A DNA stretch of 64,000 nucleotides, taken from NCBI GenBank assembly GCA_029582155.1, contig CM055901.1, positions 7,730,874 through 7,794,873 on the forward strand, in the 5' to 3' direction. The stretch's first letter is position 1, and every line of letters begins with the position of its first letter. Shown piece by piece: positions 1 through 64,000 of this stretch. The notes under the pieces are model-generated. The model made no database searches. It saw nothing but the letters and a program-made list of their open reading frames with translations, and had not been told where the DNA came from. Source of the DNA: Panopea generosa (taxonomy: Eukaryota; Mollusca; Bivalvia; Adapedonta; Hiatellidae). Made by a program: the position numbers and the translations under genes.

Positions 1-359
1 CTTAATCGTTCGTCTGTAATTAGGTAGGTCATTTTACATATATATTTATTTTTATAACATTTAAAATAATCGTATGCATGACAATATGAAGTTTGTTGCT
101 TTGTTCAGTTTAACAATTTTAGAGACATGACAACCATTAACAGTAAAGAGTTTTTCGGGGTCTGTTTGAAATCCTTGTTAGTTTCATTGAAATAAATTCA
201 ATGTATAACACAACGTTTTGACAAGATTTTGAATCAGGTTAAAAACACACAATATTACTATTATAATGTTTGTTTGTAACCCTATAGAAATATATTATCA
301 TGATCTATCCCTTTACTCCATTGATATGCGTTTTCCCCCACCAGTCACAGAAGGCCTTT
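1..359. other. AT-rich non-coding sequence
   Basis: No open frame, RNA gene or repeat that I can recognise. The sequence ends where the 67-nt hairpin begins. Confidence 0.5.
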
Positions 360-426
360 GAAAACAGTGCAGGAAGAGTTCAGATTGCTCGTCACGAGCA
401 ATCTGAACACTTCCTGCACTGTTTTC
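360..426. repeat. 67-nt near-perfect palindrome
   Basis: Two 33-nt arms (360-392 and 394-426) are reverse complements with one mismatch (a versus t in the middle of each arm) around a single-base centre. The left arm begins GAAAACAGTGCAGGAAG. The loop is too short for a microRNA precursor, so a cruciform-forming inverted repeat or a collapsed foldback element is more likely. No target-site duplication is evident. Confidence 0.85.
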
Positions 427-1749
427 CACTTTGTCAGTTAATATAAGTATAATTCACCCAATAATTCAAAAGCCTTCTATCTAAGATATCTTAAGGTGTC
501 TATATAAGAGGTGTCCAAAGGCGTCTATATGAAGTGAAGGGCTATATGAATATTTCAGTAATTTTTTACTTTAATCGATGCTTATTTAAATTGATTCTTT
601 CATTCTGAATAGTACAAATAACCTGTATGATAACCTATGTATCCATTCGCAGTATCCTGTAACCTTTTAACTTCTTAATATGAACAACAAAATTCAAATT
701 ATTACGCTATATTCATATGAACATTATACGCAAGTAGTACGTGAAATCAACACGTGGTCAACTATAAACTGAATTTGTACTAATACAACTAATCGAACAA
801 GTAGTTAAGTATCATACATGTATTTTCAAAATGGTTAATAGTGATTATGATTTCTTGCTGTAGATGGGTGGTGCAAAAGCTTGCATAGTATATTATTGCA
901 ATAAGACATCACTAAAATAGTGACTTATATAAGATTTTAACAGATGCAAGAGCATTTGAGGGCTTCTTTTTATTTAAAAAAAATAGGTTGTCACTGCACA
1001 CTCTTTAAAAAACGAGCTAGTCAACCTACCAGTTATGCATTTTTATGTGGTGATACATCACTGCTATTAAAAAAAAAGAACAAACTTCAACTGTCTACAT
1101 GCCAACATGATACACGCTATCTTGATTGTGTCTGGAGTATATAAACCTATAAACCATTCTTAATATCATCTCATGAATATGCATATCTACACCAAAACGA
1201 GGTTAGGAGCACGTCCTATCTTACAGCAACACTAGCATACATAGAGAGTATGTGGCTATCTCGGATAATAGTCTGTCAACATCTGTTAATTTGTTGACAG
1301 TTTGATTAATGTAAAGGTCAAAATACAATATTTAATTATTGATTTAAGTAGTTCATATTTTGAAAATTAAGTTTTTATATCATTCAGCATGTGTATTGCT
1401 TTACTGGTTAAATCTGATCACGGAATGTATTTACAAATTCTCAGGGTGTGGGGGTGGAAGAAAGGGTCTGCTGTAAATCAATTCATTCACATCTGACCTG
1501 TGTAAACATTCCTGAAGATTAAAGCTAATTAACACCTCTCTTTGAAAATGATTTAGAAGGGATACAAACCCTCTGTAAAATGTCAGGTTCCATGAATATT
1601 TGTGCCTTACCATGTGTACTCATATAAGTGTCCATTGTCTAGAACACAACAAAACAGTTAACCATTTTATTTTTGTTCAAAGACTGACATCCAAAATGGA
1701 ACAAACAATTTTGTCCAGGTATCAAAATATCACCCCAAGTTTATAGGGG
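427..1749. other. Non-coding stretch with no recognised feature
   Basis: AT-rich sequence. The short open frames (66 and 60 codons) have low-complexity translations without domain motifs. I see no gene here. Confidence 0.4.
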
Positions 1750-1973
1750 TGTAGCCATTTTTCTATGTAGCTATAGTCGTCTGCTAATCAGCTGGTAGTG
1801 TGATGAGCTCATAACCTCGCTTGGATAATGGAATGTCTGGCATGCATATAATTTGAGAGGCATCGCAGGGCTTTTATTGTGTTGTAGTCTCAAATAAACA
1901 TGCACGTATTTACAACAACTAAATTGTGATTTATTCAGAACAATACATAATATAACATGGTGCCAGAAAGGGA
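1750..1973 (+). mobile_element. Probable LTR 3' end plus primer-binding site (Ty3/gypsy-like remnant)
   Basis: A stretch beginning TGTAG near 1750 and ending in ACA at 1957 is followed at once by TGGTGCCAGAAAGGGA (1958-1973). That resembles the primer-binding sites that follow the 5' LTR in many Ty3/gypsy elements. An AATAAA at 1893-1898 sits where an LTR polyadenylation signal would. No gag or pol frame follows and no second LTR was seen, so this would be a truncated copy. The left boundary is a guess from the TG...CA convention. Confidence 0.4.
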
Positions 1974-2267
1974 ACCAGTAAACTGTCTATTGATTGTGAA
2001 TAGAAACGTACAATGTAGAATAGTGTCGTTAATTAACACTATTTATTTTATGCTTTCCTATTAATTATATATATTTCTCAGTGGATTATTTATGATAATC
2101 AACTGCTTCAAACTGAAATTATGAAAAAAAAAGTTTTATTTTTTTTGTCCTTGACTGAATATTAATTAATTAAAAAAACATTTATTTTAATAATCCAATA
2201 ATATCTAATGGAGAATTGAAGTAAAAATAAACAAAAAAATTATGTAAATGCATAAAATAAAAAGAAA

Positions 2268-2402
2268 ATTTGTTTGTTTTGGTATAAAATCAAGTGATAT
2301 TTTATCTCGTGATCACCAAAAATGATATTCTCACTCATGGCAATATGACTTTTGGTGATCACTTGATGAAATATAACTCGATCTTTACCACAACAAACAA
2401 AT
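2268..2402. mobile_element. Foldback/MITE-like inverted repeat
   Basis: An imperfect inverted repeat with arms of about 53 bp. The left arm starts ATTTGTTTGTTTTGGTA and runs to GTGATCACCAAAA near 2321. The right arm starts TTTTGGTGATCACTTGAT near 2350 and ends at 2402. The whole is about 135 bp and could fold as one hairpin. It was probably a small non-autonomous DNA element. No clear target-site duplication. Confidence 0.6.
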
Positions 2403-3461
2403 ATCCTCTATATGAATGCACACTGAACTTGATACCAAAGAGACAAACACGTTTACACTTCAGATGTTGATCATGATATTTCAGTCGTTAATCTAACCCA
2501 AATCATGCATTAAAACGTGTATCATTATAACGCTAATATTTTAGTCACTAAATAACATGAAATCACATTATTTAAAAATATAAGACAGGTTGTCCATGTT
2601 AACCATGCCGAAACGAAACACAAGATTAACACATGGCTGTGTATCGCCTTAGTCTAATAAGTAGTAAAGTATATTACCAGTATTGTTTCTACTGATTATA
2701 AATAGGAAAGTACTGGCTCATCAAGTAATATTATATGCATACTGAGCTTTATCTAAACTTGAACCAATTACTTATATAATTCCTTGGTTAAACTAATGAC
2801 ACAGAATACAGAATATTTTATCAATATATCAATACATGCGCATGCATAGAAAAACAGAAACGGAAACATCAAATACATATTATATATATGAGAGTTGATT
2901 GGTCGATTTAATGATCAAGTCATCATTAGTATTTAATTCAAATATCCTTTATTGAGATGCTATTATCCTATGTTTTGCTAAATTATTTAAGATGCTAGCT
3001 TTATTACAGTTCAGTAACTGGATGAAATTAAAAACATTTGGATTTCTTTAATAATATTTCGGCACAAATAGTCTCCTTGAGTTGGAATTTTGATCACATA
3101 ATATGATTGCGTTTAACATAACGTCCACGGTCGGACGTACGCGTTGCAAGTAATCGGATAATACAGATGTATGTCGGAATTGACCGAATATACGATTAAT
3201 CTGTAATTGTCTTAACCCTTATTGATGGTATGTTTGTCAAAGTTACTGAACTTTGTAGTGGTTTATTAAGGCTACATGTACACTAATGACTACATGTGAC
3301 TGATTAATTATAGTGAACTCGCAGTTTAAGTAAGGTCACCATTTAAATTTGCGATAACAGTCTCAAATGTAAAGTAGCAACTGCCGGTTCTTCCCTCTCA
3401 GGTATTGGTATAGAAACCCCCAAAAGCAATCCGATTCATTTACTCGTGATACATATATAAT
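2403..3461. other. AT-rich non-coding stretch
   Basis: No gene, repeat array or RNA feature that I can support. Confidence 0.4.
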
Positions 3462-3484
3462 GGGGGGGGGGGGGGGGGGGGGGG
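3462..3484. repeat. Poly-G tract (23 G)
   Basis: An uninterrupted run of guanines. Length in the assembly is likely unreliable. Confidence 0.95.
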
Positions 3485-4032
3485 TGCCACTCGTAGCCGG
3501 TGTGCAGAATATTTCCGGCCATTTCAGCTGACGAATTTGGAAAATTTATAGGTTGTTTTTCATTCGGCCTTTTTGTTATGACTATTTATCAAAATCTAAT
3601 GCAAAATTGTTAGGGCGTATAGGAAAATCTTTCAATAAGCCTTTGATAGAGTTATTTTTACCGATTGGGAACATTTATGGTGAAAATATACTGATTTCGT
3701 GGGACACCTCCATTGAGAAAGTAATGCATATTGAGCGTTATTTTTTGAAATGCTGTTAAAAATGTTAAGGTTTTTAAAATGAGAAAGGACATCAATAAAT
3801 TAAAGTAAAATAATTATTTCACGATGAGTTTTTTTTTCTAGGCGTTCCAGTAAATATCGGTGGAGAAATAAGCGTTCGAATATCGACACAATTGTGTCGG
3901 CCATTTTGAAAATAACAACAACATTTCCGGTGTATACATCTTGTCTTAAATTGGACATTTGACCTGTCATACATTGAATATTACATATTAACATTGTAAG
4001 TGAAGGGTTATGAAATAGATCTGAAAATATAA

Positions 4033-4307
4033 TTAAGTTTTCGTTTATACACTATTTCTCAACAAGTACTAGTGCTAAGACACTCATACTTGGATCATAT
4101 TTACAACTAACACCCTGCATCACATTATATACTGCAGATGCTGAGTGTGACCTACATTTCATGGTCCATTGACAATGTTTGATGCTGAATTTTGCATTTA
4201 CCTCCAACGTTAAGTTTTCGTTTTTACACTATTTCTCAACAAGTACAAGTGCTAGGACACTCATACTTGGATCATAGTTACAACTAATACCCTGCATTAT
4301 ATTATGT
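4033..4307. repeat. Direct repeat of ~97 bp, two copies
   Basis: A block starting TTAAGTTTTCGTTTATACAC at about 4033 recurs from 4212 with a few substitutions, at an offset of about 179 bp. It contains CTCAACAAGTACTAGTGCTA and ACTCATACTTGGATCATA. This is an old local duplication of unknown origin. Homopolymer A/T runs follow at 4330-4440. Confidence 0.8.
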
Positions 4308-4916
4308 AGCCTGATGTCGATTACTTTTCTTTTTTTTTAATTTATTTAAAAAAAAAATTCTTTTTTTTTATTTTTTTATTTTTTTTAAATATGTTTTACT
4401 TAGAAATATTGTTTTTCTTTAAAAAAATTTATAATATATATATGTTTTACTTAGAAATACTGGTTAAAGTTCATATCTCAAAAATCACTTAATGTATTTG
4501 ATCAAAACGTCACACAATACTTCATTCATTAAACTTACTACATTAAACAAGTTAATTAACTCTTGCATTAATGTAGTATTTTATCTTTTTTCTCTCTCCC
4601 ATGTGTGTATTAACGGTCAAAGCAGACACGGCGAGACATATCATTCCGCTGAATTCTTGTTTGTTTCTATCAATAATTATGGCAGTTTTGAGTTATATTA
4701 ATAGTTTTATTAAAGTTATATATTGCATTACTCGTTTTATATGGATGTTCTGGATTTCACAATGTAAAATTTTATTCATTCTGTGAAGTGGTCAATTTCA
4801 TAAAGAGTCAAACTCTGCATCTATTTAAACCATATGATTAAATAAGCACTAAATCGCCCATCTGATCCGATCCCCCTGTGTCATTTGACAGTCTTGATCT
4901 ATTCTAAATACTTTGA

Positions 4917-5165
4917 TGGTGGTGGTGGGGGGGGGGGGGGAGTGGGGAAGCGCCAGCCTTGCATGCGTAAGGTTGTGGGTTTGATCCCTGCTTGTGGTGG
5001 TGGGGGGGGGGGGAGTGGGGAAGCGCCAGCCTTGCATGCGTAAGGTTGTGGGTTTGATCCCTGCTTGGCACTCAGCATGTAGGGGATACTTCTAGGTCTG
5101 GTCTCTTTTGTGGCTCAGAATACTGTCTGAAACATTGTTGAAAGCAGATAGACCCCATACATCAG
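4917..5165 (+). mobile_element. tRNA-derived SINE (family B) with duplicated head and poly-G
   Basis: A head with a Pol III B-box-like GGTTTGATCCC follows GCCTTGCATGCGTAAGG. The segment with GGTGG, a poly-G run and this head occurs twice (about 4917-4995 and 4996-5068). The body continues with TCTAGGTCTGGTC, GAATACTGTCTGAAACATTG and TTGAAAGCA, which recur near 24120-24400 and, on the minus strand, near 63330-63610. The dispersed, tRNA-headed structure supports a SINE. Confidence 0.6.
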
Positions 5166-5499
5166 TGATCTTCCCGCGACAGTCTCTTTGATGATAGATA
5201 TAATACATTACCTGTAATTTTTATTCGTATGTCACCGCTGATTCAAGTGGGAAAATTTTCTTTTTTGCGGAGTTCGAATGCCATGAAAGAAATACATGTA
5301 AATAACAATATTTTTCTCCCCAACAAAAGTTCCCCAGGTCATAATTAAATTACACTAACTGTAAAGTAATACACTTGCATTCATTTTACAGTTTGGGCCG
5401 TTTCTTTATATATTTAGGTAAATAACAAATTATTAACATTAATATTGTTCCTGTTGTTGAGTACTTTATAGTGTAATGTAGCATACTTTTTACATGAAA

Positions 5500-5545
5500 A
5501 GAGATTCAGGTTCAAGTCCTGGTCAAGACCTCAACACTTTCAACC
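5500..5545 (+). mobile_element. Possible SINE head fragment (B box)
   Basis: The sequence GATTCAGGTTCAAGTCCTGG resembles a tRNA T-arm/B box. No A box was found upstream, so it is a fragment at best. Confidence 0.25.
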
Positions 5546-5777
5546 ATTGTACAAAACAATTAATTATATCAGCCAGAACTTTAACATGAATGCTATTGTT
5601 GTATAATACATACTTCACAGGCATTGAACTAGCGTGATGTTTTTTATCAACTGTCATGAAACTACAAATTGTTCTCATTCCTGAAATAAACACGCCCCAA
5701 CTTACTGATCAAAACATTTGTACTAATTCGTTAAAGATTTGCATTGCTTAGTAAGAAGCCTCCAACAGAAAACATTG

Positions 5778-5870
5778 GTTGGGATTGAACCAACATCTTC
5801 CATCTTAAAGACAAATGCATTTCATTGTACTATATCCCCAGCTTGACCTGATGCCCATAAATAACATCAC
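5778..5870 (-). mobile_element. Possible tRNA-like SINE head
   Basis: Read on the minus strand, a tRNA-like segment ends in GTTGGTTCAATCCCAACC, a good T-arm with paired stem. The rest is too diverged for a functional tRNA. Confidence 0.3.
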
Positions 5871-5989
5871 GTATCTACATCATGCACTAACGCAGTCATA
5901 CTTGACTTATTACATGACCCGTAGGTCAAGAAAAATATAATGAAAGGATAGACAACAAGACGAGGTTGGATAGTTAAAAGATAGAATTG

Positions 5990-6276
5990 ATTGATTGATT
6001 GATTGAATATTTAGCGTCATTTTTATGCCATTGAGGACTAACAGACGATCAGTTTACCTAACCACTGTTTCCTGGGATTAACCAGTACTCGAGCACACCC
6101 AATTTCCGAAAGTAACTGATAACTTTCCCACTTGAATCAGTGGTGAGAGACGAATGATAGTGAGACACAATGGCGTATATCAATCATCACAGAGGCTGTT
6201 GCCGGGCGGGGGATTCGAACTCACGACCCCTGGATTCATAGTCAGACGTGTAACCGACTGAGCTAATCGGGCCCGG
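5990..6276 (-). mobile_element. Full-length tRNA-derived SINE (family A)
   Basis: On the minus strand the element opens with a tRNA-like head: GCCGGGC, then an A box TTAGCTCAGTCGG, then a B box GAGTTCGAATCCC, closed by GCCCGGC. A body follows with the conserved core TGATTCAAGTGGGAAAG, then GTTAGTCCTCAATGGCATAA, and an ATTC/AATC tail ending at 5990. The same body occurs at 28319-28536, 31450-31735 and 32733-32987, so this is a dispersed SINE family and the tRNA-like head is not an independent tRNA gene. Confidence 0.8.
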
Positions 6277-8050
6277 CTAAAAGATAGAAATAAGAATAAA
6301 GTAGGTCCACCTAATTTTCGCCTCTTCATCCGAGACCCCTTCTATTACAGCTGCTACTTGTTGCTAGACCCCTGCGGGCCAGAATGACAGTGGTGACAAT
6401 CCCTACTTGAAGGATATCAAATCAGATTAGGGTTAGATCTGCAACATCAGCAGACAAACTGTTCCTAGCGGTAATGGTTCATGAAACGAATAAAATTTTG
6501 TAGAATGATGTGGATGTAGGTGGCTACTGCTACTTTTCTATATAAAGAATACTTTGTGTAAACAAGGCCTACAACTTTCTATACCCCACCCACCCCCATT
6601 ATTTTTGTTCAGTCCATTTTTTTATCAATCATTGCTTGTCCTTTATGGTCAGATACACCTACATCCACATACATTACACAAGGTAAACGGATTCTCTCAT
6701 TGATTGCAAAACAATATAAAATCAAAGGTGGCCCCACCAGCTTGGTAGTGCGACGTATTGCACGTCTCTAAGGAGCCTTTTGACATTTTTTTATTTTTGC
6801 GTCTCCCGAGACAGCAGATCAGATATCCAAATAATAAGAAGCTGTCCATCCACGCCTTATCATACCAGGCTAACCAGCTTGGTAGGTTGAGAAGCGAACA
6901 TAGACATGGTGGTTTTTTTTTAGCATTTATGATTTGCAACCAGCATTTTACAAGAAGCAAAACATAGCATTTTGTATATATCAAATAAAAATTACCAAAT
7001 AACCAGCACTTATTGCTGTTCGGTCAATTAAGTGTCATATAAAATTGCACACGAACAAACGAAGACCGGATAAGAAATATTTTCTGACGAAAGTTGAATC
7101 CGAGGTACTCAGAAAAGACGTGGCCGAAATTTTGTCTCCGGTTAAAGATGTCATTGAAAGTGCAATAAAGAGCGATTTATGAACTTTTGTCGACAAACAC
7201 ATGCTAATTTTTTTCAAATATTTCGTGAAATTAAACAGAACTAGTTTTTTGCAAACAAATATTGTAAAACATAAAGTTTGTCACCACCTTTATTTCAGTA
7301 GCATACCCCCCTGTATGTAACCTTGATTAGTCGTTGCTTCGCCACCGGTGAACATGCTGCTGTAGTTTAAACAATAACATATCAATTTTATGTAATAAAT
7401 TGAATTTAAATAATGTATAAAAAAAAACCGGCTGCAGAAGTAGAATAATTCTTAATATGATTTTATTCACTGCGTAATTAAAAGGGGATGGGATGGAGCG
7501 TGGTGGTTGGAGCGCCATGCTTTATGAGCTCACGTGGTAACACGTTTGTGTATGTTTCGGTTTGTTAACGCATGCTGTAGTGTACGAAATGGCTCATCAG
7601 GCTTCACACTGGTATGAGCCGAGGCGAGACAACGTGTAGGTGTTGTGGAGTATGACCCACTTTACATCCGTTTACGATTTGAGAGACTGATTCATACAAT
7701 CGTCGGATCAGTGATTTGTAACATGTGTTATATGTGCTGTTCTTATCCACGTTAGCCTATTGAAAACTGGTAAGTTTATGTGTATACATATGTGTAATTC
7801 TAGCAATTATTAACTATGCATGACGCCGGATTGGGCTTAATTAATAGATATTCGCTACATATTCTGTGCTTTGTAGTTGTCGTTTATATTTGTTATTTTA
7901 AAGTCATCTCTGTTCTAAACAAATGCTTCTATAAACTAAAAAAACACTAGTTGATTTTATCACTTGATGCAGGAGCATTAAACGTTTAGTTCTAGGACTT
8001 GTTGGCTCGATTTCAATATGCATGCAATGTGTTTGGATATGGTTTCATAT
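6277..8050. other. Non-coding stretch with one dispersed repeat fragment
   Basis: The segment 6815-6875, with CCAAATAATAAGAAGCTGTC and CATCCACGCC, recurs in altered form at 22787-22850, so part of this stretch is a dispersed repeat. The 95- and 69-codon frames here overlap on opposite strands and look incidental. Nothing else recognised. Confidence 0.4.
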
Positions 8051-8240
8051 ATGGTGGCTGATTTCTGCCATATCGTATTGTCGTTTTGACTGGGCGCCGA
8101 CCAAACGACGGATTTCATGCGACGCGTGTTGTCGTTTTGGATCGTGGCGAGTGTTCGTTTTGGTGTCCTATTTTCTGATGTTCTGTCATGCCGGCGCTCC
8201 GCCAAAAAAAAAACACGACATGGCAGAAATCAGCCACCAT
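8051..8240. mobile_element. MITE, 190 bp, with 25-bp terminal inverted repeats
   Basis: The left end, ATGGTGGCTGATTTCTGCCA followed by TATCG (8051-8075), is the reverse complement of the right end (8216-8240) with one mismatch. The interior is GC-richer than its surroundings and holds repeated GTCGTTTTG motifs. The 86- and 75-codon open frames across it have no transposase features. The target-site duplication is unclear. Superfamily not assigned. Confidence 0.8.
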
Positions 8241-8255
8241 AATAACTATACCACT

Positions 8256-8435
8256 TTTAGTGGTGAAGTGTTTGCCTCGTAAGCGGAAGGTTGTGGGTCT
8301 AATCTAATATCGGGTCACTCTAAATCTTAAAAATGATACTAGAATCTTCCTCACCTAAAATTCAAAATTTAGAGGATAATTCTAGGACTAATAGCGACTT
8401 ATAATGTTGTCTCAAGCAGATACAAATGTTGAAAG
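8256..8435 (+). mobile_element. tRNA-derived SINE (family B), diverged
   Basis: The A-box-like AGTGGTGAAGTGTTTGCC, then GTAAGCGGAAGGTTGTGGG (B-box position), then TACTAGAATCTTCCTC and TTAGAGGATAATTCTAGG, parallel the copy at 63330-63610. It starts within 20 bp of the MITE end. Confidence 0.55.
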
Positions 8436-9088
8436 TGACGTATCACGGTATCTGTATAGTCACCAGTATACATATGCAGAGTAAATATATGGGTTATGAG
8501 TTTTGGAGAAATTAATGAGGAAAGTCGTAATCTTATGTTTTAAACATCATTTATAAACTCATAAAGTTTATCTTTTTAAAATTTATCAAATGCGTTTTTG
8601 TAAACAAAACTATTAAATAATTACGGTTATAACGTATTCATGAAGATGCACCCACTGCGGGCTCATACATGTATATCCCTGTAATGGAAATTAACATGTT
8701 AATACCGGAGAAAAATATTCCATACAGGTAACCAATAAACAAATTGATATTGTGCACTTCTTTTCTCAATGTATATAATAGAAAAAAGTTAAATCGAACT
8801 CTATTTACTACGAGGCGCTGTTTGCCTATTTATTCTTAACTGTCTATTGATTGATACCACGTGTTTTTTTTGTTGTTTATTTAAACAACAATAATCTTTG
8901 TTTTACCATCTCAGGTAAAACATGTTGCAAGATGAGAGAATGATAAAGCATACGTTAATTAAGTATATTATATTTAGGTCATATATAGTTACACCGAAAT
9001 GTTTACATTGAATGGCTGTCAAAACATAATCGAATGTTATACAAGCATGTTTCCTGTATATCATTACACTTAACACGTTCTGTATATG
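8436..9088. other. AT-rich non-coding stretch
   Basis: No feature recognised. Confidence 0.4.
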
Positions 9089-9420
<332 letters not shown>

Positions 9421-9606
9421 AGCCACTTATTTTATAGCATTATAATCTCCTTTAAAAAAACTCACTGAAACCATTCTATTGTAACTTGCAAAGTTGTAAA
9501 ACACCAGCTAGATCTCGATATTTAACAAAAAAATTGACATTTGAGATTGACACGCGTACACATATTTCCGACTCGACGGATATCAAGTGCTTGTGTGTGT
9601 GGTGGT

Positions 9607-9642
<36 letters not shown>
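9607..9642. repeat. Poly-G tract (36 G)
   Basis: An uninterrupted guanine run preceded by GTGTGTGTGGTGGT. The 108-codon frame across it (9486-9812) translates it as polyglycine and is not a credible gene. Confidence 0.95.
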
Positions 9643-9643
<1 letters not shown>

Positions 9644-10119
9644 GGGAGCGAGGGGAGACTACACTGCGACAAAGATTCTCTCTAGCGGTAAGCTTTGGAA
9701 AGGCTTGTGTTTGAAACTCCTAGGAATAGCCCTTGTGCCGGAACTAGGGATTGTTTCATGCACATTAGTTAAGTCTGAATCTTTAAGTTTGAAACCGTTC
9801 CCTTACATATAAGGTTAGTTTCGTGCTGAAACTTGGCATTGTTTCATGCGATTTAGGTTAGTTTGGAGTAACATATCAGCTGACGTTATTTTTATAATAA
9901 TATACTATTTGGAAAATTGGTTGAATATTTGTTACTTCCAGTGCAAAATGTTTGTGTATGAATTACAAGATAATAACTTTAAAATGTTTATAACGGCTTT
10001 TATTGTGTCTGTGGTGTATACGTACATTTAAAAATTCTAAAAAAAACATTGTACAGTTTTACTTAATTGAAAAGTTATAGCATGATAATTAAACTTGTTT
10101 TGTCTTGGTAGTTCGATTC

Positions 10120-10120
<1 letters not shown>

Positions 10121-10169
<49 letters not shown>
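10121..10169. repeat. Poly-C tract (49 C)
   Basis: An uninterrupted cytosine run, so the minus strand is poly-G. It lies about 480 bp after the poly-G tract on the opposite strand. Exact length is doubtful in any assembly. Confidence 0.95.
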
Positions 10170-10172
<3 letters not shown>

Positions 10173-10334
10173 CCACCCCTGCTATCAATATTAATTTTGA
10201 TATACAATATGTTTTTAAAACAATGTAAAACAATTGTATTAATCACTACAATAGACTGGTCTCTCACTATATGACTTAAAATTTACTTTTACTTTTTATT
10301 TAAATAACCCAAACGGCATAAATGTCCTTGAGGA

Positions 10335-10336
10335 CA

Positions 10337-10392
<56 letters not shown>
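10335..10392. repeat. (ACGC)n microsatellite
   Basis: About 14 copies of ACGC/CACG. Confidence 0.95.
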
Positions 10393-10579
10393 TGCATAAT
10401 CAAAAAATTATACAATGCACAACCATTCTTCGACCAGACACGGTAAGTACAGCATGTAGACAGGAAGTATGACCCCAAGTGGAAACTGAGAACTTATCAC
10501 AACCGATCCAGATTAAAAGTTGAATGTCAAGTACGATGACCGCTAACTAACCTAATATCAGGACGGGATGATCCACGTC

Positions 10580-11070
10580 TCACAGCACCATAACATTTCC
10601 CATAGGGCTACAGTTTATCATTTATGTCTCACAAAACTATTACATTTCCCATAGGGCTACATTGTATCATTTATGTCTCAAACCACTAATACATTTCCCA
10701 TACGGCTACATTGTATCATTTATGTCTTACACCACTATTACATTTCCCATAGGGCTACATTGTATCATTTATGTCTCACACAACTATTACATTTCCCATA
10801 GGACTACATTGTATCATTTATGACTCACATCACTATTACATTTCCCATAGGACTACATTGTATCATTTATGACTCACATCACTATTACATTTCCCATAGG
10901 GCTACATTGTATCATTTATGTCTCACACAACTATTACATTTCCAATAGGGCTACATTGTATCATTTATGTCTCACACCACTATTACATTTCCTATAGAGC
11001 TATATTGTAACAGTTGTGTCTAACACCGCTATTACATTTCCAATAGGGCTACATTGTAACATGTATGTCT
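10580..11070. repeat. 49-bp tandem array, about ten copies, upstream of TLCD4-like copy 1
   Basis: The unit reads CACTATTACATTTCCCATAG, then GGCTACATTGTATCATTTAT, then GTCTCACAC. The first eight units are close to each other and the last two are more diverged. The corresponding region before copy 2 (41383-41435) has about one unit, so the expansion is specific to copy 1. Confidence 0.9.
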
Positions 11071-11340
11071 AGAACACAGTGAAAAAAGCAAAATCTGAAG
11101 CATGTGTCTGGGCTCAAATTCAGCACTGGTTCGAGATCTGCTACTTTAAAGGAAAAATTGTATACCTTGAGCAGGTTGTTTTTAAGTTCAATGGTTTTGT
11201 GATAGGAAAAAATAAATCACTGCAACACAAAACCTTAAAAAAAGAAGAAAAAGAGAACAAAGTTTGATTTCTACCTCCTTGGTCTGTAGGTCCGGAAAAC
11301 TCAAGGGCGATAATAGTGGTTCGAGTATTCCAAGGGCGAA
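11000..11340 (+). other. Upstream block shared with TLCD4-like copy 2
   Basis: From the last array units through GAAGCATGTGTCTGGGCTC, then GATAGGAAAAAATAAATCAC, AAAAAAGAAGAAAAAGAG and CTCAAGGGCGATAATAG, the sequence aligns by eye with 41380-41805. It ends about 250 bp before the first coding exon. It may include a 5' UTR exon or promoter, but no TATA box or splice donor could be assigned. It marks the extent of the gene duplication. Confidence 0.7.
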
Positions 11341-11356
11341 GTATGTCTGGATATAC

Positions 11357-11500
11357 CCATCGGTAGTGTAGCGGATAGAGCGTTGGTCACTCACGCCGGA
11401 GACTGCTGGTTCGGTTCGATACCCAGCACGACCATATGTCACTCGGTACTTGTTCTACAAAGGAAGCGGGCTAGGGAGCGGTTCATATAAGATATGACAT
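11357..11500 (+). mobile_element. tRNA-derived SINE (family C)
   Basis: A-box-like GTAGTGTAGCGGATAGAGCG, then CACTCACGCCGGAG and B-box-like GGTTCGATACC, followed by TACTTGTTCTAC and GGGAGCGGTTCATATAAG. The body recurs at 24570-24755. It sits about 90 bp before the first coding exon of copy 1 and may be in the promoter or first intron. Confidence 0.6.
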
Positions 11501-11590
11501 TGTCGCCCATATAAAAGTGTAACAATTGAAACAAACACTATGCGTTATCATAAGTTCAATGAAATTATCTTTACTTTACAGGTATTGGGG

Positions 11591-11763
11591 ATGGCAAGGG
11601 ACCAGGTGTTACAGTTCGAGCCGTCCTATCTGATGTATGGCGGCGGTGCAAGCTTTGTTATGACAATTGTTATCTTCAAGCTGATTGGTCCAGCACTCTC
11701 AACACGTGTGACGTCAAAGTATAAATCTCTGCCGAAGTCAACTCAAGCAGATTGGGACGGACG
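11591..11763 (+). CDS. TLCD4: TLCD4-like copy 1, exon 1 (coding part)
   Basis: An acceptor TTTACAG ends at 11581, nine bases before the ATG. The exon encodes residues 1-57, including the first membrane segment (YLMYGGGASFVMTIVIF). The donor is CG|GTGTGT at 11764; ending there leaves two bases of an Arg codon, exactly as in copy 2. Confidence 0.9.
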
Positions 11764-11829
11764 GTGTGTAAGCATGATTATACCATTATTATAATTGTTT
11801 ATTTACATCTGTTTACATTCATATTGTAC

Positions 11830-11875
<46 letters not shown>

Positions 11876-14351
11876 AATGATAATGATGATGGTGGTGATG
11901 ATGATGATGATGATGGTTGTGGTGGTGGGGTGGTGGTGGTGATGGTGATGATGCTGACGCTGCTGCTGCTGCTGCTGCTGCTGATGGTGATGATGATGAT
12001 GATGATGATGCAGTTCATATCAGCTCTGAGCTTTCTTCGCAATCGAGCGTTAATAAGCATAAACTGTTATAATAATAAAGAAAGACAATATGTATTTATA
12101 CCTGTATGATATGTCAATTTGATCAATGTACAATAACATTTATCTTGTTATACCAGCCTCCCTGAAGAAGACGCGGTTATATCAGGTCCCCTGAAGTATA
12201 TACTGTTATAACAACCCCCACCCCCACTGAAGCATATGCAGTTATACCAGCCCCTAAAGTATATGCTGTTATACCATGCTCCCTGAAGTATAAGCTGTTA
12301 TACCAACCGTCTGAAGCATTTGCGATTATACCAGCTCACCTCTGAAGTATACACTGTTATACCTGACCCCTGAAGTATATTCTGTTATACCAGCCCCCTG
12401 AAGCATATGCGGTTATACCAGCCCCCTGAATCATTTGCGATTATACCAGCTCACCCCTGAAGTAAACACTATTATACCTGACCCCTGAAGTATATGCAGT
12501 TATACCAGCCCCCTGAAGCATTTGCGGTTATAACAGCCCCCTGAAGCATTTGCGGTTATATCAGCCCCATGAAGCATTTGCGGTTATACCAGCCCCTCCC
12601 GAAGTATATGCGGTTATTCCAATCCCCTGAATCATTTGCGATTATACCAGCTCACCCCTGAAGTAAACACTGTTATACCTGACCCCGGAAGTATATGCCG
12701 TTATACCAGCCCCCTGAAGCATTTGCGGTTATACCAGCCCCCTGAAGCATATGCGGTTATATCAGCCCCCTGGAGCATTTGCGGTTATACCAGGCCTACC
12801 CCATCCCCACCCTTTGAAGTACATACGGTTATACCAGTCCCCCTGAAGTAAACTGTTGCAGTTTAGTTTAATTATGACGGAAGTCAAACTGTTTTCCAAT
12901 TTTTCTGTAGATAATCTTAAAACATTTCTTTCATGTTTTAAGCAATGTTTGTAATAAACAAAACAAATCTGTATGGAATATTACACGTATGATTTCAGCT
13001 TATTTTTAAATAACATTCACGAATTAAATTTCTATATATATTTCACCTAAAATTCTACATATCTGCCAAATTCAAACATTGGCCAATGTTTTCACTTCTT
13101 TATTAGAAATATTGAAGCAGTGACTTAATAACAGCTGAATAATTCAGAGTCACTGATTCAAGGTACGATTTCGTTACGATTTAATTTTACGATTTAAGTA
13201 AATTTGCCTTTATGAAATACTATTATAGCGATTGAGCTCATAACATTACCAACATGTTGATATTTTTCAGAGTGACGTCTAATTTCAATGCCGCGGTGTC
13301 AATTGCTTTCTCAAGCTACGCACTTCTTTTTGAAGAAGATATTTACGTTGATGTCGTCTGGCACGACAGTCCGTACGCAAGGTTGTCGTGTGCAATACTC
13401 GTTGGCTACGCTATCGGAGGTGAGATCTACCGTCGTGGTTAATGTTTAGGCTTATTTAGTTTACTTCGAATGTGAAAAAAATATTACAACTTAGACAAAT
13501 CACGCTCAAAGTCTGGGTAGAACCAGTACTAAGCATGTTCGGATAGACGGTGCCTTGCTGAGGGACAATACACATAGCCGTGGCGGAGGATCGAACCAAC
13601 AACACTCCGATCCTGGGTCCGATGCTATACCACTGGACCACACATTCCACACCGAAGTAAATATTGTCAGTGACTTAATTGAAGCCACAGGCTAACATCA
13701 ATTCAATATTTGCGGCTGACATTTTGGGTGGCATCTTAAGTATTTCTTTGATATTTTTTTGTCTGAATTTAATAATGTTGCTACCAAAATATAGCTGATA
13801 AAAATGTTGACCATGAAAAGCATCGTGTAAATGTGTAAAATTTTATTGTATTATACAGATTATGTGTATAAATGAAAATAATATCATTTACATGTATTAT
13901 ACATAATGTTATCAAAAATATGTTTCTGATCCTCAATTTAATTAAAATGCATATATTTAAGCTAATGAGACAAGAATGCTTTATATTTTTTATGGAAAAA
14001 ACAAACAAACAAACAAACAAACAAACAAACAAACAAACAAACAAACATGCATGCATACATACATACATACATACATACATACATACATACATACATACAT
14101 ACATACATACATACATACATACATACATACATACATACATACATACATGCATACATGCATACATGCATACACACATACATAGATACAAACAAACAAACAA
14201 ACAAACAAACAAACAAACAAACAAACAAACAAACAAACAAACAAACAAACAAACAAACAAACAAACAAACAAACAAACAACAAACAAACAAACAAACAAA
14301 CAAACAACAACTATAACAAAACAACGATACCAACTACAAACAATAATAATG

Positions 14352-14390
<39 letters not shown>

Positions 14391-17300
14391 GTAATAATAA
14401 CAATAACACAGCAACAGCAGCAAAAACAACAACAACAAAACATCATCATCCTCAACAACAATAGCAACAACATGAACAATCATACCCATATTGTGCTGTA
14501 TGTTTCCAGATTTAGTCACTATGTTGCTTTGGTGCCAGATCAGCAATGCAGATTTATTTGGCTACGTGGCCCATCATGCAGCCACGGTGTATGCTTATTA
14601 TTTTGTTTCTGTAAGTGTAATACAATCATTTATTTCGTCATGTTATCATAAAGTTTCTACTGAAAAACATTTCACCGTTTTAGAGATGTCGTTTGTATTA
14701 ATCTAAAACATGCAATGATTTTATTGACCTTTCCGGTATAAGATGTCATCAAAGTTCTAAGTCTGGAGATTGGACTCCGGTTCAAAATCTTTAATTTTTG
14801 CTAACCCTATTAACGTGCAAGAAAATGTGAAAAATGTGATTGAGCAAACTCTGTTAACGTGCAAAAAAGGTGTGAATGTGATTTTGCAAACCCTGTAAAC
14901 ATGCGAGAATAGGTGAGAAATGTGATTTAGCAAACTCTGTTAACATGCGAGAATAGGTGAAAATGTGATTTAGCAAACTCTGTAAACATACAAGAATATG
15001 TGAGAAATGTGAATATGTGAGAAATGTGATTTTGCAAACTCTGTTAACAAGTAAGAATAGGTGGGAAATGTGAGTTAGCAAACTCTGTTAACATGCATGA
15101 GTATGTGGAAAATGTGATTTAGCAAACTGTTAACATTCAATAATAGGTGAAAATGTGATTTAGCAAACTCTGTTAAGGTCTCACTGAAGAATTACCTCCC
15201 TTGCATGACAAGATTATTACGCCAAAGAAATTAAAACTGTGTAAAGCGGTTGGGCAATTAAAAATGCATAAAATGTCATATTTCTTTGTGCATATGGGAA
15301 CTTTGGAACATTTTCATGATTTCTGCAAAGTTTGGGTGACATTGGGAACTGTTTGATGATGCTATAACAGTTTAAAGATGCGTAGTGATACACTGCAACA
15401 AATGGGCAGAATTGTCAAAAATGAAGTGGTGTCATCAAACCATCGAAATTGTGAAAAAAAAACTGGTCAACCCCATGATTTTTCTGCATATTTGGACCAA
15501 CAGAGGACTATCTTTGGGAATAAGGCACTTTTAGAACCATTGGTAATGTATCCAGTGTTTCAGAAGTGCATGTCTCTATATGTAGAACAGTACAAAATTA
15601 ATTGGTATGTGAGACGTTAACATGCAAGATAAGATGAAAATATGATTTTTAAACTCTGTTAAATGCAAGAATAGGTGAAAATATCATTTAGCAAACCCTG
15701 TAAACTCGCAAGAATGGGTGAGAAATGCGATTTAGCAAACCCTGTATACATGCAAGAATAGGTGAGAATGTGATTTCGCAAACTCTGTAAACATGCAAGA
15801 ATATGTCAAAAATGTGATTATGTAAACCCTATAGACGTCTTCCTGTAAACATGCAAGAATAGGTGAGAAATGTGATTTTGCAAACCCTATAGACGTCTCC
15901 CTGTAAAAATGCAAGAATAGGTGAGAAATGGTATTTTGCAAACGCTGTAAACATGCATGAATAGGTGAGAAATGTGATTTTGCAAACCCAATAGACGTCT
16001 TCCTGTAAACATGCATGAATATGTGAGAAATGTGATTTTGCAAACCCTGTAAAGATGCAAGATAAGGTGAAAAATGTAATTTAACAAACCCTGTAAACAT
16101 GCAAGAATACGTGAGAAATGTGATTTGGCAAACTCTATTAACATGCAAGATAAGGTGAAAATATGAAAATATGATTTTTAGGTGAGAAATGGTATTTTGC
16201 AAACGCTGTAAACATGCAAGAATAGGTGAGAAATGTGATTTTGCAAACCCTATAGACGTCTTCCTGTAAACATGCATGAATAGGTGAGAAATGTGATTTT
16301 GCAAACCCTGTAAACATGTAAGATTAGGTGAAAATTATTATGATTTTTAAACTCTGTTAACATGCAAAAACAGGTGAGAAATGTGATTTAGCAAACTCTG
16401 TTAACATGCAAGAAAAGGTGAGAAATGTAATTTAACAAACCCTGTTAACATGCAACAATAGGTGAAAAATGTGATTTAGCAAACTCTGTACACTTGCAAG
16501 AGTAGGTGTGAACTGCAATTGAGCAAACCCTGTACTCGCAAGGATAGGTGAGAAATGTGATTTTGCATACCCTGTAGACGTCTCCCTGTAAACATGCAAG
16601 AATCTGTGAGAAATGTGATTTCGCAAACCATGTAGACGTCTCCATGTAAACATGCAAGAATAGGTGAGAAATGTGATTTTGCAAACCCAATAAACACGAA
16701 AGAACAGGTGAGAAATGTGATTTTGCAAACCAAGTAGACGTCTCTCTGTATGTCTCCTTGATAAATGTGATTTTTTAAATATATTATGTTAAATAATCAT
16801 TGAAATTGCTTGTTTCTACAAGTTAATATCTTTACTTGCTTGTTAAATTTATGCCATGTGGATTTCATTTTTGATTTAAATGTATTTTGAGTGTGAGCTC
16901 GAAAATTGTTAAATTTATATCCTGTTGACGAAATTTAATTTTAATGAATACACACACCTTTGCGTTTGCATAAAATGTGGCTACCGTCCATCGGCTAGAC
17001 GAATTGCTGTCTGCTGTCATGGTTTGAGAGCGAGTAATATTCATGCAAGAAATTGAAATTGTAATTGATACCTGGCTAAATATTCAATTACGGACATTGA
17101 AGTTGGCATCGTGGCTTCAACACTTGTGACCATATCGTATTTAAACGATGAAGTAAATGGTATTTTACTGTTCTATACCAACACGTATTATTCATGCTCG
17201 CTATATGTATTCAGTTCCAAAATACGTGTTCCTTTAACTGTTGTATTTTGGTTACATTGAAGGTTTGTGGAATATAATGCTATTTACAACTGTTGTATTT

Positions 17301-20225
17301 CGGCTTTATTGAAGGTTTACGGAATATTTTGCTATTTACAAATGTTGTATTTTGGCTATATTGAAAGTTTGTGGAATATTATGCTATTTACAACTGCTGT
17401 ATTTTGGTTATATTGCAGGTTTATCGAATATTGTGCTATTTACAATAGTTGTATTTTGGCTACATTGAAGGTTTATGGAATATTATGCTACTCAAAACTG
17501 TTGTATTTTGGCTATATTGAAGGTTTATGGAATATTATGCTATTAACAATAGTTGTATTTCGGCTATATTGAAGGTTTATGGAATATTATGCTATTTACA
17601 TCTGTTGTATTTTGGTTATATTTCAGGTTAATGGAATATTATGCTATTAACAGCTGTTGTATTTTGGCTTTATTCAAGGTTTGTGGAAGATTATGCTATT
17701 TACAACAGTTGTATTTTGGTTATATTGCAGGTTTATGTAATATTATGCTATTTACAAATGTTGTATTTCGGTTGTATTGAAAGTTTATGGAATATTATGC
17801 TGTTTACAACTCTTATATTTTGGCTATATTGAAGATTCATGGAGTATTAAGATATTTACAACAGTTGTATTTTGGTTTAATTGGAGGTTGATGGACTTTT
17901 ATGCTATTTTTTTGGCCACATTGAAGGTTTTACGGAATATTATGTTATTTACAACAGTTGTATTTCGGTTATATTGAAGGTTCATGAACTATTATGATAT
18001 TTACAACAGTTGTATTTTGGTTTTATTGCAGGTTTATGGAATATTATGCTATTTTTTGGCCATATTGAAGGTTTACGGAATATTATGTTATTTACAACAG
18101 TTGTATTTCGGTTATATTGAAGGTTCGTGGACTATTATGCTATTTACAACAGTTGTTTTTGCCTGTATTGCAGGTTCATGGAATATTATGCTATTTAGAT
18201 CTGTTGTATTTTGGTTATATTGAAGGTTTATGGAATACTATGCTATTAGCAACTGCTGTATGTTGATTATGTTGCAGCTTTATGGAAGATTATGCTATTC
18301 ACAACTGTTGTATTTTGGCTATATTGAAGGAAGTTTACGGAAGATTATGCTATTCACAACTGTTGTGTTTTGGCTATATTGAAGGAAGTTTACGGAATAT
18401 TATGCTATTAGCAACAGTCGTATTTCGGCTTTATTGAAGGTTTATGGAATATTATGCTATTCACAATTGTTGTATTTCGGCAATATTGAAGGTTTATGGA
18501 ATATTATGCTATTCAAAACTGTTGTGTTCTGGCTATATTGAAGGTTTATGGAAGATTATGCTATTTACAACAGTTGTATTTTGGCTACATTGAAGGTTTA
18601 TGGAATATTATGCTATTCAAAACTGTTGTATTTTGGCTATAATGAAGGTTTATGGAATATTATGCTATTTACAACAGTTGTATTTCGGCTATATTGAAGG
18701 TTCATGGATTATTATTCAATTTACAACAGTTGTATTTTGGTTATAGTGCAGGTTAATGGAATATTATGCTATTTACAACTGTTGTAGTTAGGCTTTATTC
18801 AAGGTTTTAGGAATATTATGCTATTTACAATTGCAGGTTAATGGAATATTATGCTATTTACAACTGTTGTAGTTAGGCTTTATTCAAGGTTTATGGAATA
18901 TAATGCTATTTACAATTGCAGGTTTATGAAATATTATGCTATTTACAAATGTTGTATTTCGGTTGTATTGAAAGTTTATGGAATATTATGCTATTTACAA
19001 CTCAAATATTTTGGCTATATTGAAGGTTCATGGACTTTTATGCTATTTACAACAATTGTATTTTGGTTTTATTACAGGTTGATGGAATATTATGCTATTT
19101 TTTTACCATATTGACGGTTTATGGAATATTATGCTATTTACAACAGTTGTATTTCGGCTATATTGAAGGTTCATGGACTATTGTGATATTTACAACAGAT
19201 GTATGTTGGTTTTATTACAGGTTGATGGAATATTATGTTATTTAGATCTGTTATATTTTGGCTATATTGCATGTTTATGGACTATTATGCTATTAACAAC
19301 AGTTGTATTTTGGCTATATTGCAGGTTCATGGAATATTATGCTATTTATAAATGTTGTATTTTTGGTGATATTGCAGGTTTATGGAATATTATGCTATTT
19401 CGCCATGGTAAGATTGATTGCCGAGATGTCAACTCCGCCGGTCAATCAGCGGTGAGTTTTTTGTGACACTCATTTTAACAAATCGTAGTGTGTGATGGCC
19501 GCGAGATGTTATCAACCTTGAATAAAATTGATATTTATTGAAATATTTGATTTGGTATGTAAGGTGCGACAATAGTCAATACTTGCATGGATATACGGTA
19601 TTTTGTGATATATTTTTTCTTTAAAAGAACACACATCCGTTTTTTGCATTTTTAAAAGGACGCACCACAAGTTTAACTTAAAATATTTTCTAAAATTATA
19701 TACTTACATGTAAAATAAACTCCTCCAGAACTTTCGTTTCTAAATTGTAGAGGTATTACTCTGGTAATCGCATTTTATTTCAAACAAGTGTGGTCATTTA
19801 TGGCAACTATCACGCAGAGAAACAAAAACTGCGGCTGACTTGCAAACAAAATCCAAACTTATATCATCCTGTACAATCGATACATTTCGTCATTTTTTCT
19901 TAATTTCAGGTGGTTTTTTGATGTGCTGAACAAACCCAGAAGTAACCTTCCGGTCACCATAAATGGCTTCTTGATGGTTTTGACATTCTTCATATTCCGG
20001 ATATGTACCATGCCGATACACTGGTACAAAATATGGACGGTTACCGGCTCAGATGAAGTGATAAAGCTGGGATACATTCAAATTATAATGTACGCACCTT
20101 GTTTGGTGTTGGACTCATTAAATACATATTGGTTTTATAAAATGTGCAAAGGTTTTATCAAAGCCGTTAAAGCACTTAACAGTTCTAAAATCAAGGCAAG
20201 AGAAGTAACGTCTAAATCAGATTAG
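11591..20225 (+). CDS. TLCD4: TLC domain-containing protein 4-like, copy 1 (five coding exons)
   Basis: Join 11591-11763, 13271-13419, 14510-14610, 19378-19451, 19910-20225; 813 nt, 270 residues. The spliced protein has a multi-pass membrane character. Residues about 13-35 are hydrophobic, a His-His pair lies at 129-130 in the TLC domain, and RLIAEMSTPPVNQRWFF at 153-169 matches the family signature seen in vertebrate TLCD4 (RLLAELSSPFVNQRWFF). The C-terminal third ends in a lysine-rich tail. Length is close to the ~263 residues of human TLCD4. TLC proteins are ER or plasma-membrane proteins linked to lipid handling; the substrate of TLCD4 is not settled and none is inferred here. All introns are GT-AG, phases 2, 1, 0, 2, as in copy 2. 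The start is the first ATG after an acceptor at 11581, so a 5' UTR exon probably lies upstream. Introns 1 to 3 carry large arrays, and intron 3 (4.77 kb) is the extreme case. Confidence 0.92.
11832..12010. repeat. (GAT)n / (GGT)n trinucleotide repeat in intron 1
   Basis: GAT repeats with GGT and CTG stretches. The poly-Asp and poly-Ser frames on the two strands are microsatellite translations and not genes. Confidence 0.95.
12150..12855. repeat. ~28-31-bp minisatellite in intron 1
   Basis: About 24 copies of a unit reading CCAGCCCCCTGAAGCATTTG then CGGTTATA, with many substitutions and small length changes. Confidence 0.9.
13271..13419 (+). CDS. TLCD4: TLCD4-like copy 1, exon 2
   Basis: Acceptor TATTTTTCAG ends at 13270; donor GAG|GTGAGA at 13420. 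It is 149 nt, the same as copy 2. It completes Arg58 and encodes the stretch with EEDIYVDVVWHDS and the next hydrophobic segment. Confidence 0.93.
13500..13650 (-). mobile_element. tRNA-derived SINE in intron 2
   Basis: On the minus strand: GTGGTCCAGTGGTATAGCAT (A box), GATCGGAGTGTTG, then GGTTCGATCC (B box). TAGTACTGGTTCTACCCAG near its end also occurs in the copy at 24570-24755. Confidence 0.6.
13998..14460. repeat. Compound (CAAA)n-(CATA)n-(CAAA)n-(CAA)n microsatellite in intron 2
   Basis: CAAA at about 13998-14045, CATA/CATG to about 14185, CAAA to about 14307, then CAA-rich sequence to about 14460. It ends about 50 bp before the exon 3 acceptor. Frames of up to 259 codons on both strands are repeat translations. 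Confidence 0.97.
14510..14610 (+). CDS. TLCD4: TLCD4-like copy 1, exon 3
   Basis: Acceptor TTTCCAG ends at 14509; donor TCT|GTAAGT at 14611. It is 101 nt and ends in phase 0. It encodes residues 108-141, with the His-His pair in GYVAHHAATVYAYYF, near-identical to copy 2. Confidence 0.95.
14798..15176. repeat. ~43-bp tandem array in intron 3, left part
   Basis: About eight copies of GTGATTTAGCAAACTCTGTT then AACATGCAAGAATAGGTGAG. The array is split here by a TTAA-flanked insertion and resumes at 15617. Confidence 0.9.
15177..15616. mobile_element. 440-bp TTAA-flanked insertion (piggyBac-like non-autonomous candidate)
   Basis: A unique segment interrupts the 43-bp array. It is bounded on both sides by TTAA (15173-15176 and 15617-15620), the target duplication typical of piggyBac elements. 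The ends are short inverted repeats: GGTCTCAC on the left and GTGAGACG on the right. An 80-codon frame (15378-15620) shows no recognised domain and runs into the right flank, so it is probably not a gene. The array makes the insertion boundaries unusually clear. Confidence 0.65.
15617..16745. repeat. ~43-bp tandem array in intron 3, right part
   Basis: The same unit as at 14798-15176, about 24 copies. Several units carry an extra TAGACGTCTCCCTG or similar between CAAACCC and TAAACATG, giving higher-order units. Minus-strand frames of up to 190 codons are array translations. Confidence 0.9.
17234..19400 (+). repeat. ~52-bp array made of the exon 4 splice-acceptor region, about 40 copies
   Basis: The unit reads AACTGTTGTATTTTGGCTAT, then ATTGAAG or ATTGCAG, then GTTTATGGAATATTATGCTA, then TTTAC. 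The second half (GTTTATGG to GCTATTT, 23 nt) is identical to the first 23 nt of exon 4 (19378-19400). The first half matches the intron end just before it. The true acceptor is therefore the last unit of the array. Many units keep an AG at the splice position, and about ten have a stronger CAG (near 17420, 17732, 18034, 18174, 18838, 18923, 19325). Intron 3 of copy 2 has no such array. It arose by repeated tandem duplication across an intron-exon boundary. Confidence 0.9.
19378..19451 (+). CDS. TLCD4: TLCD4-like copy 1, exon 4
   Basis: Acceptor ATTGCAG ends at 19377, donor CG|GTGAGT at 19452. It is 74 nt, the same as copy 2. It encodes residues 142-165 plus two bases of Arg166, including the conserved RLIAEMSTPPVNQ. 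The first 23 nt form the last unit of the upstream array. Confidence 0.93.
19910..20225 (+). CDS. TLCD4: TLCD4-like copy 1, exon 5 (terminal)
   Basis: Acceptor TAATTTCAG ends at 19909. It completes Arg166 and encodes WFFDVLNKPRSN, hydrophobic segments with GFLMVLTFFIFRI and LVLDSLNTYWFY, and a charged tail ending TSKSD before TAG. Confidence 0.95.
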
Positions 20226-20267
20226 TATCACCATTGGGACATATATATGTGATCTTCAGATGCATCG

Positions 20268-20273
20268 AATAAA
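20268..20273 (+). terminator. Polyadenylation signal of TLCD4-like copy 1
   Basis: AATAAA, 43 bp after the stop codon. This would give a very short 3' UTR. Confidence 0.6.
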
Positions 20274-22330
20274 ATGTTTGTCTTTAACAGTAGTTTTTAG
20301 TCAGACGGTATGCAGCAAAACTTGGTCAATAGCGATCTTAACTGATCAAAATAAAGTCAACAGGACAGCAAAATGAGCTCAGTTAAAACAGAGTAGATTA
20401 TATTTTTTAATTACGATCTTACGTAACCAAAATGAAATCTGCTGGTCTATACGTGTTCAGTTGAGATACCGGGTCAATTACAAACTAAGGCTGATCAAAG
20501 TAAATACGAGCTCAGTTGAAAATAAAACATGGCTGGACCACTAGACGCTGTCTAAACACGTGTGCCATAAGTATAATACAGTCAGTGCCAAAAAGAGAAA
20601 AGGGAAATAAAATTAACAAAACATTGAACAGTGTTAATTGTTTGTCAACCTATATGGCATATGGTTTGCGGGATCAGATCCTACATATATACCATAAATG
20701 CGATACATTCGTTGCATTGCAATTATAAAACAGCCCGCAAATAATTACTTAACCAAACAAAAAAAATGTATGACCAATAAAGATTATGTTGTGCATGCCT
20801 TTGAATAGTAGTTGGAAGTTGATAGTTCCTATAGTTACAGCATAAGTCAAGACACTTCCCATGTCGTAGAAATCGACAAAAATCTGCTTCTACGCTGAGC
20901 TTCTTTGGTGATGGGGATAGCGGTGTTTTCCAAACTGTTAACATTTTTTTAGGATCGAACGTTGATCAACTGTCACTGTTTTATTTAGATATCTCATAGA
21001 TCGACCACATTAACCATATTTTTTTAGAAATCGTGTAGCCGCCACCATTCTTATCTCTTTGTATTCGCTTGAAAGTAACCATGGCACCCACCTAGCTGCG
21101 ATGCGACGCATTTTCAAATAACCCGTAATACTAGAATAGGCGTTTCCCGTTCACTTCATACTTTATAATTATAAAATTTGTACTCTATATTACTAATTTC
21201 AATTGCTATGTTACTGTTCACTATCGATATGTGAAATTGATACATGACTGATGCCTAACAGTTAGATATAAATATGTTAATGTGTTATTTCTTATTTTAC
21301 AGTCAATCATTGCTTGTTGCTATTCTCTCTTGATAACTGTTTTGATAATAATTGCTGCCTTAAGTTGTGAATAATTATATACCACTGATGCGTTCTTGTT
21401 TCTGGCATTCTATGTTACATTTGGGTAGATATGTATACTCAGCAAAAAAAGAAACTTTACTCTCCATGAATTGGTTATTTTCAAAATCCTGTTTGAAACA
21501 CTGCACTGATATTGGTATGGCTGTGTCAGTTGATCATTTTTTAACAAATCTGTATTTTCATTGGACATTTGAAGTGTAGTTTTGTAACCATAAATTAATG
21601 ATAAAGTGGACAAGGGGTGTAATCAAAAATAACGTTTTTTAACTGAAACTGAAATTTGCATTATTATTGTTGCTTTTCAAGTTTGTTTTTAAGACTAATA
21701 TTAGTGAGGCATAGTTGTGAAAGAAGCAATTAAGTAAGAATTACAAGTTTAATCTTTATTTATAAAGGGTGACTTGATTGACAAAGCAAATCTTCCTTGA
21801 GGCCCTCTTAAAACAAGTACATCATATTACAAAGTCCACAAAATTATATTGTTTTTTCAATTGTTTGATTAACAACATATCTGTTTATATAATGCACATT
21901 TGTGTATCTACCTGGTTGACTCTGGCATGTGCAAATCATGCAAAACAGGGTTTTTACAGCTAGGTTATTATCATTTGTGTTTAAATAAACAAGTTTTCAT
22001 AATTCAAACAGACTGACACAATACCGACATTTTTTATTAACATCTTATTATAAATGTTGAAATTAAAAAAGTTATTACACTTTAAACAGAGTAAAGTTTC
22101 TTTTTTTGCTCAGTATACATTACAATATTCCAGCGCAAATTTAGCGTTTACTGGACCCTTTTTATCCAAGGTAAGTAACTCTTTCTGTCGAAAACTAACT
22201 GCTCCCTATTTACAACGGTGCTACGGTTATTTTTACCCTCTAGTTTGAGATCCGCTACAGCGTCACTGTTGTTTGTAAGTATTCTCCAATGTCATATGGA
22301 TATTTAATCAGTATTAATACAACCAAAATA
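20274..22330. other. Non-coding stretch
   Basis: Weak degenerate direct repeats at 20320-20530 (GAGCTCAGTT with TGATCAAA recurring). No frame above 75 codons and no domain-like translation. Confidence 0.4.
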
Positions 22331-22445
22331 TAATCTTTAGTGCCAAAACGGGGACTTGAACCTGGGGTTACTTGGCGGAGGGACTACAAACCTTAGAATC
22401 ACAATATGATACGGCAAGCTGGTAGCCTCAGCGCGGGCATTATAG
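22330..22445 (-). mobile_element. Diverged tRNA-like SINE head
   Basis: On the minus strand a tRNA-like segment ends in CAGGTTCAAGTCCCCG. It is too diverged for a functional tRNA. Confidence 0.35.
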
Positions 22446-22786
22446 AGACTGTAAAATCTAGCGAAAATCTGAACTGACTTTAAACATGTAAATGGCAATG
22501 GGTCTTAAATAATAATACTAGACGGCACACAACTAAACAATTCATGATTGCTCATATTATTTTACAGTTGTAGAAAATATATGTCCCTCTTGATTATGTA
22601 TTGTTAACATCTAAATGCAGAGCGAATATTGTGTTTTGCACTGTTGCCATACGAGAACTGAAGTATAGTAACGGACGTCTACTGTACGCCTTTTTTTTCT
22701 TGTTTGTGTTCAAAGCCAGTGCGATATTTAATTGCACTGCCTTTGGCGTATTTTATTATATATCCACCGAGATGAAAAGCACGTCA

Positions 22787-22850
22787 GATGTCCAAATAAT
22801 AATTATGTAATAAAAAAGTTGTCCATCCACGCATTGTATTATTAGGCTAA
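22787..22850. repeat. Dispersed repeat fragment shared with 6815-6875
   Basis: GATGTCCAAATAATAATTAT and AGTTGTCCATCCACGCATTG correspond to the copy near 6.8 kb. Identity of the parent element is unknown. Confidence 0.55.
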
Positions 22851-23929
22851 AAACTGGTAAACAGAGAGAGTTGTTGGAGGTTTAATACCTCTACAATTTT
22901 GTACCGGGTAGTTTCACCACTTTACTTACAGTTATTTAATAGAAGCATGTAACAACTGTTCAATCATCCGTTAAATCTTATACATGTCATATAGAGCTTT
23001 ACATAGTCTACATGTAGACCAATTTAATTATGTATAACAACCTTTTTGTGTGTTGCAATTATATATGTACATGCACTTATTTTCTGGGTCAAAAGTTTGT
23101 ATCTAGGAAAGTTAATATAGTATTGAAAGATGCAACATTTTATAACTGGAAATAATGACATCGTAATATTTTCTATTTCATTTTTTAACTAGGAAATGGA
23201 ACTGTCACACTGGACCAAGTGATGTCTAAACACCAATACTGTTCTCTGTTGTGATGCAGTGCTTGTACAGAACTGACCTGTTCCCAATATATTCAGTTTG
23301 GAAAAATTATTGACAGTGACTGACTTTGGAAACATCAGTGACTAGGTATTTTGTGTGAAGAATATCATGGACAGATCCCGAGTTTGTGTGAAGAATATCA
23401 TGGACAGATCCCCGAGTCTGCACAGAGGGACATATACTTGTTTGCATTTTCTTCTTGTAAAGTGCATCACCATATAATTGTCATCCTCTCACTATAGTTC
23501 AAAACTTTGGACACAGAGATAAAAACAGGTTTTATCATCGCTACTGACAGTCTATTGATAGAGCAGCCGCTAAACCAGGACTTTAATATGTTGAGGAAAA
23601 TGGTGTTGACATTGCAATGATTTTATTTCCATAAGACTGAACAAAGGAAACGGAATAAATGACGACTGTTAAATGTTATTGTGGATGATTTTGAGATCAT
23701 GGAGGCCACAGACTCAAGAGCTTTTCTGATCACTCATTTACCGTTTGTCATTATCACTTTACTTGTAACCAAAAAAAACACCTGTTCTGTGCTACATAAA
23801 AGGATCTGGTAACACAAGTGCTTATTAATTATCGAATATATAATGTGTCGAGCATCATAGTATTTTTTTCAATTTATAAATTACCTTGTGGTGGGACTGG
23901 AACATTTACAATGACAAATAAGTGATCTC
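22851..23929. other. Non-coding stretch with a 33-bp tandem duplication
   Basis: At about 23353-23418, GTGTGAAGAATATCATGGAC AGATCCC occurs twice, 33 bp apart. No other feature seen. Confidence 0.5.
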
Positions 23930-24000
23930 AACGATGATTTGAACCCACATCTACTTTGTGCAACGCTCTACTGACGTTGCCACAGAAGCCAGCTCTGTGG
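23930..24000 (-). mobile_element. Possible tRNA-like SINE head
   Basis: The minus strand reads GAGCGTTGCACAAAGTAGAT then GTGGGTTCAAATC, a B-box-like T-arm. No body recognised. Confidence 0.3.
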
Positions 24001-24116
24001 CGAGACAGTAGTAAATTATAAATCAACAAAAAATATGTTCAATTCAAGTTCCTTTTTATCATATAATTCAGATAAATGTCACATTTACCATTCATTTTTC
24101 ATATCGCCTCTTAACC

Positions 24117-24400
24117 ATACAGTGATACAGTGGTAGAGCATCTGCTTCACATGCGGAAGGTCATCGGTTCTATTCCTGACCGTGTTGTACCAAATACTTG
24201 ATTTTCAAAAAATGAAACTAGAAGGGTCAGTATATCGAGACAAGTAGGGTAGTTTATCATACAATGTGTCTCGAATTGATACTCCAGCATGACAGCACTT
24301 TGAATACTGTCTGGTGTAGACGCGGTTGCAATGACTGAAATATTGTTGAAAGCACCGCTAACAACCGTGCAATAACATCAGATCACCAGTCAGTGTTTTA
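24117..24400 (+). mobile_element. tRNA-derived SINE (family B), near full length
   Basis: A box ACAGTGGTAGAGCATCTGC and B box CATCGGTTCTATTCCTG, then a body with TGAAACTAGAAG, GATACTCCAGCATGACAGCA, GAATACTGTCTGG and TATTGTTGAAAGC. This body matches the minus-strand copy at 63330-63610. Confidence 0.7.
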
Positions 24401-24569
24401 TGTAATTCCATCAAATAAAGCCATTTTACCATGACAAATCAATGTCATTTATATGTTTTGGCAAGTCAAGAAGTTACTTAGTATTTAGGTACGAGTGCAG
24501 ACTTATATGATAAAAGCCAAGCAATGACTGAATAGTAGAGTTATTAAACAAGTATAATAACAAGCGGGG

Positions 24570-24755
24570 TGGTAGTCTAATGGATAGTGTTGGCCGCTCA
24601 CGCCAGAGGTTGCAAGTCCGATCCCCAGCTCGACCCAATGCCTCTCATAAAACAACTATCAGTACTGGTTCTACCCAGGAAACAGACTAGAGAAAGGTTC
24701 ATATAAGCTCTGAGCTTCCATCGCAATCCAGCGAAAATAAACTAGAGCTATCACT
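24570..24755 (+). mobile_element. tRNA-derived SINE (family C)
   Basis: GGTGGTAGTCTAATGGATAG (A box), CCGCTCACGCCAGAGG, then a B-box-like CAAGTCCGATCCCC, and a body with GGTTCTACCCAGGAA and AGGTTCATATAAGCTCTGAG. Related to 11357-11500. Confidence 0.6.
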
Positions 24756-24767
24756 GAAGGTGATGAA

Positions 24768-25221
24768 TACCCCCGAACGCTGCCATGACAGAAAATGGTT
24801 TACCATTGTATGAAATTTTATTAAATTATATCCAATAGTTTTAAAGTTATGCTTCAGACAAAAACAAGGGAAATATATCAAAGGGCAATAACTCTGTAAT
24901 TAGCAAGAATAGAGTTATGTTTCCTGTACACTGCACTTCCTGTCATTATATTCTACCATTGTATGAAGTTTGATGAAATTCCATCCAGTACTTTAAAAGT
25001 AGGGAAATATATCAAAGGGCAATAACTCTGTTATTAGCAAGAATAGAGTTATGTTTCTTGTACAATGCACTTCCTCTCATTATATTCTACCATTGTATGA
25101 CGTTTGATGAAATTCCATCTAGTACTTTTCAAGTGATGCTCCGGACAAGGAAAATTGCAACCGACAGACCGACCACAGGTGACTCCAATATACCCACTCA
25201 AACTTCGTTTGTCGGGGGTAT
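24768..25221. mobile_element. Non-autonomous element candidate with internal duplication
   Basis: The left end (ATACCCCCGA near 24769) is the reverse complement of the right end (TCGGGGGTAT near 25212-25221). Inside, a segment of about 125 bp, from GGGAAATATATCAAAGGGCA to ATTCCATCCAGTACTTT, occurs twice (about 24868-24990 and 25003-25127). It has a 97-codon minus frame with no recognised domain. Confidence 0.5.
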
Positions 25222-25283
25222 AATTAATATAAGCTAAAGAAGTATAATAGGCCATTGGGGTCTTGCACTCCTGTGCCATATGT

Positions 25284-25347
25284 GTTAACTGATCGTTTGT
25301 TAGCCCTTGATGGCATAAAAATCTCACTTGATATTCAACCAATCAAT
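25284..25347 (+). mobile_element. SINE family A, 3' fragment
   Basis: Contains GTTAGCCCTTGATGGCATAA and ATTCAACCAATCAAT, the 3' end of the family A consensus. Confidence 0.6.
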
Positions 25348-25485
25348 TTGAAAACTGTTATGATAAAATCCTTTCAGTTTCAGGTGAGCTATATGTATAA
25401 CAATCTCTTTTTTTTATGATTTTATTATTGTCTTTATGATTTTGATAAAATAAAAATGATAATACTTTAAAGACGTATTTTCGAG

Positions 25486-26565
25486 TAAGTTCTAGCGCGG
25501 AGATTTTTTTTAAATTTTGCACACAAGTACTTTGAAGTAAGAGAAGTTTAAAACACTAAAAAAAAAATATAGGTCCCCATGCTTGTTTTTTTGCTATGAC
25601 TTTTTTTAAACTACACCGTTTTACATTTTTTAAAGAAAAAACAGCAAATGGGTGTAAGTTATAAATCTTGTTTAATTTACTAACAAAGTGATATATTTCA
25701 ACAAAATATTGTTGTCACTCATGTAACAAAAGATAAAGTATCTAAAACAGAAAAAGTCATGATGCTATTTTGAGTTTCACATTTCGTACAGTAATTTTCA
25801 TAAATTTCTACGATTATAGAATTGGCCGTTAACGATGTATTTTTACACTAATTTAAAAATAAAAAAAGTTCTAACGCGGAGAATTGTTTCATTCTTTGTA
25901 CAAAGAGGCACCATAACAAACTATATCAGAAAATAAAATAAAAAATATATGTCCTCATGCTTGTTATTAAGTTACAGTGCTTAATGTTACCTCCCTTTTC
26001 ATAAAATGGCCGTAAACGATGCATTTTGACACAAATTCAATATAAATAAAAAAAGTTCTAATACAGAGAATTGTTTCATTCTTTCTACAAAGAGGCACTT
26101 TAACAAACTATATCAGAAAATAAAATAAAAAACATATGTTGCCTTACTTGTTACTAAGTTACATTGCTAAATGTTACCTCCCTTTTTCATAAAATGGCCG
26201 CAAAAGATGCATTTTACACTAATTCAATAATAAAAAAAGTTGTAACGCGGAGAATTGTTTCATTCTTTCTACAAAGAGGCACTATAACAAACTATATCAG
26301 AAAATAAAACAAAAAATAAATGTCCCCATGCTTGTTACTAAGTTACAGTGCTAAATGTTACCTCCCCTTTTCATAAAATGGCCGCAATCGATGCATTTTC
26401 ACACCAATTCAATAAAAAAAAAAGTTCTACGATGAGAATTGTTTCATTCTTTCTACAAAGAAGTACAACAACAAACAATATCATGAAATAAAATAAAAAA
26501 TACATGTCACCTTGCTTGTTACTAAGCTACAGTACTAAATGTTAACTTCCCTTTTCATAAAATGG
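25486..26565. repeat. ~185-bp satellite, five to six units
   Basis: Units start at about 25867, 26054, 26238 and 26421 with AAGTTCTAACGCGGAGAATT or variants. Each continues through TCTACAAAGAGGCAC, TATATCAGAAAATAAAA, GTTACCTCCC and TTTTCATAAAATGGCCG. A more diverged copy starts at 25486. Confidence 0.88.
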
Positions 26566-27499
26566 CCTTAAATTGTCAAAATTGTGAAAAATTATCTGTT
26601 GTAATTTTTATAAATGAAGTTTCATTGCAGAGTTAACTTTCATATTTCTAAATGATGCACTAAATAGCAATTATAATATTTGTAATTTATAATGTAATTA
26701 CTGTTATGTTGCTTTTATACATTTCATATATACTGGGTAATTGATGAACATCAATAGTTGTAATAGTCTGAAATGTTAGAGGCCTAGTGGTAAAACCATG
26801 TAATGTCAATCAAGGTTGGATCACCAGGACCTGCTACTCAACATAATATCTTCAGAGTTTTATCTACAAGTCCATTCAAGTAATTTTTTCTGGTATTTAT
26901 CTTGGCTATAGTCGCACTATCATCCATTACTATTACATTAACTGGAAATTTTTATTCCTGTACTGGGCTACTTCCAACTTTAATCTTTGAATTGTCATTA
27001 AAATTTTAGAACACTGCCTGGTGAACTGGTTGTGATTGTTCTTAATTTTTCATAATATGTGCATTGCCTAGTCTTCTGGAAAAATATCATATGTTTTTCG
27101 AATACTTTTTGTTAACATGGTCCCAGTATCTGATTTACTGTCACAATCCATTCTTCTGGCAACACATATTGTAATAAACTGGCCTGGTCCTGGTGCACTA
27201 CTTGACTGACTTCATCACTGAAAATTAAAGGAAGCTTATATGAGATAAAGAAATAAATGACAATGTTTGTTTGTATGTAAGCTTAATTTACATCATCACC
27301 AGTTTCCCATTTGGGTGATGCACCCAGGAGAGTGAACAGTTTAGTCTTTTTAGGTTTGTGGGGGATAGTGCAGGAAACAAATATCATAGAAACCTAATCA
27401 TATGTTTCACCTGGTTCTTTTGCTTGGTGTATAGCACCATCATAAAATTCCTCAGTTTAAAGTTCCATCTGAATGACAGTTTGCACTGTAAGTTAGCCA
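26566..27499. other. Non-coding stretch
   Basis: No gene or repeat recognised. Confidence 0.4.
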
Positions 27500-27575
27500 G
27501 CCTCAGGTATCAAACTCTCAACCCTGAGCTAGAAGTATCGTGCTCTACTGACTGAGCTCATCGGTCTGGCTGAAA
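27500..27575 (-). mobile_element. Degenerate tRNA-like SINE head
   Basis: On the minus strand: GATGAGCTCAGTCAGTAGAG (A box), then GTTGAGAGTTTGATACC (B box). No body followed far enough to assign a family. Confidence 0.4.
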
Positions 27576-28318
27576 AACGACAATGTATTTTAACAAAACA
27601 GCACAATATATGGGTATAGTTTGACAACTCAAGGGCTATAACTGAGCAGCAGTTCCTGTTATGATATCTATGTTCAAACCATTGAACAAAATCTTATGGT
27701 TATAAACTTGCATACATGTATGTGGACATTTTTTACTGAATGAAACTGTTATGTTATGTAACAAGCAGTCAAGGGGTTGCAAGCTCAAATCCTCACTTGG
27801 CCAGTCTCTGTGACGATTTAAATATATGCAAATTCCAACATTGTGTCTCATGTTCATTCATCTTTAATCACTGATTCAAGTGGGAAAGTTGTCAGTTATT
27901 TGCATGGATATTGGGTGTGCCAAACAAGTAGTCACAGGTTTGATCCCCCTCAGATCATCTGTTGTGCTCATGATTATTTTGTTGTAATCCATAGTAGAAA
28001 TAAGCTGAAATGGTTAAATTACATTAATAATTACCATTGGCCCCTTTTGATGATTGTCACTCTTTCATTTAGTGTTTTTGTACACGTTGTCTATGTTACA
28101 ATATTGATTGTCTCTTCATAGTTAATGAAACCACTACAAGTATTTAAAGCACCGACATCTCAATCCATCTGTAACCTGAGCCTCTGTTTAGCATTCCTGA
28201 AATGTGTTGAATAGTTTCTTATTTTCATAATTCATGTAACAATTCTTTTTTTAACAGGAAACACAGAACATGACGGTGTATAAATTTATTTTTAACATTT
28301 ACTCAATGTAAGAATACT

Positions 28319-28536
28319 GTTTGAATCCCCGCCTGGCAAGTCTTCAGGATGATAGATATACAGCATTATGTCTCTTTATCAATCGTCTCTCACTGCTGAT
28401 TCAAGTGGGAAAGCTATCAGTAACTTGCGGAGATGGGGTGTGCTCAAATACTGGTTAATTCCAGGAAAGAGTGGTTAGGTGATCGTCTGTTAGCCCTTGA
28501 TGGCATGAAAATGATGTAAATATTCAACCAATCAAT
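28319..28536 (+). mobile_element. tRNA-derived SINE (family A), 5' truncated
   Basis: Starts at the B box (TTTGAATCCCCGCC) and includes CTGATTCAAGTGGGAAAGC, GTTAGCCCTTGATGGCAT and the ATTCAACCAATCAATC tail. A small core-like fragment also lies at 27870-27920. Confidence 0.7.
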
Positions 28537-29879
28537 CACTTTTTATAGTTGTTCATCTCTAGAAATCAAGTTATCATTATATGTGATACATTAATATTGA
28601 TCAGTGAGTTATGATATAGCATCAACTAACCTTATACTCAATTGCTTTGTGTTGATGTCAAATGATATTGGACTTTTCCTGTTAAATGTGTCTTGTTTGT
28701 TTCCACTGTTCTTATACTTCCACATATACAGTTTATGTATAATGTTGACCCATATAAGTGTCTTCCATAGTGTCCTTCAATACCAAACTTTTACATGCAT
28801 CAGGTCAGCAAAATGTCAAAATTCAAGATTTATTCTTCCTTGTCTCCATCCCGGTATGAATAATATTGTTTCAGGTAAATTCATTATGTATTCAGCGCTT
28901 TGGAACAAATTCACAAATGATTCATATCCGAAAATGAGTTATCCGAAATGTTACCTCTACAAGTATTGATTATATTTTCGTAGTTGTTTCTTCGACTTCG
29001 TTATGTACAAGCACTTCTGGTGATTTAGAACGAAAAACAATATACTCTTCCGTGCTTTTCGATTGCTTCCTTGACAAAATTTACATTTCTGACATCTCGA
29101 AATGAAAATACTTGGCTTTGTAAATATCCTAATGCGACTCGACTTTTAATTAATTAAACGGCGACATTAGACTCCGAAACTGAAAGTAACAGAAAGGAAT
29201 TATGCGCGTAGCAATGCGCAGTAACAACCCGCAGAAACGTCTTTAAAGATCAATACATGTTATTCAATGCATGGTTCAAGTCTTAGTATTCTACATTCCA
29301 TATATCAAAACTTTCAATGAACCATGTGTAAATAGTAATTGTTTTTTTAAAGAGAATGACACTTATTCTGCTAAAACAGAAACTTCTCAATTATTCCTGA
29401 AAGCTATTTGTAAGATTACTACTGGTTACACAGGAACAGTCAAATTGATAATTACTAAGATCACAGTCTATATAACTGTATGTTTCTTTCCTTTAAGCAG
29501 TTAAAGATCATGTTCCTCAAATGTTAGTTTATGACTCAAGAGACAATGTTACAACCTTTGGAAGCATGTGATTGTATTTTAGTAATTGTCCGTGATATTG
29601 CAATAACTGCAGTAGATTTCAAGTCATTTTCCTGGAGGCTTTTACAGTAGGATGTCCTTAATTTTGGAATGTAACAGCACTGTTTGCTTTCAAATAACAC
29701 TATAACTGGCTAGTAGTCTGGCACCTTGGAATATCCCCTATGGTATCTGAAAGTGTTAAGATAAAATGCAATTTTCAACATGTAGTCATAGTAATTAAAA
29801 AATAGAATTGGTAATGGCTGTGAACCTTATGTAAGTGTATTTAGGACACACACATATTTTTTTTGTACTTGACAAGATA
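28537..29879. other. Non-coding stretch
   Basis: A 121-codon frame at 28604-28969 has no motif, no supporting splice structure and AT-driven composition, so I do not call it. Nothing else recognised. Confidence 0.4.
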
Positions 29880-30545
29880 TTGAGTTAAGTCGAGTTCTTC
29901 AGTTATTATCTCAAGCTCTCAACTTGTTATGTCCAGCCCTCCGCTTATTTTATTTCAATATTGACTTATATCAAGTTATTTATTATGTTGAGCCCTTGAA
30001 ATATTATCTCCACTTGATATCTAAATATTTTGAATTATCTCCATATCTCGACTTATTATCTCTAGACTTACTGTCTTGGGCTCTCAGCTTATAATTCACT
30101 ATTTCAAGTTCTCTTCTTATTATCTTGTGCGTTAGACTTGTAATGTCAAATTCTTTACTTATTATCTCAAGATTTTATTTATTTCAATATTTCACACTGT
30201 TACCACTTGATACGGAATAATTATGATCAGCTCCTGGCTTATTAGTATAAACTCCTCACTTTATATGCTGAGGGCTCAACATATTATATCTTGCCATCAC
30301 AACATATGTCTATTTAATATGTAGAATACCACATAATAATTATTATATACATATTACGTTGAGCACTTGAGATAATTAATTTAGATAATAAGTTGAGCTT
30401 TCAACATCTTATAGGAAGAAGTGTATATTCTTACATACCATGGTACCGTAGCATCAATTTTTTTTAAATTATCTTTTGTAGAACAAATCATGACTGGTTC
30501 TCTTTTAAATTTAGATTATGCTCTTGACTTATAATAATTTTATAC
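29880..30545. repeat. Degenerate short tandem repeats
   Basis: Motifs such as CTTATTATCTC, TCAAGCTCTC and GACTTATTATCTC recur every 20-35 bp with heavy divergence. This looks like an old minisatellite. Confidence 0.5.
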
Positions 30546-31310
30546 TGCAATAGTAAACCAGTTAAAATCTGTCCGGCATGCGAAATGTCATGGGTTCAAA
30601 GTTTCAAACCCATTATAGCAAAGACTAAAATAAGAGTAATAAATACTGATGGGTATCATGCTGTATGTCTGCATCATGATACTACAGTGTGGCAACGCCA
30701 ACAAGCAGACCTTCGTGATATCACTGATACAATACAATTTTATGGCTCAGGTGTGGGGAAAAATCAAATATTCTTCATGTCCATATCCTGGAAGAATCAA
30801 TGATTGAGTGTTGTTTTAAGGCCATCAGGATGAACCTGGGATCAAACCCATTGACAATCTATAAAATACAATACTGCTCGCCCGAAGAAATTATTGACCG
30901 AAAAGCAAACAGCATAAAGTGTGAACATATTGCAACAGTATTTTTATGTGTCCACACACAAAAAAACAAAAGTATCCCAATATATATAACAAGATATGGT
31001 AGCAAGGTTTAATTCAGTCTGGTAACTTTTACAGTGTGTATGCCTGCAGTTATCATGTGGTCTTCATGTAAGACATGATTATGAATGAACCAAATTAGAT
31101 ACATGCGATTTGTAACAGAGTTATGACTCTTGAATTGTCAAAACTCCTAACATTTATCCATGTATATGGGAATTTGCTTGAACTCAATTATCTCTTTCCA
31201 TTAGTAATGATGGTTATAATGTATTTGGTTCTCATATACATAAGTCTAATAATACAAAAATCATAAAACATTTACAATAAAAATTACTTTATTTTCATCA
31301 TACAACCAGG
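30546..31310. other. Non-coding stretch
   Basis: Two 70-codon frames (30585-30803, 30800-31012) overlap end to start but lack recognisable motifs. Nothing supported. Confidence 0.35.
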
Positions 31311-31450
31311 ACCATGTCTGGTCAGCTCAGATGGTAGCCCGCCTGACTATCAATCCAGGGGTCATGATTAGTATATAACACTACAACTAATTGTCATTCA
31401 TCTCTCACTTACAGAGATGGGTGTGCCCAAGTACTGATTTACCAGTCGGG
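31311..31450 (+). mobile_element. SINE family A, partial copy
   Basis: Head TCTGGTCAGCTCAGATGGTA and CAATCCAGGGGTCATGA, then a shortened body. It is interrupted by the next copy, which starts near 31450. Confidence 0.6.
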
Positions 31451-31836
31451 CCCAGATTAGCTCAGTAATGAGTCTAACTATCAATTCAGGGTCGTGAGTT
31501 CTAATTTCAGTCCGGCGAGTCTTCATGATGATTGATATACCACATTGTGTCTCGTTATTATTCGTATCTCGCCGCTGTTACAGTGGGAAAGTTATCAAGT
31601 AGTTGCGGAAATGAGGTGTACTCGAGTATGCGTAACTGTTTAACCTTTCAGGATTCCAGGAAACAGTGGTTAGATTAATTGATTGTCTGTTAGCCCTTGA
31701 TAGCATAAAAATGACACTAAATATTCAATCAATCAAAACTGATTAACCTTTCAGGATAACAGGAAATAGTTATTAGGTAAACTGATCATCTGTGTTAGCC
31801 GTCGATGGCATAGAATGATGCTAAATATTCAAACAA
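31450..31836 (+). mobile_element. SINE family A, near full length, with a second 3' fragment
   Basis: GCCCAGATTAGCTCAGTAAT (A box), TCGTGAGTTCTAATTTC (B box), a body with GTTAGCCCTTGATAGCAT, and a tail ending ATTCAATCAATC near 31735. Then a second 3' fragment at 31736-31836 repeats ACTGATTAACCTTTCAGGAT and AATATTCAAAC. Confidence 0.7.
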
Positions 31837-32732
31837 AGTGTACAACATACCATTCATAATTCACCATCACATATCTCAGCTGAACAACAACATATGCTTC
31901 AGTCGTAGCTTCAAATGATCGTTTCCTCTACCTGATAGGGAAAAAAAAAGTGAAATAAAACTAAACAGTCACATTTATAGCTCTAAATCGCTCATGTGTG
32001 ACACATATATAGAGGCAGTTTTTCTTTATATAATTCAGTTTATTCTAAATTAGAAGTAAACTAAGAATTACTCTTGAATTAATCTTTAGGGCAGCTGCAG
32101 TACTGAATTTTTAGAGGTTATTGGTAAGCTTCGGACCAAACCTACAACCTCTCCAACATTCCATTCACTGTACTACTAACCAGCTTATATTATTTAAGTA
32201 ACTTTGTAATAAGATCATTAGATTCGAAAACACTATATTTTCCATATACATGTATACTAGTTGCACTATTTGATCCTGGGAATGGGACAAATTCTAAAAA
32301 AATAATTTTTTTTTTAAAATAAAGTCAGTGAAAGTTTCAAAATACATTAACTGTAAAAAAAGCTGTAACATTTTGCACAATTCTGAATCCATGCCATGAA
32401 CCCTAACTGCAGTGAATAGTAGATGGTTGCTTATCTGTGAATAATGAAATAATAAATAAATAAAATATAACTCATTTTTCTTGAAAAAAAAAAACCCATT
32501 GAATTTCATATTCACCATATTGGTAAAATGCCATAAATTATGTACTTTTTACCTTAAAAAAAAGCTCGACATGTCACATAGTTGCAAGTCTAATTTTTTT
32601 CATTTTCCACATTATATGTGAAAGTAAAATTTAATCAGTTGGCAGTTTTACTAAATTAAATACGTATATTATGCATCTGTGATCTTCAGGTACCAATCAT
32701 ACCAGATGCAATGCATCAACTGAAATGTGTCT
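31837..32732. other. Non-coding stretch
   Basis: AT-rich with homopolymers. A tRNA-like T-arm remnant may lie near 32125-32175 on the minus strand but is too weak to call. Confidence 0.35.
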
Positions 32733-32987
32733 GGTCAGGTTATTAGTCTGGGGATCGTGAGTTTGAATCCCCGCCAGGTCATAGTCTCTGCGATAATTGA
32801 TATACAACATTGCATTTCATTGTTATCAGTCTCTAACCATTGATTCAAGTGGAAAAGTTATCAGTTACTTGCGGTGATGAATGTATTCGAGAAGCTGTTG
32901 TTCCGGAATCCCAGGAAAGAGTAGTTAGGTTAACTGATTGTCTCTTAGCCCTCGATAGCATAAAATGACGCTATTCAAACAAAAAAC
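32733..32987 (+). mobile_element. tRNA-derived SINE (family A)
   Basis: GTCAGGTTATTAGTCTGGGG, B box GTGAGTTTGAATCCCCG, core TTGATTCAAGTGGAAAAG, then TTAGCCCTCGATAGCATAAA. Confidence 0.7.
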
Positions 32988-33930
32988 AAACTACCGGTAA
33001 ATTCAAAGGTATTGAAAAATTGCATTAAAGAACTGAACATTTTTTAATTTGAAATTATAAAAACAATTTTTTTGTTAAGGGTATAAATAAAAGATTGTCT
33101 AAATGATTAGAAAACAGAGTTTAAGATGGAGTATTACCCTTTAAACCTTTTTTAAAAATGTAGTTCCAAAACTAGCCACTCTGGATTCATCAGTGATTTT
33201 GATACTTTCTCAGGTCTGCTGGCCCTCACAAGTGTATGCAGAGAACGTGTTCCGTGATATAATTTCTAGACACCTGAAATATATGTTTCTTTAATAAGAA
33301 CAATAATGGGATGATAGTAATTAAATTCATAACATTAAGTAATTGTATTAAAAGATAAATATATATAAAATAAGATGAGTTATAGTAGTTAAAAATATCA
33401 ACAACCAAGGTACCTGCAAACGTGATGGTCCAAGCTACAGAAGTATACAACAAATTAATAGAAATACAAATATTTTCCGCAATGCACACCTAAAGAACAT
33501 AGCAACTATCACTCAATAAATTATGACAAACAGTTTGTAAGAAGAAGTTAAAATATGGCAGGTTAGCTCAGTTGGTAACACATCTGATTATCAAAGAATG
33601 GGACCAGGAACTTTACCAAGTTGCCTCTAGTAGCTGGTCGGAAGAATGTTTATGAATATCTATGAGCACATGACGATTTTGTACACCATAACGAGCTTCA
33701 GATTAACGCAGCGTTCTTGCAATGTCTTCCAGCCAAGGTCATGACAAATTGTTCTTCTCGTCGCTAGGTGGCCTCAATCTGGCTGAAGTTTGTGGCATGG
33801 TTTCTTGAACTTTTTACTATCAGTTAACATTTCCCTGGCCCATTGGCAACAATTTTCATTAACGTACGATTAAATTAGATAAAGAAACGATTTATACTAT
33901 TAAAAATCGAGTTTACTATTGTAAAGTTCT
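32988..33930. other. Non-coding stretch
   Basis: A tRNA-like A-box remnant GGTTAGCTCAGTTGGTAA lies near 33560. Nothing else recognised. Confidence 0.35.
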
Positions 33931-33934
33931 CAAA

Positions 33935-34393
33935 TGGTCAGCTACCACCATTGAGACGAGCTCTCTGATTGGTTGAAAAAGTATAGGGATGTTCAGGGCA
34001 TACATTTTTATAGTAAGCTTAATTCTGGTTGAATGAAAATGTGAAACTGGCCAATGATCACAATAAAATATAAGTTTATTATGTTTGTGTCAATAAAAAT
34101 TTAGATGTTTCTGTGACTGACTAAATTCATTTTATCAAGGAAACTGCATGGAAAGTTAAATTGGTGAAATTTACTTTTTTTCATGCTGAAAGTGGGGGTA
34201 CCCAACTTCAGGGGGCAAAAAGTGGTAAAAAGTGGTACTTTTGACCCCATTTTGGGGACATTTTTATTCGAGTCCAGGACAGTACTTTAATATGATATAG
34301 GACTTTTTGGTCCGCCAATGTTAGAAAATGTGAAAATTTGGTCAAACGTTATAATGTAAGTCTATGGAAATCGCAATGGTGGTAGCTGACCAA
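33935..34393. mobile_element. Non-autonomous DNA element candidate with 19-bp inverted ends
   Basis: The left TGGTCAGCTACCACCATTG (33935-33953) is the reverse complement of the right CAATGGTGGTAGCTGACCA (34374-34392). They are about 460 bp apart. The interior has no open frame of note. No target-site duplication could be fixed. Confidence 0.6.
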
Positions 34394-36591
34394 ATACGAC
34401 AGTGGACACGTTATAACAGCGAAAACTGATGACGCTGGGCTATCGTTCGTTTTTAAAAACACAATATATATTTTTTAATAATAGTATATATTTATATATA
34501 TATAATGCTTACCAATTAACAATATCGTATCTTATTGTGTAGCAAATTTCAACGCTCAAACTGTTTTGAAACCTATCTTTCTTCGAGGCATGCATTAAAA
34601 ACACGAGGAGCAACGTTGTTTCACCGGTAAGATCGGGAGAAACTGTTAATTTCTTGATGTAATTATTGGGCGTTACTTCCCCTGTCGTCCCCCTGGCGTT
34701 AAAATGTTGATGGGCCCTATCATAATACGGTAGGCATATTATGGTTAGCGCAGAATAATAACTGCTTCATGCTTTATTGCAAGTGCGTGCTGATAATTCG
34801 TTTTGCTAGATTGTATGATAGCTTTTGTTTTTTTAATTGGAACATGCATGTATGCATGCCAGTAGGTGTATGCATATGACGCAAAATTAGATGACTAAAA
34901 CGGACTTAATCACGAAACAGTTAATCATAGAACAAATATCGCATATAAAATAGAACAATAAGTTTATTAAACAACAACTTAGAAGTTGTAATTAGTAATA
35001 TAGAATGATAAATTTAAAATTCAGAGTGTACGATAGGCACATGAAATTATAATTATATACATAGAAGTGTCACTTGTGATTCAGCACAAGGCACTTACAT
35101 ACATGTACTTTTTACTTAAATACTGTTCCATAAGAACGAACTGGAGCTGTAGATGGACGGGGTTCAATTTGTAAAAAATCCATCAGCGCATTAAAAGTTA
35201 TGAGTGTAAAGTAGTAGCAACTTTCAGAAATACCAGCCAAATAACGAAAAGTGATCCGGTGACGGTCGATGTACGTTACTGTAGGTGTAATCCCACCATT
35301 GATTTTTGTTCTTTATTCTATAGTAAATAATAAAAGTTTGAAGGCTTGTCATTCCTAGAGATTCCCAAATGAAAGAAGTGAAATCTACATTTTACTGTTT
35401 GTCAACCTCTGCACTATCAAAATATGATGAGAAAAGTAGGAGTCATGTGTCGTATAAGAGATTTTTTTCTGCTCAGTGTGTACACTGGTGACAAAGTGAA
35501 AGTAGATTTCCGAAATCATGTATTCATACCCCAATTTCCAAGCATCATTTTTTTCTTCTAAATTCACAATTCAAACATGACAATGCTATCAAAATTTTCA
35601 AAATACATCAATAATGCCATTCAAATAAAAAAAATGAGCATTAAAATAAGGAAAATGAATTTTTAAAGAAGAAGAAATGATGAGGATTATTTATAACCGC
35701 CATCATGCGACTACCACAAGCACTTCCTTTTTGCAATGGTGGTACTATGCCTGTAATAACAATAAAAATATTACTGGTATGACTACAGTGGCGAAAATAC
35801 GAATAAATAGACCTTTGTTTTGATTTAATTTCAAATCATATAAATGATAGATAAAGAGTTTATAAGCATTTTCTGCGATTTTTCGAACACCCCTTTTATA
35901 TTAGTGAGACTTGATAAATTAAAGTTAATAGTTTAATGAAACATATAGTAAAAATGAATTAAGTTTTTAAAACAAATAAAGCGGAGAGTTACCAAAGAAT
36001 GGATTATGAAGCAAATGAAACAATAATCAATTAAAAATGGAAAGAAACAAGAAGAATGGAGTATGAAGTTAGTATGAATAGAAATAAAATAACACGATTG
36101 AAGTAAGAATGGAAAGGAACAAAGACAACAAGGATCAAGTAAGTGTGGAAAGGCAAACTTTATTGTAAGAAAGAGTAAAAACGGAAAGAAAATCTAGATT
36201 TGTCTATGACGTAAAGCCTGAAAAGTATCAAAGATGAGAAGATCGAAGTAAATATGGAAACATAGTATAATTATTATAAGTCAAGACAGAAATATGAGGA
36301 ATAATAAAAGTCACAGAAGCATTAGATAAATATATGTAAGAAAACAGGAAAGGCACTTAATCCTTCACGACCGGTGATTAAGCAATTGTAAGAGTACAAC
36401 CATGGGTGGGTTGACCTCATGAAGGAGAATTTTGAAATAAGGGCTAAGCGCCAGCAATAACAATCGACAAATAATTTCGAGATATTTTATATGCCTAAGA
36501 CAAAATGTTTATAATGTCATAAACATTTGCATAACATGAACATAGAGTGATAAAAAGTTGTTTTTTTTATCAGTATACCAATAAAAGGCTC
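34394..36591. other. Non-coding stretch
   Basis: AT-rich. At 35970-36330 there is purine-rich sequence with recurring GGAAAG and GAATGGA motifs. No gene recognised. Confidence 0.4.
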
Positions 36592-37585
36592 ATTAAACTT
36601 CCGAAACGGTCGTTTTTGGTTTTAATTTAAATCAGTTTTACTCTTCCATGTGATAGAAAACATGTATATTTGATCAGGTCTCTTTCCGATAAACACTTTT
36701 GGCAGAAAATGGGGAGTTACGAAGTTTGGTCGGAAACGTGTCGGTCGGTAATATATGATAAATTCACTTCAGAGAGAAACATAGTATGGGGAACTGCAGG
36801 GGGTGCGATTAAAAATTAAATAACCGCTTGCGGTTAGATAGTTTTTAAGAGCATCCCCTTTATTCCCCTCAGTGTATTAATGAACTGGAACCCATGAACT
36901 AATTTGTTGCACGTAGACGACGAATTGTTCATATAAAATTAGAAATAAAATTACTTTTTTGATAACTATACTGAACAAACCACCCTTAGTAGCCTCTCAA
37001 TATTGACTGCGATAGAGTGATTTGTGACGCAATAGCGCGTGCGATAGTATCACGCGTACATGCAAGGGAGGATCCTTAGCAAGAGTTACTAGACCAAACT
37101 AGTATTCTGTATTCATTGTTTTCAAATGCGTATAAATAATATAATGCGTACTTCGTTCGATACAGTTTTATTGCAGACATCAATATATTTTTTAAAACAA
37201 TTAAAAAAATCCAGTAACGATACATAATTTTACTGAAGTTTTAACTTTTCTAATCTTGTTAATGACCCCCTCCCCCCACCCCCTTATCTTATGGTCTTAA
37301 TTCGCCCACTACCACTGCAGTATTCATTTGTGTACTTCCGAACACTGGCGGAGGTACAGTTGGAAAGCAACCGAGTCATTACGGAATTACAAAAATGTAA
37401 ACAAAAGTTAAAAGCTCGGCCCGCTCATCTAAGAAATACACATTTCGATCGAAGTTATTAGTTTCTCGCTTTTTTAACAACATTCACTAAGGGGTCTAGA
37501 GGAATGGTTTTAGGCAATACTATAAACACATTTAATTACAATCATTTTTGTTATTATCAAAAAGTGTGCATTTCGGAAGTTTAAT
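36592..37585. mobile_element. Possible ~1-kb element with 15-bp inverted ends
   Basis: ATTAAACTTCCGAAA at 36592-36606 and its exact reverse complement at 37571-37585 bracket 994 bp. The interior has no open frame of useful length. Without a target-site duplication, this could also be chance or an old remnant. Confidence 0.35.
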
Positions 37586-38689
37586 AGTCTTTAATAAATG
37601 TTTTATCTTTTGTTGTATTTTCTGCATTTACAGTTTCATCATTATACCTATTTGTTTATTTAAAAGGTCATAATATGTGGGTTTTTTGGTTGTTTTATTT
37701 TTTACTGAAATAGCTATTTATATCAATTATAATCCAATGTCAAAGGCAATTTACAGCTTTTTTGTCGCGATCTGTTGACGACCACGTGTGATTTAGAAGC
37801 AATATATACACAGTCACATTTTTCTATGTAATAACTTATCTTGTCCAGTTGATACAAAGTTATATGTCCTCAAGTGACATGTAAACAATCTGATAACAGA
37901 ATCGACAAGTGTACGTAATCTTTGCGTCGAACTCTGATGCCTTTAAAAACGCAAGTATGGGTGTTATTCCCAATCTGAATATGACATGAATGATAAACTA
38001 AGACTAACATTTCTTACCTTGTTTTTTTTTTTAAATTTTATTCAATCATTTTAATACAGAAGATTAACAAACAGAAGTTTAACAATAGAACACCTTGCCT
38101 AGTTTTGAAACGGTAAAACGCGATAACTAAACCTAAACAAATTTGCCCAGGTATAAATGAACAGTTTCAAATAAGATATTCATTTTTACGGCGGAAAATC
38201 CAATATAAAAGTGTGTATTGTAAAAAATACTCTGAATCACATATGTGGACATATTTTACTCATCAACATTGGACTGAAGTCTATCAAAACATTAAACATG
38301 TATACATGTACGTATACTGTACATATACGTGTCTCATATATGATTTAATAAAATTAAATACATAAAATATGTTTAAACTTGAATAATGTCAATTTCAGCT
38401 TTATAAATAAGCAATAAAGCTGTCACATTGTCAATTAAAGAATTTTTTTAATACCTGTTCGTGACAAGTGAAAGTCATTTGATAGAAAATACGCGTTTAT
38501 TTTAATTACTTGTATATCAAACCAGAAAATGTTCAGATGTGCGGAAATATTTTTCATTTTTTTTTTTTCATCGGTCGTTGTAAATGCAAGCAACTCAATT
38601 GTCATGATTGCCACTTTAAGGCTATGCACCATGTTTCTTTAAAAAATATGTTTAAACTTTGCATTTCTTCGACGTCAACATCGAATTAC
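37586..38689. other. AT-rich non-coding stretch
   Basis: No feature recognised. Confidence 0.4.
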
Positions 38690-39865
38690 AATATGTTACG
38701 ATGTATGTCAGCATCTAATACGGTATGTTACGATCTAATTACGATATGTAACGATGTATGTCAGCATCTAATACGGCATGTCACGATCTAATTACGATAT
38801 GTTACGATGTATGTCAGCATCTAATACGGCATGTTACGATCAAATAACGATATGTTACGATGCATGTCAACATCTAATTACGGTATGTTACGCTGCATAT
38901 CAACATCCAATAACGGTAAGTTACGATGCATTTCAACATTTAATTACGTGTCAACATCTTATTACGATATGTTACGATGCATGTCAACATCTAATTACGT
39001 GTCAACATCTAATTACGATATGTTAAGGTGCATGTCAACATCTAATTACGTGTCAACATATAATTACGGTATGTTACGATGCATGTCAAGATCTAATTAC
39101 GTGTCAACATCTAATTACGATATGTTACGATGCATGTTAACATTTCATTACGACATGTAACAATGCATGTCAGCATCTAACTACGATATGTTACTATGCG
39201 TGTCAACATCTAATTACGATATGTTACGATGCATGTCAACATTTCATTACGACATGTTACAATGCATGTCAGCATCTAACTACGATATGTTACTATGCAT
39301 GTCAACATCTAATTACGACATGTTACGATGCATGTCAACATCTAATTACGACATGTTACGATGTATGTCAGCATCTAATTACGATATGTTACGATGTATG
39401 TCAACATCGAATTGTGATATGTTACGTCAGCATCTAATTACGACATGTTACGATGCATGTCAGCATCTAATTACGACATGTTACGATGCATGTCAACATC
39501 TAATTACGACATGTTACGATGCATGTCAGCATCTAATTACGACATGTTACGATGCATGTCAATATCTAATTACGACATGTTACGATGTTTGTCAACATCT
39601 AATTACGACATGTAACGATGTATGTCAACATCTAATTACGACATGTTACGATGCATGTCAGCATCTAATTACGGCATGTTACGATGCATGTCAGCATCTA
39701 ATTACGACATGTTACGATGCATGTCAATATCTAATTACGACATGTTACGATGTTTGTCAACATCTAATTACGACATGTTACGATGTATGTCAGCATCTAA
39801 TTACAACATGTTACGATGTTTGTCAACATCTTATTACGACATGTTACAATGTATGTCATCATTTA
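38690..39865. repeat. 33-bp tandem array, about 35 copies
   Basis: The unit reads CATCTAATTACGACATGTTA then CGATGCATGTCAA. Because 33 is a multiple of three, the reading frame is kept from unit to unit. This gives frames of 290, 109 and 88 codons with an 11-residue repeat (MSTSNYDMLRC in one frame, CQHLITTCYDA in another). Early units vary more and some are truncated, which shifts the frame. A repeat-protein gene is not excluded, but there is no non-repeat coding sequence on either side. Confidence 0.9.
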
Positions 39866-41379
39866 AAGGTTATCTCCAGATCAGGTAGTGTTGTATACAT
39901 GTTAAATCGTCTAGTCAAGACCTACCTTATATATGTCGAAGATAATACAACAGTTTCGATGTGTCGGTGTTATTTGTACGTAAAGTGCTTATTGTCCGTA
40001 ATATATCGTATAATGACGAAGAAAATTATATTGTTATGAATAATTTAAAACAGCATTCAGTGATTGAAATGAAGTCGGTCTAGAGTTGAGACAAGTCTGT
40101 GTTGTTGTTGTCATTAGCTGGTTCTATGGAATCGAACGGCTCGTTCAGTAAAGTTTGAAGATAGGAAACTTCTTCAGCCGGTGTTTATGTCGTAAATGCA
40201 TGAGTGGTGCTGTATACTACACGACATCGTGAATTATAGAACGTTTTACAAAGGAAAACAGATGTAATAACTCACGTACTTTTTAAAACTTTTAGCTTAC
40301 CTTCAATGACCCCAACATTTCTTGTACATATGGCGGTAACCATAATTTTAACTGAAAATGAAACTTTTGGTTGCAAATATTTTTTGTATATAGAATTATT
40401 GACCTAAGACGCTTTGGTACACCTGGAGTTGCAAATGATACAAACTTTAACAGTACAGTTTCATGTTTACACGTATCTGTTTTTTGTGCTCGTTGACAAT
40501 TACAACATTATTTGTGCTGCGGACAAAATCGGCTGTGCGAACAAATTTCCATAGCGTATTGATCTATATACGTTTACTCGTTCAACACAATCTGTCAAAA
40601 TAGAGCCTTTGTTTATCTATTTAATTACACTGTACATGTTAATAAATGTAATGATTGCAATGTTGGTCATGAAATATTGACTATGACAAACCGATACATT
40701 TATAATATTGGCCACGTGGAAGTTTTTGCAAGTTTCTGGGCTTAATATAGCAACAATTTGTAATCTGCTGCGAAATCGGTTGTTAGCCTGGTTATGAATT
40801 AAATAGCTGTTTACAAACAAAACTGTTGTGGAAAAGACTACATTACTAGATTAAGATATTTGTTGTTGAACGTTTTTTTTATAAACATTGTTCTTCAGAT
40901 TTATTGAGAAGTATTACACGGATTGGGATATTGATACATTTCAGAACTGAATTAATATCCCATTACATCTGTGTTGTGGGGGTCAAGTTTAGGAGCTGTA
41001 TGTAAGTATTCTGGCATTTTATTTCATTTTATTTATAAAGATTTTTTTTTATAACGATTATATATCTACATGATACAAACATGTAATCAGCATACCCGGT
41101 ATGGTTGTCAGTCATTAAGTATGTTTATGTTTAAGAGTGGGGTGAATGTATGAAAAGTTCCTATTTCTTAAAGTATACATGGCAATCATGTAAATTATGT
41201 TTTAATTTCACCAGTGGTTATTGGCATAATTGCACATCAAAACATTTATCTTTTTTTATATATATAATTTGTTACTCTTGTTTTCTGATTTACACTACTA
41301 GGTGTATAAAAGAAAACAGTTAATTACGGTTTAGTTGTGATGTTTTAAATAGCAGTGCTATAAGATGAGTATCCCTATA
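39866..41379. other. Non-coding stretch
   Basis: No gene or repeat recognised. Confidence 0.4.
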
Positions 41380-41805
41380 TATGTCTCACACCGCCATTCC
41401 ATTTCTTATTGGGCTCCATTGTAACATTTATATTCAAAACACATCAGAATGTGTCTGGGCTCGAATAATTCACTGGTTTCAGATCTGCAGTTATAAAGAA
41501 AAATAATCACACCTTGACCAGTTTTTTTATTCATTGGTTTAGTGATACTTATCAGTTTCCAGAGTAGTAATATATCAACTACTCGCCCACAATGCAGTTC
41601 GAACTAGCTCTTTTAAAATTACACAGAATTGCCTCGATATCTGGTATCAGCATCAAATTTTAAAAAAGACTGACAATTTTACACATGGTAGGAAAAAATA
41701 ATCACTGGAATATAAAGCTTTGAAAAAAGAAGAAAAAAAAGAACTACAGTTTTACTTCTACTCTAACTCCTTCATCTGTCCAGAGTATTCAAGGGAGATA
41801 ATTGT
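41380..41805 (+). other. Upstream block shared with TLCD4-like copy 1
   Basis: It contains CATTGTAACATTTATATTC, AGAATGTGTCTGGGCTCGAA, AGGAAAAAATAATCACTGG, GAAAAAAGAAGAAAAAAAAG and TATTCAAGGGAGATAATTG, in the same order as 11000-11340. About 130 bp at 41553-41685 is present only here. The first coding exon follows 2.2 kb later, against about 250 bp in copy 1. Most of that extra distance is the 16-bp array. Confidence 0.7.
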
Positions 41806-42148
41806 CCCTTGAATCGATGCATGGCTATGCTTGCTATTTCAAGAATATAATAATATGTTATATCAGTAAGTGTTGTGTTCGTATACGATACAAATTTATT
41901 AAACTGATGTAATTAACTTCTTCGATGTCAGACGACAAGAAAGAGACTGATATGTTATACTATACTGAACAGAACAGCTAACCCGCCACTTTTGTTTTTC
42001 TAATATCTTCTTCAAAATATGGAGTGTCGTTATAATAACTTGCATATGATATTAACAGACACTTATGTATTTAACATGGCCTAAATGTTCTTTCTTATTC
42101 ACGTCCAAACTTCATTGAACTGCTATGATATTTTTTGAGAAAATACAT

Positions 42149-43275
42149 TAAATGACAGGTACATAAAATGTCTGGTACATAAAATGTCAGGTACATTAAA
42201 TGACAGGTACACGAAATGTCAGGTACACGAAATGTCAGGTACACGAAATGTCAGGTACATAAAATGTCAGGTACATAAAATGACAGGTACACGAAATGTC
42301 AGGTACATAAAATGACAGGAACATAAAATGTCAGGTACATAAAATGTCTGGTACATAAAATGTCAGGTACATATATATCAGGTACATAAAATGACAGGTA
42401 CACGAAATGTCAAGTACATAAAATGACAGGTACATAAAATGTCTGGTACATAAAATGTCAGGTACATAAAATGTCTGGTACATAAAATGTCAGGTAGATA
42501 AAATGTCTGGTACATAAAATGTCAGGTACATAAAATAACAGGTACACGAAAGTACACGAAATGTCAGGTACATAAAATGACAGGAACACGAAAGTACACG
42601 AAATGTCAGGTACATAAAATGACAGGAACACGAAAGTACACGAAATGTCAGGTACATAAAATGACAGGTACACGAAATGTCAGGTACACAAAATATCAGG
42701 TACATAAAATGTCAGGTACATAAAACGACAGGTACATAAAATGTCAGGTACATTAAATGTCTGGTACATAAAATGTCAGGTACATAAAATGACAAGTACA
42801 TAAAATGACAGGTACATAAAATGACTGGAACATGAAATGTCAGGTACATAAAATGTTGGGTACATGCATGTCAGGTACATAAAATGTCAAGTACATGAAA
42901 TGGCAGGTACATAAAATGGCAGGTACATAAAATGACAAATACATAAAATGACAGGTACATAAAATGACAGGTACATGAAATGTCAGATATATAACATGTC
43001 AGGTACATAAAATGACAGGTACACGAAATGTCAGGTACATAAAATGACAGGTACACGAAATGGCAGGTACATAAAATATAAAGTACATTAAATGTCATGT
43101 ACATAAAACGACAGGTACATAAAATGTCAGGTACATTAAATGTCAGGTACATGAAATGTCTGATGCATAAAATGTCAGGTACTTACATGTCAGGTACATG
43201 AAATGGCAGGTACATAAAATGTCGGGTACATAGATGTCAGGTACATAAAATGCCAGGTACATGAAATGCCAGGTG
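42149..43275. repeat. 16-bp tandem array upstream of TLCD4-like copy 2, about 70 copies
   Basis: The unit is AGGTACATAAAATGTC, with common variants AGGTACACGAAATGTC and AGGTACATAAAATGAC. The minus strand shows 71- to 93-codon frames with MYLTFYVPDI-like repeats, which are array by-products. It ends 0.8 kb before the coding start. Confidence 0.93.
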
Positions 43276-44035
43276 ACGGGTTAGCTTTTCCGTTCAGTAT
43301 ATTACTATTCGCTAATATAATATCTGGCACTCCAAAATTACTCGTCGTGTTCATGATCTTTATCAATTATTTTGAAAAATCGTTAAACCATTTAAGTAGA
43401 AATTTTATTTGAATCTTTGTATTTTTATGTACTATAGCAGAACATGTACTAGTATCTGTAATGATTTGTTAAAGTAATTTCAAAATGTATTTGTAAAGCG
43501 TTGTAAAGATATATATATCCTAGCAGGAAGTATCCCATTGACACCAATTACTGCTGGGGAATTAATCATAGTCAAGCACGCATTTTTGATACCAATATGC
43601 ACCAAATTGCACTGACACAATACGTGTCATTCTTTTAAATGCAAAGTTCAAAAAACTATACTGTATTGGCAGATCCAGGGTACGGACCACGCACTATATG
43701 CCCCCACCCTTGGATTTGCGAAATATTTCTAAAGAACAGTATTTTTCAGAATAGTGTTTTATAGTTTATCATCTGCCACCGTAGATACTTATGAATCCCA
43801 CGTGACCGATTCTGGCTCCACCTATGTAATAATTGTTTTTAACCGCATTCAATATTAAACCTTTTGTTCACTTAATACAAGCCACCAACAACATTACTGT
43901 ATTAAAAATAGCATTTCAGGCAGTTCATTTACTCCGTACAGTCGTGTTCAAATGGTATTCCTTTGGCGTGAAGTGTTTAATGATATTGTTCTGGTGTAAC
44001 GTGTTAACTGGTATCCTCTTTGTATGATCTGGCAG
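43276..44035. other. Sequence between the 16-bp array and copy 2 exon 1
   Basis: No promoter element or 5' UTR exon could be identified with confidence. An acceptor (GGCAG) ends at 44035. Confidence 0.35.
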
Positions 44036-44217
44036 ATGACGGCGATGGAACGAGAACATGCTTTACGGTACGATCCCACATACCTGCTGTACGGGGGAGG
44101 GGCAAGCTTTGTCGTTACAATCGTTATCTTTAGATTCGTTGCCCCGGGGCTGTCAAGACTAATCACTTCAAAATATGAATCCATGTTGAAGAGCGAACAA
44201 GGAGACTGGAATGACAG
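44036..44217 (+). CDS. TLCD4: TLCD4-like copy 2, exon 1 (coding part)
   Basis: Acceptor GGCAG at 44031-44035; donor ACAG|GTAAGG at 44218. Encodes MEREHALRYDPTYLLYGGG and the first membrane segment. The alternative ATG is at 44045. Confidence 0.88.
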
Positions 44218-47200
44218 GTAAGGTATATGCTTTTATAGGAGCAGTAGATAATCATTAATGAGTTATTAGTTAATGTCTGAATCTAAAGTGTCAAAAGTGT
44301 CAATATCTGAAGTAATTTTATTATTTAAAAGTAAGAGTATGTGATGTGATATTTGACCTTTCTAATATCCCAATAGTTTTTTTGTTTGTATTTATGCCGT
44401 TTTCAACAATATTTCAATTCTTCAGAAAGAAAAAAAATGTAAAAAAATGATAGAGTGAAGCCGAAAATTAAGGATCATGTCTAACATGAAAATAGCCGAC
44501 ATCTTTATCTACACAACTTTAACACAAAAAAACGCGTTTCATCGAACTGATCTGAGCACAATATCGGCTAATAGCCTGTAAATATGAATATTTGTAAGTA
44601 CATGTACCATAATAAAGAAAATCAAGTACCTGGAAATGTGTTAATTATTTCTTTTGTGGAAGGCAGTTTGACACAGTATTGCCGCAATAGTGGCTTTAAA
44701 CCAACACTTCAGTATTGTGTAAGTGTCGAAAATAAAAATATGGTTAAAAGCCAGCTATATAAATCATCCTCTCGTCTATAGGTTTTAACACATTGCAGGT
44801 TATACATGCCATCCAGTTGTGTTTTAGAGCAAACTTTCTTCACAAAATGTTTGGAGTGGAACTCATGTCTTGAGACAAACACACAAGGTCACTTACAATA
44901 TATGTTGATACATAAGCGTAAAAAGTAAACATATATTCAGTATTCTCCTGCCTGTGTATAATATAAAGTGATGTTTGTGTTACTAACTTTTATTTTGTCT
45001 TGATAAATGTAAAAGTACACAAGAAAAGGAATACAATTCCAAAGTATTTACTTTAAATTGACACACTAGTAACTCAGGGTCAAAGGACTATAATCACACA
45101 ATAACACAGTTAATTAACTATTCACAGTTCAAGGTTAATGAAGTTATATCCGTGTTGGATTTATGTACAAAGTCTAAGACTGTATCTTCCAGTCAATAAT
45201 AAGTAATGTAACTTAAATACGGTATTCCCTTTTAAGACACTAACATGATGTGTTTACGGTGTCCCGTTGGGGGCCATCGTGGCATATTTATTAAATTAAG
45301 GAAAGCGAAATTAATTTAATGAATATGCCGCGATTACCCTAACATGATACCGAAATAACGAAACAACGATGGTGAAAAGTCGAAACAAGGAAAGAACGAA
45401 AATTCGACTTTTCACCATCTTTGTTTCGACTTTTCACCGTCGTAGTTTCGTTGTTTCGACTCAACTTAAAATAATAAATACGCTAAATTACAGCTAAAAA
45501 CATATTCATCGGAAGTGTCAAGAATTACGGATGTGTCGTCATACATTACGTAATACAGGGGCACAAGTAAAAACTCATTGACAAGACGGTAACATCATCA
45601 AATGTGAAAATACCTGTAATGTTGGGCATTGGCAATACTCGGACATGCGAATTACATAACATCAAATTAAATTTAATTTAGCATAAATCAATTGCATTAT
45701 TATTAAAACAATGCTACACGTTTTAATTTACTTTATAATCATTACGTCCGTTACGTGTTCTCTTCCAGTGATTGGTTGATAATCATTTAACTTTGGCTTA
45801 GTGTTGTCAGTATGTCTGAATTGGACGCATTGGAAGTTTAGAAGCATTGAGCTTATTCAGTTCTGCTGGGAAATAGAAGAACGCTTACTTCTGTTCCTGG
45901 GTCGTGAGTGGGCGTGAAGGTGCTGGATACCCTCGGAGCGTTCCGTGCTCCTCAGGGATCCCGTTAGCATATAGGGTTTACTATAATACATATACATTAC
46001 TTTGTTATAAGAATACTAAACATACGATATTTGTTATGGGAGGGGGGAAGAGAGATTAAATATATTTCCCATTAATGTCACCATTCACTGCCAGTATATA
46101 ATAAAATGATCCATTGGAAGCCCAGAACGTAACAGCAAAACGAGATTCAGTTTTATTAAGTCTGTTATAAGGGGTAATGAAACATCCTTCACGTCCCCAC
46201 CCCCAGAGACGACTTAAACGGTCTTCTATTTTCAAGCAACATAGAATGAATGCCATCCTTGCAAGATATATGTAACAAAACCGTGTGTGTTTTCCAGGTT
46301 GTTATCCAATGTTAACGCTATAGTGTCCGTTACGTTTTCATTCTACGCACTTATATATGAAGAAGGAATGCACGAAGATGTCGTCTGGCATGATAGTTTC
46401 TACGCCAGATTGGCATGCGCCGTCATTGTTGGATATATGTTTGGAGGTAAATGCATGCAACTACACGGTTATGTTATGTATGTATCATATAAGAATCTAT
46501 ATTTGGTATCATAAAGTTAGAATATTTTATGTCCAACAGCAGACGTAAACTTTGTAAATAAATGAAGCTCCGTCAGATTGTCCCCTTACTTGGATGATTT
46601 TGCAGAAGATATGCAATACGAGATGTTGATTAACAGTAAAACAACACAGAGTTGACAGACGTATCCTCCGTCTTCATATTTAGATGACTCCTACAATAGC
46701 TTGAATTATTGTATTTTCTTAAAGTAGCATATCCTAAAACAAAACAAAAATTACCCTTTAATACTTCATAACAGACATTCACTCTTCGTTAACCGGCTTA
46801 TATACCTCCTCAACTGTTGTGTGTTTGCAGATATACTGGTGATGTGGGTATGGTGCGAGGTTAAGAAGTCAGACATTTTGGGGTATATGTTTCATCATGC
46901 GGCCACTGTCTACGCTTACTACTTTATTTCTGTAAGTTTTTATGTGTTATACAGTCAAACCTGTCTTAAGCAGCCAGTCAATGGGATGAGCAAAAGTGAC
47001 CTTTTAAGACAGCCAGTTGCTTAATATAGATAAAATTGCTCTAAAAGCATCAAAATGGGAAAAAACAAATGTGGCGGCTAAATAGAGGTGGTCGCTTACA
47101 CAGGTTTGACTGTATATGTGTTACACGCGCTACATCAACGGTCAGTAATCATGGTTGCATTGAATGCGACGTCGCCACCTTCGTTATATAATTTACAAAC

Positions 47201-49067
47201 TGCAGCATCAAACAACTTGTCTCAATTCGTATACCCATGTACAGTCACAACATAGAAAATACTGACATGAAGGGTTTTAATAAAATAAAACGTGAACTGA
47301 TATAGTGTAAACAAAACGTACCGAATTTGGAAGCCTTGCATTAACATTCGGAATGTTAAGGAATTTCCTATGTTTTAAAAACGACACTATTGTATGCATA
47401 TCCCTTTTAACATTATTTAGTTATTATGTTATAGTTAGTGTTCATTAAGTAAAATTTTAACAATTAAGAAACCGAAAGGGAGCGACCGCAGGGACCTTAA
47501 TTGTTAATTTTTTACTAAATGAACGCTAACTGGCTTACTGTAGTGTTAAACGTCATTTGACTTACAGTTTGACGTCATTTGACTGACTGCGGGTGAAGCT
47601 ACGATGAAAGCCACAATTTTGAAAATTGAAGCTATTCCATTGGTTGTCAAATGAGGTTAAACACTAACCACATTTTAAATTCAAATATGCCCTTTAGTTT
47701 TTGAATTAACGTGCAGATATTTTATAATAGGATAAGAATAAACAATAGATTTTATATTAATATTTCAATATGATTACTTTAAAATCTACCATTACTTATA
47801 ATTGATGCATGTACTTAATACTGTTACCTAACAATACCGAACAATATTTTATTTGAAGGCATATGGCGTGTTATGTTATTTTGGGATGTTGCGATTGATT
47901 GCCGAAATGTCTACACCATTCGTCAATCAAAGGTAAGTTAATGGTGACATGTTGTCAACTCAAGTTCGTGGCGCACTTGATGTTTTAGTGCTACAGTACG
48001 AGGGATGCTCCGGTTTCACGAAATACTTGAATCCGTTATTTAACTTAAACTCAAATAGTGTGCTCAATTTTAGTATGAAATTGAGCACACATTGAGTTTA
48101 CGTAAAATAACAGACTGAAATATTTTTGTGAAATTGGGGCCTGGTGTATGCCTTAAGATTCATCTATATTTATATATCTGATTAATTTTAATGTATATTA
48201 ATTGAGTATTTAATATTGATATTTAGCAACAGATTGTCCAATGATCAATGTATAAACAATAAGTTAAATATTTTAGTTGCTTTACTTTTTTCTTTGTTTG
48301 TTTTTTATTAGATATATTCATAAAATTTATGAAAAACAACTCATTACATTAAAATAATCTTTTATCTAAAATAATTATTGATCAATTAATTTCTATGAAC
48401 ATCACAGAATGTCATTACAAATGTATCATAAAATTTCAGTACCTCATCACAGTATCAATCCTTACTAATTGAGAATCTTATGTTACTTGAAAACTTATTA
48501 TCAATAGTTAATAAGCTAAAAATGAAATAAAAGTAAATGATCATTTTTATTTAAATTACGTTTATCTAGGTATTATATTGGTTAATGAACAATTTATAAG
48601 ACATATTAGATTAAATTTATTTTGGTATTATATTGGTAAACTATCATTTTTATATACATTGTGCACACTGAAATTCTTAAATATTAGTTTTAATAAGAAC
48701 ATGTGTCATTATTGTCACTTGACTAATATATGCTTCTTTTTTTTAACACGTCAGGTGGATTTTCGACAAACTAGCCACACCGCGATCAAGGATATATGTT
48801 ATTCTTAACGGAGTTCTCATGGTGTTGACGTTCTTTTTATTTCGTATTTGTACTATGCCAATATACTGGTACCAGATATGGCAGGTGACCGGTACAGAAG
48901 CAGTTACAAAGCTGGGCCACATTCAACTTATAATGTATGGACCATGTTTTGTCTTGGATGCTTTAAATATATTTTGGTTTTACAAAATGTGTAAAGGATT
49001 TGTGAAAGCTGTGAACGCGCTTCGTAAATCTAAAGACGATACTGCAATTAAGGCCAAATCTGTTTGA
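44036..49067 (+). CDS. TLCD4: TLC domain-containing protein 4-like, copy 2 (five coding exons)
   Basis: Join 44036-44217, 46298-46446, 46831-46931, 47859-47932, 48755-49067; 819 nt, 272 residues. An in-frame ATG at 44045 gives 269 residues and makes exon 1 the same length (173 nt) as in copy 1. That ATG also has the same G at -3 and +4, so it may be the true start. The protein has the same layout as copy 1: an N-terminal membrane segment, GYMFHHAATVYAYYF in exon 3, RLIAEMSTPFVNQRW across exons 4-5, and a hydrophobic C-terminal third with a lysine-rich tail. It is a multi-pass TLC-family membrane protein, with molecular role unknown as for copy 1. All introns are GT-AG, phases 2, 1, 0, 2. Its introns are free of long arrays, but intron 3 carries small inverted-repeat elements. 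No clear polyadenylation signal was found before the downstream satellite. Confidence 0.93.
45276..45450. mobile_element. Foldback element in intron 1 of copy 2
   Basis: Two adjacent hairpins. Arms 45276-45299 and 45311-45334 (core GGCATATT with TTAAATTAA) pair with few mismatches. Arms 45359-45388 and 45421-45450 (core GGTGAAAAGTCGAAACAA) pair with two mismatches, and a shorter inner arm lies at 45403-45419. Probably a palindromic MITE. Confidence 0.65.
46298..46446 (+). CDS. TLCD4: TLCD4-like copy 2, exon 2
   Basis: Acceptor TTTTCCAG ends at 46297; donor GGAG|GTAAAT at 46447. It is 149 nt. It encodes LLSNVNAIVSVTF and EEGMHEDVVWHDS, parallel to copy 1. Confidence 0.94.
46831..46931 (+). 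CDS. TLCD4: TLCD4-like copy 2, exon 3
   Basis: Acceptor GTGTTTGCAG ends at 46830; donor TCT|GTAAGT at 46932. It is 101 nt and carries the His-His pair of the TLC domain. Confidence 0.95.
46950..47114. mobile_element. 165-bp MITE with 15-bp inverted ends and 9-bp target duplication
   Basis: The left end TACAGTCAAACCTGT (46950-46964) is the exact reverse complement of the right end (47100-47114). Direct copies of TATGTGTTA flank it at 46941-46949 and 47115-47123. A 9-bp duplication fits Mutator-like transposition, and an 8-bp reading would fit hAT. It inserted 9 bp downstream of the 46932-46940 donor sequence GTAAGTTTT, and the donor is intact. Confidence 0.88.
47434..47530. mobile_element. 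Inverted repeat element in intron 3 of copy 2
   Basis: The 35-nt arms 47434-47468 (GTTAGTGTTCATTAAGTAAA onward) and 47496-47530 pair with few mismatches around a GC-rich 27-nt centre. AACACTAAC at 47660-47668 also mirrors the left end, so the element could extend to there. Confidence 0.6.
47859..47932 (+). CDS. TLCD4: TLCD4-like copy 2, exon 4
   Basis: Acceptor ATTTGAAG ends at 47858, a non-CAG acceptor like most units of the copy 1 array; donor AAAG|GTAAGT at 47933. It is 74 nt. Encodes AYGVLCYFGMLRLIAEMSTP and FVNQ. Confidence 0.93.
48008..48141. mobile_element. ~134-bp foldback MITE in intron 4 of copy 2
   Basis: Arms meet near 48076. Inner arms AGTGTGCTCAATTT and AAATTGAGCACACA pair closely. 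Outer parts (GCTCCGGTTTCACGAAATA, and TTTTTGTGAAATTGGGGCC on the right) pair less well. The element is a hairpin over almost its whole length. Confidence 0.7.
48755..49067 (+). CDS. TLCD4: TLCD4-like copy 2, exon 5 (terminal)
   Basis: Acceptor AACACGTCAG ends at 48754. Encodes WIFDKLATPRSR, GVLMVLTFFLFRICTMP and LDALNIFWFYKMCKGFVKAV, with a charged tail ending KAKSV before TGA. Confidence 0.95.
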
Positions 49068-49374
49068 AATCACATGTAAACATGTAAACATACATATTAT
49101 ATTGAAGCTTGACAAATCAGTGCACGATGTCGTTGACAACATTTCAGTCACTCAAGACACAATACACGTGAGTTGACATCGGATTGTTTTCTGGAAATGG
49201 ATTCTTGGATTCTAATGACAATAATATGTGTTAAGTGCAATGGTACGCTGATATAACCAACATGTTACTCTGTTTTGCTGCCTGACAAACACACTTCGTT
49301 TATATATATATTGCATTGCATCAATGTTTGTATACATGTAAGCTGCCATGTAAGCTGTTACTGTTACATTTGTC

Positions 49375-52300
49375 ATAAATTACAACGTTTTGTGATCAAG
49401 TAACAATGTAACGTTATCAGTTACTGCGTTACCTTTACTGAGTGTGGTCATAACAAAAATAATGTAACAACGTAGCATTATCAGTTAAAGTGTCACTCTT
49501 ACTGAGTGTGGTCACAATCAATACTAATATAACAAAGTAACGTGATCAGTTACGGCGTTACTCTTACTGAGTGTAGTAACAACCAATAAAAAATATAACA
49601 ACGTAATGTTATTATTGTTTTTCTTACTGAGTGTGGTAATTCAAGTTTATTATTCTTGATGAGTGCTCACAATCAAAATTAATGTAAAAACGTAATGTTA
49701 TCAGTGAAAGTGTTACACTTACTGAGTATGGTCACAACCAATACTAATGTAACAACGTAACGTTATCAGCGAAAGTGTTACTTTTACTTAGTGTGGTCAC
49801 AACCTATACTAATGTAACAACGCAACGTTATCAGATAAAATGCTATTCTTACTGAGTGTGGCCACAACCAATACTAATGTAACAAAGTAATGTTATCAGT
49901 TAGTTATTCTTTCTGAGTGTGGTCACAACCACTACTAACGTAAAAACGCAACGTTATCAGATAAAATGCTATTCTTACTGAGTGTGGTCACAACCAATAC
50001 TTATGTAACAACGTAACGTTATCAGTTACGATTTTGCTCTTTCTGAGTGTGGTCACAGCCAATAACAATGTAACAACGTATCGTTATCAGTCGAAGTGTT
50101 ATTCTTACTGAGTATGGTAGTTCAAGTGTTTTCCTACTGAGTGTGGTCAGTACCAATCATAATGTAACAACGTAACGTTATCAGTTAAAGAGTTGTTCTC
50201 ATTGAGTGTGAGCACCACCAATATTAATGTAACAACATAACATTATCAGTTAAAGTGTTATTCTTACTGAGTGTAGTCACAACCAATACTAGTGTAACAA
50301 TGTAACGTTATCGGTCAAAGTGTCATTCTTACTGAGTGTGATCACATCCATAATAATGTAACAACATAACGTTTTCAGTTAAAGTGTTATTCTTACTAAG
50401 TGTGATAACAACCAATATTAATGTAACAAGGTAACGTTATCAGTCAAAGTGGTATTCTTACTGAGTGTGGTCACAACCAAAACTAATGTTAGAACGTAAT
50501 GCTATCAGTTAAAGTGTTATTATTACTGAGTGTGGCCAAAACCAAAACTAATGTTAGAACGTAAGGTTATCAGTTAAAGTGTTATTTTTACTGAGTGTGG
50601 TCACAACCAATAATAATGTAACAAAGTAACGTTATCAGGTAAACAATTACACTGACTTAGCGTGGCCAAAATCAATACTTATGTAACAACATAACGTTTT
50701 CAGTTAAAGTGTTGTGGCAATAACCAATATTAATGTAACAACGTATCGTTATCAGTTAAAACGTTATTCTTACTGAGTGTGGTCACAACCGATACTAGTG
50801 TAACAACGTAACATTATCAGTTATGGCGTTACTCTTAATGAGTGTAGTCACAACCAATACTAATGTAACCATGTAACGTTATCAGTTAAACTGTTACTCT
50901 TACTGAGTGTGGTCAAAACCAAAAATAATGTAACCACGTAACATTATCAGTTAAATTGTTACTCTTACTGAGTTCGGTCAAAACCAAAAATAATGTAACA
51001 ACGTAGCGTTATCAGTTACGGCGTTTTTCTTACTGAGAGTAGTCACAACCAAAGTAATGTAACAACGTAACATTATCAGTTAAAGTGTTATTTTTACTGA
51101 GTGTTTTCACAATCAATACTAATGTAACAACATAACGTTATCTGTTAAAATGGTATTCTTACTGAGTGTGGTCACAACCAATACTAATGTAACAACGTAA
51201 CGTTATCAGTTAGAGTGTTTTTTTCTTACTGGGTGTTTTCACAACCAATACTAATGTAACAACGTAATGTTATCAGTTAAAATGGTATACTTTCTGAGCG
51301 TGGCCAAAATCAATATTAATGTACAACGTAATGTTATCAGTAAAAATGGTATTCTTTTTTTAGCGTGGTTAAAATCAATACTAATGTAACAAATTAACAT
51401 TAACAGATAAAGTGTGATCATAACTGAAAATGGTCACAACCAATACTAATGTATCAACGTAACGTTATCAGTTAAAGTGAAACTCTTACTGAGTGTGGTC
51501 ACAATCAAAAATAATTTAAGAACGTAATGTTATCAGTTAATGAGTGTGGTCACAACCAAAAATAATGTAACACAGTTACTTTATCAGGTAAACAATTAAA
51601 CTGACTGAGCATTGCCAAAATCAATACCTATGTAACAACATAACGTTATCAGTTAAAGTGTTACTCTTATTGAAGGTGGCCATAACCAATACTAATGTAA
51701 CAACGTAACGTTATAAGTTAAAATGTTATATCTACTGAGTGTGGTCATGACCAATACTAAAGAGTTATTCTTACTAAGTGTAGTCACAACCGATGTAGCG
51801 TAATCAGTTAAATTGTTAGTCTTACTGAGTGTGGTAACAACCAATACAAATGTAACAACGTAACGTTATCAGTTAAAGTGTTATTTTTACTGAGTGTGGT
51901 CACGACCAATAATATTGTAACAAAGTTACGTTATCAGGTAAACAATTACACTTACTGTAGCCAAAATCATTACTTATGTAACAACGTAACGTTTTTAGTT
52001 AAAGTGTTATTCATACTGAATGTGGCCATAACCAATATTAATGTAAAAACTTAGCGTTATCTGTTAAAAAGTTATTCTTACTGAGTGTGGTCACAATCGA
52101 TAATAGTGAAAAAACGTAACATTATCATTTACGGCGTTACTCTTAATGAGTGTAGTCACAACCAATACTAGTGTAACCACGTAACGTTATCAGTTAAATT
52201 GTTACTCTTACTGAGTGTAGTCACAACCCAAAATAATGTCACGCGTAAGATACTAGTGTAACAAAATACGTTATCAGTTACTGTGTTACTATTTTGAGTG

Positions 52301-53690
52301 TAGTCAGATCCAAAAATAATGTAACGTTATGAGTTATAGTGTTATTCTCACGAAGTGTAGTCACAACCAATACTTATGCAACAACGTAACCTTTTTAATT
52401 AAAGTGTTATTTTGACTAATTGTGGTCACAACCGATTCTAGAGTAATTACATAACATTACCTGTTAAAATGTTATTGTTACTGAGTGTGGTCACAGCCAA
52501 TACTAATATAACAACGTAACGTTAGCAGTTACGGCGTTGCTCTTCCTGAGTGTGGTCACAACCAATACTAATGTAACAACGTAACGTTATCTGTTAAAGT
52601 GTTATTCTTACTGAGTGTAGTCACGACACATACCAGTAGAATGATGGAACGTTTTCTGTTAAAAAAGTTACTCTTACTGAGTGTGGTCACATCCAAAACT
52701 AATGCAACAACGTAACGTTATCAGTTAAAACGTCACTCTTACTGAGTATGGTCACAACAAATTCTAATGTAACAACGTAATGTTACCATTTACGGCGTTA
52801 CTCTTACTAAGTGTGGTCACAATCAATACTAATGTACCAACGTAATGTTATTAGTTAAAATACTAATGTAACAACAGAACGTTATCAGTTAAACTGTGAC
52901 TCTTGCTGAGTTTGATCAAAACCAATACTATTGTATCAACGTAACGTTATCATTTATAATGTTATTCTTACTGAGTGTGGTCACAACCAATACTAATGTA
53001 ACAATGTAACGTTATCTTTTAAAGTGTTATTCTTAGTGAGTGTGGTCACAACCAATATTAATGTAATAACATAACGTTATCTGTTAAAGCATCTTTCTTA
53101 CTGAGTGTGGTTACAAACAATACTAGTGTAACAACGTAACGTTAACAGTTTAAGTGTTATTCTTACTGAGTGTAATCACAAACGATACTAGCGTAACAAC
53201 GTAACGTTATCGGTTAAAGTGTTATTCGTATTGATCGTAGTCACGACCAATTGTAATGTAATAACGTAACGTTATCAGTTAAAGTGATACTCTTATTTGG
53301 TTCAGTCACAACAAATGTGTAACAACGTAACGTTACCAGTAAACGTGTTATTCTTACTAAGTGTGGTCACAACCAATACTTATGTTATAACGTAACATTA
53401 TCAGTTGAAGTGTTATTCTTACTGAGTGTAGTCACAACCGATACTAGTGTAACAACGTAACGTTGTCAGTTAAAGTGTTACTCTTATTGAGTGTGGTCAC
53501 AACCAAAAATAATGTAACAACGTAACGTTTTCAGTTAACGTGTTATTCTTACTGAGTGTGGTCACAACAAATAATAATGTAACAACGTAACGTTATCAGT
53601 TAAAGTGTTATTCCTACTAAGTGTGGTCACAACCAATAATAATGTAGCAACGTAACGTAATCAATTACACTCATATAATTATGTTTAGTG
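49375..53690. repeat. 65-bp satellite array, about 66 copies, 4.3 kb
   Basis: The unit reads GTTATTCTTACTGAGTGTGG, TCACAACCAATACTAATGTA, ACAACGTAACGTTATCAGTT, AAAGT. Units differ by scattered substitutions and occasional deletions, with no long identical blocks, which suggests an old array. It begins about 300 bp after the copy 2 stop and carries no open frame above 70 codons. Confidence 0.95.
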
Positions 53691-53843
53691 TGGTCATGAT
53701 CACTAACACATAATATAATTTTCTCACAGTATGTGGAAGAAGCCTAATACATGTATTAATATCAATATATCTCGAGCGCTGGTTGCAGTTCCCATGTTTT
53801 ATGTTGCTTTGTTCAAGATTGTCCGTGACTGATAGTCTCTGGC

Positions 53844-53938
<95 letters not shown>

Positions 53939-53939
53939 G
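53844..53939. repeat. (CAGA)n microsatellite
   Basis: About 24 copies of CAGA. Frames of 110 and 78 codons across it are microsatellite translations. Confidence 0.97.
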
Positions 53940-54399
53940 CAGGCCGGCAGGTAGTCAGACTTAAACTGAATGTCAAGATTAGTATTTCTGTCATCTGTGT
54001 CAAACGATGCCTAGCGTAAAACTGAAGATATTAAAACAATTCGATGAGAGGTTATCAATGAAGATTCACACACCTTTCATACCACGTAAATATATCCAGA
54101 TATTAAACTTTATTGTGGATTTAATGCCGTCATAGTATCCAGTGAAATCCAGTTCTGGCAAGTGTAAGATTAGATAACGGCCAACTTGTGTAAGTGTGTC
54201 TATATATATTAGATTACGGTCATGTAGATAGTTTCGTTTAGAATAATTGTTTACCGATTCATGAACAGTAAATAAGTAAATATAACCTACAGTTACAAGT
54301 GATAAAGAGTGTGCACTTAGAGCATTTATAATATTCAACAGTTACAACACAATATTGAAACGTAACATGTATTTATGAATGAAATTGTATACAATTATA
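53940..54399. other. Non-coding spacer between two arrays
   Basis: No feature recognised. Confidence 0.4.
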
Positions 54400-55930
54400 A
54401 ATAATAAAGACGCTGTCATTATCATTGCTATCATTGTTATTGTCATTATCACTGCCATCATTGTATTTACCGTTATCATTGTCATTATTGAAGTTGTCAT
54501 TATCATTGTAATTGTAGATGGCATTACCATTGTTAGTATTAAAGTTGTCATTATCATTGCCATCATTGTAGTTTTCATTATTATTGTCATAATTGTAGTT
54601 TTCATTATCATTGCCATTATTGTAATTTTCATTACCATTATTGTAGTTATAATTATCATTGTCATTAATGTAGATGTCATTATCATTATCATTATTGTAA
54701 ATGTCGTTTCCATTGCCACTATTATACAATGTTGTTGTCATTATCATTGCCATTATTGTTGATGTCATAATCATTAATAATGTTGTCATTATCATTGCCA
54801 TCATTGTAGTTTTCATTATAATTGTCATTATTGTAGTTTTCATTATTTCATTATCATTGCCATTATTGTTGATGCTATTATCATTGCCATTTATTGCAGA
54901 TGTCATTATAAATGCCATTATTATACAATGTACCTGTCATTATCATTGTCATTATTGAAGATGACATTATCATTGTCATTATTGTAGATGTCATTATCAT
55001 TGCCATAATTGTATATGTCATTAATATTGCCATTATTATACTTGTCATTATTATTGCCATTATTTTAGTTGTCATTATCATTGCCATCTTTATAGTTTTC
55101 ATTATCATTGCCATTATTGTAGTTGTCATTATCATTGCCGGTATTATACTTGTCATTATTATTGCCATAAGTGTAGTTGTTATTACCATTGCCATTATTC
55201 TAGTTGTCATTATCATTATTGTAGTTGTAATTATCATTGCCATTATTGAAGTTGTCATTATAATTGCCATTTTTGTAGATATAATTTCCATTGCCATTAT
55301 TGTAATTGTCATTATCATTGTCATCACTATAGATGGCATTATAATTGCTATTATTGTAGATATCATTATCATTGACATTATTGTAGTTATCATTATCAAC
55401 GCCATTATTGGAGTTGTCATTATCATTGTCAACATTGTAGATATCATTATAACTGTCATTATTGTAGATATCACTATCATTACCATTATTGTAGCTGTCA
55501 TTATCAATGTCATTATTGAAGTTGTCATTATCATTGTCAACATTGTAGATATCATTATCAATGTCATTATAGTAGTTGTCATTATATTTGCCATTATTGT
55601 AGTTGTCATTATCATTGCTATTATTGTAGATGTCATTATCATTGCAATTATTGTAGTCGTCATTATCATTGCTATTATTGTAGATGTTATTATCATTGCC
55701 AGTATTGTAGTTGTCGTTATCAATGCTATTATTATAGATGTCATTATCATTGCCATTATTGTAGTTGTCATTATCAATGCCATTATTGTAGTTGTTATTA
55801 TATTTGCCAATATTGTAGATGGCATTATCATTGCCATTATTGTAGATGGCATTATCATTGTAATCATTGTAGATATGACATCTACAATATCATCGCTATT
55901 ATTATAGTTTTCATTACAATTGTCATTAGA
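54400..55930. repeat. 27-bp tandem array, about 56 copies
   Basis: The unit reads TCATTATCATTGCCATTATT then GTAGTTG. Since 27 is a multiple of three, both strands stay open for long distances (331 codons plus strand, 328 minus). They translate as VVIIIAIIV-like and MTTTIMAMI-like nonamers. The left third has more length variation. Frames on both strands and the absence of flanking unique coding sequence argue against a gene. Confidence 0.93.
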
Positions 55931-57436
55931 TCTCTGTACATTTTCGGATCAATTTTGAAATGATATGTTCATTTTCGTTTTCGGAAATATCTTATTTAAG
56001 TATTTTATGTCAGTATTTTATCCTTATTATTATGTGTGTTATATCGTTCTACATAAACGCTTTAAAAAAAAATAAAAAAAGGAGTAATTACTAAATTCTT
56101 TTTTTTTTCTTCTGATAAAATCCTCAATTTTATTGCTGTTTTATATTTGATCTCATTACGAGCTTAAATAAAATACCCAATATATTTAACCGAATGAAAG
56201 TATCAAATTTATATTCTGACGTCATAGCAATATTTCCCTAGTCCAAAATAGAATAACTAATTAATTAATTTTGTCGGTTAATTATTCCAGTGAAAGATTA
56301 ATGGTCAATTTTATATTTTACGTCATTACAGGTTTGCTATAGCACCATACCAATTGCTTATTTAAAAATAGTTTTTGCCATGTCCTATATCCGATGGCAA
56401 TGGTTTCGCTATTTGTTTTGTTGAATTGGCAAAACACCTTGGCCGGTTGCCTACCCCTAGCTGAGAGTTGTTTTGAAATAAAATCCGTGATATGGAGATT
56501 CTTTAAATGACATTTTGTCATTTTCCTTTGTTTTAAAACAATGACCTGTTGAGATAAACATATCTCAAATTCCGATAGTAATCATATACTACCTTGGAGG
56601 TAAAGTTATACGTGCGTTCACTCTCGGCATATTTCTTTTTTTTTAAAAATCCTTCTAGAATCCGTTAGATACGCAGCGGTTTTTTCTTACACTGAAAAGT
56701 GCATTTGATAAATGTATAAGAGTATATACTTATTTACATAGTTATTTATTTACTTATTTATCAACTAAATCTGAATGTTGTTATTTGTTTATACTCTGCA
56801 TGTTATCAAATAAAAGTTCAAAACCGGCTGTATACAGTTTACAGCGTGTGCGGGCAGTGTTTCCCCGATGTATCAAATATGTATCAGTTTGCATTCGATT
56901 GGAGCAATAGGCATCTGTAGATAAGACACCTTTTAATGGACCGGGAGATTCTGGGTGATAAAAACCCGAACAATCTAGTGATACTCTCCGAGAAGTCACT
57001 GGACAAACTTGAGAAGTCTAGCTATCGTTTTTTATTATGAAAATTATTTATATCCCTTTAACAAAATGTAGTACTAGTTTCCAAAATTAGTAATAATAGC
57101 CCATAATAGCAGCATATCAATATGTAATTATATGTACGTGCAGGTGTGCGCAAGTGTTTTTGCTATATATAAACACATTAATGGGAATATGTATAGACAT
57201 GTTCGTAAGTAAGTAACTGATAAATATATGGAGTTTTACTGTCTGACATGCCTGCGTGTTTTTTGCATGAATAATACTTAGTTTTAATGATACTGACAAT
57301 TGATGTACCTTTTTATGTATCATGTATATAATATACACTTTACACATGATACACACAATACATATAATATACACCTTGCACATGATACACAGGCACAACA
57401 TTAAAAACATAATTACAATTTAAACAGTATAAATAG
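55931..57436. other. Non-coding stretch
   Basis: A 67-codon minus frame at 56318-56521 has a mixed composition but no domain I recognise. Nothing else supported. Confidence 0.35.
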
Positions 57437-57442
57437 TTTATT
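57437..57442 (-). terminator. Candidate polyadenylation signal of the Rho-like gene
   Basis: TTTATT on the plus strand reads AATAAA on the minus strand, about 425 bp after the stop, with a second overlapping one at 57441-57446. I saw no closer canonical signal. Confidence 0.35.
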
Positions 57443-57865
57443 TATTTCAATATAAAACAAATTTAAATTTGTTAAATCATAATTTGACATAGTATATTTT
57501 TATAGTTTTACAACTTCGTCTTTACAGTGAAATGCAATAAAACTAAATTTGCATAATAACAATTTAACACTTCATTCACATATCTATAAAACTTTCAAAT
57601 TTACTGTTATTATGTCCATGTGTATACATATACTATGGTCTTTTTGTAATTTCTTGTATTTAAGAGATTGTAGCACCACTTGCTATATAATATTATAGTT
57701 CATATGACGTACGATGAAGTCACATGTCCCTCCTCCTACTCTGTAACAAACCTAACCCGTACAAATCGGTATGTACGGTTCTTCCAACCTCCATCTTCTT
57801 GCGAATCAACCATTTACATCTTCTAAATAAATCAAACTCGGGATGAGTTGACGACCAGTAAATGT

Positions 57866-58296
57866 TCATTTTCCAAAGATCCTGTTTACTAGAGTATTCC
57901 TTCTCTTTCTATATTTAAGTCCAGCAGTTGTCATTTGTTCAAATACATAATTAACTGAGTCTTTTTCAAACGCCGTACATTCCAGATACGTATCTGCACC
58001 AATGTCTTTAGCCAGCCTTTGGCCTTCCTCGGTACTGATGCTCCGTTTGTGTTTAGATCGTAGATCGGTTTGTGTAGCCACTAAGATGATTGGCTTTCTC
58101 CGGCGCGTGCAGTTGTTCACCTCCGGTACCCAGAAATCTTTGATACTTTCCATAGAATTCTTGTCAACGACTGAGAAACAGAGAACGAGCACCTCGCTGT
58201 CTTTGTAAGAACACGAGCGCATGATTTCGTAGTCGTGTTGGCCGGCGTTGTCAAGGATACTCAAGTTATGTTTTTGTCCGTCAACATTTAGGCATC
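57866..58296 (-). CDS. Rho-like GTPase, exon 2 (terminal)
   Basis: The acceptor, read on the minus strand, is TATTTTCAG|GATGCC, with the exon beginning at 58296. It encodes residues 48-190 from the end of switch I to the stop. Confidence 0.92.
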
Positions 58297-58678
58297 CTGA
58301 AAATATAAAAAAATACAAATCATAGGTCATAATGTTTAAATTGACAATTATTCTGTTACACTACATGCTAATCAAACGGTTAATCAGCTATGTAAAACAA
58401 TAGTAGTTTCCAGTTTTAAATATATGTTATGAATAAATTATATTCTGAAGCTATTAAAACTGAAATAATAGCTATTAAAAATAAACATTTCATTTCGTTT
58501 AGAACTTTTTTAAACGATATCAAAGACGATGCTTACCTTCATATGTTTCTAGCACCGTGGCAACATACGGCGTCTGTGGTCTATGTCGGTCCATGAACGC
58601 CTGTACCAGCGTACTCTTTCCGATCATGGCATCTCCGATTAACGTGCAGTGGACTGGTTTCTCAATTTTCACAACCAT
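57866..58678 (-). CDS. Rho-like small GTPase (two exons), no CAAX box
   Basis: Join, minus strand, 58678-58537 and 58296-57866; 573 nt, 190 residues. The P-loop is GDAMIGKS (residues 15-22), the switch I threonine is T41 in ATVLETY, G3 is DNAGQ (63-67), G4 is TQTD (122-125) and G5 is ECTA (153-156). FWVPEV and TQTDLR place it in the Rho/Rac/Cdc42 group. As a family, Rho GTPases switch between GDP and GTP forms and signal to actin. Three things are odd. Ala17 replaces the glycine equivalent to Ras Gly12. The stretch between DLR and ECTA is about ten residues shorter than in Cdc42, so the Rho insert helix is mostly missing. The C-terminus is basic (KYRKRRNTLVNRIFGK) with no cysteine for prenylation. 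It may hydrolyse GTP poorly and bind membranes by charge, but both are inference. The start is the only ATG in frame before the P-loop. Confidence 0.9.
58537..58678 (-). CDS. Rho-like GTPase, exon 1 (coding part)
   Basis: ATG at 58678; donor GAAG|GTAAGC with GT at 58536-58535. It is 142 nt, leaving one base of Gly48. It encodes MVVKIEKPVHCTLIGDAMIG and the start of switch I. The intron is 240 bp. Confidence 0.92.
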
Positions 58679-58793
58679 GTTGAATTATTTAAATGTCACA
58701 GCAGAAATCCAAGCGCAAACTGTATATAATATACCAAGCTCAGTGCTTCTAGTGAATGTCTTAAGATCAAGTGATTCTACACGGCTCGTCCTG

Positions 58794-58804
58794 CCTTTAT
58801 ATAG
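58794..58804 (-). promoter_or_regulatory. Candidate TATA box of the Rho-like gene
   Basis: On the minus strand the sequence is CTATATAAAGG, a near-consensus TATA box about 120 bp upstream of the ATG. Transcription starting some 30 bp downstream would give a 5' UTR of roughly 90 nt. A second AT-rich match (GTATATTATATAC) lies closer to the ATG, near 58722-58734. Confidence 0.5.
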
Positions 58805-59270
58805 TCTCTGCCGGGCAAGAGTGATTAAGAATAAAAGCGATAGCGACGCGCCGACAAGGACTCCCCTGTAGAAATACCCCCTCTGAGATATATCATGACA
58901 TACACTTGGCATGAGCCGACGTTAGTTTTGTACTAATTAACTTGTGTTAAAATGTACTTGATGCCTGCGTGTGTTCGTGTCTTTAACTTTACACATGCAT
59001 GCGCTAGTATTAAAATTCCGTAACCATCAACACAGCCGCTGATTTATTTTTAATACAAAGTTTTAACGAACACATATATCAACGGCATTTTAATACTAGA
59101 ATGTGCATATGTAAAATTAAAATTAAAGATTGATTATACATATACATAGGTATACGAATATTTTCATGAAGTGCCCATCCATATATGAAAATGTGTACGT
59201 CAACAGAAGACATAGCATGTAAAAGATGTGTCCGCCATCATAGCACCGATACAATCACTACACGGAATGG
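58805..59270. other. Upstream of the Rho-like gene
   Basis: No gene recognised. It may hold regulatory sequence for the Rho-like gene. Confidence 0.3.
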
Positions 59271-59450
59271 GGTTTAATTCCATTTTCAACAGAATCTGAG
59301 TAGAACCACCGTCCTTCCATAAGTAACTGGCAAGCTTTTTCACATACTTAGTTTGGAGCGAGCGGGATTCAAACCTACTCCCATAGTAGTGAGAGGTTAG
59401 TGATCTTGAGACGGCGCCTTAGATCACGCGGGCCAGAAGGCCACGGAATA
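59270..59450 (-). mobile_element. tRNA-derived SINE candidate
   Basis: On the minus strand a tRNA-like head has GTAGGTTTGAATCCCGC as T-arm/B box. It is followed by CCAGTTACTTATGGAAGGAC and GTGGTTCTACTCAGA. No second copy of the body is in the window. Confidence 0.4.
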
Positions 59451-60377
59451 ATCATAATAAAGAATATACCGTCTTCAGACAAGTACTCCCCGAAACTATC
59501 TACCCTAGTATAAACGAGGCAGCACACCGGTCTAGTATAAGTTCGGGGAAATATTGCAGGTAGCTTAATCTACAATGTGGCCATTTCTTGTGTTCTGTCT
59601 ATAATCATCACTGTTGTTTTTAATCTGCGTGAAACTATGACCTGTAGTTGATATTTTGGATAAAAATACATTCATGTAGTGTCATACAGAATTGGTGGAA
59701 AAATACAATACCGTCTAATAGTAAGACTGTGCTGACTTGACGGAAGTTGTATATTGCATAATCCCTCCAAAACGGACTCAACAAACCCGAGTCGGCTATT
59801 TTCATTTGTTGGTTCCGTCCTGTGTTCCAAGGAATCGGCCAGTATCATATCGGTGGCACAATAGGTGGATGCTATCTTAAGAAAAATTTATCATATTTTA
59901 TACCTTCTAAAACATGGGAAGGATAACAGTTTAGAGTTTGTGGAGTATAAATCATCATTCATATTAACAGTCACACACTCACATTTGCCCCCTAACTCAC
60001 CATTTCACTTATTACACACTGTAACACAATACAAGTTGTAACAGTTGCTATAGGATGAGTGTTAAAACTGTTATAAATGTTAATAATTTCTTTTGTCTTA
60101 GTAACCCGGGATGGCCGGGTGGATCGGCTACCATTATCTATAGTCTTCACATGGGGTGCCCGCTCTGACTTTCATTCAAACTATTGTCTTTCATACGTGA
60201 CATACCGATTGAATAAACCAATAACTGACAGAATGATAACGGCAAAGGAAGAGTTAACTTGGTGGGTATTGTATTCCCCATTGCAGAGCTATTGTGTTTG
60301 TGTATAAAACATTCTCTCTGAGAGTCCAGACTTGCGGTAGATTGTTAAATACCTCTTCAATGTTTGTGGTTTCCATA
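59451..60377. other. Non-coding stretch
   Basis: GGGATGGCCGGGTGGATCGG near 60107 looks like a tRNA-Ser/Leu 5' half but has no T-arm. No gene recognised. Confidence 0.35.
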
Positions 60378-60468
60378 AATTGTCTTAATTTTAGACATAT
60401 GCTGGGTGTGAAATGTGCGTGGAGTTTGCTTTAATATGAATGTCCCTGGTAGAAAAATTAAGACAATT
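60378..60468. repeat. 91-bp inverted repeat
   Basis: AATTGTCTTAATTTT (60378-60392) is the exact reverse complement of 60454-60468. It may be a small MITE. No target duplication resolved. Confidence 0.5.
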
Positions 60469-63329
60469 ACAGCATTTCTTTTTTTGCAATTGTAACGCGC
60501 TTGGTGGTTCAGCTGAATTTCTTTATGTGCAATTGTCCGTAAAAAATCTGTCTAGTTGAGAGCGAAGCTTTATTATATATACTGAGTCAAATATGTTTAA
60601 GTATCTTCAGATGGAGATGATTGCTATAAATACATACCAAAATTAATATCATGTATTTTGATATTTGCCAATACCTAATGAATCATGACAAATATTGTTG
60701 TTTTTTTTTCACGGTATCTTCGCTCTAAACAGTCGTTGTCTTGTTGTGTAAAATATTGTTTTGAGAATTAAAAGTGTGTGTTGTTTAAAAAATTATATCA
60801 AATTGTGTGGCTGCAGAGAACTTTTGCAAGGTCACAAAGAATGTCTCTGAAAATAATCACAGTTCATACATTACCTGGAGTTCGCATGTCATTAAATAAC
60901 AACCTTTTTTATATGAAAATTAAGACATATTTTGAAGTCAACAATTCAACTAATTTTTATTGATTTTTTTTATAAATTATGTTAGTTGTTGACGCAAAAT
61001 CAGTTTTAAGTAATTTTCATGCCTAGCTAGGTTCCCATAGAGGATTGAATGTCCCCTCCGTAAGTGTTTTTGTTGTCAAACTTATTTTATTCAGTATATA
61101 ATTATAGTCTAGTCTTATTAGTGTCAGGACATGCTCTCATAAACTTGCATGAAACTGACATCAGTCCATCTAGTCTGAAAACTTCCTTCTTAGTCCGGTA
61201 AGCCAGCGAGGAAGTTTGTTTAACCATTGTATTAGTATGGTTTTGGTTTATCGAGTTATATTGTACTACAGAATAAAAGGGACTTTTTTCGGGACTTTGA
61301 TCAACACATGCTTTATCTGGAGTGTCCCGGTTGACGAAATGTCCAGTTTACGGAGTAATTGCTGTAGCCTTGGTATGACACAACTGGGTACTTAAATAAA
61401 AAAACACACCACATAGTAGAGCATGAAAAAGGAAAACACGTATCTCGAGTTATAATATACAAAAACCTCTGTCATAATCGTACAACAAAATCGCAACACT
61501 TTTAACACTTTCAAATTGAATTTTTTTAAAAACCTTTTTTATACTCTGTCTCAAAATTTCTTTTTTGATATTCTCGCGCGTGTGCAAACGCAGGACGTTA
61601 TATAAAAAAACAACGGAATACGAATTGAGTACAAAATACATACAATGTATCATACAGTATTTTGTAGTTCATTAACCCTTTTCGTAAAAGGGACATACGC
61701 CCGAGATAGTTCGGTTTAAGAGGTCATTTAACTGAAAATGACCTTAGATAACCTTAGTTAACCGATCCAATTGACAATTATGTTTAAACAATGTATATAA
61801 AACGTTGTATATGCAATAGCTTACACTTGTTACAGAGTCCGGACACTGAGTCGGAGTACAAATATATTTGAAGACGAGACCATGTCAAGTCCGCTTTCAG
61901 AAAAGGCTTAATTGAACCCCTCCCCACGTTATTTGTGTAGCAATCCTCCCCCCGTCCCCTCCACATCTGAAAATCCTTACTCTGCCTTTGCAATACAATA
62001 AAGCCCATATGAAAAGTATCTCTGTCTTTTGGTATCTAATCTTAAGAGTATTTAACATGGAAAATATAGAAACAGAAGGAGTATTCACGTTATCAGAGTA
62101 TTTGAAAAATGAATCATAAATGGGTAGGAATAACATTAAACAACACACGTAAGTATATAAATACAATATGATGTCTGAATGTCAACGTACCACGGTACAT
62201 GTAGTAGAGAAACTCGACTGTTTTGTATCAAATGAAATATTTTATTATTGCTACTGTTTTACAGTTATGAATGGGAGTAGCGGTGCATGTAATGATGACA
62301 ATATAAATGATGTATTTGTGCAGATAGCGCTTTTAACCTTTAGAAATACTTAATTCATGCGATTCGATAGTGTTTTTTTAAAAAAAAAACCAACAAACTA
62401 CAACGCATTTGCAATTTTTATAACCTACAAGTACACGTATTTACAATATCTCCATTTTAAAAGAGACAATAACAACTCTGAAAAAAATTCAGGCAGCATT
62501 TGCAGAATAAATTCCCCGTGGATATAAGTAGATCTATATATAAGCTGCATGACGCACTGCGAGGAGTTATTTGATTTTCGAAATGCAAAGCGAGGAATTT
62601 AAAAAAATTTAATTTTAATGCGTATTAAAATAACCAAACATTTACAATTCATTACAATTTATAGAACTTGAAGAATAATATATCTGTCATAGACGTCTGT
62701 GCAACAATAGTTTAATAAATTACTTAGTTCTCAATAAACCCAATTTCATATTTTAAATAAATTTTTAACAAACGTCAATAGACGTATAAATATCCTGTAT
62801 TTTGTTACATTGGAGAAAAAGAAATATAAACTGTTCGTATTTAGTATATCTTAACATTTCCATTAACACTGACACTGATATGTCATTGACATTTAAAACA
62901 ATGGGCCGACGTTTTTAACAAGACACTGTGTCTGTCTGAACTGAAAAGGAAAAAGTGGATCCCAGCATGGGGTAGGCATAAATCCAATATTTGGTACTTA
63001 CCCTGGTGCAGATATCTGGTGACCTCAAAATAAACAAAAACATCTCATTGTTGGAAATGATACTATTTATTAGGTTAAACAAAAACATGAACTGACCTAA
63101 AAGAGAATGTGCCATGCAAAAGAGTGTCTCTGTATACGTGTGTAAGATTTCTTTAAACAAATGTCCATAATATATTAAACTACAGTTTGTAGTCGTATGT
63201 TTTATACATATATATTTAACATGGGGTTGTTAGGTATACGCTATTTTGGTAATATTTACATATCACTACGGTCCTGTAACAGTCGTACTTCTTAGTGACT
63301 TCTTAGCGATAGTCTTTGTTATTATGTTG
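60469..63329. other. Non-coding stretch
   Basis: Short frames of 60-90 codons on both strands have no recognisable motif. No repeat or RNA gene supported. Confidence 0.35.
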
Positions 63330-63610
63330 TATGGTGTTTAGCGTCGCTTTCAACAATTTTCAGTCATATCGCGAAGGTGTCTATTTGAGACAGTATTCTG
63401 AGCGCTGTCACACTGGAGTATCATGCCGCGGACACATGGTATGATACCCCACCCAGTCACATTATACTGACACCGGGCCGTCCAGACCTATAACTCTCCT
63501 CTAAATGCTGAGCGTCAAACGAGGAAGCTTCTAGTACCATTTTTAAAGTCTTTGGTATGACCCGGCCGGGGATCGAACCCACGACCTTCCGCATGCGAGG
63601 CGGACGCCTT
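63330..63610 (-). mobile_element. tRNA-derived SINE (family B)
   Basis: On the minus strand: GCATGCGGAAGGTCGTGGG with B box GGTTCGATCCCC, then GTACTAGAAGCTTCCTCG, TTTAGAGGAGAGTTATAGG, GATACTCCAGTGTGACAGCG, AGAATACTGTCTC and AATTGTTGAAAGCGACGC. It is the least diverged family B copy here and useful as a reference. The A-box part looks truncated. Confidence 0.7.
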
Positions 63611-64000
63611 TGTTATTAAAGTCAATATGTATTATAATTTAGTTTTTCTCTCTCTGCTATTCTCTGCATTGACTGACTCAGTGATAAAAGATATAAACAT
63701 GTAAATCAAATTTTTCTCAACCCAAAGTACTCAAATAATTTCATTAAAAACACTCCACGATAAATTATACATGAGTTCATCACATTTGTTTGTGGCACAT
63801 TTTTTACTTTAAAGATGTCCACCTCACTTAGTGACATATTGGTTCTGGGGTAACAAGCCTCAGAGATGAGTATCCCTGTTGTCTGCACATCAATGACTTC
63901 GGTAGAGAGTCATTCTCGATTTTGCCAAGGAAGTTGACAGGATGACGATTAAGTACTCAACTTACGTTTAACATTGTGTACGGCAGACATATATGTTTTA
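63611..64000. other. Window end, non-coding
   Basis: No feature recognised. Confidence 0.35.

Follow-up and report, generated by a model that had tools for sequence, protein, structure and literature searches.

Tandem copies of an intron-exon boundary, termed mirages, have been described in the lancelet genes for Adh3, the globins BflGb6 and BflGb9, troponin C and PGBD5 (PMC3087553, PMC3902484). In BflGb6, two haplotypes carry 6 and 3 units with 81-100% identity (PMC3087553). Many units of the globin mirages contain cryptic AG/GT signals, and RT-PCR suggests that splicing is undisturbed (PMC3087553). The Adh and troponin C mirages are likewise reported without splicing disturbance (PMC3902484).

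Related arrangements are known from other genes. The human CBS polymorphism 844ins68 is a 68-bp tandem duplication of the intron 7/exon 8 boundary; splicing strongly prefers the distal site, and the mRNA is therefore normal (PMC2630376). Decoy exons in detained introns, such as that of human OGT intron 4, are characterized by many weak splice sites in a long intron (PMC12017769). Finally, tandem duplication of a segment that includes splice signals has been associated with intron gain (PMC4974935; model in PMC3087553).

Here we describe a long mirage in what is most likely a bivalve gene. It is of the kind already described in lancelets and is an unusually long example. It lies in a window of 64,000 nucleotides (C8:7730874-7794873, the whole stretch of DNA analysed). 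The features of the locus are as follows (a slash marks the exon-intron junction):

11591-11763, + strand: first coding exon of gene 1, which encodes a TLC-domain protein
13271-13419, + strand: exon 2 of gene 1
14510-14610, + strand: exon 3 of gene 1, with donor TCT/GTAAGT at 14611
14796-15176, + strand: first block of a 44-bp array in intron 3 of gene 1, with donor-like motifs
15619-16731, + strand: second block of the 44-bp array in intron 3 of gene 1, with the majority of the donor-like TAG/GTGAGA motifs
17236-19400, + strand: 52-bp boundary-spanning array (mirage) of 43 units, of which unit 43 is genuine
17236-19349, + strand: the 42 decoy units, of which 37 keep the AG; in 31 of these 37 it is preceded by a yUnAy motif at a distance of 15-45 nt
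19350-19377, + strand: intron end of the genuine unit, with acceptor TTGCAG (AG at 19376-19377) and a branch-like motif 30 nt upstream
19378-19451, + strand: exon 4 of gene 1 (74 nt), whose first 23 nt are included in the repeat unit
19910-20225, + strand: exon 5 of gene 1, with the stop codon
44036-49067, + strand: gene 2, a paralog, with exon 4 at 47859-47932, acceptor TTTGAAG/GCATATGG and no array there
C8:7719131-7725985: gene 0, the third TLC-domain gene of the tandem, which lies immediately upstream of the window, with exon 4 acceptor AAG

Three properties of a mirage were found at this locus: a tandem unit that joins an intron end to an exon start (43 x 52 bp), splice signals in many but not all units (AG in 37 of the 42 decoys), and an intact genuine boundary at the array edge, from which the native frame continues to the stop at 20225. 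The likeness to the lancelet cases extends to a minisatellite laid over the boundary, with a unit that, as in BflGb6, consists of an intron 3' end and an exon 5' part (PMC3087553), and to AG in many units with the genuine boundary at the edge (PMC3087553, PMC3902484). Unlike in the lancelet mirages, the array belongs to a bivalve gene, has 43 units as against 6 and 3 in BflGb6, and shares its intron with a donor-like array; in addition, each AG decoy was traced here to a stop. Transcripts and length polymorphism have been established for lancelet mirages, whereas the present array is known from the sequence of one assembly. It resembles CBS 844ins68 in being a tandem duplication of an intron-exon boundary, but that human polymorphism adds one copy and this array 42. 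Like the OGT intron, intron 3 of gene 1 is long and rich in weak sites, but it lacks the acceptor-then-donor order of the OGT decoy exon. As in intron gain by tandem duplication, the duplicated segment includes splice signals, but no new intron is visible and the old intron 3 has grown. Among open-licence papers, considered by titles and the starts of abstracts, we recognised no mollusc mirage, and mirages were found in print for lancelets only. The locus thus extends boundary-spanning minisatellites beyond lancelets, to a gene that is bivalve by homology. Spliceosome choice among near-identical acceptors is usually studied with few engineered sites; here, a natural series of 37 AG copies lies ahead of the genuine site, each with a known, different frame outcome.

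Gene 1 (11591-20225) encodes a TLCD4-like product of 270 residues with a TLC domain (TRAM/LAG1/CLN8; PF03798, 99 bits versus a gathering cut-off of 24.6) and is one of three tandem paralogs, genes 0, 1 and 2. Six protein relatives were found with 52-63% identity, those named belonging to Dreissena polymorpha, Ruditapes philippinarum and Mactra antiquata, all bivalves, so that the species analysed is most likely a bivalve too; in an alignment of the gene 1 translation with seven relatives, there is no gap at the exon 3/4 junction. Genes 0 and 1 are sisters in the tree (support 95/96), the remaining forks being mostly weak, and exon 4 measures 74 nt in all three genes. We found no array at exon 4 of gene 0 or gene 2, so that the paralog previously remarked to lack it is one of two. 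By coordinate subtraction, intron 3 is 4767 nt long in gene 1, about 1658 nt in gene 0 and 927 nt in gene 2, and tandem arrays make up approximately 76% of the gene 1 intron. The exon 4 acceptor of both gene 0 and gene 2, as placed by frame and homology, reads ...TTGAAG/GCATATGG. Since both paralogs have AAG, this form is likely ancestral and the genuine CAG of gene 1 derived, a polarity that depends on the fork uniting genes 0 and 1 and on the two paralog acceptors so placed. A distant fourth TLC match (C8:45977659, 30% identity) was dropped, as there was no clear exon in the stretch translated.

An earlier note on this DNA had proposed about 40 tandem copies of the boundary in front of exon 4, each formed by about 29 nt of intron end and the first 23 nt of the exon, with the genuine acceptor in the last one. 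All of this was borne out. Wrap-around parsing of 17236-19400 yielded 43 units with a 52-bp consensus, whose 23-nt exonic part is identical to the start of exon 4, and the last unit (19350-19400) holds the genuine intron 3/exon 4 boundary. TRF reported a period of 52 over 17236-18830, 18915-19100 and 19108-19400, and a period of 156, equal to three units, over 17236-19400 with a score of 2249; in 100 first-order Markov resamples of 17000-19600, the top score was 73 and the median 38. The mean pairwise difference between units is 0.159. Deletions occur in units 13-14, 16-17, 32, 34, 37 and 38, and a 3-nt insertion lies beside the junction in units 22 and 23. A search of the 1.47-Gb assembly (39 contigs) with two units gave a single region with at least 22 matches, all inside the array and none elsewhere, these match numbers being lower bounds.

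The array edges carry some trace of its origin. The first unit is preceded by ...TTCCTTT-AACTG, the junction between units reads ...GCTATTT-AC-AACTG, and exon 4 continues past the repeated part as ...GCTATTT-CGCC. The break thus coincides with a TTT that these sequences share, two bases having been added there, and would fit a tandem duplication through short homology. Units 30-31/32-33, 14-15/17-18 and 5-6/27-28 form repeated blocks, which suggest later duplication of whole blocks. We propose that one of the three TLCD4-like paralogs underwent tandem duplication of a segment of about 52 bp over the intron 3/exon 4 boundary, that unequal exchange or slippage then multiplied and shuffled it to 43 copies, and that the surplus copies would have been pushed into intron 3.

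Judged by its motifs, each copy forms a nearly complete 3' splice-site module with a branch-like motif, a T-rich tract and an AG. In 36 of the 43 units, there is a yUnAy motif at 15-45 nt upstream, and in 29 of the 43 the distance is exactly 29 nt. AG was lost in decoys 3, 11, 35 (AAA), 38 (ACG) and 41 (CAT); the other 37 comprise 24 AAG, 12 CAG and 1 GAG. The earlier statement that many units keep AG and about ten have CAG therefore holds, but it overlooked AAG, the inferred acceptor of both paralogs. AAG decoys are thus not dead, and plausible sites are more numerous than the CAG units alone would suggest. Acceptors and donors were scored with approximate metazoan matrices, so that scores give a rough ranking. 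On this scale, the genuine exon 4 acceptor of gene 1 scores 4.4 and is equalled or exceeded by 7 of the 37 AG decoys, and the scores of eight other genuine acceptors lie between -2.1 (gene 2 exon 4) and 9.8, a range whose lower end is reached by 36 of the 37.

Whichever of the 37 AG decoys were joined to exon 3, a stop would come ahead of the native end. Decoy use had been expected to give mostly nonsense transcripts, and the frames of all 37 bear this out; the reason offered, a frame shift, applies in part, as the extension is divisible by three for 13 of the 37, and a stop is met even so. The TAT-TGA stop was said to lie in the next unit, but it actually comes one unit later, as the 34th codon at the second junction downstream of the used decoy, and is the exact endpoint for 7 of the 37; the median distance to the stop is 31 codons. 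Use of units 42, 40, 39, 37 and 36 would give an exon 4 of 127, 231, 283, 374 and 426 nt, respectively. In 36 of the 37 cases, the stop is located within exon 4 as extended by the decoy, no less than 55 nt ahead of the exon 4/5 junction, while that of unit 40 falls in exon 5. The 55-nt rule for nonsense-mediated decay was worked out in mammals. Two further roles of the array were rejected. It would not be a coding part of a longer exon 4, as every AG decoy leads to a stop and exon 4 is 74 nt in three genes; and it would not supply pseudo-exons, as no donor in it scores 4 or more with the approximate matrix.

We also looked for traces of selection in the array, using 35 of the 42 decoys and leaving out the 7 gapped ones. 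AG was retained at 0.886, compared with a mean of 0.808 for all dinucleotides (rank 22 of 51), which gives no clear selection signal. Exon columns (0.920) did not differ significantly from intron columns (0.887; permutation p 0.145), and a codon-position test on the decoys showed no clear selection signal either. In a post hoc comparison, C at position -3 was present in 5 of the last seven units and in 9 of the 36 others (Fisher p 0.028), an excess that may reflect selection on this part of the array. The downstream exons are constrained: between genes 1 and 0, exons 4-5 have dN 0.186, dS 0.90 and dN/dS 0.207 (126 codons), and the whole coding region has dN/dS 0.257 (267 codons). Such pairwise values are not assignable to a single branch, although one unconstrained branch should raise them much; comparisons with gene 2 were saturated. 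Gene 1 thus seems to have yielded full-length protein all through the growth and drift of the array, and the constraint on exons 4-5 implies that the last acceptor must be used often enough.

The array is probably a tolerated minisatellite of the mirage type, in which exon definition favours the last acceptor. If exons are recognised as units, as established for vertebrates, only the last few decoys would compete, and farther copies would matter little. Only the last copy gives the full-length protein, and only this copy has the exon 4 donor and non-repeated exon sequence beside it, which is why exon definition would be expected to favour it. RNA made by stray use of a decoy would contain a stop and could be removed by nonsense-mediated decay. 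The array may then be mostly tolerated baggage, its neutrality being inferred, like the preference for the last site and the decay of misspliced RNA. The opposite of what exon definition predicts would follow from a kinetic race, where the decoys have the advantage of earlier transcription, and the locus would be compatible with either. As 7 of the 37 decoys match or outscore the genuine site and 36 reach the lowest genuine acceptor, sequence alone gives no reason why the last should win.

If such a race operated, the array could act as a copy-number rheostat: decoys would capture the exon 3 donor by their number, the stop-containing products would decay, and array length would set protein output. 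The idea of the earlier note that copy number tunes expression is possible, and several observations agree with this mechanism, including a stop for all 37 AG decoys, 36 of them placed for decay, AAG decoys that match the inferred acceptors of both paralogs, and the seven that score no lower than the genuine site. We nevertheless consider the rheostat unlikely, because only a few decoys (units 42, 40 and 39, with 127, 231 and 283 nt) would give an exon 4 of ordinary size, exons 4-5 are still under purifying selection despite a unit drift of about 16%, the decoy AGs are without clear conservation, and lancelet mirages are described as harmless to splicing (PMC3087553, PMC3902484). The 44-bp array adds another side to intron 3. 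It has no visible derivation from an exon edge. In 14796-16760, 15 donor-like sites score 4 or more with the approximate matrix, where the rest of the window would predict 0.67; the genuine donor of exon 3, TCT/GTAAGT, scores 1.3. Both donor-like and acceptor-like sites are therefore abundant in this intron, with donors preceding acceptors. One may speculate that this order of the two ladders permits splices within the intron without any change to the final product, or makes a slow intron.

Another reading takes intron 3 for a detained intron, in which the two arrays together would hold many spliceosomes in a half-assembled state and so delay its removal, a mechanism proposed for the decoy exons of human OGT intron 4. 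The excess of donor-like sites over a weak real donor speaks for it, as does OGT, where a decoy with multiple weak 5' and 3' sites is required for intron retention (PMC12017769). Yet the sites run from donors to acceptors where a decoy exon runs from acceptor to donor, and the 52-bp array contains no donor scoring 4 or more, all by approximate matrices, so that we regard detention as decidedly improbable. It is also quite unlikely that intron 3 is a two-part splicing rheostat, with a row of donor-like sites ahead of a row of near-complete acceptors, whose unstable copy number would set the amount of functional mRNA, and with a genuine acceptor that changed from AAG to CAG in answer to competition from its own copies. 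The lancelet globin mirage model, in which a unit turns into a new exon between two introns (PMC3087553), would make the array raw material for intron gain; as the array lacks donors that score 4 or more, every AG decoy runs into a stop and exon 4 is still 74 nt long, this seems the most improbable of the readings considered. A lancelet mirage was reported to be misassembled in a draft (PMC3087553), and a few real copies could in principle have been inflated to 43 here. Their mean difference of about 16% implies that the units are not copies of one read stretch, and the array is contiguous within a 76.7-Mb contig; such an artefact is very improbable.

The preferred reading, a tolerated mirage, also agrees with the surroundings of gene 1. 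After merging, 14 minisatellite loci (period at least 10, score at least 100) occupy 22% of the window. Its two genes have 16 splice junctions between them, of which a single one is touched by one of these loci. Minisatellites being this dense, an array over a splice junction need not be extraordinary in this genome.

Scans of the window with ARAGORN for tRNA and with Rfam found nothing. The segment 13560-13660, called by neither, resembles a tRNA and is perhaps a tRNA-derived repeat. The - strand has an open reading frame at 57866-58360 that encodes a Ras-family GTPase domain (PF00071, 93 bits).
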